Origin: Rhodoferax sp.
GTDB taxonomy: Bacteria > Pseudomonadota > Gammaproteobacteria > Burkholderiales > Burkholderiaceae_C
Assembly (NCBI GenBank): GCA_019449595.1
Contig: JAGRPL010000004.1
Location: forward strand, 1,178,001-1,242,000
Direction of reading: 5' to 3'
Length of the DNA: 64,000 nucleotides
Of this stretch, positions 1 through 64,000 are shown piece after piece. Made by a program: the position numbers and the translations under genes. The notes under the pieces were generated by a model. It ran no database searches and had not been told where the DNA came from. It saw nothing but the letters and a program-made list of their open reading frames with translations. How positions within the stretch are numbered: the first letter of the stretch is position 1; each line of letters starts with the position of its first letter.

Positions 1-2791
1 CGTCGGTCGCAATTCCCGATGGCACGATGAACCCGGCACGCCCGTTGGGTGAAATTGCTGCAAAGAAACTCTCAGCAAACAGAGCGTAGGTGTTGACGTC
101 ACCCACACCGGTGAGCGGATAGCGGCCGCTGTCGTGCGCGTAAAGGCTAGCGGCTTCAGCGCCACGGCGGGCAGTGATGAAATCGTCAAACAAACGCATT
201 TCAGCGCGGTTGGGCGGGCTCAAACCTTCAGCCGCTTCTATGTCGGGGTATAGGGTGTGAAGCAGCAGGCCCTGGCGCAGCAGTTCGATGCGCTTGGCGC
301 GTTCGGCCTTGTTTTTGGCGGCAGCAACCAAAGGGCTACGTGTGGCAAAGAATTCTTCCTCTTGTAGCTTGATGCGCTCCCACGGCGGATTGCCGAGCAT
401 GACGGCAAAGCCGCCCTTTGCCGCTACATGCGGGAAGGCTAACCACCAGTGGAACACGCTGTGGGTGCGGCACAGGTCGTGCGCAGCCTGAGCCAGCTCG
501 GGCTTGGCCGATTGGTGCGGATTTGGGTGCAACAGGCCCCACAGGTAGCCCGACAGGGGGATTTGCCCTTGCCCTTGTGGGACTTTTGGCGCCAGAAATG
601 CGGCCACGTAGGTATCGGCCAATTTGGCCAGGGTACTTTGCTCCGCATGGTGGTGTGCTCGGGCCCAGGCGCTACGCTTTGTGGCAATGCCGCCCAGAGT
701 GTCGTCTGCAAGATGCTCCACGGCGTTGGCGTCTTGCACCAGCGTGGTAGCGGCAAACAGGTCGTTTGCCACCACCTGCTTCCAGCTTTTCAGCTCGGCT
801 TTGTTTTGCTTCTTCAGGCCAGCAGCTACCGTCTTGTCATCGCCACTCAGCACGGCGTAGGCTGCGTCGGGGATACCATTTTCCAGAATCTTGGGGTCCA
901 GAACGCCTAGCAGGGCATCGCCCACTTGCAGGTGGTGGTCGATGAAGGTCAGCGGCCGGTCTGGGGTATAGGCCTCCAGCCACAGGGCGGTCTTGGCCAG
1001 CGCAATGGCCATGGGGTTCTTGTCCACGCCGTAAATGCAGTGGCCCACCACGTCGCGCAGGGCATGGCGGTAGTCGGCCGGCGTGGGGGCACCGCCTATG
1101 GCGGCAGCGCGCAGCTTGGCCACCTCGTCTGCCAAACGGCGAGCGGCGGCCAGCAGAAAGTGGCCACTTCCGCAGGCCGGGTCGCACACAGTTAATTCCA
1201 GCAGGGCCTGCACTGGGTTGGTGGGATGGACCCGCACGGTTTGTTCAATGACAGGCTCCAGCGCGCTCTTGATGAGTTCCTGCACTAGGCTGTCAGGTGT
1301 GTAGTAGCTGCCGGTGAGCTTGCGGGCATTGCCTTTGTTGCTGGCGTCGTCCTCATCCCCCACAAAGGTCAGGCGGGCGGCATGGGGCTGACTCAGATGT
1401 TGCAGGTCGGGCACCAGTTCCAGCAGGCTTTCGTACACACTGCCCAGCTCTTCTGCACCCATGTCGCGGTAGTTGACCCGGGTCAGCCCCGTGGGCTGGC
1501 GGAAATAGCCCAGCTCAAACACAGCGGCCAGCAGGTGGCGATTGTCTATGTGTGCCGCATTGAGCAACGGACATTGTTCTGTGGCAAACAGTCCACCCAA
1601 GGCAGGCAGTCCCAAGGCAGGCTGGCCGGTAGCCAGCCCGTTAAAGGTGATGCTAAGGGCCTGCCAGAGGTCGCTGTGGGTGTCGTGGGCGCTGCGGCGC
1701 ACGGCGCGCTCGCGCAACCATGTGAGGCTGTAGCCCTGCCAGTAGCGTTGCTGCTGCTCTTCAGTGGCGTCGGGCGTGAAGATTAGAGAGTGCCCAGTAC
1801 TCGGGTCAGTGCGGTCTTCCACCGTAGCTAGGAAGATGAAGCGATACACCAAGCTGAGCAGTTCTTCAAAGAAGGCCTGTTTGGTGGCACTGCTTGTGTC
1901 GGGGTGCTGCAGTTGGGCGCGCAGTTCAGCGTTGGCTGGGTGGCTGATGAAACCGGTGCCCAGGTTGCGCAGGGCCTTTTCCACCTGGAAGCGTAGGTTC
2001 ATTCGAACCGTCTCGCCGCTCTTTTGGCCCGCGTTGCGCCACCGCTCCCAGGGGCAGTCGGTGGGGTCGGTCACACTGCCGCTAGGCAGGGTTTTGCCAA
2101 ATCGACTGGAATGGGCCAGTAGCCAGAAGGCGGTGAAGTCCGCGTACAGCTCTTCGGTAAAGATGGCCTCAAGGTCCACCTCCACGTAGGCCGGTCGCGT
2201 CAAGCTAGGGTTGTCGCGCAAGATACGCAGCTTCAGCCCGTTGGTGACGATGGCCCACAAGGCGTTGTCAGAGGCGTTGAGCGCCTCTTGAGCAAGCATG
2301 TAGGGGCTGCGTTTGCGGGTGCGGCCAGTCTCAGTATTGGTGTCGCCAAAACGTTCGGCAGCTTGGTCCAGCGGCTGGTCATGCCCCGCCATGATGACCG
2401 GCAAGCGGCCGCCCAATGCGGCGTGGCCAATGTTGTAGGTATGTTGGCCGCTAGAACCTGCCACGCTGCTCACGCTGTTGAGGTCGCCCATGCCCAGGAC
2501 GTGGCGGCACAGGGGCAGTAACCAAACCAATTCGGTCGTCTGATGGGCACGGGCGTCTTGCCGAGTGCGTTGCTGCTGGAAGTCTTGCCACAAGTGCTGG
2601 GCAATTTTGAAGTGGCGGGCGATTTCGTCACGCAGCTTCAAGCCCCTGGGAATGTCGTAATGCACCTCGGTCTGCTCGGTGGCTTCGGGCACAGCAAGGG
2701 TGGTCAAGCGGGTGAGTTCTTCGGCCGGAATCAGGCCGCCCTCAATACGAATGGCAGTGTAGGCGAGTTGTTGGATGTGCTTCTTGGCCAT
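1..2791 (-). CDS. Eco57I-family N6-adenine DNA methyltransferase, DrmMI/PglX-like (3' end cut by window)
   Basis: This reading frame starts at the ATG at 2791 and stays open to the window edge, giving about 930 residues without a stop. The SAM-binding motif DPACGSGHF lies near residue 537 and the catalytic motif NPPW at residues 801-804, the order expected of gamma-class N6-adenine methyltransferases of the Eco57I/PglX/DrmMI type. The 500 residues before the motif form the long helical N-terminal part usual in this group. The start lies 2 bases after the stop of the SNF2 helicase gene, so the two are surely co-transcribed. The protein probably methylates host DNA to mark self in a restriction-like defence system. 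Whether it is fused to a specificity domain cannot be seen because the C-terminus is missing. Confidence 0.85.
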   Translation of the reverse strand, partial: MAKKHIQQLAYTAIRIEGGLIPAEELTRLTTLAVPEATEQTEVHYDIPRGLKLRDEIARHFKIAQHLWQDFQQQRTRQDARAHQTTELVWLLPLCRHVLGMGDLNSVSSVAGSSGQHTYNIGHAALGGRLPVIMAGHDQPLDQAAERFGDTNTETGRTRKRSPYMLAQEALNASDNALWAIVTNGLKLRILRDNPSLTRPAYVEVDLEAIFTEELYADFTAFWLLAHSSRFGKTLPSGSVTDPTDCPWERWRNAGQKSGETVRMNLRFQVEKALRNLGTGFISHPANAELRAQLQHPDTSSATKQAFFEELLSLVYRFIFLATVEDRTDPSTGHSLIFTPDATEEQQQRYWQGYSLTWLRERAVRRSAHDTHSDLWQALSITFNGLATGQPALGLPALGGLFATEQCPLLNAAHIDNRHLLAAVFELGYFRQPTGLTRVNYRDMGAEELGSVYESLLELVPDLQHLSQPHAARLTFVGDEDDASNKGNARKLTGSYYTPDSLVQELIKSALEPVIEQTVRVHPTNPVQALLELTVCDPACGSGHFLLAAARRLADEVAKLRAAAIGGAPTPADYRHALRDVVGHCIYGVDKNPMAIALAKTALWLEAYTPDRPLTFIDHHLQVGDALLGVLDPKILENGIPDAAYAVLSGDDKTVAAGLKKQNKAELKSWKQVVANDLFAATTLVQDANAVEHLADDTLGGIATKRSAWARAHHHAEQSTLAKLADTYVAAFLAPKVPQGQGQIPLSGYLWGLLHPNPHQSAKPELAQAAHDLCRTHSVFHWWLAFPHVAAKGGFAVMLGNPPWERIKLQEEEFFATRSPLVAAAKNKAERAKRIELLRQGLLLHTLYPDIEAAEGLSPPNRAEMRLFDDFITARRGAEAASLYAHDSGRYPLTGVGDVNTYALFAESFFAAISPNGRAGFIVPSGIATD

Positions 2792-2793
2792 GC

Positions 2794-5619
2794 TCAAACT
2801 CCCGCGGTGGCGGGCACCAAAACATACACACCCATCACGTCAACGGGCAAACTGGCTGTGACTTGGTAATTGCCACGGGCCTCAGCGGCTTCGCGCACGC
2901 GGCGGTGGTCGGCCAAAAGGGCCTGGGCACGTGCTTTGGCTAAGTCCTCCAGGGCGCTCTGCCATCCAGGCAGACTTTCTATTGCTTGCTGGATGTGGCG
3001 GTCGCGGATGACGGGGGGCATGTTGCGAACGGCCTCTGTGCCGAGCAGGCTACGAGCATCGTTGAGGCTGAGTTCAGCTAGCCCATCGGTACCCGACGCG
3101 CACACGGCAACGGTTTCCTCACACAGCATCAGCCGCGTATGGCCTTCGCGGGTGACGCTGAGCTGGTGGCGCAAGCGCAGCAGCAAGACCGTGGTTTTAA
3201 GCTGGATGTTGCCAACAAATGCGGCACCAGCACGTGCCACGCCATCGGCATCCTCGTATTGGCTGTCCAATGCCTGCTCTAGCAGGGTATCGGCCAAGGC
3301 CACCACCAGCGGATGGGTACGCTGGATGAGCACAGCGCCCTGGGCGGCGGGCTGTTTGAAGTCGATGCGCAGAGTGCTCGCGAGCCCTTCTGCCGCCAAG
3401 CGCTCTTTCAAGGCTGGGGGCAATTCACCCAAGGGGGCTTTGAAATGGCCTTTGTAGGCCTCTAGGCCGGCCCCTAGCTTGGACATGGCGCGGATGACGA
3501 AGCGTTGAACCTCCTCTGGGCCGCCCAGTACAGCAGCGGATTTACGCCATTCCGGGAGTACGTCCTCAGGCTTGAGTCGACGCTGGGCAAAGATTGAGCG
3601 GTTCTTGGCGGCCTTTTCGCGGGCACTTTGCCACGCGATTTCAATCTGTTGTGCAGGTTCGCCAAAGTCGAAGCCAATTTGCGCTTGCTGCCCAACCGTT
3701 TTGTGCTTTCGCAGCAGCACGGCATTGAGCAGAGCCTGTGTGAGTTTGCCCTCGTCATCGGGCATGGGCACCAGCACACCCAGCTCTTTACGGATGCTTT
3801 CGGCCTTGCGCAGGATGACATGAAGCACGGCACCGTCGACCGGGTTGTCCTCTCCGTAGAGCATGGTGCTGCGCACCTCCTTAGCCTGCTGGCCAAAACG
3901 GTCAACACGACCCTCCCGTTGTTCGTGGCGGGTTGGGTTCCAACTCAGGTCGTAATGCACTACCGCAGTGAAGAGCCCTTGCAGGTTGATACCTTCGGAC
4001 AAGCAGTCAGTAGCAACCAGGATGCGCTGCTCGGTGACACCCAGCTCGGCCACGGCGGCTTCGCGCTCACCGGGAGTAAGCTCACCGGTCACCGCCTTGA
4101 CGGTGGCGTTCTTGAATTTGCCCCGCAGGAAATCGGCCAGGTAATGGGCCGTGGCAATGTAGCGGCAAAACACCACTGGCTGGAAGCCCTCTTTGACTAG
4201 CCCTTGCAGGTGGTCGTAAAGCTTGGCCAATTTGGGGTCGTTTGCGGCACCGGCCAATTTTTCGGCGGCAGAAATCAGGTCTTGAAGACGGGCCGAGTCC
4301 TCGGTCTGCGCAGCGGGCTCGATATCGTCAGTGGACAGGGCATCGTCCAGGCCATCCATGACGCGTTCACTGGCTTGGGCTTCGAGCGCCTCCAATGACA
4401 GGTCATCACCCTCTTGCTGACCACCTTTTAGCCGTGTGCGTAGAGCGTTGACTGCTGCTTGCGGAGATGAAGAAATACAACGCAGCAGTGCCAAGGCAGC
4501 CCACCAGTTCATGCGCTGTTCGCGCTGGCCTTTGCCTTCAGAGCGCTCGACCAGTTCGCGGGCGTAGTCGAGAACGTCGTTGAACAGTTGCCCCCAGGCA
4601 CCGGTCAAACGGTAGGTAATTTCCGCCGTCTTGCGGTCGGGGAACATACTGGTGTCTTGCCACTCGGCAATGTCCGGGCGGCGACGCTGGACGAAATGGC
4701 GCGACAAATCGTCTCGCAAGTCGGTTCGAGCGCCTGGCGGCAAGTCTTTTAGCTGGGTGAAATCAGTGCGCAGTAGGCCCAGCAAGTTGAAGAAGGCGTC
4801 TTCATCGCCACTGTGCGGTGTGGCAGTGAGCAACACCATGTGGCGCTGGACGTTTTCTGCCAGACCTTTGAGCAACTGATAGCGCTGCTGACGGCCCTGT
4901 CCTCCTTGGGTGCAGGTGTGGGCTTCGTCCACGATGACGAACTCGGGGCAGAAGCGTTGAAAAGCCTCGCGACGGCGGTCGGACTTGATGTAGTCCAGAC
5001 TGACCACGGTATAGGGGTGAGCGTCGAACACAGATGTGCCGGGGGGCAAGTCTCGCTCCAACCGATTGGCCGTGCTGGTGCGCACCACCACGGCCTGAAT
5101 GTGGAATCGTTGTTCCAGTTCACGTTGCCACTGCTCGCACAAATGGGGCGGACACAACACGGCCATGCGCTGGATTTCTCCTCGGTCGAGCATTTCCCGG
5201 GCAATCAGGCTGCCCTCAATGGTCTTGCCGATACCCACGTCGTCGGCAATTAGCAGACGAACGGTGGGCTGCTTCATGGCCATCAACAGCGGCACCAACT
5301 GGTACGCACGCGGCTCCACCGCAATGTTGCCGAAACTGCGGAACGGGCCAGCACCGCTTCGCAGCTTGAGCTGCAACGCGTCCATAAGCAACTGACTGGC
5401 TGAATGGTTGCGGGCTTGTTCGACAGTAGGCCATGGAAAAGTCGCCGGCCCTACGGGTTGGCGCTCAAGCGGCAAGTAGATGAGGGATTCATCTTTTTCG
5501 CCGCCACCCAAAGGGCGCAAGTGCAAGGTATCGGACGTGGATTCGGGCAGCACAATCCATTCGCGGCCACGGGCCGAGACAAGACTGCCGGGGTAAAACT
5601 CAGCAACGGGAGCGTTCAT
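2794..5619 (-). CDS. drmD: SNF2-family helicase, DISARM DrmD-like
   Basis: The 941-residue protein is a superfamily 2 SNF2/HepA-type ATPase. Walker A is seen as DDVGIGKT at residues 126-133, the DEAH box at 231-234, the TATPHS motif at 265-270, and a helicase C domain with the motif REGRVDRFGQ at about 560-570. The N-terminal phrases GREWIVLPES and GPFRSFGNIAVEPRAYQLVP match what I remember of DISARM DrmD proteins. It sits between the large helicase and the methyltransferase with gaps of 2 bases on each side, so all three form one operon. The likely role is DNA translocation or remodelling during recognition of foreign DNA. The DrmD name is family-level recognition, not a search result. Confidence 0.8.
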   Translation of the reverse strand: MNAPVAEFYPGSLVSARGREWIVLPESTSDTLHLRPLGGGEKDESLIYLPLERQPVGPATFPWPTVEQARNHSASQLLMDALQLKLRSGAGPFRSFGNIAVEPRAYQLVPLLMAMKQPTVRLLIADDVGIGKTIEGSLIAREMLDRGEIQRMAVLCPPHLCEQWQRELEQRFHIQAVVVRTSTANRLERDLPPGTSVFDAHPYTVVSLDYIKSDRRREAFQRFCPEFVIVDEAHTCTQGGQGRQQRYQLLKGLAENVQRHMVLLTATPHSGDEDAFFNLLGLLRTDFTQLKDLPPGARTDLRDDLSRHFVQRRRPDIAEWQDTSMFPDRKTAEITYRLTGAWGQLFNDVLDYARELVERSEGKGQREQRMNWWAALALLRCISSSPQAAVNALRTRLKGGQQEGDDLSLEALEAQASERVMDGLDDALSTDDIEPAAQTEDSARLQDLISAAEKLAGAANDPKLAKLYDHLQGLVKEGFQPVVFCRYIATAHYLADFLRGKFKNATVKAVTGELTPGEREAAVAELGVTEQRILVATDCLSEGINLQGLFTAVVHYDLSWNPTRHEQREGRVDRFGQQAKEVRSTMLYGEDNPVDGAVLHVILRKAESIRKELGVLVPMPDDEGKLTQALLNAVLLRKHKTVGQQAQIGFDFGEPAQQIEIAWQSAREKAAKNRSIFAQRRLKPEDVLPEWRKSAAVLGGPEEVQRFVIRAMSKLGAGLEAYKGHFKAPLGELPPALKERLAAEGLASTLRIDFKQPAAQGAVLIQRTHPLVVALADTLLEQALDSQYEDADGVARAGAAFVGNIQLKTTVLLLRLRHQLSVTREGHTRLMLCEETVAVCASGTDGLAELSLNDARSLLGTEAVRNMPPVIRDRHIQQAIESLPGWQSALEDLAKARAQALLADHRRVREAAEARGNYQVTASLPVDVMGVYVLVPATAGV

Positions 5620-5621
5620 GT

Positions 5622-8600
5622 TCAGTTTTTCTGGCTGGAGCCAAACAGGTCAGCATTGGCCTTGAAGATGGCAGGCCACTGGTCTTGTTCTTTGGGGAAA
5701 CGCACAACGATGAGCCCCAAGTCTTCCAGCTTGCGGTTGGCTTCGGCGTCCTTGGTCTTTTGACTGTCGGAGTCGTGGTGGGGACCGTCGATAAATACAG
5801 CCAGGCTGAAATCGTCGTAGTAAAAGTCGGCATTAACCCCTGCGGCGGTCAGCGTGTGCTGGGCCCGGTCGGGTTTCAGGTAGCCATGTTCGTCCACATG
5901 AGCGAGCCAGGCTTTTTCCAGTGAGCTGGAGGACAAGCGCTCCAACTCCGCACTATGCTGCTCGGGTGCACGGCCATGGGAGCCAAGCGCTGAGGTGGAT
6001 TCTGTCAGTCGGCACAAGATTTCCAGTAACTGTCCACCGGCTTGCTTGTCTTGGCGGTCAATCAGAGGATGGTCCGGTTGGTTGTAGTACGACAGCAGAC
6101 AGCGGTAGCAGCCTGCCTCGCACAGTGGCTGGCCATGCTCATCCACCTCCTGGGTGAGCTCGGACTTCTTCCATCTCTTGCCTTCAGCAGGCTCCTGGAA
6201 ATGCATGATGCTGAGGGCCTCTGCTGCCACCGCCTGCAGAGCATGAGGTTCAGTGGCTATGCGCGTGAGCACACCTGCACCACCCTCTGCAGCCTCGAAG
6301 AACAGGATGGATTGGCGGTTGTCACGGCCAGGCAGCGGTTCTGCGACAAGCTCGCTTTCCTCCAACTGGTATACCGCCTCAATGCCTCGCTTCAAGGCGT
6401 ACTGCAAAGTGGTCATGGTGGACTCTTCGAGCACACCTAGACGGTGATGCGGCATCACCACGAGGATATTTCTTCGGTCTTCCACGAACGGGACAATGCG
6501 TTGTGGCGGGGTTTTGTCAGGTGGCGCATCCTCCCCTTCGCCGTCACCTGCTTCGTTTTCTCCGCCGACCCAGTGCCCCGTGACGGGGTTAATCATGAAC
6601 CCCAGAACCTTCTTGTCCTTGCGCCGCTTCCAGCCGTAGTTCATGCGCCAGATGGTGGCCGCAGGGCCGTATTGGAGCTCCAGCAGTGGACCCTGTTCAT
6701 CAGACACGATGGAGGTGACCATCTGCAGCTTTCCATCGGCCTGGGCGAACTGCAAGGTGGTCTGCATTTCGTACCCCTGGCGCGTCCGCTCTTCTTCGTT
6801 GGCAGTAATACGCTCAGCCCGTTTAGTGGAAACGTTTTCGATGCGGTAAAGGTTCTTGACTTCTTCTGCGCCGTCCAGTGAAGCGCCACAGGACACACAC
6901 CGGTCGGCGTCACGTTGGGTTCGGAAATGGCCGTACCCGCACATGGGGCAGAGGCGCGCAACTTCCGTGGGTAACTTGGCACCATCGGCCACCTGGTCTT
7001 GCCCGCTGATGGTGAGCAAGGCTTTGGTGACTCGGTACTGACTGCCCTCGTGATAGATGAGGCTATAGGGCCCGAACTCGCTCAAGGCCAAGAAACGGGG
7101 ACGCGAAAGAAAGCTCTCACGCCCGATATTGCCGCGGCGCGCTGGGATGTAGGCCATCAATGGCAGGCGGGGGAAGTTGTAGCCCGGGAGAAAGCCTTGG
7201 CTGGCCAAGTATCGGTAAGTGTAAAAGTCGCTATTGAAGGCGCTATCACCTGCCAGAAGCAGGTCCCGCTGCTTGCGTGCCTCATTGTGGCGCTGCTGAG
7301 CCTCTCGGCGCTCACGTTCGCTGGCAGCCGGATTGTTTTCCTTCTTGTAGTTGAGCTCGATGGCTTGCGCAGTGGCCAGATACAGGTCACGCCAGCGGTT
7401 CAGCGCATTGTCAAATTCTTTGAACGCACGCTGGAACACAGATTCTGGCCAAGTTGGGGTGAACCAGGGAGCACGTTCAGGTGTAAGTTCATCCTTGAGC
7501 ATGCCCAGCACGGCCAGGCCGCGCTCATGAGCCTTGCGCTGAGCAGCGGGCTTGGACAGCTCGTCAGCCAAGTCTGTGGCGAGGGGCAAGTTCTGCGGTT
7601 TTTCCATGTCGAGCAGGTCGCGAATGCTGTTGCCCAGCTTTTTGCCCGTCTCGGCCAGCCAGATGGCCTGCAAGTGGCTTTGCACCAGCTCTCGATTCGC
7701 CAAGTCCAGCGTTGGGGCGTTGACCTGACCGTGCACCATGCGAACAGGGTCACGGAAGTAATACTGGTCGTGTGGTGACTGGCTGGCACAGTAGGTAATG
7801 ACCAAGGCAGGCTGCCCTGCACGGCCGGCGCGGCCGCTGCGCTGCGCGTAATTGGCAGGCGTAGGTGGCACATTGCGCATGTACACGGTGTTGAGGGACG
7901 AGATGTCCACGCCCAGCTCCATCGTGGGTGAACAGAACAGCACGGGCAGCCATTCAAGTTCATGCCCTTGCTTCTCTCGCCATTCCTCCCGGTCTTTGTC
8001 GGTGAAGCGGAAACGGGCCTCTCGCTCCATGCGGTCGTCTTGTTCGACTTGCGCGGTGTGTTCGCGGGCCTCGAAATCGAACAGGCGATGCGCGGGTTCA
8101 CTCAACAGCTTGGCAATGTTTCGGTATAGGTTGCGGAAGAATGCGTTTTCGTGGGCTTGGCTACTCGCGCTGCCATTCCCAACATGCCACAACATGGCAC
8201 TCCCGTTGAGCTGCCATCCAGTCAGTCCAAAGTCGGTTTCTTCCTTTCGGACCAGCCCATAGCTTTCTGCGGCCTTGAGCAAGGCCCAGACCACATCGCC
8301 ATAGGTGGCATCCTTGATTTCTTTGTAATACGGGTTGCCGCCACCCCAGGTGCTACCCTTCTTGAGCTCTTTCCCAAGGCGGGAACGGCTGGAGCCGATG
8401 ACCAGGTACTCTTCCAGCTTTTGCCGTTTGATGCGCGCGCTGTTGTCGTCTTTCGGGCGGCTGGTGACAAACCACTTGGCCGGTACCGGGCGTTCGTCTT
8501 CGGTGAAGCCCCAAGGTTCGCACAGGTTGGCGAAACTGACCGTTCGCAACTGGTCCAGTTCCGTTCGGTCCAAGTAGCGGGATGCAACGCACAAACCCTC

Positions 8601-10946
8601 ACGCATAAAGCCAAACAGCAAGCGCAGCACATGCGCACGCTCGGCCGGCCTTGCTGCTCGCAGTACCTGCGGAGCTTCGCTCCACTCCTGTTCGTCAGCG
8701 GCCAGGTCTTCAATGTCTTGGTACTGGATTTGCATTAACCCCAGTTGCTCCAAGTTAGGGTTGTTGAAGCGCCAACCGCGGCGCAGGTCGTAAAACGACC
8801 GGTACCCCAAGATAGACCGCATGGCGTCTTGCACTTGACGGCGGCTGTTGCCCTTTACCTCGGGCTGTTGCATGTACTCCGCACGCACCGCATAGTCGTC
8901 GCGATGAAAGCCCAGCGCCTCAAACACAGCATTGGCGATGTCTTTTTCTGACAGGGTTTGCCCAGGCGCAGCTTCCAACGCAGAGAACAATGCGGCCCGA
9001 GTCAGGAGAACCTGCAGAAAGTCATTGAAGTGGCCTGCCTGCAAGGCAGCGTCCTGGCGGTTATCTGAGAAACCGAGGACCTTTTTGGCCTCAGGTGAGA
9101 GCTCATGGTCTTGCTCGTAAAGGTAGCGCAGGGAAGCCAAGGTCAGCATGGTGGTCGCTGAACTCCGGCCTTCGCCAGACAGGGATGTCAGCCGTAGCGC
9201 GTCCTTGCCGTTGCTGGTATGGGTAACACCGCAAGATAGACAGAAGCGGAAGCTGCCAGGGATGAACCAGGCCAACATGCCCCCCTCGTGGGTCAGCACA
9301 CCATCGGACCGAACTTTGACGGCCTGTGGCACATACTTCTTCTGGGTCGGCTTGACGCGCCATTCCCCGTCGGCACGCTCTTCTACCCAGGTTTCGGGGT
9401 AGTTCTCGGGATTGGCATCATCCCAAACGCCAGACATATCGGGCATCAGGTACCCAGCCTTGACACCGTCGTCCTCATGCTCGCGCTCTTCGATGCTGCG
9501 CACCGAGAAGGTCCGGCCATCTACAGCATCTTGGTCCCATACCGGAATGTATTCCTGACCACAATCTCGGCAGAAGTGAACGTTATAAAGGTTACGGCTG
9601 CGGTCTCCAGAGACGAATTGCTGGCCGTCCAGTGTGACCGCGCGTTGACCTGGAGCCTCCAGGGTGCTGAATACCTTGCCTCCACCCGAGATGAATTGGT
9701 GCAGCTTGAAAGCGAACAGTGACTTGCCTGAAGCGTCAGTGACGTTATACGCCCGCAGCAGGAAGCGCTGCAAATATTCGCTGCACCGCTCCTTGTCCAG
9801 CACGGTGGAATCAGCCAACAGTTGGGCGGCTTGGTCCAGGGTTTTAGGTTTGGCACGACGGGGTTTGCCACTCTCGTAGGTCAAACCCAGTGTCAGCTCA
9901 ACCCATATGGACACTGGGTGCTGCGCCATCGACGGGAAATCAAGGTCTTGAGGCACCCCAGCCTCAATCGCAGCGGCCAAGCGAGGAGTGATTGTTTCGA
10001 GAGTTTCAGTCTCAGGCGTGGTGCGCTTGAGGGTTTCGGTGATGATATTGGTCACCGGAATCTTGGTGCCGAACAGGCGGCTGGCTACCTCTGCCACCTT
10101 GGCATTGCGCACCATCTCGGTACCGTCAGTTGCCATGGTGGCAGACGTTCCAATGCAGACCAACTGGTCCGCCAAGGCCTGACGAACCCTGCGCACCAGC
10201 AGCGCCACATCCGCACCCTGGCGACCACGGTACGTGTGCAGCTCGTCCAGAACCAAGAACCTAAGCCCCTTGGCATTGGCAATCACTTGCTGGTCAATGG
10301 CGTTTTGCCGGGTTAGCAACAACTCCAACATCATGAAGTTAGTCAGCAAGATGTCCGGCGGATTGGCCTTCATGGCCTCCCGCTCTTCGGTGCTCTCTTG
10401 GCCCGTAAAGCGACCGAATGTGACGGGTCGCGTACCTGGGTCTGCACCAAGGAATTTCTTGAGCTCCTCAAGCTGGCTATTGGCCAGGGCGTTCATCGGG
10501 TAGACCACGATGGCACGAGTGCGAGGGGTTTTGTCTACCTGCCTAGCTTTGAGGCAATGGTCAATGATGGGAATAAAGTACGAGAGGGACTTGCCCGAAC
10601 CGGTACCCGTTGTGAGCACATAGCTTTCGCCTGCAGACGCCAGACTGATGGCTTCCACCTGGTGCTTGTACAGAGGCAATGTTTGCCCAGTGGAGGAAGC
10701 GCTCTTTCCGAACCGAAAAATCTGGGCGCAGGCTTGACTTAGCTGACCCGCATCACAAAGCGACTCTACCGTGCCGCCAGGTTGGAAGTTGGGATTGACC
10801 TGAACCAACGGTTCCGGCCAGTACTTCTGAGAGGCGTACTCACCGTCCACAAAAGCACGGATGTCATCTGCCTTGATGCGCGTGAAGCTGCGCGTGAACT
10901 CAGCGTACTCGTTGACAAGGTTCTGGCGAAATTCGAAGACGTTCAA
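5622..10946 (-). CDS. Giant DEAD/DEAH helicase with DUF1998-type Cys cluster and C-terminal nuclease-like domain
   Basis: The 1774-residue protein opens the defence operon. Walker A TGTGSGKS is at residues 113-120, the DELH box at 234-237 and motif III TSAT at 267-270. The second RecA lobe, with QRSGRAGRAGQ, lies near residue 1080, far from the first, as in MrfA/DruE-type helicases. Two CxxC pairs occur near 465-570 (HFCRDCG, FCLSCG), another two near 1330 (CPMCG, CVSCG), and a GCYRCLLSYYNQPDH cluster typical of DUF1998/MZB regions near 1610. The last 75 residues contain DFYYDDFSLAVFIDGPHH followed by a KDAEANRKLEDLGLIVVRF-like segment, the pattern of DUF559/Vsr-like PD-(D/E)XK nucleases. It looks like a fusion of DrmA and DrmB functions, or a DruE relative, with a nuclease tail. 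Confidence 0.8.
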   Translation of the reverse strand: MNVFEFRQNLVNEYAEFTRSFTRIKADDIRAFVDGEYASQKYWPEPLVQVNPNFQPGGTVESLCDAGQLSQACAQIFRFGKSASSTGQTLPLYKHQVEAISLASAGESYVLTTGTGSGKSLSYFIPIIDHCLKARQVDKTPRTRAIVVYPMNALANSQLEELKKFLGADPGTRPVTFGRFTGQESTEEREAMKANPPDILLTNFMMLELLLTRQNAIDQQVIANAKGLRFLVLDELHTYRGRQGADVALLVRRVRQALADQLVCIGTSATMATDGTEMVRNAKVAEVASRLFGTKIPVTNIITETLKRTTPETETLETITPRLAAAIEAGVPQDLDFPSMAQHPVSIWVELTLGLTYESGKPRRAKPKTLDQAAQLLADSTVLDKERCSEYLQRFLLRAYNVTDASGKSLFAFKLHQFISGGGKVFSTLEAPGQRAVTLDGQQFVSGDRSRNLYNVHFCRDCGQEYIPVWDQDAVDGRTFSVRSIEEREHEDDGVKAGYLMPDMSGVWDDANPENYPETWVEERADGEWRVKPTQKKYVPQAVKVRSDGVLTHEGGMLAWFIPGSFRFCLSCGVTHTSNGKDALRLTSLSGEGRSSATTMLTLASLRYLYEQDHELSPEAKKVLGFSDNRQDAALQAGHFNDFLQVLLTRAALFSALEAAPGQTLSEKDIANAVFEALGFHRDDYAVRAEYMQQPEVKGNSRRQVQDAMRSILGYRSFYDLRRGWRFNNPNLEQLGLMQIQYQDIEDLAADEQEWSEAPQVLRAARPAERAHVLRLLFGFMREGLCVASRYLDRTELDQLRTVSFANLCEPWGFTEDERPVPAKWFVTSRPKDDNSARIKRQKLEEYLVIGSSRSRLGKELKKGSTWGGGNPYYKEIKDATYGDVVWALLKAAESYGLVRKEETDFGLTGWQLNGSAMLWHVGNGSASSQAHENAFFRNLYRNIAKLLSEPAHRLFDFEAREHTAQVEQDDRMEREARFRFTDKDREEWREKQGHELEWLPVLFCSPTMELGVDISSLNTVYMRNVPPTPANYAQRSGRAGRAGQPALVITYCASQSPHDQYYFRDPVRMVHGQVNAPTLDLANRELVQSHLQAIWLAETGKKLGNSIRDLLDMEKPQNLPLATDLADELSKPAAQRKAHERGLAVLGMLKDELTPERAPWFTPTWPESVFQRAFKEFDNALNRWRDLYLATAQAIELNYKKENNPAASERERREAQQRHNEARKQRDLLLAGDSAFNSDFYTYRYLASQGFLPGYNFPRLPLMAYIPARRGNIGRESFLSRPRFLALSEFGPYSLIYHEGSQYRVTKALLTISGQDQVADGAKLPTEVARLCPMCGYGHFRTQRDADRCVSCGASLDGAEEVKNLYRIENVSTKRAERITANEEERTRQGYEMQTTLQFAQADGKLQMVTSIVSDEQGPLLELQYGPAATIWRMNYGWKRRKDKKVLGFMINPVTGHWVGGENEAGDGEGEDAPPDKTPPQRIVPFVEDRRNILVVMPHHRLGVLEESTMTTLQYALKRGIEAVYQLEESELVAEPLPGRDNRQSILFFEAAEGGAGVLTRIATEPHALQAVAAEALSIMHFQEPAEGKRWKKSELTQEVDEHGQPLCEAGCYRCLLSYYNQPDHPLIDRQDKQAGGQLLEILCRLTESTSALGSHGRAPEQHSAELERLSSSSLEKAWLAHVDEHGYLKPDRAQHTLTAAGVNADFYYDDFSLAVFIDGPHHDSDSQKTKDAEANRKLEDLGLIVVRFPKEQDQWPAIFKANADLFGSSQKN

Positions 10947-11357
10947 TCATGACTCCCCTATGCTCGATGAGACTGGCTCACCTGCACCTTAATTTTGGTG
11001 ATTATTCCAGCCTGAAATATAAGGGGGAATACCGTCCAAGCCGTCGCAATGGACGAATTCAAGCGCAAAACAAACTCCGCACGCCTTCGCTCGCGTTACG
11101 GGTCATGACTGCCGGCGCTTGGTAGCGCTCAACGACCGAGTTTGCAATTGGGGGGCGGCATAGGCACGGGAACTTGACCGAGTCCACCGGAGCATGCATT
11201 TTGCAGAACTCCAGTCGTCTACGACCGAATCGTCAAATATGATGAATCCACGTCTCTACACGACATGACAGGCAATTTTATTGATGGGCTGCTGCCGGTT
11301 TGGAAACCGCCGAATCGTAGGCACAAACTCGCAAAGACCTCTACCCACAAAGGTGGG
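10947..11357. other. Gene-free stretch upstream of the defence operon
   Basis: This 411-base stretch holds no convincing reading frame on either strand. It must contain the promoter of the minus-strand defence operon starting at 10946, but I could not pick a clear -35/-10 pair. There is an AT-rich segment at about 10990-11035 that is the best candidate region. It ends at the perfect inverted repeat at 11358-11405. Confidence 0.5.
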
Positions 11358-11405
11358 CGCGACTCACTGACTCTCACCCCTTAGGGTGAGAGTCAGTGAG
11401 TCGCG
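11358..11405. repeat. Perfect 22-bp inverted repeat with 4-base loop
   Basis: The left arm (11358-11379) and right arm (11384-11405) are perfectly complementary over 22 bases, with the loop CTTA. It lies 12 bases past the stop of the RepA-like gene. Neither side is followed by a run of T, so it is not a standard intrinsic terminator. The arm contains TGAGAGTCA, which recurs in the smaller inverted repeat before the AlpA-like gene at 19596-19616. It may be an operator, a replication or recombination site, or a strong RNA hairpin that protects the 3' end of the repA-like mRNA. Confidence 0.8.
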
Positions 11406-11416
11406 TACCAACACGA

Positions 11417-12553
11417 CTAGACACCGGTCATAGCCAGGCAGTGAAAGGCATTAGCAACGTCTTCCCAGAAAACTGCCTCCCCCTCTTCTCTCACCAGTCC
11501 CCGCTCCCGCAGGTCGCTGCGCGCACGGTTAAAGGCATTCCGCTTTCCGCTATCGCTCTTGGCTGAGGTTCTAGCATAGAAGGAAGTGCGCCAAGCCTCG
11601 ATATCGCCGGACATATGGCACCCCGGAGCTGCAGCACAAAGCACCTCGGCAAGCGACTGAAGTCCGAGTAGCTGCTGGTCACTGAGCGGCTCATTCTCCG
11701 TTCCATTCGCCTCCTCCTTCAGCGCTCCAGGCCTGATATGACAGCTGGTAATTGGGTCGCCGTCGCTATCGATTCCTAGCACTACCGAATCCAATGCAAA
11801 TTGAAACACCCTGCCGTCTTGGCCATCCTTCACCTTCTGACTCTCCCATGTGCGCTCACCCTTGCTACGCTTAACCACAATCGATGCATCCACACTGGGA
11901 ATCATCGATGAGTGACCTCGAGGCCCTCTGTCGGCGTCCTTCCCAATATGGTGGGCAAGGATGACCAAACCACCGCTAACTCCCGCAATATGGCTGCACG
12001 ATTGCAAAATCAATCCTATGTGTTGACTCCCGTTTTCGTCGCCTCCCGGCATAGCCCGATTCAGGGTGTCAACGATTACCACCGGAGAGCCGAGATGTGC
12101 AAGCTCCGATTTCAGCGCACTTGCAATCTTGATGAGCGCGGAGACATTCGCAACATCAAAGAGGCTGAACTGCTCCACGATAAATCGAACATTCTCAGGA
12201 AAACTGCGGCCACTTCCCTTTTCCCAGGCTTGGATACGGTTGGAGAATCCTGCAGCCCCTTCCAGGCACAGGTAGATAACCGGCGAGGCAAATGTGAGGT
12301 GACCAAACCATGCCTGCCCCTCCGCAATGGCGCAGGCCAGGTCAAGCAGCAGGAAGCTTTTGGCAGCGCCCGATGCACCGTAAAACAAAGCTGTTCCAGT
12401 ATCCGGCAACAACCCCTTCACTTTCCAGCTCAAGGGTGGTTGCGATTTCAAGTCTGCAGGGCGCAACAACTTCAAACAGTCAACCGATTCTGCAAAAAGC
12501 GATAGGGACTGTTGTGCGGGATTCGAATTGTTTGTGGAGGCTGAAATATTCAT
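11417..12553 (-). CDS. RepA-like RecA-fold ATPase/helicase (AAA family)
   Basis: The 378-residue protein has a RecA-type ATPase core of the kind found in IncQ-type RepA helicases and related mobile-element ATPases. A P-loop GASGAAKS follows the phrase TALFYGASG; the Gly normally before the Lys is Ala here. Walker B and its surroundings read VVIVDTLNRAMPGGDEN, followed by VILAHHIGKD, both typical of the RepA/AAA_25 group. The C-terminal 100 residues look like a winged-helix segment. The start overlaps the stop of the upstream HTH gene by 4 bases, so the two are translationally coupled. In the island it probably serves replication or maintenance of the excised element; a role in defence is less likely. 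Function is inferred from family. Confidence 0.75.
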   Translation of the reverse strand: MNISASTNNSNPAQQSLSLFAESVDCLKLLRPADLKSQPPLSWKVKGLLPDTGTALFYGASGAAKSFLLLDLACAIAEGQAWFGHLTFASPVIYLCLEGAAGFSNRIQAWEKGSGRSFPENVRFIVEQFSLFDVANVSALIKIASALKSELAHLGSPVVIVDTLNRAMPGGDENGSQHIGLILQSCSHIAGVSGGLVILAHHIGKDADRGPRGHSSMIPSVDASIVVKRSKGERTWESQKVKDGQDGRVFQFALDSVVLGIDSDGDPITSCHIRPGALKEEANGTENEPLSDQQLLGLQSLAEVLCAAAPGCHMSGDIEAWRTSFYARTSAKSDSGKRNAFNRARSDLRERGLVREEGEAVFWEDVANAFHCLAMTGV

Positions 12554-12765
12554 TCTTTTGCCCCCTCAACGTGACCCGAGAGCCAGGAGGCGACATCCTC
12601 CACACGCCAACGTAGCAAGCGAACACCGGGCACGACCAACCTTCGTGGCACCGCATTGGGATTGCGTTTCAAATTGTTCTTAATGGTCCCTGGACTACAC
12701 CCAAGAATTTGTGCCAACTCGTTCAAATCGAGCAAACGATGTTGGTCAATAGCCGTCTCTTTCAT
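12550..12765 (-). CDS. Small helix-turn-helix DNA-binding protein (AlpA/excisionase-like)
   Basis: The 71-residue protein has a MerR/excisionase-type HTH: LLDLNELAQILGCSPGTIK, followed by a wing-like segment with VPGVRLLRWRVEDVASWL. Proteins of this size that end in a W..DV..W pattern are usual excisionases or AlpA-type regulators. It directly precedes and overlaps the RepA-like ATPase gene by 4 bases. It probably regulates or loads the ATPase at an origin just upstream, where a DnaA box lies at 12935-12943. It is the second such HTH gene of the island; the other is at 19627. Confidence 0.7.
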   Translation of the reverse strand: MKETAIDQHRLLDLNELAQILGCSPGTIKNNLKRNPNAVPRRLVVPGVRLLRWRVEDVASWLSGHVEGAKE

Positions 12766-13069
12766 AAATAACCACTTTCACACGGAATCACGATAGACAT
12801 CGCGACCTCCGTTTTGAGCCGCCGAATGCCACCTGGTGTCGGAAAGTGACCCCAGGTGACAGGTTTAGCGCTTGGTTTTATCCCTCTACACACAAAAACT
12901 CGCCTGAGTTCTCCACCGAATGTGTGCCCTACCCTGTGGATAACAGTTGAATAAGCGCTCGAGCCTACGCAGGCAGGGCCCTTCACGCGGTTGCCTCAAT
13001 TTTGGGCACCCAAATTGGGGTTTCCGGACTGCATTACCATGCCACCTTGATAAATATTTGGGATGTGAG
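12766..13069. promoter_or_regulatory. Divergent intergenic region upstream of the RepA-like module
   Basis: This 304-base region separates the minus-strand HTH/RepA pair from the plus-strand cold-shock gene. It contains a perfect DnaA box (12935-12943) and a short palindrome CACCTGGTG near 12830. I saw no tandem iterons. It must hold the promoters for both directions and is the natural place for an origin if the module replicates. A 74-residue frame on the minus strand (12762-12986) has no family features and I do not call it a gene. Confidence 0.5.
12935..12943 (-). promoter_or_regulatory. Perfect DnaA box
   Basis: The minus strand reads TTATCCACA, the consensus DnaA binding site, about 170 bases upstream of the HTH/RepA-like operon. 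Plasmid and element origins often pair one or more DnaA boxes with a Rep gene. A single 9-mer can occur by chance, so this supports but does not prove an origin. Confidence 0.5.
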
Positions 13070-13693
13070 ATGCGCTTCGAGGGAACGGTAAAAACTTGGC
13101 ACGACGACCGCGGTTTTGGCTTCATCGAACCTACGGGCGGTGGCCAGGAAATGTTTGTACACATCAAGGCTTTTCCCACATCGCTGGGGCGGCCCATAGT
13201 CGGTTCCAGGGTGACCTTTGAAGTGGAACCGGCCGCAGAAGGGAAGAAGCGTGCCGTGCGAGTTCAGCTCATGCAGGCGAACAAACCGGCTGCACGAACA
13301 AATCCACAGAAGAGCCGCCAATCCAGGAATTGGGAGACCTCCAGTGTCGTGGCGCTGACAATCTTTGCAGTGAGCTACATCGTCTTGTCATTGGCTTGGA
13401 AGTTGCCCCTACTCGTAGGAGCTGCCTACCTCGTTATGAGCCTTGTTTGTGCAGGCTTCTATTGGCATGACAAAGTATCTGCACGACTGGGCGAGTGGCG
13501 GACCAGCGAGGAAGCGCTGATACTGATGGGTGTTTTCTGCGGCTGGCCTGGAGCCATCGTTGCCCAACAGGTACTCCGTCACAAAACCACAAAACCATCT
13601 TTTCGGATGATGCATTGGTTCACTGTAGTCCTCAACTTGGCAATCCTATATTTGGTGGGAACGCCGCTACTCGGGATGTTGCTGAGTCGCTAG
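13070..13693 (+). CDS. Cold-shock domain plus DUF1294 membrane protein
   Basis: The 207-residue protein starts with a cold-shock fold (residues 1-67). The RNA-binding motifs are visible as DDRGFGFIEP and EMFVHIKAF. After a basic linker come about four membrane segments and the DUF1294 phrase YWHDKVSARLGEWRTSE, then GWPGAIVAQQVLRHKT. This CSD-DUF1294 fusion is widespread in proteobacteria, but its role is unknown; nucleic-acid binding at the inner membrane is a reasonable guess. I chose the ATG at 13070 because the cold-shock fold begins exactly there. The longer upstream frame has no homologous features. It stands alone and ends convergently with the next gene. Confidence 0.85.
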   Translation: MRFEGTVKTWHDDRGFGFIEPTGGGQEMFVHIKAFPTSLGRPIVGSRVTFEVEPAAEGKKRAVRVQLMQANKPAARTNPQKSRQSRNWETSSVVALTIFAVSYIVLSLAWKLPLLVGAAYLVMSLVCAGFYWHDKVSARLGEWRTSEEALILMGVFCGWPGAIVAQQVLRHKTTKPSFRMMHWFTVVLNLAILYLVGTPLLGMLLSR

Positions 13694-13735
13694 AGCCTAG
13701 TCAGCGGAGCACGCAAGGAGTCTGCACCGCAAGGG

Positions 13736-14380
13736 CTACTTGCCCCTTGTCTTTGCGAACCCCCGAGTCTGCAAGGCACGCATAAGGCTGTTGCCATCGG
13801 CCCCGCCAACTACATCGAAGATTTCCGACCAAAGCTTATAGGTCTGGGTGCTTCGCACCCCTTCCAGAGGTGCATTGCCATAGCGCCCGGCAAGGACTGC
13901 GTCACGTGCGGTCTGAATAGCTTTTAAAGCTTCACGCATGGGGTCCGTCTTGGCCTGGCTTGCAGACGTTGCCTCATCGGCTGGCGGCAACTGCGATTTG
14001 AAGGCGGACATAGTCTTTACCTTGAGCAGCGCGGATTGAACGGCTGCCACCTTGCCGTCGGGAACAACGCCGCGTTCACTGCACCGCGCGGCTTCCAATG
14101 CCAAACGCTCCGCTTCCTCCAGTCGCCAAATGGGGTCCACCTCATTCTTCCGAACCGTCTCAACTTCTAGGCGTGCTGGGGCGCACACATTCGCGTCTAC
14201 AAACACACGTTCTTCCATCGTGAGAATCGCTGACAGTTCTGCCGGAAGCTCCAGAGTGTCGGCGGGCAGGCTCCATACCTTGTAGGGCTTGGCATATCCG
14301 TGGGTGTTGTCTGCAGCCCCTTTTCGAACCCATTTTGAGCGGTAGAGCAACTTTCGCTGGCCCCGTGTTTTGATGTACAT
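13736..14380 (-). CDS. Hypothetical island protein
   Basis: I do not recognise this 214-residue protein. It is basic at the N-terminus (MYIKTRGQRKLLYRSKW) and largely helical and charged in the middle (DPIWRLEEAERLALEAARC), with a C-terminal segment TYKLWSEIFDVVGGADGN. There are no membrane segments and no cysteine clusters. The ATG at 14380 is chosen because GGAG lies 5 bases upstream of it; a GTG at 14443 would add 21 residues. It is in a run of minus-strand island genes and converges on the cold-shock gene. Confidence 0.55.
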   Translation of the reverse strand: MYIKTRGQRKLLYRSKWVRKGAADNTHGYAKPYKVWSLPADTLELPAELSAILTMEERVFVDANVCAPARLEVETVRKNEVDPIWRLEEAERLALEAARCSERGVVPDGKVAAVQSALLKVKTMSAFKSQLPPADEATSASQAKTDPMREALKAIQTARDAVLAGRYGNAPLEGVRSTQTYKLWSEIFDVVGGADGNSLMRALQTRGFAKTRGK

Positions 14381-14520
14381 GTGCACTCCGTTGGTAACAA
14401 TCAGTACCTTGGTATAGCCACAGTGAACCAAATGTGAGTTCACGGTGTACCCACACCAGTTCCACGTCTCGAAGGGGCGTATGGCAGCACCGTGGCATTA
14501 CCCAGGGGAAAAGATGTTCA

Positions 14521-14549
14521 ACAAAAAAGAGCCTCCACGAAGGAGGCTC
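14521..14549 (-). terminator. Intrinsic terminator after the 14659-15321 gene
   Basis: On the minus strand an 8-bp stem (GAGCCTCC/GGAGGCTC, positions 14529-14549) with a 5-base loop is followed directly by TTTTTT. This is a textbook intrinsic terminator. It lies about 110 bases past the stop of the first paralogous gene, and about 140 bases before the next gene. Confidence 0.85.
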
Positions 14550-14658
14550 AATCGGAATCAGCATCTCTGACAAAAATTCCACTTGCAATATCAACTAGCC
14601 CGATATCCGGGCTCTACAGCACTGCGCCTGTAGGCCATCGCACGATGGCTCAACCAAG

Positions 14659-15321
14659 TCATTTCACTCCGGCCATCACTCTGACTTCTGATGTCGACCA
14701 GGGCAGCAGCTCTGCGTCCGAAATCAAAATGGAAACATCTACTGCCATGACCTCAACGCTTGGAATCAAACTTTCAACAGAATAGAGCCGGGAAAATCGG
14801 ACGATTTGAAGCGGAATTTCGGCTATCAAGTCATGCAGAGGGCGATTTCCCATGGGTTGGGACAACGCATATTGAATACCCATGCTTACCAACGCTTTAT
14901 CCACGTGATACAGCAATCCCTCGCCCGGTTTCTCTGAGTTTTCAAGAAATAGGTTGAGGGTGCCTTCACTTGCGTCCTGGGAGTACCTAGGCAACGCCTT
15001 TGAGAATCCAGGCAGCAAGAACCGATGCTGGTAGCTTCCAATCTGGTTTGTCAGCACCGTGTACAAAGCTCCGCCGCTTGTTGGATAGGCTTCAATCTTG
15101 GCGTTGACGTCATGGGGATAGTTCTGACGCAACCTCTCGAACATGGAATTGCTCAGGAGCCCGGACAACAGCCATCTGCCTTGGAGGGTCGATTGTTGTT
15201 CACCACTGTATTGCGTCAACTCTTGTTCTACTTCCACTGGACTTTGTAACGCGGCAATCCCGATGTGCTGGATGAATTCTCCTTGTTGTCGCACGTTCAA
15301 TGTGTTTCTTTGTTTCACCAT
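14659..15321 (-). CDS. Unrecognised island protein, paralogue A
   Basis: The 220-residue protein has no family I recognise and no membrane segments. It is clearly related to the next gene upstream (15452-16111). Shared blocks include SPVEVEQ, QGRWLLSG, YQHRFLLPGF and EGTLNLFLEN against SPTEVVQ, QGKWSLCG, FQHRFLLPLF and EGLMFMLAND, in the same order. The ATG at 15321 has AGGA four bases upstream. A promoter (TTGCTG, 17 bases, TATACG) and an inverted repeat precede it, and a terminator follows, so it is its own transcription unit. The function is unknown. Confidence 0.65.
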   Translation of the reverse strand: MVKQRNTLNVRQQGEFIQHIGIAALQSPVEVEQELTQYSGEQQSTLQGRWLLSGLLSNSMFERLRQNYPHDVNAKIEAYPTSGGALYTVLTNQIGSYQHRFLLPGFSKALPRYSQDASEGTLNLFLENSEKPGEGLLYHVDKALVSMGIQYALSQPMGNRPLHDLIAEIPLQIVRFSRLYSVESLIPSVEVMAVDVSILISDAELLPWSTSEVRVMAGVK

Positions 15322-15333
15322 AGTTTCCTGTTA

Positions 15334-15351
15334 ATGCGCGAGATAGCGCAT
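15334..15351. promoter_or_regulatory. Inverted repeat in leader of paralogue A, possible operator
   Basis: ATGCGC and GCGCAT face each other across 6 bases, directly downstream of the predicted -10 box. The predicted transcription start falls inside the repeat, so a repressor site is more likely than an RNA hairpin. A 14-base block next to it (15326-15339) matches the leader of paralogue B (16128-16141) at 13 positions. Confidence 0.45.
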
Positions 15352-15353
15352 GA

Positions 15354-15382
15354 CGTATAGGTAGTGAAACTGAGGACAGCAA
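15354..15382 (-). promoter_or_regulatory. Predicted sigma-70 promoter of paralogue A
   Basis: Reading the minus strand, TTGCTG (15382-15377) and TATACG (15359-15354) are separated by exactly 17 bases. The -10 and its next bases (CCTATACGT) are repeated in the leader of paralogue B at 16157-16164. The start codon lies 33 bases downstream. Confidence 0.5.
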
Positions 15383-15387
15383 GAAAT

Positions 15388-15409
15388 TGAGCCCGCATAC
15401 GCGGGCTCA
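15388..15409 (-). terminator. Probable terminator after paralogue B
   Basis: A 9-bp perfect stem (TGAGCCCGC/GCGGGCTCA) with a 4-base loop lies about 40 bases past the stop of the gene at 15452. On the minus strand it is followed by AATTTCTT, a T-rich but imperfect tract. It would isolate paralogue B from paralogue A. Confidence 0.65.
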
Positions 15410-15451
15410 CGAATCAGACGGCTAACGCCGCATCATCTTTCCTTTTTTGTA

Positions 15452-16111
15452 TCAATGGAGGTTGCTGAACAGTCGGTCATAGAGCGCGTCAACCACCTCA
15501 CTCATCACTGCAGGCATGACCACCGACACACTCACATCGCGAACCGGGAAATCAGCAAGCAAACTGGGAATTCGATTGGGCTGCCGGACCTCATCCGACA
15601 CCAATCCCATCTCCGTCGTAGCCTGCCGTTGTTCATCCGGAGTAAGCCGATGCAACCGCTTGGCCACCCTCTGAAAGCAGGCCTTGGAAACAATGTTGGC
15701 AAACAATAGCGCCTCGTGACTCCCGTCATTGGCGAGCATGAACATCAGTCCTTCCTGCGCCTGGGCGTGGATGAAACTCTGTACCGTACCGTCAAAGAGC
15801 GGGAGCAAAAAGCGATGTTGAAAGTGCTTGGCCTGGTGACTGATGACTGCGAAGTCGACACCCTTGGGGGTTGTCATGCAGGTGAGGCGGGTCGGAAAGC
15901 ACTTGTCCTCTGACGATTCCATGGCTCGATACATCGTTGTCGATACGTCACCACAGAGCGACCATTTCCCCTGGGTATAGCTTCGCACCGCTACTGGATG
16001 CCTTTGGGTAGCCTGAACAACTTCGGTAGGCGACATCAGGCGCGCAACGTAGTACGGCATCTCCACCGAAGATTGAAATCCGTCGAAATAGTCTTGGTTG
16101 GGTTGATTCAT
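15452..16111 (-). CDS. Unrecognised island protein, paralogue B
   Basis: The 219-residue protein is the sister of the gene at 14659-15321, with the shared blocks listed there. Outside the blocks the two differ strongly, so the duplication is old or both were acquired. The C-terminal end (ADFPVRDVSVSVVMP) is hydrophobic and beta-like, corresponding to a similar stretch in paralogue A. I chose the ATG at 16111 because AGGA sits 7 bases upstream; a TTG at 16123 would overlap that ribosome site. No catalytic motif can be seen. It may be an accessory protein of the island. Confidence 0.65.
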   Translation of the reverse strand: MNQPNQDYFDGFQSSVEMPYYVARLMSPTEVVQATQRHPVAVRSYTQGKWSLCGDVSTTMYRAMESSEDKCFPTRLTCMTTPKGVDFAVISHQAKHFQHRFLLPLFDGTVQSFIHAQAQEGLMFMLANDGSHEALLFANIVSKACFQRVAKRLHRLTPDEQRQATTEMGLVSDEVRQPNRIPSLLADFPVRDVSVSVVMPAVMSEVVDALYDRLFSNLH

Positions 16112-16850
16112 GGGTGTCCTCAATATGTCCTGTAAATGCGCCGGTCTGGCGTCCTACGTATAGGGACTGCACGTACAGCGATTGTTGGGAGCGGTAGAAC
16201 CCACGGCATCGAACGCAACAGCTTCCAAAAACACCCGGCCTGAAGGCACCCATCCAGTTGCCCCTTGATAAACTTAGCCATGCTTTCGCGGGGCGTCCAG
16301 CCCTGTGCTTCGACGAGACAGTTGGGGCGTACCGGGGCCACGCGTCCATTTCGACACAGCTATGAGAGAACGGATGGTCGTGACTGGGGCGGCTAAGGCG
16401 GTGCAAAACCGCCGCCGTCCCGAGCGCGTGCCGACCTCGCAAACCGGGTGCAGGGCGCGTCAGCGACCGCACGCCAGTGTCTCGGGGTCCCCGGGAATTA
16501 CCGATGAACGCCTGATGTGATTTTTGGGGCAAGACACGACGATTGGGCTCGCCGAAAGAACCTCTGGGCAAGCCGTCCCTGTAAACACACCCATTTTTGG
16601 AAGAAGGTCTATCGGGACGGCGGCGGTTTTGCACCGGCGCAGCCGGCAGACAAAACAGTCTCCTTGCAGGTCGTCACGACGAAAACCAGACTGACACCCG
16701 AACTCTTTCGGGTGAGGCTATCAGAGGGGAAAAACGCTTGCCCCCTGCCCTCCGATGGCCGTGCAGCCACCCTCGATTCAACGCATCGAAGTCACATGGT
16801 GTGCTGGCTGTCGAGCCTTGGTAGCGCGGTTCTTCAGCGGTAGCTAGACG
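16112..16850. other. Long gene-free stretch with inverted repeats
   Basis: This 740-base stretch holds no believable reading frame. It contains the leader of paralogue B (16112-16165), a 24-bp inverted repeat pair (16400-16423 and 16612-16635), a CGGGG/CCCCG palindrome near 16483 and a hairpin ACCCGAA/TTCGGGT near 16697-16714. In an island of otherwise compact genes this is the most structured non-coding region, and could be an origin, a transfer origin or a structured RNA gene. I have no direct evidence for any one of these. Confidence 0.5.
16400..16635. repeat. 24-bp perfect inverted repeat pair spaced by 188 bases
   Basis: The arm at 16400-16423 and the arm at 16612-16635 are perfectly complementary over 24 bases. 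A further 10 bases on the outer side match at 7 positions, making an imperfect 34-bp pair. The core includes GCAAAACCGCCGCCGTCCC. The ends could mark a small inverted-repeat-bounded unit, but no transposase lies between them. Confidence 0.8.
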
Positions 16851-16928
16851 GTGCACCTCGCCAAATTTTCCTTTGAACATCCACCAAATTTGGCGCCCGT
16901 CAAAACAGCAACCGTGAGAACAGTAGCC

Positions 16929-18161
16929 ATGAAAAAGTCCACTGCGGTCCCCAATCCCGTTCCAAGCCGTACAGGCCGCAAACCCACAGTGGTAGCACAA
17001 GGCGTCGCCAGTGTCCCTGCCACTCGAAGCACTGTGGACCAACCGGCAGTCCACACGGCACCTCGTCGAGGTGCCCCGGTGGTCCAAAAGACATGTTCTT
17101 CAGCACTACCAGCCAATGCCCAGAAATCAGCTCTAGTCGCCCGAGGCATTGCCGCTTCGATGTCCACCAGGATTCTGCAGAACCGCATATGGACGCGCTC
17201 GCTCCTGGTAGCCAATCGCTTCCGGGTCATTCGCACGATTGACGTCGCCGTGTGTTGCTTCGCCGAACGCCCCTACAAAGCCGCTCTCACTGCGGCGCAA
17301 CGCGCCATGCGAGGATTGGTCAAAGCCAAGCTACTGAGAAGGTACCGGACCGACCGCTTTCAGACGGTCTATGGGCTGACACAAGGTGGCGTGGACTGGC
17401 TTGCAGAGGCCGGTTTTGAAGCGTCCTCGTCGGTGCGAAGGGTCAGCGATATGACCAATCCCGAGCACCGTTTATGGGCCCAGTTCTGGACTCTCGCGTG
17501 CGAAGCACGGGGGCTCAAGGCGAGAACAGAACAGGAGCTTCTGCAGCACCTCAACCGAGACACCCAGCCCGGGGAAGCCCTGATTCAAGGCCTCTTATCG
17601 GCACAAATTCAGCAGGGAAGTAAAAATCGGTCGATGCTGTTGCGCCCCGACGCAATTGCCATGGAGACAGACGGCACCACCTGGCTCGAAGTCGACCGCA
17701 GCAAACGCGGCACCGACCGTGAGGCATCCCTGCGGGCACTGGCAAGTTCAGTGGGAAGGCCGCTCAAGGACGGCCGCTGTTTGCGCAGGGTTGTCATCTT
17801 TTGCAAAACGGAACGCATCCGCTTGAGGGCACATGCTGTCCTGGAAGGACTTGCCAGAGGCAACAACTCAGAAATCCTGGTCTTGGGCCGACGCCACTAC
17901 AGGGAGCGAACCCCGGGCACTTTTGAAGTCTGGGGCGCACAGGAATCGAAATTGGCCGACGGCCGCACCGAACTCGTCGATAGCTTATGGGGTCACGTCA
18001 TCATCCAATTGCTACCCATCTGGCTACCAAAGGTCAGGGTGGATGCCATGAATTCCCATTCCTTGGCGGGTTGGTTTGATGAGAACTATCTGCCCTATGC
18101 GCGACCCGCGACCGACCAACCTTGGCCCAAGGTGACGTCGCCATTGATGCAACCCTTCTGA
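16929..18161 (+). CDS. Replication-relaxation family-like protein
   Basis: The 410-residue protein resembles the replication-relaxation family (Pfam Replic_Relax) of mobile elements. The first 85 or so residues are Pro/Ala/Thr-rich and look disordered. A winged-helix region follows (RAMRGLVKAKLLRRYRTDRFQTVYGLTQGGVDWLAEAG). The C-terminal half contains RPDAIAMETDGTTWLEVDRSKRG, the pattern RPD...ExDR seen in these proteins and reminiscent of a PD-(D/E)XK fold. The start is uncertain: an in-frame GTG at 16851 would add 26 residues, and neither start has a clear ribosome site. It lies beside the structured non-coding stretch, so it may act on that DNA. Confidence 0.6.
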   Translation: MKKSTAVPNPVPSRTGRKPTVVAQGVASVPATRSTVDQPAVHTAPRRGAPVVQKTCSSALPANAQKSALVARGIAASMSTRILQNRIWTRSLLVANRFRVIRTIDVAVCCFAERPYKAALTAAQRAMRGLVKAKLLRRYRTDRFQTVYGLTQGGVDWLAEAGFEASSSVRRVSDMTNPEHRLWAQFWTLACEARGLKARTEQELLQHLNRDTQPGEALIQGLLSAQIQQGSKNRSMLLRPDAIAMETDGTTWLEVDRSKRGTDREASLRALASSVGRPLKDGRCLRRVVIFCKTERIRLRAHAVLEGLARGNNSEILVLGRRHYRERTPGTFEVWGAQESKLADGRTELVDSLWGHVIIQLLPIWLPKVRVDAMNSHSLAGWFDENYLPYARPATDQPWPKVTSPLMQPF

Positions 18162-18379
18162 CGACCTCGCCAGCGAGTCGCTCCAGGTTACTTTGTTTAG
18201 AGCATTGGCGGACATTTTGGGGTCGTGGCAGAATCGAGCCGTGGCAGATTCTGCCTGGGCTCCCTGCCTAAGTTTTGAGCGGCTTCAATCGGGACATATT
18301 CGACAGATTACCCCGTCATCCATGGCTCTCCATGCGGCGGACGCTAAACGCTCAACGTCCGTCGTCGACTGGAGTTCCC

Positions 18380-19048
18380 ATGTCTATTTTTTCCAGCTGG
18401 TCCCACCACACACGTGCCTCCCTCAAATCGGCAGATATACGTATTCCTTTGGGACAGGTCCATCAAATCCTCGCGGCGGGTCTTGGCCACGCGTCCTTTG
18501 CATCGTTCAGCTTGCACGATGTCGACGCCTTGGAAGCCGCGAAATACGCCGTACTGGATACTGACCGTATGCAGCAGCGGGCTGGCGATTTTGAACTGCA
18601 ACTGTCATTTGCCCACTGTACTGATGTAATCCAGGGTATCCGTAAACTCAAAAAGAATGATGGGCCAAAGGTTGCGCCGTACCCTATTGCATTGAACACC
18701 TTCGGCAATCTCATTTCACCCTTGGTTCTGGACAGTGCGCACCCCATCAAGGACGAAATCGCCAGGAAGCTCAACGGTCAGCCAAATGACTCCATGGTCT
18801 TCTCGTTCAACCCTGATATGTCGATTGATGCATCTCTCGTTGAGTGGAAATGGACGGTGACTGGATTGGTCTATGCTGTCTCCAGCGCCGACTACCAGGT
18901 CCCGTTCACTGCAGAAGTCGTTTTCCCCAAACTCGGCAAACAGCTGCTAGGCCCAGGCCGGATTGCCGAGTTCGCACAAAGTGGAAGCCCGGAACTGATG
19001 GAACCTGACTTCGCCACCGAATTTGACCCCCAAGGAATGAACGACTGA
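18380..19048 (+). CDS. Hypothetical island protein
   Basis: This 222-residue protein is not recognised. The ATG at 18380 is preceded by GGAG six bases upstream, while the longer frame from 18275 has no ribosome site. Visible features are a hydrophobic early segment (IPLGQVHQILAAGLGHASFASFSLHDVDALEAAKYAV) and the phrase EWKWTVTGLVYAVSSADYQVPFTAEVVFP near residue 155. There is no signal peptide or cysteine cluster. It lies between the replication-relaxation-like gene and a small zinc-finger-like gene, all on the plus strand and possibly co-transcribed. Confidence 0.6.
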   Translation: MSIFSSWSHHTRASLKSADIRIPLGQVHQILAAGLGHASFASFSLHDVDALEAAKYAVLDTDRMQQRAGDFELQLSFAHCTDVIQGIRKLKKNDGPKVAPYPIALNTFGNLISPLVLDSAHPIKDEIARKLNGQPNDSMVFSFNPDMSIDASLVEWKWTVTGLVYAVSSADYQVPFTAEVVFPKLGKQLLGPGRIAEFAQSGSPELMEPDFATEFDPQGMND

Positions 19049-19069
19049 CTCGATAGCCAAGAGCACCGA

Positions 19070-19426
19070 ATGGGGCACCGAAGCGCAAGTTGCTCCAGCA
19101 AGAGGACCGGCAAGCCACTCATGGCCTATGCGTCTGAAACTGAAGCATTGCAACAAGCACACTACACCCTGGTCAAGTACCAAAATGACCTGACTCCCTA
19201 CCAATGCCGTGAATGCAATCAATGGCATCTGGCACCGAAGAAGAAACGAATCAATTTCGAGCCATGTGCCTACTGTCTGGGACGGCAAGGCAATTACAAG
19301 CTGACCTATCCCGACGAACACATTGCGGAAGTGCGCGCGGAGCGACTGAGCATGACGACGCTATCGCGTTTGCGCCCATATGAATGTCCACATGGAGAGG
19401 GTTGGCACCTTACGAGTAGCTTTTAA
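19070..19426 (+). CDS. Small protein with two zinc-ribbon-like repeats
   Basis: The 118-residue protein is made of two related units. Each has a basic start, a helix, and a Cys-His tail: PYQCRECNQWHL at about residues 43-54 and PYECPHGEGWHLTS at the C-terminus. A CAYC pair lies between them. Short proteins with a Y.C..C..WHL tail are common in phages and integrative elements, where they are thought to be DNA-binding zinc ribbons. In the second unit one Cys is replaced by His. The gene starts 21 bases after the previous stop, so both are likely in one transcript. Confidence 0.6.
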   Translation: MGHRSASCSSKRTGKPLMAYASETEALQQAHYTLVKYQNDLTPYQCRECNQWHLAPKKKRINFEPCAYCLGRQGNYKLTYPDEHIAEVRAERLSMTTLSRLRPYECPHGEGWHLTSSF

Positions 19427-19595
19427 GCGTCCACCCAAGGAGGCCGGCCCATCCCTTCGGACCCGCCAGTCACATCCGAACGTGATTGGTGGGTTGTGCG
19501 CTCGCCCTACCCCTTAAATATTCATTCTTTGGCCACCCGCAACAAATTCAGATTTCTTCAAAATATTTTCAAAAGGAATAAAACTGGTCTCTGTA

Positions 19596-19616
19596 CTGAG
19601 AGTCACCAACTCTCAG
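19596..19616. promoter_or_regulatory. Inverted repeat over the ribosome site of the AlpA-like gene
   Basis: CTGAGAGT and ACTCTCAG face each other across 5 bases. The right arm merges with the AGGA ribosome site of the gene starting at 19627. The 9-mer TGAGAGTCA is shared with the large palindrome at 11358-11405. This may be an operator for the AlpA-like protein or a hairpin that hides its ribosome site. Confidence 0.5.
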
Positions 19617-19626
19617 GAAACCATCT

Positions 19627-19848
19627 GTGTCAGAAATCCGCCTAATTACCAAGGAACAAGTCGTTCAACAGCTGAAAATCAGCGAGCGCAAGCTCGAAAA
19701 AATGGTGCGTGCCCGCGCCTTCCCACCGCCCCTGCGCATCGGCAAACAAGCCCAGTGGGTGGATACCGTGGTCCACAAGTGGCTGGCCAAGACTGTCGAG
19801 GCCCAAATCAATTGGGAGGCACCCAAGCGCTGCAGCAAACATTCCTGA
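19627..19848 (+). CDS. AlpA-like transcriptional regulator/excisionase
   Basis: The 73-residue protein starts with GTG at 19627; AGGA lies about 10 bases upstream. It has the AlpA-type layout: LITKEQVVQQLKISERKLEKMV as the HTH, then PPPLRIGKQAQWVDTVVHKWL as the wing and end. AlpA proteins activate or act with tyrosine integrases in excision. The integrase gene lies just beyond, in the opposite direction, with terminators between them. The upstream 200 bases hold only AT-rich promoter-like DNA and the inverted repeat. Confidence 0.8.
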   Translation: MSEIRLITKEQVVQQLKISERKLEKMVRARAFPPPLRIGKQAQWVDTVVHKWLAKTVEAQINWEAPKRCSKHS

Positions 19849-19871
19849 ACCAAGAACTCACCAATCGAAAG

Positions 19872-19893
19872 AGCCGGCGTTGCCGGCTTTTTC
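19872..19893 (+). terminator. Intrinsic terminator of the AlpA-like gene
   Basis: AGCCGGC, GTT, GCCGGCT and then a T run form a perfect 7-bp stem with a T tail, 23 bases past the stop of the AlpA-like gene. Confidence 0.85.
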
Positions 19894-19910
19894 ACGTTTG
19901 GGGGGTATAA

Positions 19911-19930
19911 AAATGGCTCCCGAAGGAGCC
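19911..19930 (-). terminator. Intrinsic terminator of the integrase gene
   Basis: On the minus strand GGCTCC, TTCG, GGAGCC and ATTTTTAT follow each other. The UUCG loop makes a stable hairpin. It lies about 35 bases past the stop of the integrase gene. Confidence 0.8.
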
Positions 19931-19964
19931 CGAGCGCATCCTGCCTCCTGGCAGGCGGAAGTTG

Positions 19965-21395
19965 CTATGCCGCTTTCCTGTTTCGGAAATCCCAGGCAAT
20001 CACATTGTGTCCACGTGCCTCCTCAGAAGCCTCGGCTGTCTCGAGTGGCGCGGCCTCTTCAGGTTTCGCGGAAACGGCCGCCTGGAGTGCCGTCAAAGGT
20101 GTCAGAGGCGTACGCACGGGCAGCTCAGTGGTACCAACAGCCAGTGCCTGCACTTTTTCCTTGTTAAGGCGCGCAGCACGCCGGGCATTTAAATGGGCCT
20201 CTGGGTCTTTCGGGAACTCTGCCGGCATGACCGTCACGCCGGCGTTGTCACTGGCTTTGTCCAGGGCATCTTCAAGGTCCTTACCCACCAGGTCGACATA
20301 GAACTGCGCGGTGGCTATGCCATCGTGCCCCAGCACTTGCTTCAATTGATGGGCACTAAGACCCCGACGAACCCAATCAGTCGCCCCCAGGTGCCTCAGG
20401 TCTCTGAATTGCAATTTGGGCAGATTGCATTTTTCGCGCAGGCGGTCCCAGGCACTATTGATAGCCGACTTGCTCATCGGAAAAATCTTCCCTCCGGCCG
20501 CCTGGGGTAGCCCAGCGAGAATCTTCTGAACCTCGCGGCTCAGCACATATGGACGTTGTCCAGTCTTGGTCGGCAACATGGCATTGCGGTTTTCCACCGA
20601 GGTGTTTTCCCAGGTCATATTGCACAGCGTGTCCAGGCGCAAGGTGGACTCCTTGGCGGTCAGCACCAGGGGCATGAAGTATGGGTTGTCGCAATTGAAC
20701 AGCTCCCGATAGAACGTACTCTTTTGCTCTTCCGTAAGGTGTACAAATCGGCGCTTGGATTTCCAAAGTTTGATACCCAAACAGGGGTTGGCAAAGCCCT
20801 TCCAGTTCATCTTGTCCACGTTGTTGAAGAAGGCCTTGAGCAGTGCAATCTCCTTTTGGATGCTGCTGTCGGACAGACCGTCATTGCGCATTTGCGTATC
20901 AAAGCCCTTGATATCCGCTGGCGAAATCTGGCTGCAGCGCATGTTGGCCAGCTTGTGCATGTACGCATAGGTACCCGCCCGCGCAGCGCGGCGCTTATCC
21001 ACATAGGCTTTGAACTCGGGTGAAAGTACTTTGGGTTCTGCAGGCTCCACTTTGACACCGCCCTCTGGCGTTTTGACAGTCACCAGAGGTGGCATTCCTG
21101 CCCCCTCCAGGTAGTGGTTGATGCGGGTCAGTTCCTGGTCTACCCCTTCCTTGGCCACACTGAAGTGGCAGGCGTAGTGGTTCAGTGCCTGCGCCAGGGT
21201 AGTGCGTGTGGGGCCATCCAACACTGGGTCGTGCTCTGAATTGGCGTTGGCCAACTTGTCGATACCCCACTGCACCGCATCTGCATAGGACACAAAGTCC
21301 CGAAATGGTCTTGTGCCATTCGCCAGGGTCACTTGCATGCGCCACATGTCGCGGTACTTGAATGGTTTGGCGGAAGTGCATCCCTTCTTAGGCAT
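19965..21395 (-). CDS. int: Tyrosine recombinase/integrase
   Basis: The 476-residue protein is a phage-type integrase. The catalytic core shows Arg in ESTLRLDTLCNMTW, then FRDLRHLGATDW (box II Arg; the first His is replaced by Arg, as in many integrases), LKQVLGHDG, and Tyr in TAQFYVDL. An N-terminal arm-binding and SAM-like region occupies the first 230 residues or so. A C-terminal tail of about 90 residues after the Tyr is Ala/Glu-rich and not part of the core. It lies next to tRNA-Lys(CTT) and reads away from it. It should catalyse integration and excision of the island at that tRNA. Confidence 0.9.
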   Translation of the reverse strand: MPKKGCTSAKPFKYRDMWRMQVTLANGTRPFRDFVSYADAVQWGIDKLANANSEHDPVLDGPTRTTLAQALNHYACHFSVAKEGVDQELTRINHYLEGAGMPPLVTVKTPEGGVKVEPAEPKVLSPEFKAYVDKRRAARAGTYAYMHKLANMRCSQISPADIKGFDTQMRNDGLSDSSIQKEIALLKAFFNNVDKMNWKGFANPCLGIKLWKSKRRFVHLTEEQKSTFYRELFNCDNPYFMPLVLTAKESTLRLDTLCNMTWENTSVENRNAMLPTKTGQRPYVLSREVQKILAGLPQAAGGKIFPMSKSAINSAWDRLREKCNLPKLQFRDLRHLGATDWVRRGLSAHQLKQVLGHDGIATAQFYVDLVGKDLEDALDKASDNAGVTVMPAEFPKDPEAHLNARRAARLNKEKVQALAVGTTELPVRTPLTPLTALQAAVSAKPEEAAPLETAEASEEARGHNVIAWDFRNRKAA

Positions 21396-21684
21396 GGTTC
21401 ACCTCCTGCATGAAGCCGCCGTGCAGGGTATGCGCAGTCGTCCTGCGATGGTCCTGCAGAAGATGTGTGCTGAGGCACACGCGGTATAAAAAAGTGAAAG
21501 TTTTCATTCGTCATCAATCAAAGTTACTGATGACGGGTCTAGTGGATGGGGTTTAGCCTTTTTGGCGAACCACACCGCATACGACCGTAGCGAAATGAAC
21601 GCCGACGTATCCCCTCCAGGGACCATCTGCTATCACATCTGCTATCAAATGGGACCCATTGGGTCCAGGCTAATGTACCAAAAA
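21396..21684. promoter_or_regulatory. Integrase promoter/attachment-proximal region
   Basis: This stretch between the integrase start and the tRNA terminator has no gene. It contains a tandem repeat of a 12-mer (21624-21647) followed by GGGACCCATTGGGTCC-like palindromic sequence at about 21651-21667. Arm-type or excisionase sites of an att region usually lie here. The integrase promoter must also be here, but I cannot place it. Confidence 0.5.
21624..21647. repeat. Two tandem copies of CATCTGCTATCA
   Basis: The 12-mer occurs twice head to tail without any spacer. It lies about 95 bases from the end of the tRNA gene, a position that suits integrase arm or AlpA binding sites. Confidence 0.7.
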
Positions 21685-21710
21685 CAAAGGCCTCCGAGTG
21701 GAGGCCTTTG
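21685..21710 (-). terminator. Intrinsic terminator downstream of tRNA-Lys(CTT)
   Basis: Two perfect 11-base arms with core AAAGGCCTCC and a 4-base loop are followed on the minus strand by TTTT. It lies 27 bases past the tRNA end, so it terminates the tRNA transcript coming from the right. If the island crossover is within the tRNA, the terminator was brought by the island. Confidence 0.8.
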
Positions 21711-21736
21711 AAATCAAGCACTTACGCGCTCTTTTT

Positions 21737-21812
21737 TGGTGGGATCTGAGAGATTCGAACTCTCGACCTACGGATTAAGAGTCCGCTGCTCTACCAGCTG
21801 AGCTAAGATCCC
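21737..21812 (-). tRNA. tRNA-Lys (anticodon CTT)
   Basis: The minus strand folds into a cloverleaf of 76 bases: acceptor stem GGGATCT/AGATCCC, discriminator A, encoded CCA. The anticodon loop is CTCTTAA with anticodon CTT, and the T arm contains GTTCGAATC. The gene is complete, as expected when the island's att core restores the 3' end. Confidence 0.95.
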
Positions 21813-21869
21813 GATCTTTTGCGTGGAACACCCTTTGCCATCATACAACGCGAAGTGCCCACAAAATAC

Positions 21870-21945
21870 TGGTGGGACGTGCGGGGGTCGAACCCACGAC
21901 AAACGGATTAAAAGTCCGCTGCTCTACCAACTGAGCTAACGTCCC
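21870..21945 (-). tRNA. tRNA-Lys (anticodon TTT)
   Basis: The acceptor stem is GGGACGT/ACGTCCC with discriminator A and encoded CCA. The anticodon loop is CTTTTAA with anticodon TTT. The T arm has GTTCGACCC. It lies 57 bases upstream of the other tRNA-Lys on the same strand, so both may be processed from one transcript. Confidence 0.95.
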
Positions 21946-21991
21946 GACAGGTTGAAATAAAGTTATTTATTGCTTCCTGCGAAGCTTTCAA

Positions 21992-22816
21992 TTATAGCGT
22001 TTTTTGATCCGCCCTCAGCTTTCGCTGAGAAATTTTATCGAGCACCCAGCCTGCTGCACACAAACCAAACGTCGCCGTCACGGACACAATCGAGCCATAG
22101 CCATGGCAGTTCAGTGAGTTGTCGGCCTGCGTAGCACAGGATGCGTCGGCGGCCATTACCGCCTCACGACTGAACACACACACAACACCCATCTTCTTTC
22201 CATCTCGGGGAGCATTGTGCATTTTTCGCAACCGGTAACGCAGTTGCGCCAACAGGGGGTCGTGTGTAGTTTCGCTCAGGTCGGCAATGTCGACCTTGTG
22301 TGCGTGGCGCTTACCTCCCGCCGCACCAACTGCAATGAATAGAGCCTTGGTACGCCGTGCCCAGTCAGCCATGGCTGCCTTGGCAAGAACCTGGTCGCAG
22401 GCATCGATCGTGGCATCCACATCTGCTGGAAGGACAGATGGCCAATTGTCGGGTTCTACAAAGACATCCACACAGGTTACTGTGCATAAAGGGTTGATGA
22501 GTGCAATGCGTTCCCGCATGGCCTCCACCTTGGACATGCCCACGGTAGGTGTTAGGGCATGCACTTGCCGGTTGATGTTGGACTCTGCCACGTGATCCAT
22601 GTCGATCAGGGTCAAGCGCCCGACACCGCTACGTGCCAGAGCCTCAGCTGCCCAAGAGCCTACGCCTCCCACTCCCACGATGGCTACATGTGCGCCGCGC
22701 ACCGCTTTGGCAGGCTCAACACCGTACAACCGATCCAGTCCTGAGAAGCGGCGATCAAGATCGGCCGCACCGACGACCTGTGCCGACACGTCTTGACGGG
22801 AAGTCAACTCGCCCAA
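21992..22816 (-). CDS. tcdA: tRNA threonylcarbamoyladenosine dehydratase
   Basis: The 274-residue protein is a ThiF/MoeB/E1-like enzyme that cyclises t6A37 of tRNAs in an ATP-dependent reaction. The nucleotide-binding loop GVGGVGS is at residues 48-54, followed by IDMD and NINRQ, which hold the conserved Asp and Arg. The long C-terminal region with KKMGVVCVFSREAV and SVTATFGLCAAGWVLDKI fits TcdA/CsdL rather than the sulfur-carrier-activating MoeB and ThiF. It starts 6 bases past cpoB, so it ends the tolB-pal-cpoB run. Its place next to two tRNA genes is probably coincidence. Confidence 0.9.
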   Translation of the reverse strand: MGELTSRQDVSAQVVGAADLDRRFSGLDRLYGVEPAKAVRGAHVAIVGVGGVGSWAAEALARSGVGRLTLIDMDHVAESNINRQVHALTPTVGMSKVEAMRERIALINPLCTVTCVDVFVEPDNWPSVLPADVDATIDACDQVLAKAAMADWARRTKALFIAVGAAGGKRHAHKVDIADLSETTHDPLLAQLRYRLRKMHNAPRDGKKMGVVCVFSREAVMAADASCATQADNSLNCHGYGSIVSVTATFGLCAAGWVLDKISQRKLRADQKTL

Positions 22817-22822
22817 AAGCGC

Positions 22823-23602
22823 TTACCTTAAACGCGCCAGGCGATCTTTGGCTGCGATGGCGGCCTCCGATGCGGGGTACTTGGCAAGCAACTCCTCCAG
22901 CGTTTTGCGAGCGGCCTTGGTATCTTTCATCTCCAGCTGGCAGTTGGCTATAGCGAGCACAGCCTCTGGCACCCGCATGTGGTCGGATGCCTGGGTTACC
23001 AGGCTCCGAAAACTGGCCAACGCCGCCTTGTAGTCTTTGGTTGCGTACTGGGCATTGCCCAGCCAGAAGAGCGCCGATGGGCGGTACCCCGTGCTCGGGT
23101 ACCGAGTCAGGAAATCGACCAGGGCAACTTGCGCATTAGCGAATTCGCCCTTGCGAAAGATTGCGAGCGCGGCATCGTAATCACGTTTCTCGGCGACTTC
23201 TGCGCTGAATTCCCGGCCATCCAGCATCACGGTTGCGGGTTCAAATTTGCGCAACCGCTCATCCAGCGACTGCACGGTGTCTTTCTGACGCCGCTGCAGC
23301 TCCGTCAGGTCACGCGCCATCTGTTCGTTCTGGCCACGCAACTGGGCCAACTCCGCGCGAACAGTCTCCAGCTGGTTCTGCAAATCAACAAGGCTGCGCC
23401 GAAGTTGCGCGCCGTCTTCCGCAGAACGCCGCATTTCTTCCGTCGAGTCCTGCATTTTTTGGCGCAGGTCCAGAATGGCTTTGCGAGCTTCTTCGTCATC
23501 AAAAAGACCCGCGGATGCCGTTCCAAAACTGCAGCCGAGCCACAAGGCTACGATTGCGAAGCGGGTCCACCGCGCTGTGACAGAGTGCAGAGATGTATTC
23601 AT
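22823..23602 (-). CDS. cpoB: Cell division coordinator CpoB (YbgF)
   Basis: The 259-residue periplasmic protein has a signal peptide (ending near GTASAG), a coiled coil at about residues 45-110 for trimerisation, and C-terminal TPR repeats (DYDAALAIFRKGEFANAQ, GYRPSALFWLGNAQYATKDY). It works with the Tol-Pal system and PBP1b to couple outer-membrane constriction and septal peptidoglycan synthesis. Its start overlaps the pal stop by 4 bases. Confidence 0.9.
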   Translation of the reverse strand: MNTSLHSVTARWTRFAIVALWLGCSFGTASAGLFDDEEARKAILDLRQKMQDSTEEMRRSAEDGAQLRRSLVDLQNQLETVRAELAQLRGQNEQMARDLTELQRRQKDTVQSLDERLRKFEPATVMLDGREFSAEVAEKRDYDAALAIFRKGEFANAQVALVDFLTRYPSTGYRPSALFWLGNAQYATKDYKAALASFRSLVTQASDHMRVPEAVLAIANCQLEMKDTKAARKTLEELLAKYPASEAAIAAKDRLARLR

Positions 23603-24126
23603 CGGTAGGTAATTTCAGCGCGCCGGTTTTTCTCCATTGCAGCTTCGGTGGAGCCCAGTTCTGCCGGCTTTTCCTTACCGAAACTGATGGCTTCCAGCTG
23701 GTTTTCGGAAACGCCCAGCAGGCCCATGGCCCGTTTCACCGCCTCAGCACGCCGTTGCCCCAGTGCCAGGTTGTACTCACGCCCACCGCGTTCATCGGTA
23801 TGGCCTTCAATAGCCACTTTCCTGTTCTTGTCCGATTTGATGAAGCGCGCGTGCGCCTCAATCACGGACTGGAACTCTGGACGAATGACATAACTGTCGT
23901 AATCAAAATACACCACGCGAGTAGTGGCCCGCATCGCCGCTTCCCGGTCGGACTTTCCGAGATCAACGGGAGCAACGCCCCCCTGTCCCACAGCCGATCC
24001 TCCGGCACCAATATCGGAAACGCTGGTACCGGATTTGTCTTCCACCGGAACGTTGTCCAACTTGACCGCCGAACCGCACGCCGTCAGGAATACAGCGACG
24101 GCTGCAGCCACTATCAATCGATTCAT
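23599..24126 (-). CDS. pal: Peptidoglycan-associated lipoprotein Pal
   Basis: The 175-residue protein has a lipoprotein signal with the lipobox LTAC (Cys17). The OmpA-like peptidoglycan-binding domain takes up about residues 65-175, with YFDYDSYVIRPEF, EGHTDERGGREYNLALGQRRA and the final NRRAEITYR. Pal anchors the outer membrane to peptidoglycan and binds TolB, which is encoded directly upstream. Confidence 0.95.
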   Translation of the reverse strand: MNRLIVAAAVAVFLTACGSAVKLDNVPVEDKSGTSVSDIGAGGSAVGQGGVAPVDLGKSDREAAMRATTRVVYFDYDSYVIRPEFQSVIEAHARFIKSDKNRKVAIEGHTDERGGREYNLALGQRRAEAVKRAMGLLGVSENQLEAISFGKEKPAELGSTEAAMEKNRRAEITYR

Positions 24127-24150
24127 TCCAAACTCCTGGTTAAATTGCGC

Positions 24151-25416
24151 TTACTTTTGCACTGGACCCCAATCGGGCTCACGAATGTCACCATTTTGAC
24201 CTGCCAAGCGGGCCTTGATTTTCCCGTCCAGAGTGGTGGTCATCAATGCCTCCCGCCCTTGTTGCTGGGTCGCGTAAATGATCAGGCGACTATTGGGAGC
24301 GAAACTGGGGTTCTCGTCTGCACTGGTGTCGGTAACGGGTGTTGCTGTTCCTGAGGCAAGCTCCATCACATACAGCTTGAAAGCACCGCTCACCCGCGAA
24401 ATATAGGCCAACCACTTCCCATCCGGGCTCAATGCCGGAGAAATGTTGTAAGTACCGGAAAAAGTGACCCGCTCCGGATTGCCGCCCCCCGAAGGCACAC
24501 GGTAGATCTGCGGCGAACCGCCACGGTCACTTACAAAATAAATTGTTTTCCCGTCCGCTGTAAATGTAGGCTCCGTATCAATGGAGCTGGACTGCGCCAA
24601 GCGCCGCGGTTCCCCGCCCGCTGCATCCATCAGGTACAACTGGGAACCACCGTCCCGACTGAGCGTCACTGCCAGCGTCTTGCCGTCCGGGGACCAAGCT
24701 GGCGCGCTGTTGGACCCCTTGAAATTAGCAACCAAGCGCCGCTTGCCTGATGCCACGTCATGCACAAAAATAACCGGCTTGCGCGATTCAAAGGACACGT
24801 ATGCAATTTGTGTTCCATTGGGCGCCCAGGTCGGAGAAATGATTGGCTCAGAACTGTTGAGCGCGCTTTGCGCGTTTTCACCATCGGCATCCGCAATCCA
24901 CAAGTTGAACTTCTGCCCAACTTTGGTCACGTAAGCAATGCGGGTCGAAAAAACACCTTTATCCCCCGTGAGCTTTTCATACACAAAATCTGCCAGGCGA
25001 TGCGCTACCAAGCGCAAATCTCCCGCGGTAACTACATAGCTTTGCCCACCCAGGTCCTGTCCGCGCACCACATCCCACAAACGCATGCGCACATCGAAGC
25101 GCCCATCTGCCAGCCGGTTGATACTTCCGGTCACCAGCGCATCCGCACCTTTCTGACGCCATGCAGAAACGTCGGGACGGGATCCCTCGTCCAGAGCAAC
25201 ACCACCGGTATCCACGCCACGGAATTGACCGCTACGCTCCAGGTCCGCCGACACAATGGCAGCCATTTTTTGCGGCGCAGCATCGTCTCCTCGAAACGGA
25301 ACAACGGCAACCGGAAACTGGGTCAACCCGACACCAGACACTTCCACACGAAATTGGGCAAAAGCGGGAAGACACAGCAACCCTGCGAGGAAAGAAAACA
25401 AGAGGCGTTTTAGCAT
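24151..25416 (-). CDS. tolB: Tol-Pal system protein TolB
   Basis: The 421-residue periplasmic protein begins with a signal peptide (MLKRLLFSFLAGLLCLPAFA) and has an N-terminal alpha/beta domain and a C-terminal six-bladed propeller. Repeats such as APAWSPDGKTLAVTLS, EPTFTADGKTIYFVSD and SPALSPDGKWLAYIS are visible. I placed the start at 25416 because the signal peptide begins there. The usual partners tolQ, tolR and tolA are not upstream; a glycosyltransferase gene ends 7 bases before the tolB start instead. Confidence 0.93.
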   Translation of the reverse strand: MLKRLLFSFLAGLLCLPAFAQFRVEVSGVGLTQFPVAVVPFRGDDAAPQKMAAIVSADLERSGQFRGVDTGGVALDEGSRPDVSAWRQKGADALVTGSINRLADGRFDVRMRLWDVVRGQDLGGQSYVVTAGDLRLVAHRLADFVYEKLTGDKGVFSTRIAYVTKVGQKFNLWIADADGENAQSALNSSEPIISPTWAPNGTQIAYVSFESRKPVIFVHDVASGKRRLVANFKGSNSAPAWSPDGKTLAVTLSRDGGSQLYLMDAAGGEPRRLAQSSSIDTEPTFTADGKTIYFVSDRGGSPQIYRVPSGGGNPERVTFSGTYNISPALSPDGKWLAYISRVSGAFKLYVMELASGTATPVTDTSADENPSFAPNSRLIIYATQQQGREALMTTTLDGKIKARLAGQNGDIREPDWGPVQK

Positions 25417-25423
25417 GTGTGCA

Positions 25424-26278
25424 TTATCCCAGTCTTGTGACCACCGCATCATCGTTGATCCGGATTTGAGAAAAACCCGACACGGGCAGGATCACTGCCG
25501 TTTTGGCACGTTCCGTTACCGTCCGTGCGTTTTGCGACTCCTGATCGCGTGCGGCCTCTTTGTGCCAAAGATGAAAGACCTCCGTGGCACAAAACCCATT
25601 TTTCCGTATGACGCCGCTGTGATGCAGACGCAGGACGAAATCAGCATCTTCATGCCCCCATCCAACAAACGACTCATCAAAGCCATCCACCCGCTCAAAG
25701 TCAGAACGCCAAACACCCATGTTGCAGCTGCGTATGCCCTTCCAGGAAAACGTCCGCTCAACCCGTCCAAAGCGTTCTGGCAGACGTAGCAGGCCCGTGA
25801 GTTTGCTGGCGTGCCCCAGGATGCGCTGTTTGATCCAATACAAACCGGAACGGCCGCAGATTGTTTCTGCACCTGCGAGCACGCGCTGGGTGATGGCTGG
25901 CGATAGAAGAACACGGCTACCATTGACAAAGCAGCCTGGCTCGGCCAACCATTTGTGGCGCGCCACGAAATCCCTCTCGGGAACGCAATCACCGTCGAGG
26001 AAAACAACATATTGACCACTGGATGCCGCAACGCCTCGATTGCGAACCCGGGAGGCCGTGAAACCGACATCCGGATGCCATACATGCACAACCCGCAACT
26101 CCTTGGCCACCGCCGATTCAAAAATTCTGCGCTGATGCTCGGCTCGCGAACCATCGTCCGCCACGATCACCTCGAAATTGCGGTCTGTCTGCAGAGACAA
26201 GCCGTGCAGAACCGCCAGCAAGGCATCGCTGCGGTTATAGGTGGTGATTACCACTGATACAAGATCGAAAGCGTTCAT
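25424..26278 (-). CDS. Glycosyltransferase family 2 (with galactosyltransferase-like C-terminal part)
   Basis: The 284-residue protein is a GT-A fold enzyme. SVVITTYNRSDALLAVLHGL is the start of the nucleotide-sugar fold, VADDGS and FLDGDCVPERDF (DxD) bind the sugar nucleotide, and FVGWGHEDADFVLRLHHSG is the C-terminal acceptor motif shared with galactosyltransferases. The donor and acceptor cannot be read from the sequence. It faces the LPS cluster starting at 26348 across a 69-base divergent promoter region and likely belongs to it. It ends 7 bases before tolB. Confidence 0.85.
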   Translation of the reverse strand: MNAFDLVSVVITTYNRSDALLAVLHGLSLQTDRNFEVIVADDGSRAEHQRRIFESAVAKELRVVHVWHPDVGFTASRVRNRGVAASSGQYVVFLDGDCVPERDFVARHKWLAEPGCFVNGSRVLLSPAITQRVLAGAETICGRSGLYWIKQRILGHASKLTGLLRLPERFGRVERTFSWKGIRSCNMGVWRSDFERVDGFDESFVGWGHEDADFVLRLHHSGVIRKNGFCATEVFHLWHKEAARDQESQNARTVTERAKTAVILPVSGFSQIRINDDAVVTRLG

Positions 26279-26347
26279 TTTGAACTAGACTACGCGGCTG
26301 GCAACATGCCGTTTGCGCCTGAAAGCCGCCGAATACTACCATCCCCG

Positions 26348-27145
26348 ATGAGCAAAATTTCCGTCTACATCATCGCGTACAACGAAGCTGAAAAAGTTGC
26401 TGCCACCATTGAAAGCGCGAAATGGGCCGACGAGATCATCTTGGTTGATTCGAACAGCACCGATGGGACACAGGAAATAGCCACGCGCCTGGGTGCCAAA
26501 GTGGTACAGGTAGAGTTCAAGGGGTTTGGGGATTTACGCAACCAGGCCATTGCAGCATGCAGCCATGAATGGATTTTCAGCCTGGATGCTGATGAAAGAT
26601 GCACCCCGGAAGTGGCGCGGGAAATCCGCAATACGGTCAACAACCCCGATGCGGCAGATGCCTACTGGATGCCGCGTCGCAATTTTTTCATGGGACGCTG
26701 GATCAAGCACTCGGGCTGGTACCCCAATTACCGCCAGCCTCAGCTGTTCCGTAAGGGTGCCATGCACTACGACCTCAAGCCGGTACATGAAGGCTACATT
26801 CTCAATTCCACCAAACCCATCGGCCACCTGAAGAATGCCATCTGGCAATTTCCATTCAAGAACATGGCCGAGGTCATGCACAAGGCCAACCGCTACTCGA
26901 CGCTTGGGGCGGAAAAAATCAAACACAAGAATATTTCCATGGGCATGGCACTGACCCACGGTATCTGGTCTTTCGTGAAGCACTACATCTTCAAACTGGG
27001 TTTCCTGGATGGATGGGCCGGTTTTGTCATTGCACTGGGCAACTTTGAGGGTACGTTTTACCGCTATGTGAAAGCGCTGGAAATGCAGAAGGGGGACGTG
27101 TGGAAAGCGCCGAAAATAATGGCTGCTCATTCGAAAAATGAATAA
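26348..27145 (+). CDS. LPS core glycosyltransferase, WaaE/KdtX-like (GT2)
   Basis: The 265-residue protein begins MSKISVYIIAYNEAEKVA and has DEIILVDSNSTDGT and the DADE metal-binding motif, all typical of WaaE/KdtX-type family 2 enzymes that add glucose to the inner LPS core. The conserved phrase GWYPNYRQPQLFRKG and the P.HEGY motif support this subgroup. I chose the ATG at 26348 where the fold starts. It overlaps the MsbA gene by 8 bases, linking LPS core completion to lipid A export. Confidence 0.85.
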   Translation: MSKISVYIIAYNEAEKVAATIESAKWADEIILVDSNSTDGTQEIATRLGAKVVQVEFKGFGDLRNQAIAACSHEWIFSLDADERCTPEVAREIRNTVNNPDAADAYWMPRRNFFMGRWIKHSGWYPNYRQPQLFRKGAMHYDLKPVHEGYILNSTKPIGHLKNAIWQFPFKNMAEVMHKANRYSTLGAEKIKHKNISMGMALTHGIWSFVKHYIFKLGFLDGWAGFVIALGNFEGTFYRYVKALEMQKGDVWKAPKIMAAHSKNE

Positions 27146-28871
27146 AGCAGACCGAGCCCTGTACATTCGACTCTTGGGTTTCCTGCGGCCCTACTGGAAG
27201 GCGTTCTCCATCGCCACGCTCTGCATGGTGTGCACCGCAGCCACGGAGCCGGTGTTTCCAGCCATCATGAAACATCTGCTGGACAGCGGCTTTCGCACCG
27301 CCGATGCGCGCATGGTCTGGCTGATTCCCACAAGCATAGTCCTGCTGTTTCTAGCGAGAGGGGTGTTATCGTTTTTGACCAACTACCTGATGACATGGGT
27401 GTCGACCCGTCTGGTGGTGGATCTGCGCCGTGCGATATTTGACAAACTTCTCGGCACGCCGACACAAGCATTCCACACGAAGTCTGCCTCTTACTGGATT
27501 ACACGTATTCACAACGATGTGGACGGAATCAACCAAGCCGCCACCAACGTGCTAGTGACCGCCGTCCGCGAGTCGCTGACTGCTGTAGCACTTCTGTCTT
27601 ATCTGGTGTATCTGGACTGGAGACTCACCCTGATTACGCTGACCGTGGGGCCTGTGATTGCGGTGCTGATCCAGGGCTTCGGACGTCGCATTCGCAAAGC
27701 CAGCAAAGCCAGCCTAGAGTCATTGCGTGCAGTCGCACATACTGTAGAAGAAACCACCGCAGCCCACAAGGTCATCAAGATTTACGGCGGCCAAGAGCAG
27801 CAGAGCGAGCGCTTTCGCGCGGTAACGGAAAGCTTTCGCCGCAGCATGATGAAGGAAGCCGTTCCCGCTTCTGCCTTGACTCCCATTACGCACATGACAG
27901 CGTCTATTGCCATAGCCTTCATCATATTCATGGCCTTGAGTCGGTCCATGGGCCAAGCGGGTGACACAGCAGGTGGATTTGTGTCATTTATTACCGCCAT
28001 GTTGTTGCTAATCTCTCCAATCAAGCAGCTCACCACAATCAGCCCCATCCTGCAGCGCGGACTAGCTGCATGCGAGAACGTCTTCGGTGTACTAGATGCT
28101 CCCCTGGAGGCCGATACTGGACAGGCCAGCCTTTCCGAATGCAGGGGGGAAATCCGATTCGAGAATGTTGTTTTTCGCTATCCGGGCAGTAACAAGCTGG
28201 CACTCGACAACATCAATCTTCATGTGTTGCCAGGACAGACCATCGCTCTGGTAGGCGCGTCTGGAGGTGGAAAAAGCACATTAGCTTCCCTGATTCCACG
28301 CTTTTATGCCCCAGAGTCTGGCCGCATCACCATTGATGGCGTTGACATCAGCACACTGACACTTTCAAGCCTTCGCGAACATATCGCACTGGTCAGCCAA
28401 GATATTGTTTTGCTGAACGACAGCATCGGTGCAAATATTGCATTCGGTCAATCGCGAAACGCAGAGGAAACAAAAGTACGGGCGGCCGCAGTGTCTGCCC
28501 ATGCTTGGGAATTTATTTCCCAGATGCCCCAAGGCCTAAATACGCTCACCGGAGAGAATGGCGCATCGCTTTCGGGGGGGCAGCGCCAGCGCATAGCCAT
28601 TGCTCGTGCGCTGCTCAAGGATGCCCCCATCCTGATACTGGATGAAGCTACGTCCGCCTTGGATACAGAGTCAGAACGCGTGGTACAAGACGCATTGGCA
28701 ACCCTCATGCGAAATAGGACTACCCTGGTTATTGCCCATCGCTTGAGCACCATTGAGCGTGCAGACCTGATCGTGGTACTGGATCAGGGCCGCATTGTGG
28801 AGTCCGGCGACCACGCCACGCTGCTCCAGCGCAATGGCTATTACGCCAACTTACGGCGATTACAGACATGA
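27138..28871 (+). CDS. msbA: Lipid A export ATP-binding/permease protein MsbA
   Basis: The 577-residue protein is a half-size ABC exporter. Six membrane segments fill about residues 20-310. The ATPase part shows Walker A GASGGGKST near 375, the Q-loop VSQDIVLLND, the signature LSGGQRQRIAIARAL and Walker B ILILDEATSALD. It flips lipid A-core from the inner to the outer leaflet of the inner membrane. Its neighbours are LPS glycosyltransferases and it overlaps the next gene by 4 bases. Confidence 0.9.
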   Translation: MNKADRALYIRLLGFLRPYWKAFSIATLCMVCTAATEPVFPAIMKHLLDSGFRTADARMVWLIPTSIVLLFLARGVLSFLTNYLMTWVSTRLVVDLRRAIFDKLLGTPTQAFHTKSASYWITRIHNDVDGINQAATNVLVTAVRESLTAVALLSYLVYLDWRLTLITLTVGPVIAVLIQGFGRRIRKASKASLESLRAVAHTVEETTAAHKVIKIYGGQEQQSERFRAVTESFRRSMMKEAVPASALTPITHMTASIAIAFIIFMALSRSMGQAGDTAGGFVSFITAMLLLISPIKQLTTISPILQRGLAACENVFGVLDAPLEADTGQASLSECRGEIRFENVVFRYPGSNKLALDNINLHVLPGQTIALVGASGGGKSTLASLIPRFYAPESGRITIDGVDISTLTLSSLREHIALVSQDIVLLNDSIGANIAFGQSRNAEETKVRAAAVSAHAWEFISQMPQGLNTLTGENGASLSGGQRQRIAIARALLKDAPILILDEATSALDTESERVVQDALATLMRNRTTLVIAHRLSTIERADLIVVLDQGRIVESGDHATLLQRNGYYANLRRLQT

Positions 28872-29584
28872 AGATACCGATACTGATGTATCACCAGATT
28901 GACGAACCACCGCCGCGTGGTACGCCACTGCGTGGACTGATCGTAGCTCCATCGTCCTTTGCGTGGCAGATGCGCATGCTCCGTTTGCTGGGCTATCGCG
29001 GCCTATCCATGCGGGATCTGGAGCCCTATCTGCTTGGAGAGCTCACAGGCAAGGTCGTTGGTATTACCTTTGACGATGGGTTTCAGAACAACCTCCACCA
29101 TGCCCTGCCTGTCTTGCAGGCAAACGGATTCACAGCCACTTGCTATGGCGTCAGCAGTCTGGTGGGTAGATCAAACATTTGGGATGCAGGAAAGGTGGCA
29201 GAAAAGCCGCTCATGACAGAGCAAGACTGGCTTGCTTGGCACGGTGCTGGCATGGACGTTGGTTCCCATACCCAAACCCATGCCAATTTGACAGAGCTGA
29301 CCGCGGAACAGGCCCAAGAGCAGATTTCTCTTTCAAAGGATCAACTGGAACAGCTGATCGATGCTGAAGTTCGGCACTTTTGCTACCCGTATGGATGGTT
29401 CACCCCCGCGCACCAAGAAATGGTGCGTGCAGCGGGCTACATCACCGCCACCAGCACGCGAAGAGGGCGAGTGCAGCTCCACGACGACTTCTATGCCTTG
29501 AATCGCATCATGGTGGCACGGGCGACAAACCCGCTGCAGTTTTTCATGAAGGTGGCCACCGATTACGAGGATCGCCGCGCATGA
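28868..29584 (+). CDS. Polysaccharide deacetylase (NodB/CE4 family)
   Basis: The 238-residue protein has the NodB fold. The metal and catalytic motif is GITFDDGFQNN (TFDD) and the second motif is SHTQTHANL, with the two His of the metal site. FCYPYGWFTPAHQEMVRAAGY is the third motif. It has no signal peptide, so it likely acts in the cytoplasm or at the inner face of the membrane on a surface sugar. It sits between MsbA and a DUF6492 gene with 4-base overlaps at both ends. Confidence 0.85.
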   Translation: MKIPILMYHQIDEPPPRGTPLRGLIVAPSSFAWQMRMLRLLGYRGLSMRDLEPYLLGELTGKVVGITFDDGFQNNLHHALPVLQANGFTATCYGVSSLVGRSNIWDAGKVAEKPLMTEQDWLAWHGAGMDVGSHTQTHANLTELTAEQAQEQISLSKDQLEQLIDAEVRHFCYPYGWFTPAHQEMVRAAGYITATSTRRGRVQLHDDFYALNRIMVARATNPLQFFMKVATDYEDRRA

Positions 29585-30468
29585 CGGCGCTTGCCCTGTA
29601 CTGCAAAAGCTACCGAACCGATCTTCGGCGCGTGGTGCGCCTCGTACAGTCCATTGAACGCTTCAATGAGCAAAAAATTCCCGTATACGTTTCCGTACCG
29701 GATGCCGACCTCTTTCTTTTCCAAAGTCACCTCGATGCAACATCGGTCAAGCTTCTGTCAGACGAAAACATTCTGGAAGCATCTCCACGGCTTGACTTGA
29801 CACGGGTGGCAAGCATGCACGGCGCGGTTGCACAGCAGGTAGTGAAGTCAGAATTCTGGCGACTTGGGCTTGCGGATACCTATGTCTGCCTGGATTCGGA
29901 CGCTGTATTTATCAGGCCCTTTTCAGCGAGTGATTTTTTGGCCCCAGACGGATTCCCCTACACCGTTCTGGATGAGGCACATGATCTGCTCGAAGGTGCC
30001 ATGCAACATGGTCGCCACCGCATAGTGGACGCCTTTGTCCGTGAAGCCGATCTGGTGCAACAAAAATTTGGTCGTGTAGGACGCCGCTACAGCTTCGGAC
30101 CATTTCCTTTGGCTTGGCACCGTAATGTATGGGAATCGTTGGACAGAAACTATCTTCAGCCACGCTCCATGAGCTTTGCCGATGCCATACTGGAGGCTCC
30201 CATTGAGTCGCGCTGGTATGGTGAAGCACTTCTGGCCTACCGCGCTATTCCACTGCATCCATGCCAGGCTCTTTTCAAGGTCTACCATTACGCATGGCAA
30301 TTAGATCAGGAAACGCGCCAAGGAGTCACCGCGGAACAACTCGCCAAGCTTTACTGCGGAGTGATTTACCAGTCAGCTTGGGAGCGTGAAATGGATTGGC
30401 CCAGTGAAGGCGGTGGAGTCCTGTCACGCTGGGGCCGACAACTTCGCCGAAAGCTCGGCAGAATATGA
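29581..30468 (+). CDS. DUF6492 family protein, probable sugar transferase-like
   Basis: The 295-residue protein starts at the ATG at 29581, overlapping the deacetylase stop by 4 bases. It has an SxxxDL start (LYCKSYRTDLRRVVRLVQSIERFN) and a DSDAVF motif near residue 103 that looks like the DxD of GT-A enzymes, followed by RRYSFGPFPLAWHRNVWESL. I recognise it as DUF6492. By its neighbours it should help build a surface polysaccharide, but the reaction is unknown. Confidence 0.75.
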   Translation: MTALALYCKSYRTDLRRVVRLVQSIERFNEQKIPVYVSVPDADLFLFQSHLDATSVKLLSDENILEASPRLDLTRVASMHGAVAQQVVKSEFWRLGLADTYVCLDSDAVFIRPFSASDFLAPDGFPYTVLDEAHDLLEGAMQHGRHRIVDAFVREADLVQQKFGRVGRRYSFGPFPLAWHRNVWESLDRNYLQPRSMSFADAILEAPIESRWYGEALLAYRAIPLHPCQALFKVYHYAWQLDQETRQGVTAEQLAKLYCGVIYQSAWEREMDWPSEGGGVLSRWGRQLRRKLGRI

Positions 30469-31229
30469 CAAATACCGACATTCGTCGCATCCCAATCCTT
30501 CTCACCTCCAGTGTGGTAGCCCACGACAAAGGGGTACGTCTGCAAGACCCCGAAGAACGTGCACGGCTTGCCATGGAGTCCATCCTGAAGTGGCGTGCTA
30601 TTGCCCCCATGAATCCCCTGGTGCTTTGCGATGGCTCCGACTTTGACTTTTCGCCCTCAGTGTCCACGTTAGAAGGAAGCGGCGCCGTGGAATGTTTGCA
30701 TTTTCGCAATGATGTGGACTTGGTCCAGCTGCATGGTCGTGGCTACGGCGAAGGTGAAATCGTGCGCTATGCTTTGGAGCACTCGCAATTGATTCAGTCA
30801 GCTGGATGCTTTGCCAAATGCACTTCCAAGCTTTGGGTTGAAAATTTCCATGAATGCATAAGCCAATGGAATGGTGACCTTCTGCTGAAAGGTGTTTTCA
30901 GCAATGTTTTCTCACCAAGAAAAGCGACAGAATTAGCCTATATCGACACCCGCTTCTATGTTGCAAGCGTGGATACATACAGGCGCTTCTTTGTACGTGC
31001 GCACCACGCGATCCGATCCAAAGAGGGGCACGGCTTGGAAGAAACTTTCCGTGAAATTTTTCTAAACAACAAATTAAAAGGGCGTCTGATGTGCCCGCCA
31101 CCCATTATTTGTGGCGTAGGAGGCGGCACTGGTGTTTATTACAAAAATACCCCAATACGCAGGCTCAAGGAAAAATGGCGCTACGCATTAACGAAGCGCC
31201 ACCCATTATTCAAACGCTGGTTTTCCTGA
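30465..31229 (+). CDS. Unknown protein of the LPS cluster
   Basis: The 254-residue protein has a start that overlaps the previous stop by 4 bases. Its first part (RIPILLTSSVVAHDKGV, PLVLCDGSDFDFS) resembles a nucleotide-sugar fold with a possible DxD-like DFD, and FAKCTSKLWVENF and YIDTRFYVASVDTYRRFF follow. I do not know the family. The end (RRLKEKWRYALTKRHPLFKRWF) is very basic and may be a membrane-facing helix. Its last 24 bases overlap the oppositely oriented O-antigen ligase gene. Confidence 0.65.
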   Translation: MTNTDIRRIPILLTSSVVAHDKGVRLQDPEERARLAMESILKWRAIAPMNPLVLCDGSDFDFSPSVSTLEGSGAVECLHFRNDVDLVQLHGRGYGEGEIVRYALEHSQLIQSAGCFAKCTSKLWVENFHECISQWNGDLLLKGVFSNVFSPRKATELAYIDTRFYVASVDTYRRFFVRAHHAIRSKEGHGLEETFREIFLNNKLKGRLMCPPPIICGVGGGTGVYYKNTPIRRLKEKWRYALTKRHPLFKRWFS

Positions 31230-32702
31230 GCGAATCTGCAAGACAAGTACCATCAGAAAAAAAGCCTGCATCTGCAAATAATGCTCTTGGTAGACCGCAT
31301 CCGTCATTCCGCGCAACAACCAGAATACCGATAAAAGCAGGAGGGCCATGGCGGCTGGCCATTTCTCCTTGGTTCTCAATGCACCCCAGCCCAACTTTGA
31401 GAAATTAAAGAACACCCATGCGTACAGGATGGCACCCGCCCAACCCAACGCCAAAATCAAATTGATCCATGCATTGTGGGCATGCGAAAAATCCATCACT
31501 GGTACATGACCGCATAGCTGTGCAATTCGATGCTGGTACGCATCGCGCCCACCATTCCAACCCCAAAGGTAACTGGTGCTGAGTTCTGCACCGACACGGG
31601 CCAGTAGCACGCGTCCGCCATCCCCTTGAAAACCGTTGGTCAGCAATATCGACATGTATTCGTCATCTTTATCTGCATTTTTCTGATGAAGAGAGTCTGC
31701 CTCCAAAGAAGTCAGACCGTTACATAAAACGTCTTTAGGTGCCTCTACCTGAAACCCAATCGCCATCTTGTCCCACATGGAATACCAGACCTGATTGTGA
31801 GAAACAACTTTCCAAAAAAATACAAGGCACAACACCCCAATACCCAACATCAGGTACCCGACCGATCGACCTAATTTGAGTCGAATTCCTCGCGCATATG
31901 CATGGTGATTACGTATGAAAATACCGTAAATCAAACAAGACATGACAAGTATCAGCAGCCCGAAATATGCTGCAGCACGCGACTGGGCAATCACTACACT
32001 GACAAAGCAAAGTGACACCAAAACACCCGCCCTTATCGCCAACCCACGGTCAGCCTGAACCCAGGCCGCAAACATAACAGCCAAGCTGAGGCACATGGCC
32101 TGTGACGCTGGATAACCCAAATTACCATGCATGGGCTCGATACCCCGGAACCCCATAGGAAACGCATGCGAAGCATTTTTGATTTGAGAAAAATCAGTCA
32201 GCACAGCAAGCAATGACTGCCCAGCCTGCTGAAGCGAAGGGTCTTCGTAAAAAGCAGGTTGCAGAACGCCCCCCCACGCCAACGCTGTCAATGCCAAATG
32301 GATGAACACCGGAACAGCACTGACCAATGCGAGGCGCCACAAACTCAAGCGCTCTGCGCCCAGAATGAGGAAAGAGCCCCAAGCCAGTAACCACGTCAGG
32401 ACAGATTCACCCCACATTCCCTTGCCAAGCAGGTTGCTCAAGGCTCCCGCACCATCTGGAGCGATCAAGGGAAACAAAAGCAGATAGGCGCACCAGAGCC
32501 AAACCGACAAGGGCACAGCGAAAGCAAGCTGGACCATAGATCCAGTATTTTTGCGTGCTTCAAACCACATATACCCGAATAACACGACGAGCAATACTGC
32601 GTGCAGAACATTGCGCAAAGCAATCGTTCCCGAAACGGAAAGAATGCCGGCAAACACGAACAGAAAGGACAGATATACCGACTGGAACGTCTTGAGATTC
32701 AT
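31206..32702 (-). CDS. O-antigen ligase/polymerase (Wzy_C/WaaL family) membrane protein
   Basis: The 498-residue protein has about twelve membrane segments and a large periplasmic loop between about residues 310 and 410. The loop includes HNAWINLILALGWAGAILYAWVF, whose HNxWxxxxxxxG pattern is the Wzy_C/WaaL signature, and an upstream GYPASQAMCLSLAVMFAAW. It either ligates O-antigen to lipid A-core or polymerises it. The gene is opposite in direction to the MsbA run and starts 9 bases past the acyltransferase stop. Confidence 0.8.
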   Translation of the reverse strand: MNLKTFQSVYLSFLFVFAGILSVSGTIALRNVLHAVLLVVLFGYMWFEARKNTGSMVQLAFAVPLSVWLWCAYLLLFPLIAPDGAGALSNLLGKGMWGESVLTWLLAWGSFLILGAERLSLWRLALVSAVPVFIHLALTALAWGGVLQPAFYEDPSLQQAGQSLLAVLTDFSQIKNASHAFPMGFRGIEPMHGNLGYPASQAMCLSLAVMFAAWVQADRGLAIRAGVLVSLCFVSVVIAQSRAAAYFGLLILVMSCLIYGIFIRNHHAYARGIRLKLGRSVGYLMLGIGVLCLVFFWKVVSHNQVWYSMWDKMAIGFQVEAPKDVLCNGLTSLEADSLHQKNADKDDEYMSILLTNGFQGDGGRVLLARVGAELSTSYLWGWNGGRDAYQHRIAQLCGHVPVMDFSHAHNAWINLILALGWAGAILYAWVFFNFSKLGWGALRTKEKWPAAMALLLLSVFWLLRGMTDAVYQEHYLQMQAFFLMVLVLQIRSGKPAFE

Positions 32703-32710
32703 GTATTTCT

Positions 32711-34615
32711 TCAGCGATTCTGAACTTCAAAAATATGACCTAACAACAGGGAACCGGCTTGTGACAAGTGATTCTCGTCCTTGAAAATACTGTGTCCATC
32801 CTGAATGATGGGGCAACGCCCTTCGCGGCAAAGTGCTACATTGGGATCCACGACATGAACCCGGGGCCATCGGGCCAGCACCTGCAATGCACTGACACGT
32901 ATAGCCTCTGACTTCACGTCGTCGGACAGCTTGTCAATCACACAAGAGTACGGGGGCTTGCGACCGAATGGCAGCGACCCCATGCACAAGCGCGGGTCGA
33001 ATCCAGGCTCTACCACCGGCAAGAAGTAATACACCTGCTTGCCAGCAGATTGCAGCATGGCCAGCGTCGCATCCAAGCCTTTCTCAAAGTCCTGACGCGC
33101 CTGCAGCGAAGACTGCGCGTCCAGGTAACGGCCCCGAAACACCAACGCCACCGCACGAATCTGGGAATCAGTAGCTATATCGCGCAACGTCGCTTCCATA
33201 TGGCGTCCACACTCAGACAAACCATTGCTACCGCCCACAGCCCTCACTGGCACACAAGCGCCTTTTCCACGCACAGCCAAATTCAGCCCCTGGGCATCAA
33301 AGGCTTGCTCCAACCCCCAGAAAGCATGCACCGCATGGCTGTCCCCCAAAACAACCGCACTCACCGGCTTGTCCGGATGGGCCAGCAAACAGACGTCACG
33401 TTCGGGGAATTTGAAAGGTTTGTCGCACCGTGCCTCAGTAATCAGCCCCTGCTTCTCAAAATCAAGAAAGTCTTGGCTGGCAACTTGGTCCATCTGTATC
33501 AGGTTTTTATGGCGTATCCGCTCCAATCCATGCCGATCATGGATATTCTTGCCCAAAAAGCCAATGATGGTCATGGCAAGCACCAGCAGCGCGATTACCC
33601 AACGACGCGGCAATCTGCGCAAAGGCAACTCCCACAGTCGGTAGGTAAGCACCGCCAGTAATAGACTGGCTAACACCAACCCTAGGCGCAATCCCGCCGA
33701 TGCCTGGCCGCTTTCGATAATGTAGGCAAAACTCAACAACGGCCAGTGCCAAAGGTACCACGGGTAGCTGACTTTCCCCAGAGCAACCATCCACGGTTGG
33801 CGCAATAAGCGCCCTGTCCAATCGGACGCAGATGGCACTGCAATCAAAACAGCTGCAGCCAATACGGGCAACCCCGCCACCACACCGGGGAACGGCACGG
33901 TCGCATGCAGCAAAGCAGTGGCACCCAAGAGAGCCGCAACAGCGAATCCCCGAACCATCGGCGGTAGCAAGCTGAAGCGCCGCACTGGTTGCAGCGCCAG
34001 CCAAGCGCCAACAAGCAACTCCCAGGCACGGCTCAGTGGAGAATAAAAGGCTTGGGTTCGGTCGCTCCAGACCCACCAGACAGACAACAATAACGAGCAC
34101 AATGCCAGGGCCGCCACGGTACGCGCGGTTTTGTATTTGCTCCGCAGAATCAACCACAAAACCAAAGGCCAGACGATATAAAACTGTTCTTCAATCGCCA
34201 ATGACCATAGGTGCAACAACGGCTTGGCCTCTGACACTTTGTCGAAATAACCAGCTTCCCACCACAAACCGAAGTTGGAGAGAAAGGCCGCGCCTAGCCC
34301 CAGGTGCTTGCCCAGTTGCATGTACTCTTCGGCCAACAAGGTATGCCACCCTGCGGTCAGGCACGCCAGCAGCACCAGAATCAGTGCCGGGAAGATACGC
34401 AGAATACGCCGTGCATAAAATGATGCAACGCTCCAGTGACCGCTCTGCATCTCCTGCTGCAGGATGCTGGTGATCAGATAACCAGAGATCACGAAGAAGA
34501 CATCGACCCCGATGAACCCGCCAGGAAACACCGTGGGAAATGCATGGAAGGCCACTACGGTCAGAATGGCGATGGCACGCAGACCATCGATGTCGGAACG
34601 GTAGGAAATGCTCAC
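32711..34615 (-). CDS. Acyltransferase 3/SGNH fusion protein (OafA/YrhL-like)
   Basis: The 634-residue protein has an N-terminal acyltransferase-3 membrane domain: YRSDIDGLRAIAILTVVAFH (catalytic His region), GVDVFFVISGYLIT, ten or so membrane segments up to about residue 365. A periplasmic SGNH domain follows with VVLGDSHAVHAFWG and DENHLSQAGS as the Ser and His blocks. It O-acetylates surface sugars, probably O-antigen. I chose the GTG at 34615, whose GTGA overlaps the stop of the upstream two-domain glycosyltransferase. Confidence 0.88.
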   Translation of the reverse strand: MSISYRSDIDGLRAIAILTVVAFHAFPTVFPGGFIGVDVFFVISGYLITSILQQEMQSGHWSVASFYARRILRIFPALILVLLACLTAGWHTLLAEEYMQLGKHLGLGAAFLSNFGLWWEAGYFDKVSEAKPLLHLWSLAIEEQFYIVWPLVLWLILRSKYKTARTVAALALCSLLLSVWWVWSDRTQAFYSPLSRAWELLVGAWLALQPVRRFSLLPPMVRGFAVAALLGATALLHATVPFPGVVAGLPVLAAAVLIAVPSASDWTGRLLRQPWMVALGKVSYPWYLWHWPLLSFAYIIESGQASAGLRLGLVLASLLLAVLTYRLWELPLRRLPRRWVIALLVLAMTIIGFLGKNIHDRHGLERIRHKNLIQMDQVASQDFLDFEKQGLITEARCDKPFKFPERDVCLLAHPDKPVSAVVLGDSHAVHAFWGLEQAFDAQGLNLAVRGKGACVPVRAVGGSNGLSECGRHMEATLRDIATDSQIRAVALVFRGRYLDAQSSLQARQDFEKGLDATLAMLQSAGKQVYYFLPVVEPGFDPRLCMGSLPFGRKPPYSCVIDKLSDDVKSEAIRVSALQVLARWPRVHVVDPNVALCREGRCPIIQDGHSIFKDENHLSQAGSLLLGHIFEVQNR

Positions 34616-37062
34616 GAGGTACCCTCCGTCACCAAACCATCCAGTAATGTGGCAACAGCGGCCTGTGTCGTATAGGGACTGGACAAACCGTTGTCTAACA
34701 GCCCTCCCTCCAGCCAGCAATCGAACAATTGCCCAGTCAGCAAGGCCAAAGCGGCCTCTGCACTGGCGCTCTGGGTTTCCACCACGCTATGCCCCTGCCC
34801 CCGCAGCAACGCCGCCATCTGCGGATTGCGATGCACAGTCGCCAAGATAGGCCGCTGCATCCACAGGTACTCGTACAACTTGGACGGAATGTACTCGGCG
34901 CAGATGGGCTCAGTGCCGTGCAACAGCAGCAACACATCCACACTGCGCATGCGACGCAAAATTTGCGCACGGCCAGACAATCCTGTGAACGGGTCCGCTT
35001 CAATGCGCCCCAAATGGCGCACCATGTCCCGTACTGGGGATTGAGCGAGACAGGACTCGGACACTGCGTCCAATGGCCCACCGGTGACCTGCAATTCCAC
35101 CCTATTCCGCAATTCCGGACGCTGCGCTACCACGGTTTCCAGTGCTTCAATGATGGGCTGCAGGTTACGTGTGTTGGAAAGCGATCCAAAATGCCCAATC
35201 ACCATCTTGGGGCCCGGTACATACGGTGGCAATTCCTTAAACGGAGCATCAATGCCAGGCATCATCATCTTTCCACGATCACCCAATTGCGGATGCCGCC
35301 GCTTCGCGCTGGCCAACGCCTGCTCGGTAAACCAGATGGCAACATCGGCATCGGTGCAGATCATCCGCTCCACTTCAGCTTGCATGTGCTCCTGCGGGGT
35401 GTGCGGAGCGCTACCCGGCATCACCAACGGGTCATGCACCTCAGCCAGCCAACGCACTCCCAGGGAGCGCTTCAATGCATGCCCCGCCACATGGGCGGCG
35501 AAGGCGCCACCGGTAGAGTAGATCAAGTCAAATTTGCGTTTTCGGGCCAACAGCCATCCCGCTAGGTAGGCGCTGAGCCACCACGACCAGGAGCTTTCCA
35601 CGCGGAAAAGCAGTTTTTCCAATAGCATGAACGGCAGCAATGGAATGCTCAACAGTACCATCACCAGCCGATAGGCCAAGGGGCTCGGCAAGTGCTTGCG
35701 CAACACGTGACGCAGCTCGAACCGGATGCCCGCAGGCCCCGCAGGCCAGAGCTGATGGTGCTCAAAGTGTGTGTCCTTGCGACCAGAAACGCCGCTGAGA
35801 ATCACCAGTTCGATGCCCGCCGCTTCCAGATGCGGCAATTTGTCGGTGATGGTCTGGCTGGCAGCGCGTCCGTCCATATTGAAAGCGTGGGACAAAACCA
35901 GCCAGCGCTGCGCGTAGCGCCTGGCAATCCAGCGGTACATCACTTCATAAGTTGCTGCAGCCTGAACCCAGGAGCGGACCTGGGCAAACGCCATTGCAGA
36001 CGTTGATAGTTTTTCCGCCAAAGCCCTATTGCCCAGCAGGGCCTGCAGGATGGTGGCTAGCTGGGTTGCATCTCTGGGATCTTCAAGTATCAGCGCGTTC
36101 TCGCAATCACTCAGGTCCTTTGCAATACCGCAATAGGGGACATCGCTCACCACCACCGGCAGGCCGTGAGCCATGGCTTCCAGCACTACCATGCCATAGG
36201 AATCTTCCAGTGTTGGGTGAACCAGCGCATCCGCTGCACGGTACGCTACCCCCATATCACGCTGGCTACCTAAAAAGTGTACGCGTGCACTCAATCCCTG
36301 TCTCTCTACCTGCGTCTGCAACATACGCATTGCTTCACCCTGGCCGACCACGGCAAGATGAACCTGTTCGGGCATGAGTTCTAGGGCTTGCAGCAGTGTA
36401 GGCAAGCCCTTCTTGACCAGATCATTTCCCACGAAGAGCAGCAACATTGCCCCGATTGGCAAGCCCAGTTTCCGACGAGCTTGCTCACGCGCTTCGGCGG
36501 ACGCCCCTCCAGGCCCGGCGTCAACGCCTGGCGTCACCACCTCCAGCATGGAGACCGATGCCGGGTAAGCCACCTCCAACACACCTTTCAGGGAGGAAGA
36601 GGTACACACCACCTTTTTTTTCAATGCCCAAGCATAACGACGCTTCTCGAGCCACAAATAGGTCAGCAAACGCGGACTGGTCAGCACCTTGAGCCAACGC
36701 AACGCCAGCGCAGCACCGCACTTGCCCGCAAACAGCGTGTATTTCACCGGCAGCACGTGAACCGTTTGCACATTACCGTGCCAGGTGTTTTCATGCGAAT
36801 GCACAATGTCAAAGCCGGTGCGCGTGGCGCGCCAGGTGGCCCAGGCGTAATAGAGCTGGTTGATCCAACGCGGCCGTGCCATCGGCCTGGGAACGCGGTG
36901 ATAAACCACTCCAGGAAACTGATGTGCGATGTCCTGCGCAAACACATGCACCTCATGGCGCGCCGCCAACTGCTCCACCAGCGCGATGGAGTAACGCTCT
37001 GCCCCACCCCCGGTGGTCGAAAAATTGCGGCTCAAGACCGCGATACGCAATCGCCTCGTCAT
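34612..37062 (-). CDS. Two-domain glycosyltransferase (tandem GT4)
   Basis: The 816-residue protein contains two GT-B enzymes in one chain. The first (about residues 1-375) begins RIAVLSRNFSTTGGGAERYS and has VGNDLVKKGLPTLLQALE and VHPTLEDSYGMVVLEAMAHGLPVV (the ExxxxxxxE motif). The second (about 385-816) has DLIYSTGGAFAAHVAGHAL, IGHFGSLSNTRNLQPIIEAL and a C-terminal IPSKLYEYLWMQRPIL motif. Bifunctional GT4 chains of this kind make consecutive linkages of LPS or O-antigen. The donor sugars cannot be predicted. It overlaps the acyltransferase by 4 bases. Confidence 0.85.
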   Translation of the reverse strand: MTRRLRIAVLSRNFSTTGGGAERYSIALVEQLAARHEVHVFAQDIAHQFPGVVYHRVPRPMARPRWINQLYYAWATWRATRTGFDIVHSHENTWHGNVQTVHVLPVKYTLFAGKCGAALALRWLKVLTSPRLLTYLWLEKRRYAWALKKKVVCTSSSLKGVLEVAYPASVSMLEVVTPGVDAGPGGASAEAREQARRKLGLPIGAMLLLFVGNDLVKKGLPTLLQALELMPEQVHLAVVGQGEAMRMLQTQVERQGLSARVHFLGSQRDMGVAYRAADALVHPTLEDSYGMVVLEAMAHGLPVVVSDVPYCGIAKDLSDCENALILEDPRDATQLATILQALLGNRALAEKLSTSAMAFAQVRSWVQAAATYEVMYRWIARRYAQRWLVLSHAFNMDGRAASQTITDKLPHLEAAGIELVILSGVSGRKDTHFEHHQLWPAGPAGIRFELRHVLRKHLPSPLAYRLVMVLLSIPLLPFMLLEKLLFRVESSWSWWLSAYLAGWLLARKRKFDLIYSTGGAFAAHVAGHALKRSLGVRWLAEVHDPLVMPGSAPHTPQEHMQAEVERMICTDADVAIWFTEQALASAKRRHPQLGDRGKMMMPGIDAPFKELPPYVPGPKMVIGHFGSLSNTRNLQPIIEALETVVAQRPELRNRVELQVTGGPLDAVSESCLAQSPVRDMVRHLGRIEADPFTGLSGRAQILRRMRSVDVLLLLHGTEPICAEYIPSKLYEYLWMQRPILATVHRNPQMAALLRGQGHSVVETQSASAEAALALLTGQLFDCWLEGGLLDNGLSSPYTTQAAVATLLDGLVTEGTS

Positions 37063-37071
37063 GTCATCTCG

Positions 37072-38547
37072 TCACAACAGCACAATGTCATACTGCTCCT
37101 GCCCCATCGCAGCCTCGCTCTGCAACGACACCGGCTTGCCAATGAACTCGCTCAAGCCGGCCAGGTGCTGGCTTTCCTCGTCCAGAAACAGCTCAATGAC
37201 CTTGGGGGATGCCACCACGCGGAACTCCCGCGGGTTGAACTGGCGGGCTTCACGCAGAATTTCACGGAAGATGTCGTAGGCCACGCTGCGCGCCGTCTTC
37301 ACAATACCTTTGCCTTCACACACCACACACGGCTCGCACAGCATGTGCGCCAGCGATTCGCGGGTGCGCTTGCGCGTCATTTCCACCAGACCCAGCTGTG
37401 AAAACCCGCCCGCCATGGTCTTGACCCGGTCCCGGGAGAGCTGCTTCTTGAACTCGGCCAGCACGGCTTCACGGTGGTCTTCCCGCACCATGTCGATGAA
37501 GTCGACAATGATGATTCCGCCCAGGTTGCGCAGGCGCAACTGCCGAGCAATTGCCTGGGCCGCCTCGAGATTGGTCTTGAAAATGGTGTCGTCAAAATTG
37601 CGGGCCCCCACAAAGCCGCCGGTATTGACATCCACCGTGGTCAACGCTTCCGTCTGGTCCACGATCAGGTATCCACCCGATTTCAGCTCCACCCGGCGCG
37701 CCAGCGCCCGGGCGATTTCCTCGTCGATGGAAAAGAGGTCGAAAATGGGGCGCTCCCCCTTGTAGTGCTGCAACTTCCCCGCCGCCATGGGCATGAACTC
37801 GGCACCGAAAGCCTTCAGCGCGGCATACTGCTCCCGGGAGTCGACCCGAATGGTCTGGGTGGCCTCGCCCACCAGATCGCGCAACACACGCTGCAACAGG
37901 CTCAAGTCCTGGTGCAGCAGGGACTGCGGCGGCAACCGGACAGACGCATCCTTGATACGGGCCCACGCCTTGCGCAAATAGCCGATATCGTCGGCCAGCT
38001 CGGCGTCCGAGGCATCCTCACCATTGGTGCGCAGGATGAAACCGCCCCCCTGCGGGCCCACCAGCTGCTGCAGGCGGGTGCGCAACTCATCGCGCTGGTG
38101 GGGCGGAATTTTCTGCGAAACCCCGATGTGGTCGTCCTGCGGCAGGAACACCAGCAGGCGCCCTGCAATGCTGATCTGCGTAGAAAGACGGGCACCCTTG
38201 GTCCCGATGGGCTCCTTGATGACCTGCACCATGATGGCCTGGCCCTCAAAAACCTGCTTTTCGATCGGGATCGGCGGCGCAGCGTTCTTGGCGATGAAGG
38301 GAGCCTCCCCTTCCGGCTGACGGTGCCAGACATCCGCCACGTGCAAAAACGCGGCACGCTCCAGCCCGATATCAATAAACGCCGATTGCATGCCGGGCAA
38401 CACCCGGGCCACCTTGCCCAGATACACGTTACCCACCAGTCCGCGCTCCAACGTGCGCTCCACGTGCAACTCCTGCACCGCGCCGTTTTCCATGATCGCC
38501 ACCCGGGTTTCCTGGGGTGACCAGTTGATCAGAATATCTTGCTGCAT
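37072..38547 (-). CDS. rng: Ribonuclease G
   Basis: The 491-residue protein is an RNase E/G family endonuclease. It has an S1 domain near residues 37-125, and the catalytic core shows TTVDVNTGGFVGARNF and GGIIIVDFIDM with the two metal-binding Asp. The zinc-link CEPCVVCEGKG lies near residue 395. It processes 16S rRNA 5' ends and decays some mRNAs. The ATG at 38547 is chosen as MQQDILINWSPQETRVA is the family start; the longer frame upstream overlaps nothing useful. It is the last gene of the yebC-rng run. Confidence 0.93.
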   Translation of the reverse strand: MQQDILINWSPQETRVAIMENGAVQELHVERTLERGLVGNVYLGKVARVLPGMQSAFIDIGLERAAFLHVADVWHRQPEGEAPFIAKNAAPPIPIEKQVFEGQAIMVQVIKEPIGTKGARLSTQISIAGRLLVFLPQDDHIGVSQKIPPHQRDELRTRLQQLVGPQGGGFILRTNGEDASDAELADDIGYLRKAWARIKDASVRLPPQSLLHQDLSLLQRVLRDLVGEATQTIRVDSREQYAALKAFGAEFMPMAAGKLQHYKGERPIFDLFSIDEEIARALARRVELKSGGYLIVDQTEALTTVDVNTGGFVGARNFDDTIFKTNLEAAQAIARQLRLRNLGGIIIVDFIDMVREDHREAVLAEFKKQLSRDRVKTMAGGFSQLGLVEMTRKRTRESLAHMLCEPCVVCEGKGIVKTARSVAYDIFREILREARQFNPREFRVVASPKVIELFLDEESQHLAGLSEFIGKPVSLQSEAAMGQEQYDIVLL

Positions 38548-38581
38548 GGCGTTGAGTCTAGTGTGATCCGGCCGGCGGGCA

Positions 38582-39184
38582 TCAGAGGGTAAAGCCCAAG
38601 GTTCGCAACGCCTGGGCCGTTTCAAACAAGGGCAAGCCCATGATGCCCGAATAACTGCCACTGAGATGCGCAATGTGCGCGGCCGCCCTGCCCTGCACGG
38701 CATAGGCTCCCGCCTTGCCCATGGGCTCCCCCGTGGCGACATACGCCGCGATGTCATCTTCGCTCATGTCCGCAAACGTCACCCAGGATTCACTGCACGC
38801 CGCCACCCGCCGTTCACCCCACCCCAGCGCAATGGCCGTGATGACCCGGTGCGGGCGATTGGACAGTGCACGCAGCATGCGCCTGGCATCACCGGCATCG
38901 GCCGGTTTGCCAAAAATGGTTTTCCCCATCGCCACGGTGGTATCGGCGCACAGCACGGGCGCAAGCGGCAGCTGCCGTCGCGCCAGGCGCGCCTGCGCCG
39001 CGGCCAGCTTCAGACCCGTGACGCGCTGAACATAGGTCTTGGGCGCCTCGTTGCGCAGCACCACTTCCAGCGCCTCCGCGTCCTCCTGAGCATCGGGCAG
39101 CAGCAACTCATGGCGCACACCCAACTGGTCCAGCAACTGACTGCGCCGCGGACTTTGGGATGCCAAGTAGACAAAGGAATGCAT
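38582..39184 (-). CDS. maf: Maf-like nucleoside triphosphate pyrophosphatase
   Basis: The 200-residue protein begins YLASQSPRRSQLLDQLGV, the Maf signature, and has VLCADTTVAMGKTIFGKPAD and GKAGAYAVQGRAAAHIAHLSGSY. Maf proteins hydrolyse non-canonical or dTTP/UTP nucleotides. Here the phrase TVAMG could fit dTTP/UTP type or m7GTP type, so I do not choose. It lies 9 bases after rlmH on the same strand. Confidence 0.9.
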   Translation of the reverse strand: MHSFVYLASQSPRRSQLLDQLGVRHELLLPDAQEDAEALEVVLRNEAPKTYVQRVTGLKLAAAQARLARRQLPLAPVLCADTTVAMGKTIFGKPADAGDARRMLRALSNRPHRVITAIALGWGERRVAACSESWVTFADMSEDDIAAYVATGEPMGKAGAYAVQGRAAAHIAHLSGSYSGIMGLPLFETAQALRTLGFTL

Positions 39185-39193
39185 GACGCTGGA

Positions 39194-39661
39194 TTACTCG
39201 CGGTGGTAAGGGTGATTGGCGTTGATGGACCATGCGCGGTACAGTTGCTCAATCAGCAGCACCCGTGCAAAGGCGTGCGGCAAGGTCAGGTCCGACAAAC
39301 GAATGCGTTCATGCGCGGCCTGCCGGAACGCCGGCTCCAGACCGTCGGGGCCACCAATCACCAGGGCCACGTCACCCCCCCCCAGCTGCCACTCCTTGAG
39401 CCGTCCGGCCAGCGCAACGGTGCTCAGACTGGTGCCCCGTTCGTCCAGCACCACGATGCGAGCCCCCTTGGGAATGGCGGCCTCAATGCGGGTGCGTTCC
39501 GCGGCATACAGCGTCTCCAGGGTCTTGGAGCCCCGGGGTTCGGTCTTGACCGCCTTGAGCTCCACGCGCAACTCATGCGGAAAGCGCTTGGCGTAATCGT
39601 CCCACGCGGTCTGCGTCCAATCGGGCACGCGCAAGCCCACGGCAACAATGACCAGCCTCAC
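39194..39661 (-). CDS. rlmH: 23S rRNA (pseudouridine1915-N3)-methyltransferase RlmH
   Basis: The 155-residue SPOUT-class enzyme has [13 protein letters not shown] at the start, [15 protein letters not shown] as the SAM-binding knot and the C-terminal [20 protein letters not shown]. It methylates pseudouridine 1915 in helix 69. It lies 7 bases after rsfS, the usual neighbour. Confidence 0.95.
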
Positions 39662-39668
39662 GGGTGTA

Positions 39669-40373
39669 TCAGGCTTTGCGGGCAGCTGTCTTCTTGGCAG
39701 CGGCTTTAGCGACCGTCTTGGCAGCTGCCGGCACCACCACCTTGGTCACCGTCTTGGCTGCAGTCTTCTTCACGGGAGCCGCCTTTTTGGCCGGGGTTGC
39801 GGCGCCTGCTGCCTTGGGTGCAGCGGCCTTGCGGGCGGGTGCCTTGGCAACGGTAGCTTTCTTGGCGGCCGCCTTCTTCAACTGGGCCTTGGACGGGAAC
39901 GCTTCCTCAACACCTTTCTTGGCCGCGTTGGACCGCTTCAAGCTCGTTTCGGCTTTGGGCGCCGCCTTGGCGGGTTTGGCACCTTCTGCCACTGCGGGCT
40001 TGGCAGCACCCAGCTTCAGGCGCACGGGTTTTTCACCCCACAGCTCTTCCAGGTTGTAGTACTGACGGAAGCTGGGCTGCATGATGTGCACCACCGCCTG
40101 ACCGCAATCCACGATGATCCATTCGCCGTTGGCCTCGCCTTCCACACGCGGCTTGGAGAAACCTGCCTTGCGCACGGCATCCAGCACGCTGGCCGCCAGA
40201 CCCTTGGTCTGGCGATTGGAGGTGCCAGACGCCACAACCACCCGTTCAAACAAGGCCGACAGATGTTCGGTATCAAACACCTGGATATCCTGGGCCTTGA
40301 CGTCTTCCAGACCGTCCACGATGGCACGTTGAAGTTTCGTAATGTCTTTTTTTGCAACGGTTGGTGTAGTCAT
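39669..40373 (-). CDS. rsfS: Ribosome silencing factor RsfS with long Lys/Ala-rich tail
   Basis: Residues 1-118 are a normal RsfS (DUF143): [18 protein letters not shown] start, [22 protein letters not shown], and [30 protein letters not shown]. This part binds L14 and blocks subunit joining in starvation. After residue 118 comes an extra tail of about 115 residues made of Ala, Lys, Pro and Thr with repeats like AAKKA and KKTAAK, resembling histone-H1-like tails. The usual length is about 105-130 residues. It starts exactly at the end of nadD with a 1-base overlap. Confidence 0.9.
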
Positions 40374-40990
40374 CAGGCTGTTTGGTAAAGGTGGTGAAGG
40401 GCAATATAACGCGCAACGGGCTCAAAAACCAGTGGGGCAACGCTTTGGTGGTTCGCCAGATGCTGGCGAATGTCGGTGGCGCTCACGTCAACGGGAGGCA
40501 TTTCCAGGCGACGCGCATTTGGCACTGCAGGCAAAAGGGCATCAAAAGCACCCTCTCCGCCCGGAAAACCTGCGCGATCAGCTACACAAATTATAGCAAG
40601 CTGCGGAATCTCCTCCCAACGGTGCCAGGAAGTCAGGGCCTGCGCCTGGTCCTGGCCCAAAATCAGGAACAGCTGGGCCTGGGGATGCTCACTGCGCAGC
40701 TCCCGCAAGGTATCCACGGTATAGCTGGCACCCGGGCGCCGGGTTTCGCGCGGATCGACGGTCACCCCCTCCAGACCCGCAAAGGCCAACTCGGCCATGG
40801 CCAGCCGGTGCAGGGCGGGTGTCAGGTCACGGGCTTTGTGCCAGGCCTGGCCGGTGGGGATGATGCACAGGGCATCAAGCTGCAGTTGCGCCAACGCCGC
40901 CTGCGCCAGTGCCCGGTGCCCCAGGTGGGGCGGATCAAAAGCCCCTCCGAATACGCCCATGCGCCGTACTTGACCGGGAATGTCGCTCAC
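40373..40990 (-). CDS. nadD: Nicotinate-nucleotide adenylyltransferase
   Basis: The 205-residue enzyme makes deamido-NAD from nicotinate mononucleotide and ATP. The HxGH motif is in [14 protein letters not shown] and the C-terminal ISATDIR-like motif is [11 protein letters not shown] chose the GTG at 40990, whose GTGA overlaps the hemF stop; the fold begins 11 residues later. The longer frame from 41152 lies inside hemF and is unlikely. Confidence 0.93.
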
Positions 40991-41904
40991 ACCCAATCCC
41001 GCCGCACCAGGAACTGTCGGTACAGGGCTTCTTCCGGCGAGCCCTCCTGCGGGACCGCCTGGTAGGTCCAGCTGACCAGGGGCGGCATGGACAGCAGAAT
41101 GGACTCGGTACGTCCCCCGGACTGCAGACCAAAATGGGTGCCGCGATCCCACACCAGGTTGAACTCCACGTAGCGCCCGCGGCGGTAGAGCTGAAACTCC
41201 CGCTCGCGGGTACCGTAGGCCGCGTCCTTGCGGCGCTCCACGATAGGCAGGTACGCCGCCAGAAACGCATCGCCCACCGAGCGCATCAGCCCAAAACCGT
41301 TGTCAAAGCCGCCCTCGGAGAAATCGTCGAAAAAGATACCGCCCACGCCACGCTGCTCATTGCGGTGCTTGAGGAAGAAGTAGTCATCGCACCACGCCTT
41401 GAAACGGGGGTATTTGTCCTCCCCAAAAGGCTGCACCGCATCGCGGCACACGGTATGGAAATGGCGGGCATCCTCGTCAAAGCCGTAATACGGCGTCAGG
41501 TCCATGCCACCGCCAAACCAGCACACCGCTTCCTGCCCGGGATGCCCCGCCGACAGCATGCGCACATTCATGTGCACCGTGGGCACATATGGGTTGCGGG
41601 GATGGAACACCAGCGACACCCCCAGGGCCTCAAATGGCGCCCCCGCCAACTCCGGCCGGTGTTGTGTGGCGGACGGCGGCAGGGCCGGGCCGCGCACGTG
41701 CGAGAAGCCACACCCCGCGCGCTCGAACACCGTGCCCCCTTCCAGGATGCGCGTCATGCCGCTGCCCTGCAGGGGTTCGCCCGGCGCCTTGGCCCAGGCG
41801 TCAGCCAGGAAACTTCGTTCGTCCAGCGCAGCCACCGCGCCGGTGATGCGTTCCTGCAAGCCCTGCAGATAGGTTTTCACCGTGCCCACGCGTACATCGC
41901 TCAT
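40987..41904 (-). CDS. hemF: Oxygen-dependent coproporphyrinogen III oxidase
   Basis: The 305-residue enzyme converts coproporphyrinogen III to protoporphyrinogen IX. Family motifs include [50 protein letters not shown] and the end [20 protein letters not shown]. It overlaps nadD by 4 bases and the acyltransferase by 4 bases, so translation is coupled. Confidence 0.95.
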
Positions 41905-42575
41905 GCTGACTCCGATTGTTGCTGACTGGCATTGTTGCCCATGAGCCGCACCGGCGCCGCCTGCCCGGGCCGGTAGCCCCGTACGCCCTCGTAGACGGAG
42001 GCAATGCGGGCCATGTCCTGCTGCTCGTCACCGCTGAGCCACAGGAAATCGACGGCGGCGATCTCCCGCCGGCCAAAATCCGCCCGCACCAGACCCAGCG
42101 GCACACGGGCCTGCACCGCTATGCGGTAAAAGCCGCTGCGCCAGCCCGGCTGCGCCCGGCGTGTGCCCTCCGGGGACAGTGCCAGCCAGAAATATCCGTT
42201 GCGTGCCTGCCGCTCGCGCAACAGATCGACCATTTGCCCGACCACGCCGCGCGAGGCACTGCGGTCCACCGGCACGCCCCCCATCCAGCGCAGCCAGCGC
42301 CCGAACAGGGGAATGCGAAACAGGCTGTCCTTGCCCCAAAAACTGGCTTGCACGCCCAGCGCCCACTTGGCCAGTATCAAGACCACAAAATCCCAGTTGC
42401 TGGTGTGCGGATACACCACCAGCACGCCCTGCTGTGCCGGCAGGCCGTCAAAACGCAGCTTCCAGCGCAGGGCACCCAATACCCAGGCCGCTAGGCGGCT
42501 GCCCTGGGGCTGCACCGGATACGGCTTGGGAAACTCCCCGCCCGACAGCGAATCCGTCAGCCCCTCGGGCGCCAT
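41901..42575 (-). CDS. 1-acyl-sn-glycerol-3-phosphate acyltransferase-like (PlsC family)
   Basis: The 224-residue protein has the acyltransferase motifs HTSNWD (HxxxxD) and [20 protein letters not shown] (EGTR). An N-terminal membrane helix is likely near [11 protein letters not shown] chose the ATG at 42575, four bases past the purD stop; the longer frame from 42632 would overlap purD. This short PlsC type next to purD and hemF is usual in this family of bacteria. It could be a lysophospholipid or ornithine-lipid acyltransferase. Confidence 0.85.
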
Positions 42576-42579
42576 GGAC

Positions 42580-43863
42580 TCAATGCCGCACCGCGCGATG
42601 ACCGATGTCATTGCGGTACTGCATACCGTCAAAACGTATTCCCTGAATCACTTCGTACGCCACCTGGCGGGCGGCACGCGCGTTTTCGGCCAGTGCCGTG
42701 ACGCACAGCACGCGGCCTCCGGTGGTACGCACGGTGCCGTCGCGCAACTCGGTCCCAGCATGGAACACCATGGCGTCGTCGCTTTCGGCCGGCAGGCCTT
42801 CAATGGCGTCGCCCTTGCGGGGTGACAGCGGATAGCCATGCGCAGCCAGCACCACGCCCAGCGCCGTACGGCGATCCCACTCCAACTCCATGTTCGCCAG
42901 CCCGCCGGGCTCGGCCGCAGCCCACAACACGTCGAGCAGATCGCTCTTGAGGCGCATCAGGATGGGTTGTGTCTCCGGGTCGCCCATGCGGCAATTGAAC
43001 TCCAGCGTCTTGACCTGGCCCTGCGCGTCAATCATCAGGCCGGCATACAGGAAGCCGGTGTAGGGGATACCGTCCTGCTCCATGCCCTTGAGCGTGGGCA
43101 GAATGACCTCACGCATGGCCCGCGCATGGATCTGGGGCGTCACGCACGGTGCCGGTGAATACGCACCCATGCCGCCCGTGTTGGGGCCCTGGTCGTCATC
43201 CAGCAGGCGCTTGTGGTCCTGGCTGGTGGCCAGCGCCACCACGTCCTTGCCGTCGCACATGACGATGAAGCTGGCTTCTTCGCCTTGCAGGAATTCCTCG
43301 ATCACCACGCGGGCACCGCCGTCGTTGTGCGCAACACCCAGCGTGTTGTCCAGCAGCATGAAGTCGATCGCCTCGTGGGCCTCGGCCAGCGACATGGCCA
43401 CCACCACGCCCTTGCCGGCGGCCAGGCCATCGGCCTTGATCACAATGGGCGCGCCCATCTGGTTGACGTAGGTGTGCGCCGTCACCGGATCGGAAAACGT
43501 GGCGTACTCGGCCGTGGGAATGCCGTGGCGGCGCATGAACGCCTTGGAGAACGCCTTGGAGCTCTCCAGCTGCGCTGCCGCCTTGGTCGGTCCAAAAATG
43601 CGCAGGCCATGCTTGCGGAACTCGTCCACCACGCCAGCTGCCAGCGGGCCTTCAGGCCCCACCACGGTCAGGCCGATCTTGTTTTCCTGCGCCCACTCCC
43701 GTAGCTGCACCACGTCCGTGATGGCAATGTTCTTCAAGCGGGCGTCCAGCGCCGTGCCGCCGTTGCCGGGCGCCACGTACACCATCTGCACCTTGGGGGA
43801 TTGCGCCAGCTTCCAGGCCAGGGCGTGTTCGCGGCCACCGCCGCCAATAACTAGTACGTTCAT
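42580..43863 (-). CDS. purD: Phosphoribosylamine-glycine ligase
   Basis: The 427-residue ATP-grasp enzyme performs the second step of purine synthesis. Family features are [55 protein letters not shown], and [18 protein letters not shown]. The ATG overlaps the yebC stop by 4 bases. Confidence 0.97.
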
Positions 43864-44579
43864 AGTGCAGCGTTGTGATAAATCTCTTGGGTGTCGTCCA
43901 GGTCTTCCAGCACGTCCAGCAGCTTTTGCATGCGCTCGGCGTCTTCACCCGTCAACTCGATGGTGTTTTCGGCCCGCATGGTCACACCGGCCACTTCGGG
44001 GTGCAGTCCGGCAGCCTCCAGCGCCTGCTTGACCGCTTCGAAGTCCGCATAGGCCGTCAGCACCTCGATGGCGCCGTCGTCGTCGGTGATGACATCTTCG
44101 GCGCCGGCTTCCAGCGCCACCTCCATCACTTTGTCTTCACTGGTGCCGGGGGCAAAAATCAACTGGCCACAGTGCTTGAACTGGAACGCCACCGAACCCT
44201 CGGTGCCCATGTTGCCGCCGTGCTTGCTGAAAGCGTGACGCACTTCGGCCACGGTACGCACCCGGTTGTCGGTCATGGTGTCCACAATGATGGCGGCGCC
44301 ACCAATGCCATAGCCTTCGTAGCGGATTTCCTCGTAGCTCACGCCTTCGGCGTTGCCGGTGGCCTTGTCGATGTTGTACTTGACCCGATCGGCCGGCATG
44401 TTGGCCGCCTTGGCCTTGTCCACGGCCAGGCGCAGGCGCGGGTTGGCGCTCAGATCGCCTCCACCTGCACGGGCGGCCACGGTGATCTCACGGATGATGC
44501 GTGTCCAGATTTTTCCGCGCTTCTCGTCCTGCCGGCCCTTGCGGTGCTGAATATTGGCCCATTTGCTGTGTCCTGCCAC
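43860..44579 (-). CDS. yebC: YebC/PmpR-family regulatory protein
   Basis: The 239-residue protein begins [21 protein letters not shown], the family signature, and has [24 protein letters not shown] and [15 protein letters not shown]. YebC proteins act as transcription regulators or, as found recently, help ribosomes move through proline stretches. It is the first gene of the minus-strand run ending at rng. Its promoter lies in the 58-base gap shared with the HerA-like gene. Confidence 0.93.
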
Positions 44580-44637
44580 GGGGATTCCTTCAAAAAATCG
44601 TTACGCTATTGTTTCGATTGTACTTTTTGAGGTTTCC

Positions 44638-46164
44638 ATGGCCACTTCCGCAGACACCGGCATCCTGATTGCCCGCCACGGTGACATCCAATGCCACCTG
44701 TTACCCGACAAGGCCAACCGCCACGGCCTCATCACCGGCGCCACCGGAACCGGCAAGACCATCACCCTGCAAAGCCTGGCCGAAGGGTTCTCCCGCATGG
44801 GTGTGCCGGTCTTCCTGGCCGACATCAAGGGCGACCTCACCGGCATCACCCAGGCCGGAGTCGTGGGCGACAAGCTGGCTGCCATCCTCAAGGACCGCGG
44901 GCTGGACACGCCGGAACCCGTCGCCTGCCCCGCCACCCTGTGGGACGTCTTTGGCGAACAGGGGCACCCGGTGCGCGCCACCGTCAGTGACCTGGGCCCG
45001 CTGCTGCTGGCGCGCATGCTGGACCTCAATGAGACCCAGACGGGCGTACTCAACCTGGTGTTCAAGATCGCCGACGACAACGGCCTGCTGCTGCTGGACC
45101 TGAAGGACCTGCGCGCCATGCTGCAGTACGTGGGCGACAACGCCAAGGACTTCACCACCCAGTACGGCAACATCAGCGCCGCCAGCATCGGTGCCATCCA
45201 GCGCGGCCTCATGCAGGTGGAGTCGCAGGGGGGCGACAAGTTCTTTGGCGAACCCATGCTCAACATCGCCGATTTCATGCAGACCGTGGGGAGCCGGGGC
45301 GTGGTCAACATCCTGGCCGCCGACAAGTTGCTCAACGCGCCGCGCCTGTATGCCACCTTCCTGCTGTGGATGCTGGCCGAACTGTTTGAGCAGTTGCCCG
45401 AGGTGGGCGACCTGGACAAGCCCAAGCTGGTCTTCTTCTTCGACGAAGCCCACCTGCTGTTCAATGAGGCGCCCAAGGCGCTGCTGGAGCGCATCGAACT
45501 GGTGGTGCGCCTGGTGCGCTCCAAGGGCGTGGGGGTGTATTTCGTCACCCAGAACCCGCTGGACATTCCCGACTCCGTGCTGGCCCAGTTGGGCAACCGG
45601 GTGCAGCACGCGCTGCGCGCCTTCACCCCGCGCGACCAGAAGGCCGTCAAGGCCACGGCCCAGACCATGCGGCAAAAGCCCGGCCTGGACATCGAAGCCG
45701 CCATCACCGAGCTGGCCGTGGGCGAGGCACTGGTCTCCCTGCTGGACGAAAAAGGGCGCCCCTGCGTCACTGAGCGGGTCTATGTACTGCCACCGGGCAG
45801 CCAGATCGGCCCCATCACGCCGGCCCAGCGCCAGGCACTGGTGCAAGGCTCGCTGGTGGCCGGCGTGTACGAGAAAACCGAGGACCGAGAGTCAGCGTTC
45901 GAGAAGCTCAAGGCCCGTGCCGCAGCTGCCCCCGCACCCGGCGGCGCCAGCCTGCCCGGGGCGGCGGGCGCGGGCACGGAAACGGGCGGCGGCATGCTCG
46001 GCGGCCTGGGCGACATGCTGTTTGGCCACACCGGGCCACGTGGCGGCCAGCACGAGGGGCTGGCGCAAGCCATGGCCAAGTCGGCCGTGCGCACCATGGG
46101 TTCCACCGTGGGGCGGGAGATCATTCGGGGGGTGCTGGGCAGCCTGCTGGGCGGCAGGCGCTGA
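44638..46164 (+). CDS. HerA-like ATPase, DUF853/YjgR family
   Basis: The 508-residue protein is a FtsK/HerA-type ATPase. Walker A is [10 protein letters not shown] near residues 38-47 and Walker B is [13 protein letters not shown] near 265. The phrase [14 protein letters not shown] and the C-terminal glycine-rich segment followed by [16 protein letters not shown] are typical of YjgR. The ATG at 44638 begins the fold. Its role is not well established; it is a core gene rather than a defence gene by context. It is divergent from yebC. Confidence 0.85.
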
Positions 46165-46237
46165 GCCGGGCGCGCCCCTTTTCGGGCATACACTGTCCAA
46201 AACCTGACCAACCAGCCAGGAATGGCACATAACCTGC

Positions 46238-46882
46238 ATGGAGAAAAACCCTATGGGCAACGTACACGTCATCACCCACCCGCTGGTGCAGCACAAGCTG
46301 ACGCTGATGCGCAAGAAGGACGCCAGCACCAGCAGCTTCCGGCGCCTGCTCAACGAGCTGAGCATGCTGATGGCCTACGAGGTGACGCGTGACATGCCCA
46401 CCCAGGACATCGAGATCGAAACCCCCCTGGAGAAGATGACCGGCCAGGTCATCGACGGCAAGAAACTGGTGCTGGCCTCCATTCTGCGCGCCGGCACCGG
46501 CATCCTGGATGGCATGCTGACCGTGGTGCCGGGCGCGCGCGTGGGCCACATCGGCCTGTACCGGGACCCCACGACCCTGGAGGCCGTGGAGTACTACTTC
46601 AAGATGCCCAAGGACATGGATGCACGCGACGTGATCGTAGTCGACCCCATGCTGGCCACCGGCAACTCGGCCGCCGCCGCCGTGGAGCGCGTGAAAAAGC
46701 TCAACCCCAAGTCCATCAAGTTCCTGTGCCTGCTGGCAGCACCCGAAGGCGTGGCCACCTTGCAGGCCGCCCACCCCGACGTGCCAATCTACACCGCCGC
46801 CATCGACCGCCAGCTCAATGACCACGGCTACATCCTGCCCGGCCTGGGCGATGCCGGCGACCGCATTTTCGGCACCCAGTGA
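46238..46882 (+). CDS. upp: Uracil phosphoribosyltransferase
   Basis: The 214-residue enzyme makes UMP from uracil and PRPP. Family motifs are [34 protein letters not shown] and the PRPP loop [20 protein letters not shown], with the end [12 protein letters not shown] later ATG at 46253 (MGNVHVITH) is another possible start and would give the common 209 residues. The cytosine deaminase gene downstream supplies uracil. Confidence 0.93.
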
Positions 46883-46883
46883 T

Positions 46884-46950
46884 TTTCTGTGCCAAACAGG
46901 CCGCAAGCCCTCTTGCAACCTGCGCGTACAGCTATGCAATAGATAGCAAA
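46884..46950. repeat. Short intergenic repeat element of the Comamonadaceae type (tentative)
   Basis: This gap sequence has the layout AAACAGGCCGCAAGCCC, then ACAGCTATGCAATAGATAGC, with a GCTAT/ATAGC inverted end. It resembles a dispersed intergenic sequence I associate with Comamonadaceae genomes. Only one clear copy is seen here, and I cannot confirm it by search. Confidence 0.35.
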
Positions 46951-46964
46951 ACCGGGGAATCCTG

Positions 46965-48245
46965 ATGCTCGATCTGCTGGTACACCACGCCACCCTGCCC
47001 GATGGGCGCACCGACATGTCGGTGGCCGTGCAAGACGGCCGCATCACGGAGGTGGCGTGCGGCCTGCAGGCCCCTGCAGCCGAGACGGTGGACGCCCAGG
47101 GCCTGCTGCTGAGCCCGCCCTTTGTGGACGCCCACTTCCACATGGATGCCATGCTGAGCTACGGCCTGCCCCGCGTGAACGCCAGCGGCACGCTGCTCGA
47201 AGGCATTGCCCTGTGGGGCGAACTCAAACCCCAGCTCACGTTTGACGCCCTGGTTGAGCGCGCCCTGACCTACTGCGACTGGGCCGTGGCCCGGGGCATG
47301 CTGGCCATTCGCAGCCATGTGGACGTGTGCGACCCGCGCCTGCTGGCCGTCCAAGCCCTGCTGGAAGTCAAACGCCGGGTCGCCCCCTACCTCGACCTCC
47401 AGCTGGTCGCCTTCCCGCAGGACGGCGCCCTGCGCGACCCGCAAGCGCTGGAGAACCTGCAGCGCGCGCTGGCCATGGGAGTGGACGTGGTGGGCGGCAT
47501 CCCGCACTTTGAGCGCACCATGGAACAAGGCGCCCAGAGTGTCCGGCTGCTGTGCGAGCTCGCCGCCGCGCAGGGCAAGCTGGTCGACTTGCACTGCGAC
47601 GAGTCCGACGACCCGCTGTCGCGCCACATCGAGACCCTGGCGTTTGAAACCCAGCGCCTGGGCCTGCAGGGCCGCGTCACCGGTTCGCACTGCACCTCCA
47701 TGCACAGCATGGACAACTACTACGTGAGCAAGCTGCTGCCGCTCGTGGCCGAAGCCGGCGTCAGCGTGGTGGCCAACCCGCTCATCAACATCACCCTGCA
47801 GGGCCGCCACGACAGCTACCCCAAGCGCCGCGGCCTGACCCGCGTGCCCGAACTGCTGGCCGCCGGCGTGAACGTGGCGTTTGGCCACGACTGCGTCATG
47901 GACCCCTGGTACAGCCTGGGCAGCGCCGACATGCTGGAAGTGGCCAGCATGGGCCTGCACGTGGCGCAGATGACCAGCCAGGCCGCCATGCGCCAGTGCT
48001 TTGACGCGGTGACCACCAGCCCGGCCAGGATCCTGCACCTGGAAGGCTATGGCCTGGAGCCCGGCTGCCATGCCGATTTTGTGCTGCTGCAGGCGCACGA
48101 CCCGGTGGAAGCCCTTCGCCTGCGTGCCACCCGGCTCCAGGTGTTTCGGCGCGGCAAACGGGTGGCGCAGTCGCCTGCAGCCACCGCAACACTGCACCTG
48201 CCCGGCCGGGCGAATACCGTTTCCTGGATGCATTCCAGCCGTTAG
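46965..48245 (+). CDS. codA: Cytosine deaminase-like amidohydrolase
   Basis: The 426-residue protein is an amidohydrolase with the metal-binding VDAHFHMDAMLSYG, the DLHCDESDDPLSRHIETLA block, SHCTSMHSMDNYYV and FGHDCVMDPWYSLGSADML with the catalytic Asp. These match cytosine deaminase CodA and its isoguanine-deaminating relatives. Its place 82 bases after upp supports cytosine to uracil to UMP salvage. A creatinine or N-isopropylammelide-type substrate cannot be ruled out. Confidence 0.8.
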   Translation: MLDLLVHHATLPDGRTDMSVAVQDGRITEVACGLQAPAAETVDAQGLLLSPPFVDAHFHMDAMLSYGLPRVNASGTLLEGIALWGELKPQLTFDALVERALTYCDWAVARGMLAIRSHVDVCDPRLLAVQALLEVKRRVAPYLDLQLVAFPQDGALRDPQALENLQRALAMGVDVVGGIPHFERTMEQGAQSVRLLCELAAAQGKLVDLHCDESDDPLSRHIETLAFETQRLGLQGRVTGSHCTSMHSMDNYYVSKLLPLVAEAGVSVVANPLINITLQGRHDSYPKRRGLTRVPELLAAGVNVAFGHDCVMDPWYSLGSADMLEVASMGLHVAQMTSQAAMRQCFDAVTTSPARILHLEGYGLEPGCHADFVLLQAHDPVEALRLRATRLQVFRRGKRVAQSPAATATLHLPGRANTVSWMHSSR

Positions 48246-48270
48246 CGTCCGTATTCACCGCGCACTGCGG

Positions 48271-48897
48271 CTAAGCGGCCTGCAAGACCGCCATGACCTC
48301 GGCGTCTTCAACCTGGTCAAAGTGCCGGTAGAACTGCCCCACGGCGTGGAAGTCGGCCTCCTGGTGCAGGCAGACCACCTCGTCCGCATACGGGCCCACT
48401 TTCTGCAGGATGTCGGGCGGCGCCACCGGCACGGCGCACACCAGGCGCGCCGGCTGCTGCTGGCGCAGCGCGTGCAGCGCGGCGATCATGGTCGAGCCGG
48501 TGGCCAGCCCGTCATCCACCACGATCACGGTGCGCCCGGTCGGGCTCACCGGCGCACGCCCCGGCGTGTACTGCTGGCGGCGCTGGCGGATCAGCTCCAG
48601 CGCCACCTCGCGTTGCGCCGCAACATGGCGGGCCAGTTCCGGGGCATCGCCCGCGTCGGGGTTGCGGTACACCCAGCCACTTTCATCTACTGCGCCGACG
48701 GCAAATTCCGGGTAGAACGGGGCCCCGATCTTGCGCACCAGCACCACCTCGAGCTCGCCTTGGAGCGCGTCGGCCACGACCTTGCCCATGGGCACCGCCC
48801 CACGGGGAATGGCCAGCACCAGCGGTTTTTTTCCCCGGTAGCGATGCAGGGCCTGCGCCAGTTGCTGGCCCGCATCCAGTCGGTCACGAAACAGCAT
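48271..48897 (-). CDS. Phosphoribosyltransferase family protein
   Basis: The 208-residue protein has the PRPP-binding loop TVIVVDDGLATGSTM and an N-terminal LFRDRLDAGQQLAQAL, the usual start of the ComF-like PRTases found alone or fused to hydrolases. LVLAIPRGAVPMGKVVADAL and FAVGAVDESGWVYRN are also visible. The substrate is unknown. It converges with codA and stands alone. Confidence 0.8.
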   Translation of the reverse strand: MLFRDRLDAGQQLAQALHRYRGKKPLVLAIPRGAVPMGKVVADALQGELEVVLVRKIGAPFYPEFAVGAVDESGWVYRNPDAGDAPELARHVAAQREVALELIRQRRQQYTPGRAPVSPTGRTVIVVDDGLATGSTMIAALHALRQQQPARLVCAVPVAPPDILQKVGPYADEVVCLHQEADFHAVGQFYRHFDQVEDAEVMAVLQAA

Positions 48898-49097
48898 GGT
48901 GGCGATCCTCCTTCACCCGTTTCGCCCCCCAGGTGGGAAGGGACACGCTCCCGCCGCCTTGCCTTGGACGAAAAAACTCGTTATAAGCCACAGACAGTGC
49001 CATGGCAACTCCTCCGGCGCAGAGGGTCCATGGCCACACGGATGGCACCGCCCCAACCCGGACCGGTGCGCTGCTTCATTGCAGGAGGACCCATACC

Positions 49098-50357
49098 ATG
49101 CTGTCTCTCGATATGGCACTGCCGTCCTGGGCCGACCGCCTGCGGGCCCGGCTGGACTTGCCGGTTCTGCTGCGCTGGGGCAGCGACCCTCAGCATCCCA
49201 AGACGCTGAAGCTGGGCAATTTCGACCAACCGCGGATCGAGATGACCATCCGCCACCCGGCGGCCGTGCCCGCCTTGCTGGCCCCCAGCCTGAGCAGTCT
49301 GGGCGAGGCCTACGTCGAGGGTTACCTCGACATCAGCGGCTCGGCACAGGACCTGATTGCCGTTGCATGGCAACTGGCCCGCGCGGGCGCCGAAGGCGAC
49401 ATCGGACCCACCCCGCGCAGCGGCCCGGTCACGCGGCTGCTGCAGCGCATGGCACACGCCAGCCACCACACCAAGGAAGGCGACCACGCGGCCATCCAAT
49501 ACCACTACGACGTGTCCAACGCGTTCTATGCCGAGTGGCTGGACCCGGCCATGGTCTATTCCTGCGCCTACTTTGAAGACGGCAACGAATCGCTGGAACT
49601 GGCACAGCAGAAGAAGATCGACCACATCCTGGCCAAACTGCAATTGCAGCCGGGTCAGCGCCTGCTGGACATCGGCTGTGGCTGGGGGGCGTTGGTGCTG
49701 CGCGCGGCCTCCCACTGGGGCGCCCGCTGCGTGGGCGTGACGCTGTCCGAAAACCAGTTTGCACTGGCCAGCGAGCGGGTCCGCGCCGCCGGGCTGCAGG
49801 ACCGCATCGAGATCCGCCTGCAGGACTACCGCGATGTGAGCGGGCCATTCGACCGCATCAGCAGCGTGGGCATGTTCGAGCACGTGGGCCTGCAGCACCT
49901 GACGGAGTATTTCCGGCACATCCACGACCTGCTCACGCCCGATGGCTGGGCGCTGAACCACGGCATCACCTCCACCGACGCGCACAACGGTGAAACCCAT
50001 TACGGCGGTGGCCGCTTCATTGACCGCTATGTGTTCCCGCAAGGTGAATTGCCGCACATCGGCACGGTGCTGACGACCCTGCAGGAAGGCGGCCTGGAGG
50101 CGGTGGACGTGGAGGGGCTGCGGCGCCACTACGCCCTGACGCTCAAACTGTGGAGCGATGCCTTCGAGGCCAGGACCGACCGCATCAAGACCCAGATCGA
50201 CGAAAAGCGCTGGCGCATCTGGCGCGTCTACCTGGTGGGCAGCCAGTGGGCCTTTGAACAAGACCAGGTTTCGCTCTACCAGGTGCTGTGCCGTCGCGCC
50301 GGCCGCAGCACGCAGGGCCAGCCTTGGTCACGCCGCTGGATGTACGCGGCGCGCTAG
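49098..50357 (+). CDS. cfa: Cyclopropane-fatty-acyl-phospholipid synthase
   Basis: The 419-residue SAM-dependent enzyme has the sterol-carrier-like N-terminal domain and a methyltransferase core: AIQYHYDVSNAFYAEWLDPAMVYSCAYF, LLDIGCGWGALVLRAA as the SAM site, and FDRISSVGMFEHVGL. It adds a methylene to unsaturated membrane fatty acids in stationary phase. The ATG at 49098 is chosen since AGGAGG lies about 14 bases upstream and the fold begins there. Confidence 0.88.
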   Translation: MLSLDMALPSWADRLRARLDLPVLLRWGSDPQHPKTLKLGNFDQPRIEMTIRHPAAVPALLAPSLSSLGEAYVEGYLDISGSAQDLIAVAWQLARAGAEGDIGPTPRSGPVTRLLQRMAHASHHTKEGDHAAIQYHYDVSNAFYAEWLDPAMVYSCAYFEDGNESLELAQQKKIDHILAKLQLQPGQRLLDIGCGWGALVLRAASHWGARCVGVTLSENQFALASERVRAAGLQDRIEIRLQDYRDVSGPFDRISSVGMFEHVGLQHLTEYFRHIHDLLTPDGWALNHGITSTDAHNGETHYGGGRFIDRYVFPQGELPHIGTVLTTLQEGGLEAVDVEGLRRHYALTLKLWSDAFEARTDRIKTQIDEKRWRIWRVYLVGSQWAFEQDQVSLYQVLCRRAGRSTQGQPWSRRWMYAAR

Positions 50358-50373
50358 CGCCGACCGCAGGCGC

Positions 50374-50850
50374 TCAGTGGTGGTGCCCGTGTTCCCCGTG
50401 CACGTGGCGGTGGGCAATTTCCTCGGCGCTGGCGGCGCGCACGTCGATCACCTTCACGGTAAAGCGCAGCGTCTGGCCGGCCAGCGGGTGGTTGCCATCC
50501 AGGTGCACGGTGGGGCCCTTGATCTTCATGACGTGGAAAATGCGCTCGTTGCCATCATCGCCACGGCCCTGCAGCTGACCACCAACCTTCACACCGGGAG
50601 GAAACTCCGACTTGGGGATGGTGCGCACCAGGCTTTCATCGCGCACGCCAAAGGCGTCTTCGGGTGACAGCGTCAGGGTTACCTGGTAGCCCGGCTCCTG
50701 GCCTTCCAGCGCCGCCTCGATCTTGGGCAGGGTGTTGTCGTAACCGCCATGCAGGTAGACCGAGGGCGTCTTGCTTTCCTCGATCAGCTTGCCGGTGGCG
50801 TCAGCCACCTTGAATTGCAGGGTGACGGCCGTGTCTTTTTGAATTTTCAT
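50374..50850 (-). CDS. slyD: FKBP-type peptidyl-prolyl isomerase SlyD
   Basis: The 158-residue protein has FKBP motifs (LIEESKTPSVYLHGG, LPKIEAALEGQEPGYQVTL, SPEDAFGVRD), the IF-domain insert, and a His-rich tail HRHVHGEHGHHH that binds nickel or other metals. It acts as chaperone and metal donor. The ATG at 50850 begins the fold; the longer frame overlaps sbcB and is unlikely. Confidence 0.92.
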   Translation of the reverse strand: MKIQKDTAVTLQFKVADATGKLIEESKTPSVYLHGGYDNTLPKIEAALEGQEPGYQVTLTLSPEDAFGVRDESLVRTIPKSEFPPGVKVGGQLQGRGDDGNERIFHVMKIKGPTVHLDGNHPLAGQTLRFTVKVIDVRAASAEEIAHRHVHGEHGHHH

Positions 50851-50881
50851 GGTGCAGTGTGTGTCTTGGAAAAGAAGATTA

Positions 50882-52333
50882 TCAATCGCGCTGCGGCGCG
50901 ATGGATTCGGCGTAATCGTACAGCGCACCCAGAATGGCCTCGTCGCGGTCGCTGGCGGATTCCGACAGCTGATCGATCGCGTCAAACAACTGCTCGATGG
51001 TCCGGGCTCCGTCCGCGCCCCCGAACAGGCGCTCGGCACGGTGCGCCTCCCAGCGCGCGGCCTCGTCTTCGGTCAGCAGCTCGGGGTAGTTGCGCGCACG
51101 GTAGCGAAACAGCAGCTCCGGCAGCCGTGCGTCTTCAAAGGCCGGATGGGCACCGGCCAGTTGCTGGGGCGACAGGGCCCGCAGGTCGTTCAGGCGGCGG
51201 CGGTCGCTGTTGCCCACGAAGCCGCCGTACAGGTCTTCATCCACATCCGGCCGGGGCGGCTCCGGTCGCTGGAACACCTCGGGCCAGATGGCACTCATGT
51301 CGGGCAGCTCCCGTGCCAGTGCGGCGTGGTGCAGTTGCACCGGCCACTCCAAACCCCAGCGTTGGGCCATGGCGTCGGTGAGTACCTTCAGGTTGGACAT
51401 CACCATGGGCGACTTGTTGAGGTGGACTGACTTGATGGGCAGCCGCGTCAGGCTCGAGGGCAAATCCGTCGCCTTGCTGAACAGCCGCAGGCGGATCGTC
51501 TCGGCTTTGAGCGCGGCCAGCTCGGACGGGTCATGCGCCAGGTCCCAAGCCAGCAGCTCGTTCTTGTTGCTGGGGTGCATGGCCAAGGGCCACATCAGGG
51601 CCAGGCAGCCGCGCTCGGCCGGGAACATGCCCGAAATGTGCAAAAAGGGCCGGGCCGTGCGCACGGTGGTCGGCAGGCCCAGCTCCTGCGCCACGCGGTC
51701 CTTGCGGTGCAGGCCCAGGCAGAAGTCAAACAGGCGCGGCTGGGCCTGCTTGATCAGGCGCGCCAGCGCAATGGTGGCGCGCACGTCGCTCAACGCATCG
51801 TGCGCGGCTTCGTGCACCAGGCCGTTGGCGGCGGTCAGGTCGGTGAGCTTGAAGCTCACGCCCCCCTCGGGTTTGCTGGGCCACTGAATACCGTCGGGCC
51901 GCAGCGCATAGGCCGTGCGCACCACGTCCAGCAGGTCCCAGCGCCCGCAGTGGTTCTGCCATTCGCGGGCATAGGGGTCGATCAGGTTGCGCCAGAACAG
52001 GTGGCGTGTGATCTCGTCATCGAAGCGGATGGTGTTGTAGCCCACGCCAATGGTGCCCGGCAGGCTCAGCGCCTGCTCGATAACGGCGGCAAACTGGTGC
52101 TCCGGCACACCGCGCTCCAGGCACAGCTGCGGCGTGATGCCCGTGATCAGGCAGGACTGCGGATCGGGCAGAAAATCCGGCGCCGGCTGGCAGTACAGCA
52201 TGATGGGCTCGTCGATCTCGTTGAGATCGGCATCGGTGCGGATGGCGGCAAACTGCGCCGGCCGGTCACGCCGCGCCTGCGCGCCGAAGGTCTCGTAGTC
52301 GTGCCAGAGAAAGGTATGGGGTTCGCCGGCCAT
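50882..52333 (-). CDS. sbcB: Exodeoxyribonuclease I
   Basis: The 483-residue 3'-5' single-strand DNA exonuclease has the DEDD motifs: FLWHDYETFG, VGYNTIRFDDEITRHLFW, and AAHDALSDVRATIALARLI. The C-terminal SH3-like and helical parts show FRYRARNYPELLTEDEAARWEAHR. It takes part in mismatch repair and recombination. It starts 11 bases after the relA stop. Confidence 0.93.
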   Translation of the reverse strand: MAGEPHTFLWHDYETFGAQARRDRPAQFAAIRTDADLNEIDEPIMLYCQPAPDFLPDPQSCLITGITPQLCLERGVPEHQFAAVIEQALSLPGTIGVGYNTIRFDDEITRHLFWRNLIDPYAREWQNHCGRWDLLDVVRTAYALRPDGIQWPSKPEGGVSFKLTDLTAANGLVHEAAHDALSDVRATIALARLIKQAQPRLFDFCLGLHRKDRVAQELGLPTTVRTARPFLHISGMFPAERGCLALMWPLAMHPSNKNELLAWDLAHDPSELAALKAETIRLRLFSKATDLPSSLTRLPIKSVHLNKSPMVMSNLKVLTDAMAQRWGLEWPVQLHHAALARELPDMSAIWPEVFQRPEPPRPDVDEDLYGGFVGNSDRRRLNDLRALSPQQLAGAHPAFEDARLPELLFRYRARNYPELLTEDEAARWEAHRAERLFGGADGARTIEQLFDAIDQLSESASDRDEAILGALYDYAESIAPQRD

Positions 52334-52344
52334 GCGCTCTTCCC

Positions 52345-54570
52345 CTAGCGGCGCCGGGCCGACCGCACACCACTGAGCTCCGCCACAATGCCCAGCACCT
52401 TGGTCAGACGCCCGGAATCGGCCACTTCCACGGTGAAGGTCATCCAGGCAATGCCGCGGATGGACTGGGTCTGCACCCCGATCACGTTCATCTTTTCCTT
52501 GGCAAACACCTCGGAAATGTCGCGCAGCAGCCCTTGCCGGTCGTTAGCCTCGATCGCCACGTCCACCGGGTAGACCGAGCCCACCCCTGCGGACGCGCCG
52601 CCCCACTCCACCTCGATCACGCGGTCGCCACTGCGGGTGACCATGTTGCGCAGGTTGGAGCAATCGGCCCGGTGCACGCTCACGCCCTTGCCCCGAGTGA
52701 CAAAACCGCAGATGGCGTCGGGTGGCGCCGGCTTGCAGCACTTGGCCAGCTGCGTCATCAACGAATCCACCCCCACCACCAGCACACCGCCCTTGGCGGC
52801 GTGACTGGGTACGCGGGGCTTCTTGAGCAGCACGAAATCATCTTGCGGTTGCGCTGGCTCGGGAGGGCGCAGCACGCTCTCGATGTTGCGCAAGGAAAAC
52901 TCGTCCTTGCCCACCACCTCGAACAACGCGTCGGCCGAATTGAAGCCCAGCTGCGATGCCAGATCGTCGAGCTTGATGGCAGTCTTGCCCTCGCGCTGCA
53001 GCAGTTTTTCCACCGCTTCGCGACCCTTGGCCACCGTCTCGCCCATGGCCTGGGCGTTGAACCAGGCGCGCACCTTGGCACGCGCCCGCGGGCTGGCCAG
53101 AAAGCCCAGCTCCGGGTTGAGCCAGTCACGCGACGGGCCGCCCTCCTTGGCCACCGTCACCTCCACGGTCTGGCCGTTCTTCAAGGGGGTGTTGAGCGGC
53201 ACCATGACGCCATCCACGCGCGCCCCGCGGCAGCGGTGGCCCAGGTTGGTGTGCACGCTGTAGGCAAAGTCCACCGCCGTGGCACCCTGGGGCAGCTCCA
53301 CAATGGCCGCATTGGGGGTCAGGACGTAAATGCGGTCTTCAAAGAAACCAGCGCCCTGCCCACCCGACAGATCGCGTTCCCAGGCCAGCAACTGGCGCAG
53401 CACGGCAATCTTGGCGTCATATTCACCGCTGGCCGACACCCCGGCGTAGCCCTTGGTGCCCGCCTCCTTGTAGGCCCAGTGGGCGGCCACGCCGTTTTCG
53501 GCATGGTCGTGCATGGCTTGGGTGCGCACCTGGATCTCGATGGGCTGGCCCGAGGCGTCCCGCACCACGGTGTGCAGCGACTGGTAACCGTTGGCCTTGG
53601 GCCGGGCAATGTAGTCGTCGAACTCATCGGCGACCGGAGTGAAATGGCTGTGCACCCAGCTCAGAGCGGCATAGCAATCCGGCACGGTGGGCACCACAAT
53701 GCGCAGGGCGCGAATGTCGTACACCTGCGCGAACCCCAGCGACTTGCCGCGCATCTTCTTGACAATGCTGTAGATGTGCTTGGGCCGCCCCTGCACGGTG
53801 GCCGCAATGCCCTGGCCGGCCAGGTCCGCCGCCAGCTGCAGGCGCAGCTTCTCCACCCGCGCCTCCCGCTCGGTGCGCTTTTCGTCCAGCAGGCGCGCCA
53901 CCTCCCGGTAGGTATCGGGCTCCAGGAAGCGAAAGGCCAGGTCTTCCATCTCCCACTTGATTTCCCAGATGCCCAGCCGGTTGGCCAGCGGCGCAAACAC
54001 CTGCAGGGCCTCGCTGGCCACCCCGGCAGGCACAGGCAGCTTGGTCGCCGCAAAATGCCGCAGGGTCTGCAGGCGCGAGGCCAGGCGCAGCATCACCACC
54101 CGCAAATCGCGCGAGAACGCCAGCAGCATCTTGCGCACACTCTCAGTCTGAGCCGCCACCGTCTGCGCCATGGGAATGGGCGTGCTGGCATGGCCGGCCG
54201 ACACCTGCGCCAGACGGGCCATGCGCTGCACGCGCACCAGCTTGGTGGTCTCCAGCGCCAGGTCGGCAAAGTTTTCGCCAAACGCCTTGGCAATGACTTC
54301 GTGCGGCTTGTTCAGGTGGTCACAGGCATACACCAGGTAGCTGGCCGCCTGCATGGCCTGCGATCCGCCAATGGTCTTGAGAATGGCGGCCACGGCGTCG
54401 GCGTGGGCCAGCACGTTTTCGCCGGTGTCCAGCGTCTGGCTGGCCAGCAGCGGCTCGGCAAAGGCGCGCGCGCGCGCCAGGGCATCCACCTGCTCGGGCA
54501 GGCTTTGCGCCGTGGCCGCGATCACCGGAGGCGGTGCGCTGGTGGAGTGTTCGGACGACGAACTTTTCAT
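52345..54570 (-). CDS. relA: (p)ppGpp synthetase, RelA type
   Basis: The 741-residue protein has an N-terminal HD-fold region without the HD catalytic pair (YLVYACDHLNKPHEV in place of HDVVEDT), so hydrolysis is likely lost. The synthetase follows with VYDIRALRIVVPTVPDCYAAL and FDDYIARPKANGYQSLHTVV, then a TGS domain (VDFAYSVHTNLGHRC), helical and zinc-finger regions (LAKCCKPAPPDAICGFVT) and an ACT domain (DRQGLLRDISEVFAKEKMNVIGV). It makes ppGpp at starved ribosomes. Confidence 0.93.
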   Translation of the reverse strand: MKSSSSEHSTSAPPPVIAATAQSLPEQVDALARARAFAEPLLASQTLDTGENVLAHADAVAAILKTIGGSQAMQAASYLVYACDHLNKPHEVIAKAFGENFADLALETTKLVRVQRMARLAQVSAGHASTPIPMAQTVAAQTESVRKMLLAFSRDLRVVMLRLASRLQTLRHFAATKLPVPAGVASEALQVFAPLANRLGIWEIKWEMEDLAFRFLEPDTYREVARLLDEKRTEREARVEKLRLQLAADLAGQGIAATVQGRPKHIYSIVKKMRGKSLGFAQVYDIRALRIVVPTVPDCYAALSWVHSHFTPVADEFDDYIARPKANGYQSLHTVVRDASGQPIEIQVRTQAMHDHAENGVAAHWAYKEAGTKGYAGVSASGEYDAKIAVLRQLLAWERDLSGGQGAGFFEDRIYVLTPNAAIVELPQGATAVDFAYSVHTNLGHRCRGARVDGVMVPLNTPLKNGQTVEVTVAKEGGPSRDWLNPELGFLASPRARAKVRAWFNAQAMGETVAKGREAVEKLLQREGKTAIKLDDLASQLGFNSADALFEVVGKDEFSLRNIESVLRPPEPAQPQDDFVLLKKPRVPSHAAKGGVLVVGVDSLMTQLAKCCKPAPPDAICGFVTRGKGVSVHRADCSNLRNMVTRSGDRVIEVEWGGASAGVGSVYPVDVAIEANDRQGLLRDISEVFAKEKMNVIGVQTQSIRGIAWMTFTVEVADSGRLTKVLGIVAELSGVRSARRR

Positions 54571-54579
54571 ACGTACGGT

Positions 54580-55476
54580 TCAGTCCAGCAAAAAAGAAGT
54601 TACAGCCTGCACCTGGTCGGCAGCAATCAGGGTCGGGGCATGGCCCACGCCGGCAAACTCCACCAGGCGCGCCTTGGGTCCGCGTTCGGTCATCTGGCGG
54701 GCGGTATCGCGGGACAACAAATCCGACTGGGCACCGCGCAACAGCAGCGTCTGCGCCTGAATGCCATCGTAAAGCTGCCACAACAGGGCTTCGCCCTGCA
54801 CGGCCGCCTCCTGCGTCATGGCACCAAATGGCACGGCAATGGCAGGGTCGTAATGCAAGGTGACCGCACCCGGCACACCGGCCACCGGCTTGACCATGTG
54901 ACGGGACAGTTCCAGCCACTGTGCCGGTGTATGCGGGCCAAAACTGCTGGAAATGGCCCACATGGCGTCGGCCGCCTGCTGCAGGGATGCAAACTGCAGC
55001 GCGCGCCCCAGGTAGGCGCCAATGCGCACAATGGCCTCCCACTGGATGCTGGGCCCCACATCGTTGAGAACCAGGCGGCGCACGGGCACCGGCAGGGGCA
55101 GCCCGGGTTGCCCGCAGACGGCCATGCCGATCAGCCCGCCCATGCTGGTGCCCACCCAGTCCAGCGTCTGCGGCTGCAGGTGGTGCAACAGCGCCAGCAT
55201 GTCGGCTGCATACAGGGGCACCTGGTAGCCCTGCGGGTCCTGCAGCCAGTCGCTCTGGCCGCGCCCCGCCACATCGGGGCAAATCACCCGGATGGCTCCG
55301 CCGGCCCGTGCCACCAGCGCCTGCGCCAGCACGTCAAAATCCCGCCCCTGGCGGGACAGGCCATGCACGCACACCACCACATGCCCCGCCTGCGGGTCGC
55401 CCCACGCCCAGTACGCCATGCGGTGGCCGGCGCCTCCGTCAGGGCAATGCAGATAATTCAGGGTGGGTTCAGCCAT
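54580..55476 (-). CDS. Alpha/beta hydrolase
   Basis: The 298-residue protein has the alpha/beta hydrolase fold. The oxyanion segment is HVVVCVHGLSRQGRDF and the nucleophile elbow is GTSMGGLIG. The catalytic His is in VEFAGVGHAPTLIA near the end. The substrate is unknown; a CoA-thioester or esterase role would fit next to 3-hydroxybutyrate dehydrogenase. The start is 9 bases downstream of the previous gene's start region and divergent from bdhA. Confidence 0.85.
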   Translation of the reverse strand: MAEPTLNYLHCPDGGAGHRMAYWAWGDPQAGHVVVCVHGLSRQGRDFDVLAQALVARAGGAIRVICPDVAGRGQSDWLQDPQGYQVPLYAADMLALLHHLQPQTLDWVGTSMGGLIGMAVCGQPGLPLPVPVRRLVLNDVGPSIQWEAIVRIGAYLGRALQFASLQQAADAMWAISSSFGPHTPAQWLELSRHMVKPVAGVPGAVTLHYDPAIAVPFGAMTQEAAVQGEALLWQLYDGIQAQTLLLRGAQSDLLSRDTARQMTERGPKARLVEFAGVGHAPTLIAADQVQAVTSFLLD

Positions 55477-55548
55477 GGTGCGCGCTTGGTTTGATAATAC
55501 GACTACATCCTAATTGAATCGTCACCCCTTTTTTTTGAAAGCGACGCC

Positions 55549-56319
55549 ATGCTCCAAGGTAAAACTGCCCTCGTGACCGGATCGACCAGTGGCATTGGAT
55601 TGGGAATTGCCAAGGCGCTGGCCGCGCAGGGCGCCAACATCGTCCTGAACGGCTTTGGCGACGTGGAGGGCCCCAAGGCGGCCATCGCCGCGCTGGGGGT
55701 GCAGGTGGCCTACCACGGCGCCGACATGAGCAAACCCGCCGAGATTGAAGCCATGCTGCAGTACGCTGCGCATACCTTTGGCGGGGTCGACATTCTGGTC
55801 AACAACGCCGGCATCCAGCATGTGGCCCGGATCGAGAATTTCCCCGTGGAGCGCTGGGACGCCATCATGGCCATCAACCTCTCCAGCGCCTTCCACGCCA
55901 CCCGGCTGGCCCTGCCGGCCATGCTGGCCAAGAACTGGGGCCGCATCATCAACGTGGCTTCGGTCCACGGCCTGGTGGCCTCGGCGGAGAAATCCGCCTA
56001 CGTGGCCGCCAAGCACGGCGTAGTGGGCTTGACCAAGGTCACCGCGCTGGAAAACGCCACCACCGGCGTGACCTGCAACGCCATCTGCCCCGGATGGGTG
56101 CTGACCCCCCTGGTGCAAAAGCAGGTGGACGCCAAGGCCGCCGCGCAAGGCATCAGCAACGCGGAAGCCACCAAGCAACTGCTGGGCGAAAAAGAACCCT
56201 CCCTGCAGTTCACCACCCCCGAGGAATTGGGCGCTTTGGCGGTGTTCTTCTGCTCGCCCGCCGGCAACAATGTGCGCGGCGTGGCATGGAACATGGATGG
56301 CGGCTGGGCGGCCCAGTAA
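55549..56319 (+). CDS. 3-hydroxybutyrate dehydrogenase
   Basis: The 256-residue short-chain dehydrogenase has TGSTSGIGLGIAKAL as NAD site, NNAGIQHVARIENFP and the catalytic SVHGLVASAEKSAYVAAKHG (Ser, Tyr, Lys). The phrase CNAICPGWVLTPLVQKQVD is typical of D-beta-hydroxybutyrate dehydrogenases. It oxidises 3-hydroxybutyrate released from PHB to acetoacetate. It ends 11 bases before the convergent kinase gene. Confidence 0.9.
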   Translation: MLQGKTALVTGSTSGIGLGIAKALAAQGANIVLNGFGDVEGPKAAIAALGVQVAYHGADMSKPAEIEAMLQYAAHTFGGVDILVNNAGIQHVARIENFPVERWDAIMAINLSSAFHATRLALPAMLAKNWGRIINVASVHGLVASAEKSAYVAAKHGVVGLTKVTALENATTGVTCNAICPGWVLTPLVQKQVDAKAAAQGISNAEATKQLLGEKEPSLQFTTPEELGALAVFFCSPAGNNVRGVAWNMDGGWAAQ

Positions 56320-56330
56320 GCCCCGACGAT

Positions 56331-58799
56331 TCAGCTCGACTGCTTGAACGCCATCACGGCCTGGTTGCGCAGAGTGCGCAGCAAGGCCAGTTCCTTGTCG
56401 TCCAGTTCCAGCGCGCCACGCGTGTTTTTGTCGGCGTAGATCAGACCGAACGGTGCGCCCTTGATCAGCAGGGGCAACAGCAGAAAAGTGGGCGCATTGA
56501 TGCCTTTGCGGTACCACTCGGGCAGGCGCTGCACGATGCGCGCCTCGGTGGCGTCGCTGATCATGGTGTCCGAGCCCTTTTCGCAGACCACGGCAAACAG
56601 GTCAGGCGTGGCCGATTTGAGCGGCACCCGGAACCCCTTGACGTATTGCTCTACGCCCTGGCCCAGACCAAACCGTCCGCTCATCATCTCGGTCTTGGCG
56701 TCGCGCATGCAAAAAATAATGTGATCGAACTCCATGGCGCGGTACATGGTTTCCAGGATCATGCGCAGCACGTCGCTGAGCTTGAAGTCTTCCACCATGG
56801 CATTGGTGATGTCCTGGATGCCCGCCGCCAGCGTGTCGGCCACCTGGCTGCTCTTGGGTTGCAGCGCCGTCACCTGATCCAGCGAAGCGGGCGTGGTGGC
56901 GTGCAGCTCAAAGCGCCCCAGGTTGGCGTCGGTATCGGGTTCGGCCAGCAGGGCCAGGCTGGCCTGCGGGTCGGGTGCCTTCAGCAGTTTGGAAGCCCCC
57001 GAACCGGGCGCAACCCGGATTTCCATCACCCCCGCGGTGTCGATCAGTTTCTGGCGCGCCTTCGCAATCGCGGCCTGCACCGCTTTGGGGTTGGCGCCTA
57101 TGGTGCGGGCGTACTTGCGGGTTACCTCGGCCATGCGGGTCGCCACCTGGTCGGGCTCGCTGTGCAAAAGCACGTCGGCCATTTCATTGGAGGCCTGTGC
57201 GATCCAGCGGATGCGTTCGGTGGAGTCGGCCGGTGAAACCAGCGGCGGCGCACCGGAAGGCTTGCGCATGCAGCGCTGGATGCTGGCCGGCAGGCCCCAC
57301 GCCTTGGCAATGCCCAGGCCCAGGTCTTCAAAGGTCATGCCCAGCACGTTGGAGGATGCCGCCGTTTCGGTCAAGGGCTCACGGCGCGACTGCATCAGGC
57401 TGCGCACGCGGCTGGCCTCTTCGGGAAAGTAATACTGCACCAGCAGCCGCCCCAGGTTCTGGAACATGGCGCCAATAAACGCTTCTTCGCTTTCGCGCTG
57501 GACCGGGCACAGTTCGCTCCCGATGGTGCCCGCCATCAGCGAGCGCAAAAATTCCTCGCGCAACTGCGCGGCATGTGCCTTGTCCTGCATGTGCTCCAGC
57601 AGCACCAGGCTGAGCGCCATGTTGCGGATGCCATTGAAGCCCACCAGCGTGACCGCCCGGGACACGGTGCTGATACTGCCGCCGCGCGCATAGTGCGCGC
57701 TGTTGACCAGCCGCAGCAGCTTGTTGGTCAGCGCGACGTCCTTGAGGATTTCGTTGGTGACGCTGTTGACGCTTTCGGTGTCGGAAGCGGCCATGCTCTG
57801 GATGCGCACCACCGAATCCGACAGCGCCGGAAAATCGCTCTTGTGGCGCATGCGGCGCAGCAGGAAATCCAGCGTTCCGCTGTTGGCGGCCGTGGCGCCG
57901 GCGGCGTCCACCGCACTGTCAGCGGCTGGCTTGGCCCACTCCTGCAGCGCGCTGCGAAAAGCCTGGGCGCTGGCAAACCGCTGGGACGTGTCGCGTGCCA
58001 GTGCTCGCGTGACGATGGCGCGCAGGCCGTCATCCACGTCTGCGCCCAAGCCGGGCGGCAACATGAGCTGCTCGTGCACCACGCGGTACACGGCCCGGTA
58101 GGGGTCGCGCTCCGCAATGAGGGGCTTGCCCATGAGCATCTCAGCCAGCACCACTCCGGCGGAAAAAATGTCCATGGAGGCCGCCGGCGCAGCGCCGTTG
58201 GCGGCTTCGGGCGAGAGATAACCAATGGTCCCGCCACTGGACACATCCGGCTCGGTACTGTTGCGGTCCCGGATGCGCGCCGCGATGCCAAAGTCCATTA
58301 CCCGGGCACGCCCGGCCGAGTCCACCAGGACGTTGGAGGGTTTGAGGTCGCGGTGGATCACGCCAGCGGCGTGGGCCACGGCCACGGCATCCAGCACGTC
58401 CAGCATCAGCGTCACAGCCTCGGTCGCCGGCAGGGCACCCCGCTGGCGGATAAGCTGGTCCAAGGTGTTTCCGGCTACGTATTCGAACACCAGGTAGGGC
58501 TGCCGGTCCTGGATGTCAGCCTCGTACACCGGAACAATGTTGGGATGGGTGACACGCCCCACGCTGCGGGCTTCCTGCAGCCATTGCGCCACCGCCTGGT
58601 CGTCAGACACGCTGGACGGACGCATCACCTTGATCGCCACCTCCCGCTCCAGGCGGGGGTCAAAGGCCAGCCACACGGTGGACTGCGCCCCTTGCCCCAG
58701 AACCCTGCGCAATTCAAACCGCCCCAGGGTGTCGGACACACGCAGGGCGCCCGTGGCCAACGACGGTCGGCTGTTCGCAAAAATAGGGAATTCAGACAT
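56331..58799 (-). CDS. Ser/Thr protein kinase with HDOD and GAF domains
   Basis: The 822-residue protein has a eukaryotic-type kinase (about residues 27-290) with VLGQGAQSTVWLAFD, VAIKVM, HRDLKPSNVLVD, VMDFGIA and the activation segment GTIGYLSPEAANG. An HDOD domain (about 315-515) follows and a GAF-like domain (about 650-815), with LPTFLLLPLLIKGAPFGLIYAD. No membrane segment is present. It likely integrates a ligand or redox signal with phosphorylation. The target is unknown. Confidence 0.9.
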   Translation of the reverse strand: MSEFPIFANSRPSLATGALRVSDTLGRFELRRVLGQGAQSTVWLAFDPRLEREVAIKVMRPSSVSDDQAVAQWLQEARSVGRVTHPNIVPVYEADIQDRQPYLVFEYVAGNTLDQLIRQRGALPATEAVTLMLDVLDAVAVAHAAGVIHRDLKPSNVLVDSAGRARVMDFGIAARIRDRNSTEPDVSSGGTIGYLSPEAANGAAPAASMDIFSAGVVLAEMLMGKPLIAERDPYRAVYRVVHEQLMLPPGLGADVDDGLRAIVTRALARDTSQRFASAQAFRSALQEWAKPAADSAVDAAGATAANSGTLDFLLRRMRHKSDFPALSDSVVRIQSMAASDTESVNSVTNEILKDVALTNKLLRLVNSAHYARGGSISTVSRAVTLVGFNGIRNMALSLVLLEHMQDKAHAAQLREEFLRSLMAGTIGSELCPVQRESEEAFIGAMFQNLGRLLVQYYFPEEASRVRSLMQSRREPLTETAASSNVLGMTFEDLGLGIAKAWGLPASIQRCMRKPSGAPPLVSPADSTERIRWIAQASNEMADVLLHSEPDQVATRMAEVTRKYARTIGANPKAVQAAIAKARQKLIDTAGVMEIRVAPGSGASKLLKAPDPQASLALLAEPDTDANLGRFELHATTPASLDQVTALQPKSSQVADTLAAGIQDITNAMVEDFKLSDVLRMILETMYRAMEFDHIIFCMRDAKTEMMSGRFGLGQGVEQYVKGFRVPLKSATPDLFAVVCEKGSDTMISDATEARIVQRLPEWYRKGINAPTFLLLPLLIKGAPFGLIYADKNTRGALELDDKELALLRTLRNQAVMAFKQSS

Positions 58800-58897
58800 G
58801 CTCAGGCGGTATTACGGAGGCGGTCCATTTTCTGGATCATGTGCCCAAGTATGACACCGACCGGGCCCGTCCGCGCTGACACGGTGCGCTTATCGGA

Positions 58898-60184
58898 CTA
58901 GGGGAAACACGCCTGTGCCTGCGCCTTTTCACGCCCCGCCCGCGCGCGCCACCAGGCCCCCAGGCGACCCGGTGCATGGAACACGGATGCCTGCACCCGC
59001 TCCTGCCAGCGCTGGTGCCAGTCGCGTGCCTGCCGGCCCATGAGCGACCAGTCGGGTTCCGCCTGCTGCAGGGTGTTGAAAAAGGCGGCTTCCAGGCCGT
59101 CGCGCTCCACTCGCAAGAGCTCCCGCAGCCCCGCATCAAACAGGGCCCGCTGGTGCACGGGCTCAAAACGCGACCACAGGCAATCCCCGACACGGCTGCC
59201 ACTGGCCACCACGGGGCCGCCCGGCTGCCCCGGCTCCAGCGGCACCGGCTGGAAAAGGGACAGGCAGGGAGCCGAGGTGCCTGTGGCCGCCACGCGCGGG
59301 CCGCTGTCTGGCGCCAGGCGAGCGATCAGGGAGGCCGTGGTCTGCGACGGACGCAGCAGGCTGCCCGCATGCAGGCACACCTGACGATTGTCGTGGGCGG
59401 AGAAGTCATCCGCGTGGCGTCCGTGGTCCCGCAAGCGGGCGGCCAGTGCGGCCCAGCCCGGCTCCAGACCGCAGGCGATGGCGTCGGTATTGAGGGCACG
59501 GCGCCGGTGGGCACCGCCCACAAAGGCGTACAGGCGGGTGTCAAACGCCTGGGCGAAGTTGAAGTCCCCGCGGCCACTCCAGCAGCCCAGCCGCTTGGCC
59601 TCGTCTGGCAGGCCCGGGCTGCACAGATCGAACTCGGTGGTCAGCGAATAGCAGTTGGAAAGCGCCCAGGCCTGGACTTTCTTGGCGGCCCACAAGCGGC
59701 CGGCAGTCTCCAGCACCCACCCTTCGTGCGGATCGGCGATCAGGAAACTGTTGTCGTAGCGAAAGCCCTTGTCGCGGTAACCTGCCGGCCCCCCCTGTCC
59801 ATGCTGCTGGAGGTGCCAGACGATGACGTCCAGAGCCTCTCGCGCCGTGCCGCCGCGCTCCAGCCCCAGCCGCAGCAGGTCCATGCCCAGCAAGGCCTGG
59901 CCGTGGCGATCCACCAGCCGGCTGAAGACCGCTTCATTGCCAATGGCAACGCCCTGGGTATTGACGCCCATTTCGCCACCCCACAGCCACGAGGGCTGCG
60001 ACAACAGCACGCCATGGCGGCGACTCTGCTGGGCGACCGTGAGGTAGGTGGCATCCACCGTGGCCGGACCATCGCCCTGGGCCGGCGGCAGCCACACCAG
60101 CGCCTGGGGTTCATCCGGTTCGCGGTCGCTGTTCTTGGCGAACCAACTGACGCCGTCTTTGTGGATGAAGAGCGTGTCGCACAT
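58898..60184 (-). CDS. Secernin/C69-family N-terminal nucleophile hydrolase
   Basis: The 428-residue protein starts MCDTLFIHKDGVSWFAKNSD, with a Cys at position 2 that becomes the N-terminal nucleophile. NSDREPDEPQ and GVAIGNEAVFSR are secernin/C69 family phrases. It is likely a dipeptidase or amidase. It has no signal peptide, so it acts in the cytoplasm. Confidence 0.82.
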   Translation of the reverse strand: MCDTLFIHKDGVSWFAKNSDREPDEPQALVWLPPAQGDGPATVDATYLTVAQQSRRHGVLLSQPSWLWGGEMGVNTQGVAIGNEAVFSRLVDRHGQALLGMDLLRLGLERGGTAREALDVIVWHLQQHGQGGPAGYRDKGFRYDNSFLIADPHEGWVLETAGRLWAAKKVQAWALSNCYSLTTEFDLCSPGLPDEAKRLGCWSGRGDFNFAQAFDTRLYAFVGGAHRRRALNTDAIACGLEPGWAALAARLRDHGRHADDFSAHDNRQVCLHAGSLLRPSQTTASLIARLAPDSGPRVAATGTSAPCLSLFQPVPLEPGQPGGPVVASGSRVGDCLWSRFEPVHQRALFDAGLRELLRVERDGLEAAFFNTLQQAEPDWSLMGRQARDWHQRWQERVQASVFHAPGRLGAWWRARAGREKAQAQACFP

Positions 60185-60199
60185 GGGCGCTATCTCTAT

Positions 60200-60910
60200 C
60201 TATTTGAGTTGCACGCTGCCCGAGACGCTGACCACGACCGACGTCTTGCCCGCCTCCAACGGCACCGGGGCATCGGAGGCCAGAGTCTTCATCTCCGCTG
60301 CCATGAACCGCGGGCGGGGTCCCACGTTCTGGTCGTTGGCGCTGACGGACACCTGGCGCAGGGCATAGCCCCCGAAGCCGAAGCTGTGCGCGATGTCATT
60401 GGCCTTCACCTTGAACCGGTCAATGGCCATCTCCTGAGCCTGCGCCTCGACCCGGCTGCGCGCTTCACGGCTGAGGCTGAAGGCTGTGCTGCTGATGGTC
60501 AGTGTCTGGATCTTGCCCGCCGCCGCCCCGATGCGCACAAAGTCACGCCCCTCCAGCACCAGCTCGGCACTGCCCACCCAGCCGGTGATCTTGCCGTCGC
60601 GCCCGTAGCGCGGCTGCAGACTGAAAGCCCCCGTGCGAACCTCCATGGCACCGGTTTGCTCCGTCTTTCTGGCTTCTGCCAGCGCCGTCTCCAGTGCCTG
60701 GCGCACCTGGGCCTGCACCGCCCCGGGGTCGGCGCCGTCCCGGGTGCTGCCCAGGGTGACGGTCAGCAAATCCTGCTGCACGTCCACCACACCGCTGGAC
60801 GCCAGCTGCACGACATTGTGCGGCTCTAACGGACTGGAAATCTGAGAAAAAACGCCGCCAGAAGCCGTCAGCACTGCGCAGACAGCTAGCAATTTAATAG
60901 CAATATTCAC
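60200..60910 (-). CDS. Periplasmic SIMPL-domain (DUF541) protein
   Basis: The 236-residue protein has a signal peptide (MNIAIKLLAVCAVLTASGGVFS) and a SIMPL domain with LTVTLGSTRDGADPGAVQAQVRQAL, FSLQPRYGRDGKITGWVGSAEL and the end VSVSGSVQL. The function of this widespread periplasmic family is not settled. The DNA of the signal peptide start reads GCTATTAAATTGCTAGC, a partial palindrome like the family's intergenic repeat. Confidence 0.85.
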   Translation of the reverse strand: MNIAIKLLAVCAVLTASGGVFSQISSPLEPHNVVQLASSGVVDVQQDLLTVTLGSTRDGADPGAVQAQVRQALETALAEARKTEQTGAMEVRTGAFSLQPRYGRDGKITGWVGSAELVLEGRDFVRIGAAAGKIQTLTISSTAFSLSREARSRVEAQAQEMAIDRFKVKANDIAHSFGFGGYALRQVSVSANDQNVGPRPRFMAAEMKTLASDAPVPLEAGKTSVVVSVSGSVQLK

Positions 60911-60958
60911 TAAAGAACTCCCATGAAAATGATCTGCTGGAACCCTGCGCTCCCCTCT

Positions 60959-61267
60959 TCAGGGAAGCGGCCGCGCCCCCGGTTGTTGCTGGCGCAGCTG
61001 CTCGCGCAATTGCGCGCGTTCCTGCGGGCTGAGTTGGCGCGCCGCGCCGGAGGCGGCGCCGGGCTGGGCGCGGGCGTCGCGCTGGCTCTGCAACACCTCG
61101 CGCAAAGCGGCCCGCCGCTGCTGCGCATTGGTGGCGCCCTCCGCGTGTACTGCATGCACCGCTTCCGCGGTTCTGGCACGTTCGCCGGCGTCCGGCTGGG
61201 CCTGTGCCGCCGCAACGGCCATGCCGACGGACAGGAAAATGACACTGCGTTTGAACATGACGGTCAT
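60959..61267 (-). CDS. Small secreted Gln/Arg-rich protein
   Basis: The 102-residue protein has a signal peptide (MTVMFKRSVIFLSVGMAVAAAQA) and a mature part rich in Gln, Ala and Arg with LREVLQSQRDARAQPG and LSPQERAQLREQLRQQQPG. No family is recognised; small periplasmic proteins of this kind occur beside two-component genes. The true start may be 9 bases later (MFKRS). It is divergent from the response regulator. Confidence 0.65.
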   Translation of the reverse strand: MTVMFKRSVIFLSVGMAVAAAQAQPDAGERARTAEAVHAVHAEGATNAQQRRAALREVLQSQRDARAQPGAASGAARQLSPQERAQLREQLRQQQPGARPLP

Positions 61268-61328
61268 AACGGCCTCCCACACACCCTGGTTCACATTGTT
61301 GGAGGCCGGTTGAAATTGCGCCGCCCAT

Positions 61329-61409
61329 ATTTGTAACATTGTGTCAACTAATCTCCCCTGGCACCAGCACAAGGTCGCCAAGCCGCGCAAAATCGCACTT
61401 GTTACAAAT
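61329..61409. promoter_or_regulatory. Inverted repeat pair ATTTGTAACA / TGTTACAAAT
   Basis: Two 10-base sites face each other, at 61329-61338 and 61400-61409, in the divergent region before the response regulator. The second is 12 bases from its start codon. They may be binding sites for autoregulation. Confidence 0.45.
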
Positions 61410-61421
61410 TCATCCGATCCT

Positions 61422-62153
61422 ATGCTGCAGCCCACAACCCGACCCAACAAAATCCTGGTGGTAGATGACGATGCCCGCATCCGCGATCTGCTGCGACGCT
61501 ACCTGTCCCAGGAGGGCTTTGACGTCTTGCTGGCCGAGGATGGCAAGTCCCTCACCCGCGTCATGATGCGTGAAACCGCCGACCTCATCGTGCTGGACCT
61601 GATGATGCCCGGCGAGGACGGCCTTTCCATCTGCCGGCGCCTGCGTGCCGCCAACGACCTCACCCCCATCATCATGCTCACGGCCAAGGGCGAGGACATC
61701 GACCGTATCGTGGGTCTGGAGGTCGGTGCCGATGATTACCTGGGCAAGCCCTTCAACCCGCGCGAGCTGCTGGCACGCATCCACGCCGTGTTGCGCCGCC
61801 GCCCCACGCCCGAGGTCCCGGGCGCGCCCTCCATCGACAACGAAGTGGCCTGCTTCGGCCCCTTTGTCTTCGACCTGGGTGCCCGCACCTTGCACAAGAA
61901 CGGCGAGGAACTGACCTTGACCACCGGGGAATTTGCCATGCTCAAGGCCCTGGTGCGCCACCCGCGTGTACCGCTGTCCCGGGAAAAACTGGCGCAGCTC
62001 TCCCGCGGGCGCGAGTTCGAGCCCTTTGACCGCAGCCTGGACGTCCAGGTCTCGCGCCTGCGCAAGCTCATCGAAGCCGACCCCGCATCGCCCCGCTTCA
62101 TACAGACCGTGTGGGGCGTGGGCTACGTGTTTGTCCCGGACGAAGCGGCCTGA
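61422..62153 (+). CDS. ompR: OmpR-family response regulator (RisA-like)
   Basis: The 243-residue protein has a receiver domain with KILVVDDDARIRDLL, the phospho-acceptor in LIVLDLMMPGEDG, IIMLTAKGED and DDYLGKPFNPREL, and a winged-helix output with LTTGEFAMLKAL, FDRSLDVQVSRLRKLIE and IQTVWGVGYVF. The ATG at 61422 is chosen as the receiver begins soon after. It pairs with the kinase 17 bases downstream. In beta-proteobacteria the OmpR/EnvZ orthologue is RisA/RisS. Confidence 0.9.
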   Translation: MLQPTTRPNKILVVDDDARIRDLLRRYLSQEGFDVLLAEDGKSLTRVMMRETADLIVLDLMMPGEDGLSICRRLRAANDLTPIIMLTAKGEDIDRIVGLEVGADDYLGKPFNPRELLARIHAVLRRRPTPEVPGAPSIDNEVACFGPFVFDLGARTLHKNGEELTLTTGEFAMLKALVRHPRVPLSREKLAQLSRGREFEPFDRSLDVQVSRLRKLIEADPASPRFIQTVWGVGYVFVPDEAA

Positions 62154-62170
62154 TGCTGGAGTCCGTGTAA

Positions 62171-63580
62171 TTGGCTGAAACCCAGTTTTCCGAATTTGAA
62201 AACAGCGTGCCCCATGCGCTGGAGAACAGCGTGGAGGCGGAGGCCTCGCAGGGCGACAGCGGCCTGAACCTGTTCTGGCGAACCTTTTTCCTGCTCGCCC
62301 TGCTGCTGCTAGGCAGCATTCTGGCGTGGCTGCAGACCCTGCGCGCGCTGGAGTTCGAACCGCGTGCCATTCAGACCGCGCAGCAACTGGCGTCCCTGGT
62401 CAACCTGAGCCGCGCGGCGCTGGTCCACGCCGACGCCATCGCCCGGGTGTCGCTGCTGAAAACCATGAGCGACGAAGAAGGCCTGCACATTGTTCCGCGT
62501 GAACCCAGTGACCAGTTCACCCCGTTCAACAGCGATACAACCAACCGCCAGATTGCCCTGGAACTGACCACCCGCCTGGGGCCGGGCACGGTAGTTGCCA
62601 GCAGTGTCAACGCCCAGCCGGGTTTGTGGATTGGATTCGTCATTGACGGCGACAACTACTGGCTGCTGACCGACCAGGAGCGCTTCAGCCCCGCCAGCAA
62701 GCAAACCTGGATCATCTGGCTGGTGGTCGCCGGCGCGCTGTCGCTGGCCGGTGCGGCCCTGATCGCGCGCCTGATCAACCGCCCGCTGAAGGAGCTGTCC
62801 TTTGCCGCCAGCCGCGTGCGGGAGGGCAACTTCGCCGCCAGCCGGCTCAACGAGAGTGTGCAAACCAACGAGATTCGCGAGGTCAACATCGGCTTCAACC
62901 GCATGGCGCAGCGGCTGGCCAAGGTGGAGCAGGACCGCGCCGTCATGCTGGCCGGCATTTCGCATGACCTGCGCACGCCCCTGGCGCGTCTGCGGCTGGA
63001 AACCGAGATGAGCGTCGCCGATCTGGACGCCCGCGCCCACATGGCGGCCGACATCGCGCAGGTCGACGCCATCATCGACAAGTTCCTGGATTACGCGCGC
63101 CCCGACAAGGTCAAGCTCAACGTGGTGATTCTGGCCGACGTGGTGGACGCCTGCATCTATTCACTCAAGGACCGGGACGACGTGCGCATCCACGTCGACC
63201 TGGAAGACGATCTGCTGGTGCAGGCCGACGAAGTGGAACTCGGCAGAATTGTCTCCAACCTGCTGGAAAATGCCCGCCGCTACGGCAAGTCCCCGCACAC
63301 CGGCGTGGCCATCATCGACATCGCCGCGATCGCCCGTGACGAGTGGGTGCTCATCAAGATTCGCGACCATGGCATGGGCGTGGCCGAAGCCCAGCTGGCC
63401 AACCTGACCCAGCCGTTCTACCGCGGCGAAGCGGCGCGCACCGCCGCCAACGGCGCCGGGCTGGGGCTGGCCATTGTGGACAAGACGGTGCGCCGCATGG
63501 GCGGCGCGTTTGTGCTGGCCAACTCCAAATCGGGCGGCTTGTCGGCCCACATCAAGTTGCGCCGCGGCTCCCACCTCTGA
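62171..63580 (+). CDS. envZ: EnvZ/RisS-like sensor histidine kinase
   Basis: The 469-residue kinase has two membrane helices (about residues 36-58 and 178-200), a periplasmic domain of about 120 residues between them, a HAMP linker, HisKA with LAGISHDLRTPLARLRLETEM (His), and HATPase with NLLENARRYG, RDHGMGV and GAGLGLAIVDKTV. The start is TTG at 62171, with GGAG about 9 bases upstream. It senses an envelope signal and phosphorylates the regulator before it. Confidence 0.9.
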   Translation: MAETQFSEFENSVPHALENSVEAEASQGDSGLNLFWRTFFLLALLLLGSILAWLQTLRALEFEPRAIQTAQQLASLVNLSRAALVHADAIARVSLLKTMSDEEGLHIVPREPSDQFTPFNSDTTNRQIALELTTRLGPGTVVASSVNAQPGLWIGFVIDGDNYWLLTDQERFSPASKQTWIIWLVVAGALSLAGAALIARLINRPLKELSFAASRVREGNFAASRLNESVQTNEIREVNIGFNRMAQRLAKVEQDRAVMLAGISHDLRTPLARLRLETEMSVADLDARAHMAADIAQVDAIIDKFLDYARPDKVKLNVVILADVVDACIYSLKDRDDVRIHVDLEDDLLVQADEVELGRIVSNLLENARRYGKSPHTGVAIIDIAAIARDEWVLIKIRDHGMGVAEAQLANLTQPFYRGEAARTAANGAGLGLAIVDKTVRRMGGAFVLANSKSGGLSAHIKLRRGSHL

Positions 63581-63607
63581 CCACCGCCGGGCTGCAGGCA
63601 GGGCCCG

Positions 63608-64000
63608 TCAGACCAGCAGGACCACGGCACGGGCTTCCATGGCCAGGCCCTCGCCCACCGGGCCCATCTTCTCCGCCGTCTTGGCCTTCACGTTGACCTG
63701 CTCCACCGTGACCCCCAGCACCTGCGCAATGCGCGCACGCATGGCCGGTATGTGCGGCATCAGCTTGGGCGCCTGGGCCACCACGGTACTGTCCACATTG
63801 CCAATCGCGTAGCCCTGCTCGCGCACGCGGCGCGCGGCCTCGGCCAGCAACACGGTGGAATCGGCACCCTTGAAGCGGGCGTCGGTATCCGGAAAGTGCG
63901 TGCCAATGTCGCCCAGCGCGGCTGCACCCAGAAGCGCATCGGTAATGGCGTGCAGCAGCGCATCGGCGTCGGAATGCCCCAGCAGGCCCTTGCTGTGGGG
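63608..64000 (-). CDS. ispF: 2-C-methyl-D-erythritol 2,4-cyclodiphosphate synthase (5' end cut by window)
   Basis: The last 131 residues are present: [32 protein letters not shown], then LPHIPAM-like [13 protein letters not shown] and the end [25 protein letters not shown]. These are the IspF metal-binding and CMP-binding motifs. The enzyme makes MEcPP in the non-mevalonate pathway. The N-terminus lies beyond base 64000. Confidence 0.95.

Follow-up and report, generated by a model that had tools for sequence, protein, structure and literature searches.

The stretch analysed here (the window) comprises 64,000 nucleotides of a Rhodoferax sp. contig (C13:1178001-1242000). Three genes at its left end lie on the minus strand in the order helicase (5622..10946), SNF2/RapA-type helicase (2794..5619) and methyltransferase (2..2797, open at base 1). 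The initial annotation had described them as co-directional genes with 2-base gaps. The common strand holds, as does the 2-base gap between the first two genes in the ORF list, but the third gene overlaps the second by 4 bases from its TTG start, and a 2-base gap results only if translation begins at the ATG at base 2791, two codons further in.

The first gene encodes a YprA/DruE-like SF2 helicase of 1774 aa (ArmC-like), identified by the ORF call, profiles and motifs. The Pfam models DEAD, Helicase_C and MZB (PF09369, 33.5 bits against a cut-off of 24.2) matched the protein, and CxxC pairs are located at residues 459, 569, 1333, 1350 and 1613, in agreement with the earlier reading of a 1774-residue helicase with DUF1998-type Cys clusters. 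By its MZB/DUF1998 match, this module is fused inside the helicase chain, as had been suggested by analogy with DruE; the PADLOC DruE models scored best (up to 313 bits, and 48 bits for DrmA). The C-terminus is a Vsr/DUF559-like nuclease whose DUF559 match (19.4 bits) is slightly below the cut-off (20.6). Its FIDGPHH motif is intact and the pattern ADFYY...FIDGPHH...VVRF is kept in close relatives. From this motif alone, the nuclease is predicted to be active.

The second gene encodes a BrxHII/DrmD/DpdE-like protein of 941 aa (ArmA-like), identified by the ORF call and profiles. Its best PADLOC match is DpdE (PDLC02853, 711 bits, almost full length), followed by DrmD (294 bits). The NCBIfam model DISARM_DrmD scored 339 against a cut-off of 610, so the earlier label of a DrmD-like SNF2 protein is valid only in the broad BrxHII/RapA/DrmD sense. 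The window part of the third gene encodes the N-terminal 932 aa of a PglX/DrmMI/Eco57I-like methyltransferase of the N6-adenine type (ArmB-like). Its DrmMI match scored 215 bits and its Pfam Eco57I match 53 bits against a cut-off of 25.3, as expected from its first assignment, and the protein has the motifs DPACGSG at residue 539 and NPPW at residue 803. Sequence searches of the PDB returned distant helicases for the window helicase and no match for the methyltransferase.

The methyltransferase continues on the minus strand left of base 1 to C13:1175605. The whole protein has 1730 aa and carries an extra C-terminal tail of ~165 aa. After a 9-base gap follows a fourth operon gene outside the window (C13:1173607-1175595, minus strand), which encodes a 662-aa SMC/LmuB-like coiled-coil ATPase. 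Genes for PDC-S39 (615 aa), Mokosh MkoA and MkoB, a GmrSD_N protein and an HNH endonuclease lie beyond it on the same strand. The initial annotation had named the genes left of base 1 as the place to look for separate drmA, drmB and drmC. The protein scan of the left flank found none of them, and BLAST of a DISARM DrmA/DrmB pair against the island ORFs matched only a 63-residue piece of the operon helicase. The annotation had also seen no PLD gene within the window; none was found in the part scanned, and a weak PLD match lies outside the window, within the Mokosh MkoB gene. The scanned proteins included no BREX PglZ or BrxC/PglY, and the remaining island ORFs are small or overlap scanned genes.

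The operon is contained in an island of ~42.6 kb flanked by 46-bp copies of the tRNA-Lys 3′ end, which bears out the suggestion that it is carried by an island. The right att repeat (21737..21782, minus strand) is the 46-bp 3′ half of tRNA-Lys(CTT), and an exact copy lies about 42.6 kb leftward (C13:1157171-1157216). The tyrosine integrase gene (19965..21395, minus strand) adjoins the tRNA-Lys target. Between the integrase and the operon lies the gene of an AAA_25 ATPase (11417..12553, minus strand), presumably RepA-like, which was not counted in the defence system.

A 2025 preprint gave the name ARMADA to an anti-phage system that it regards as linking DISARM with Druantia (PMC12458937). According to its main text, the Type I operon has three genes, in the order YprA-like helicase (with a Vsr-type nuclease at its C-terminus), BrxHII-like helicase and PglX-like methyltransferase; the description also includes OB-CON-DUF1998 on the helicase and BrxA-like, beta-barrel and MarR-like insertions (PMC12458937). 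Judged by gene order, domains and motifs, the window trio is ARMADA Type I, with the same DUF1998 part and Vsr-type nuclease on the helicase and no ArmD. The trio had been taken for an unusual, unnamed set and a possible mixed DISARM/Druantia-like system; both views give way to this already named system, as its main text defines it (PMC12458937). The window operon differs from the published type in its SMC/LmuB-like gene and the matching methyltransferase tail, both left of base 1. They are absent from the main text of the preprint, in which the words SMC, Lamassu and LmuB occur 0 times.

ARMADA Type II, which the authors of the preprint tested in E. coli, has three homologous proteins according to its main text (PMC12458937). 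Its order, as in loci L122 and L124, is SNF2, methyltransferase, YprA and a UvrD-type helicase, and the window order differs. When the UvrD-type genes of L122 and L124 were used to search for ArmD, the RelE-GajB-like fourth helicase of Type II, BLAST gave no match in the island ORFs. DruE of Druantia is the top PADLOC match of the window helicase, whereas the window helicase has SNF2 and methyltransferase partners. STY4851-type and DUF4338 proteins, which we take to be DruH and DruA, had no match in the island by BLAST with three reference proteins (from L116, L123 and L125). As in DISARM class 1, the window has DrmD- and DrmMI-like partners, and a mixed or degenerate DISARM system could account for this similarity. 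This explanation is very improbable: the scan of the left flank found no DrmA/B/C, the helicase scores 313 bits for DruE against 48 for DrmA, and the SNF2 protein falls below the NCBIfam DrmD cut-off. The window system has no separate DrmA, DrmB or DrmC. The DISARM, Druantia and ARMADA II identities were therefore dropped, as drmA/B/C, DruH/DruA-type and ArmD-like genes were not found.

In a helicase tree of 27 rows, the window grouped with 19 other rows of Type I-like operons (support 83/97, with several long branches), and the three rows of ARMADA II and the three of Druantia lay outside this group. The reference rows were labelled by gene order and annotation. The Type I-like group includes a cyanobacterial helicase with reversed gene order.

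Relatives of the helicase were found in 14 of 300 genomes of the same order (E ≤ 1e-50; 15 matches) and in 14 of 398 genomes of the phylum (E ≤ 1e-100; 16 matches), its own genome included in both. We compared 29 helicase neighbourhoods, made up of 12 of the 15 order-search matches, 11 of the 16 phylum-search matches and six hand-picked plasmids. The order helicase, SNF2, methyltransferase on one strand was present in 26 of them, which shows that the trio is not a chance arrangement. In L132 and L136, the contig ends behind the SNF2 gene, and L134 is without partners. No helicase relative was found in viral contigs, which contained at least two relatives of the SMC-like gene, one of them L137. 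Two further scans of viral contigs gave L137 alone and no match, respectively.

The SMC-like gene was surveyed in the same way. Matches (E ≤ 1e-40, whole-genome search) occurred in 8 of the 14 phylum genomes with the helicase (E ≤ 1e-100), its own included, versus 0 of the 384 others (Fisher 2e-13, kinship ignored). The SMC and helicase searches each used 398 evenly drawn genomes, taken as identical draws. Two of the nine SMC matches contain stop codons (G459:C171 and G639) and two are partial (G386 and G328). G459 also has a second SMC copy (L143), whose neighbours are a Mod-like gene and a helicase.

From the best 80 of 167 relatives in genome contigs, 75 SMC-anchored loci were obtained, and an SMC ORF was present in 74 of them. 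Among the 64 loci with at least 5 kb upstream, a methyltransferase match was found upstream on the same strand in 62 and an SNF2 match in 63. These loci include L096 and L097, which have SNF2 and Type IIG enzymes, and L103, with neither match, which is a Type I system. In most loci of the relatives, the SMC gene lies directly 3′ of the methyltransferase gene (-119 to +16 bases). The gene that follows is inconstant: S39, Drt1a, GmrSD, HNH, others or none. In Paracoccus (L141), SMC and HNH genes have no recognisable methyltransferase upstream.

The module is missing from 13 of 23 ARMADA I operons of known status, so it is dispensable for the core function. The closest helicase relative (L027, 78% identical) is without tail and SMC gene and has a dGTPase-like gene there instead. 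On an SNF2 tree of 25 rows (12 with SMC and 13 without), SMC presence required seven changes, of which at least six are placed by well-supported branches. It was barely more clustered than shuffled labels, with 102 of 500 shuffles as low. An alternative is that the window holds a plain Type I operon of ARMADA with its three genes and that the SMC-like gene is a mere neighbour in a defence island. The three genes of Type I given in the main text of the preprint (PMC12458937), the 13 of 23 operons without SMC and the other defence genes of the island speak for such a neighbour. We consider it unlikely, since the SMC gene usually abuts the methyltransferase gene, helicase-free genomes with it numbered 0 of 384 at the thresholds used, and the tail was present in 10 of 10 operons with SMC.

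The tail was compared in 23 operons of known SMC status that were found without using the SMC gene, the window's own locus being excluded. The window methyltransferase core ends at about residue 1564; this end was set with a profile that covers the greater part of the enzyme and served for that point only. The protein extends 161–208 residues past the core in 10/10 operons with SMC and 30 residues at most in all 12 measurable operons without it. Tail length is missing for L038, one of the 13 operons without SMC, and for L118, a locus identified by way of its SMC gene. The tail was thus measured in 23 of the 25 rows of the SNF2 tree, and the switch between L038 and L118 lies outside these rows. 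In 63 measurable pieces from SMC-anchored loci, the median tail was 174 residues; one tail had 102 (L110) and one had 8 (L083, an 88-aa fragment).

Tail sequences were then compared across 55 loci, each with a long methyltransferase ORF, a tail of at least 90 residues and near-complete SMC and SNF2 ORFs; L096, L097, L103 and duplicates were excluded. Tail distance followed SMC distance given the methyltransferase core (partial r 0.89, p 0.002, 500 permutations), and tail against core distance given SMC gave a partial r of 0.01 (p 0.42). For the 27 nearest loci, these values were 0.91 and 0.02. For comparison, SNF2 against SMC given the core gave 0.16 (p 0.002) in all loci and -0.09 in the nearest, and core against SMC given SNF2 gave 0.19 and 0.39. 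The tail has diverged along with the ATPase rather than with the enzyme that carries it. Because the tail is encoded at the 3′ end of the methyltransferase gene, which adjoins SMC, recombinational exchange of a cassette alone could produce this co-variation without contact. The data therefore show a cassette and not a contact. Tail and ATPase form a cassette that ARMADA Type I has gained and lost repeatedly.

The Walker A residues G63, H64, G67, K68 and T69 are kept in 32/32 aligned members (of 74 ORFs), as is the motif HD[CS]PREA. In ABC ATPases, the Walker B aspartate is followed by a catalytic glutamate. Here, the residue after this aspartate is C (17 members) or S (15 members). The AlphaFold2 model of the L040 homologue, which is 80% identical to the SMC of the window, had a mean pLDDT of 88.1 and a pTM of 0.66. 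It showed ATPase halves of strands and helices at both ends and a long coiled coil that turns at ~362–376. Rad50-like proteins have a zinc hook at the coiled-coil turn, and C366 (32/32) and C376 (31/32) are located at the turn of the SMC model. A sequence search of the PDB with the SMC profile found mainly coiled coils with weak E-values.

PADLOC LmuB models matched 30 of the 32 family members, the SMC of the window weakly (5e-5). LmuB of Lamassu is described as a protein of ~650 aa in which a zinc hook and a glutamate-to-glutamine change at Walker B are often found (PMC10586767). The window protein resembles Lamassu (LmuB) and Wadjet (JetC) as an SMC-like ATPase of ~650 aa with LmuB profile matches, and has C or S after the Walker B aspartate. 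It is conceivable that the SMC gene and its neighbour form a separate Lamassu system beside ARMADA, as the LmuB matches, the size and the altered Walker B would suggest (compare PMC10586767). We regard this as quite improbable, since the following gene varies, so that there is no constant LmuA-type effector, and the preceding gene is usually a tailed methyltransferase. Unlike Lamassu and Wadjet, this SMC type comes after a restriction-modification protein with a tail, and neither a constant LmuA nor JetABD was seen.

The same SMC family also occurs after other restriction systems. It follows a Type IIG enzyme in L096 and L097 (two contigs of one metagenome bin), a Type I HsdR-HsdM-HsdS set in L103 and a Type III Mod-Res set in L137, an IMG/VR contig. 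The Type IIG, I and III proteins before SMC extend 153–193 residues beyond the family profile. Less certain are L085 (partial Type IIG-like), L090 (partial) and L143 (Mod-like neighbour). The Type III Res label of the 1271-aa protein of L143 comes from a helicase motif and the Mod-like neighbour only; this protein had no PDB sequence match and did not match the Res of L137 significantly by BLAST. Few cases lie outside ARMADA, namely two Type IIG loci of a single bin, one Type I, one Type III and the three less certain ones.

Tail matches in a set of 88 linked L096 to L087 (E-value 1.8e-44), the HsdS of L103 to L087 (4.7e-8), the Res of L137 to L026 (6.5e-17) and L143 to L131 (5.2e-24). The seven non-ARMADA tails gave no match to methyltransferase cores. 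With E-values scaled to 100,000 sequences, 80 cleanly cut tails formed clusters at 1e-5 of 45 (the window's own, ARMADA only), 18 (with six non-ARMADA tails), 13, 3 (with L137) and 1 members. The clusters of 45 and 18 merged at 1e-3. In profile comparison, hhalign gave the window family and the mixed family a probability of 96.6% (E 5.6e-10), and ten column-shuffled decoys reached at most 0.17%. The other five cluster pairs tested gave 72, 41, 19, 1 and 0.2%. Families C (13 members, 72%) and D (3 members, 19%) and the singleton are not securely linked to the window family by these comparisons. As controls, the tails had 0 matches to the C-termini of the 12 methyltransferases without SMC and 0 matches to 300 random segments from a pool without restriction-modification proteins. 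A pool that still held methyltransferase ORFs gave 66 matches, and segments of L078, L087 and L101 were among the matches listed.

The trio is already known, and the tail-SMC module is what is new relative to the literature consulted. In the text consulted on ARMADA and DISARM, and in searches on SMC-like/LmuB proteins with restriction and on DUF2326, no description of the SMC gene was found. Restriction-modification reads sequence, whereas SMC-like systems are thought to read DNA shape or topology. The sequence comparisons show gene content, order, motifs, co-occurrence, co-variation and tail homology, and from these we infer a division of labour between the four proteins. The methyltransferase would read a short motif and probably mark host DNA there. 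Invading DNA without this mark would be the substrate on which the SNF2 translocase and the YprA helicase-nuclease translocate and which they cut. The extra C-terminal domain of the methyltransferase is most likely the dock of the SMC-like ATPase. From its place on this tail, the ATPase may clamp or sense DNA ends, branches or loops in replicating phage DNA as a second check and then license the helicase-nuclease. We hold with good confidence that this is an ARMADA Type I operon with a fourth SMC-like gene, whose portable cassette consists of an ATPase that would sense or clamp phage DNA and a tail that probably docks it.

We lean, a little less firmly, towards a general role of the module. 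A docking domain of ~150–190 aa at the C-terminus, together with an SMC/LmuB-like ATPase, would be portable among restriction-modification systems of unrelated mechanism (the ARMADA I methyltransferase, Type IIG enzymes, Type I HsdS and Type III Res), and may add a DNA-structure sensor or a loop/end clamp to sequence-based self/non-self recognition. If this is true, such a movable adaptor joining sequence and shape recognition could explain how the host is spared by ARMADA-like systems while many phages are hit. The tail and the ATPase also provide a marker for finding SMC-coupled restriction systems in genomes.

For ARMADA II, the main text of the preprint reports that phage was blocked without cell killing, that all four genes were needed and that the NPPW of the methyltransferase was needed (PMC12458937). 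DruE, a relative of the window helicase, is reported to load on 3′ single-stranded DNA (PMC13192584).

Some ARMADA I operons have lost the catalytic motif of the Vsr-type nuclease at the C-terminal end of the helicase, namely those of the relative loci L023, L026, L030, L031 and L033–L037 and of many of L062–L102. A. caldus/Mesorhizobium-type HNH genes were found only alongside such motif-less helicases, both in the loci found by helicase and in those found by the SMC gene. With kinship ignored, and 7 loci with a short downstream region left out, the helicase-found loci carried these genes in 7/8 cases where the Vsr motif was lost vs. 0/8 where it was intact. The corresponding counts in the SMC-found loci (from the best 80 of 167 relatives), again ignoring kinship, were 15/25 and 0/29; 4 loci were left out, and the 25 include the odd C-termini of L041, L059 and L095. 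An HNH gene accompanying a motif-less helicase looks like a nuclease replacement.

The region downstream of the SMC gene is a variable cargo slot in the SMC-found loci L040–L114 (from the best 80 of 167 relatives). In 58 of these loci the sequence extends 4 kb or more past the gene; 36 of the 58 had a same-strand HNH gene and nine had GmrSD. S39 occurred in two of the L040–L114 loci. In L040 and L104, PADLOC identified a reverse transcriptase of the Drt1a type; L049, L052, L054, L056, L060 and L074 have a downstream ORF of comparable length, a candidate for the same kind of gene.

In L027, the closest relative by helicase, a dGTPase-like HD protein gene (L027:13530–14912) overlaps the tail-less methyltransferase and occupies the place of the SMC gene. 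The methyltransferase of L128, L129 and L131 is encoded by two ORFs of about 920–1010 and 500 aa, separated by some 700 bases, with the core end and the C-terminal tail both on the second.

The ARMADA SNF2 protein (window 2794–5619) matched PADLOC model PDLC02853, named DpdE, over nearly its full length (711 bits); therefore, PADLOC may report ARMADA I as a partial Dpd system.

The operon lies on a 42.6-kb island (C13:1157171–1199782; C13 is the contig containing the window) bounded by exact 46-bp repeats, identical copies of the 3′ half of tRNA-Lys(CTT). The right-hand repeat is at window 21737–21782, an integrase gene lies at that end of the island, and the cargo besides ARMADA I includes PDC-S39, Mokosh-type genes, GmrSD_N and HNH genes. 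At window 53041–53132, ARAGORN called a tRNA whose anticodon has four bases (ctgg), probably a false call.
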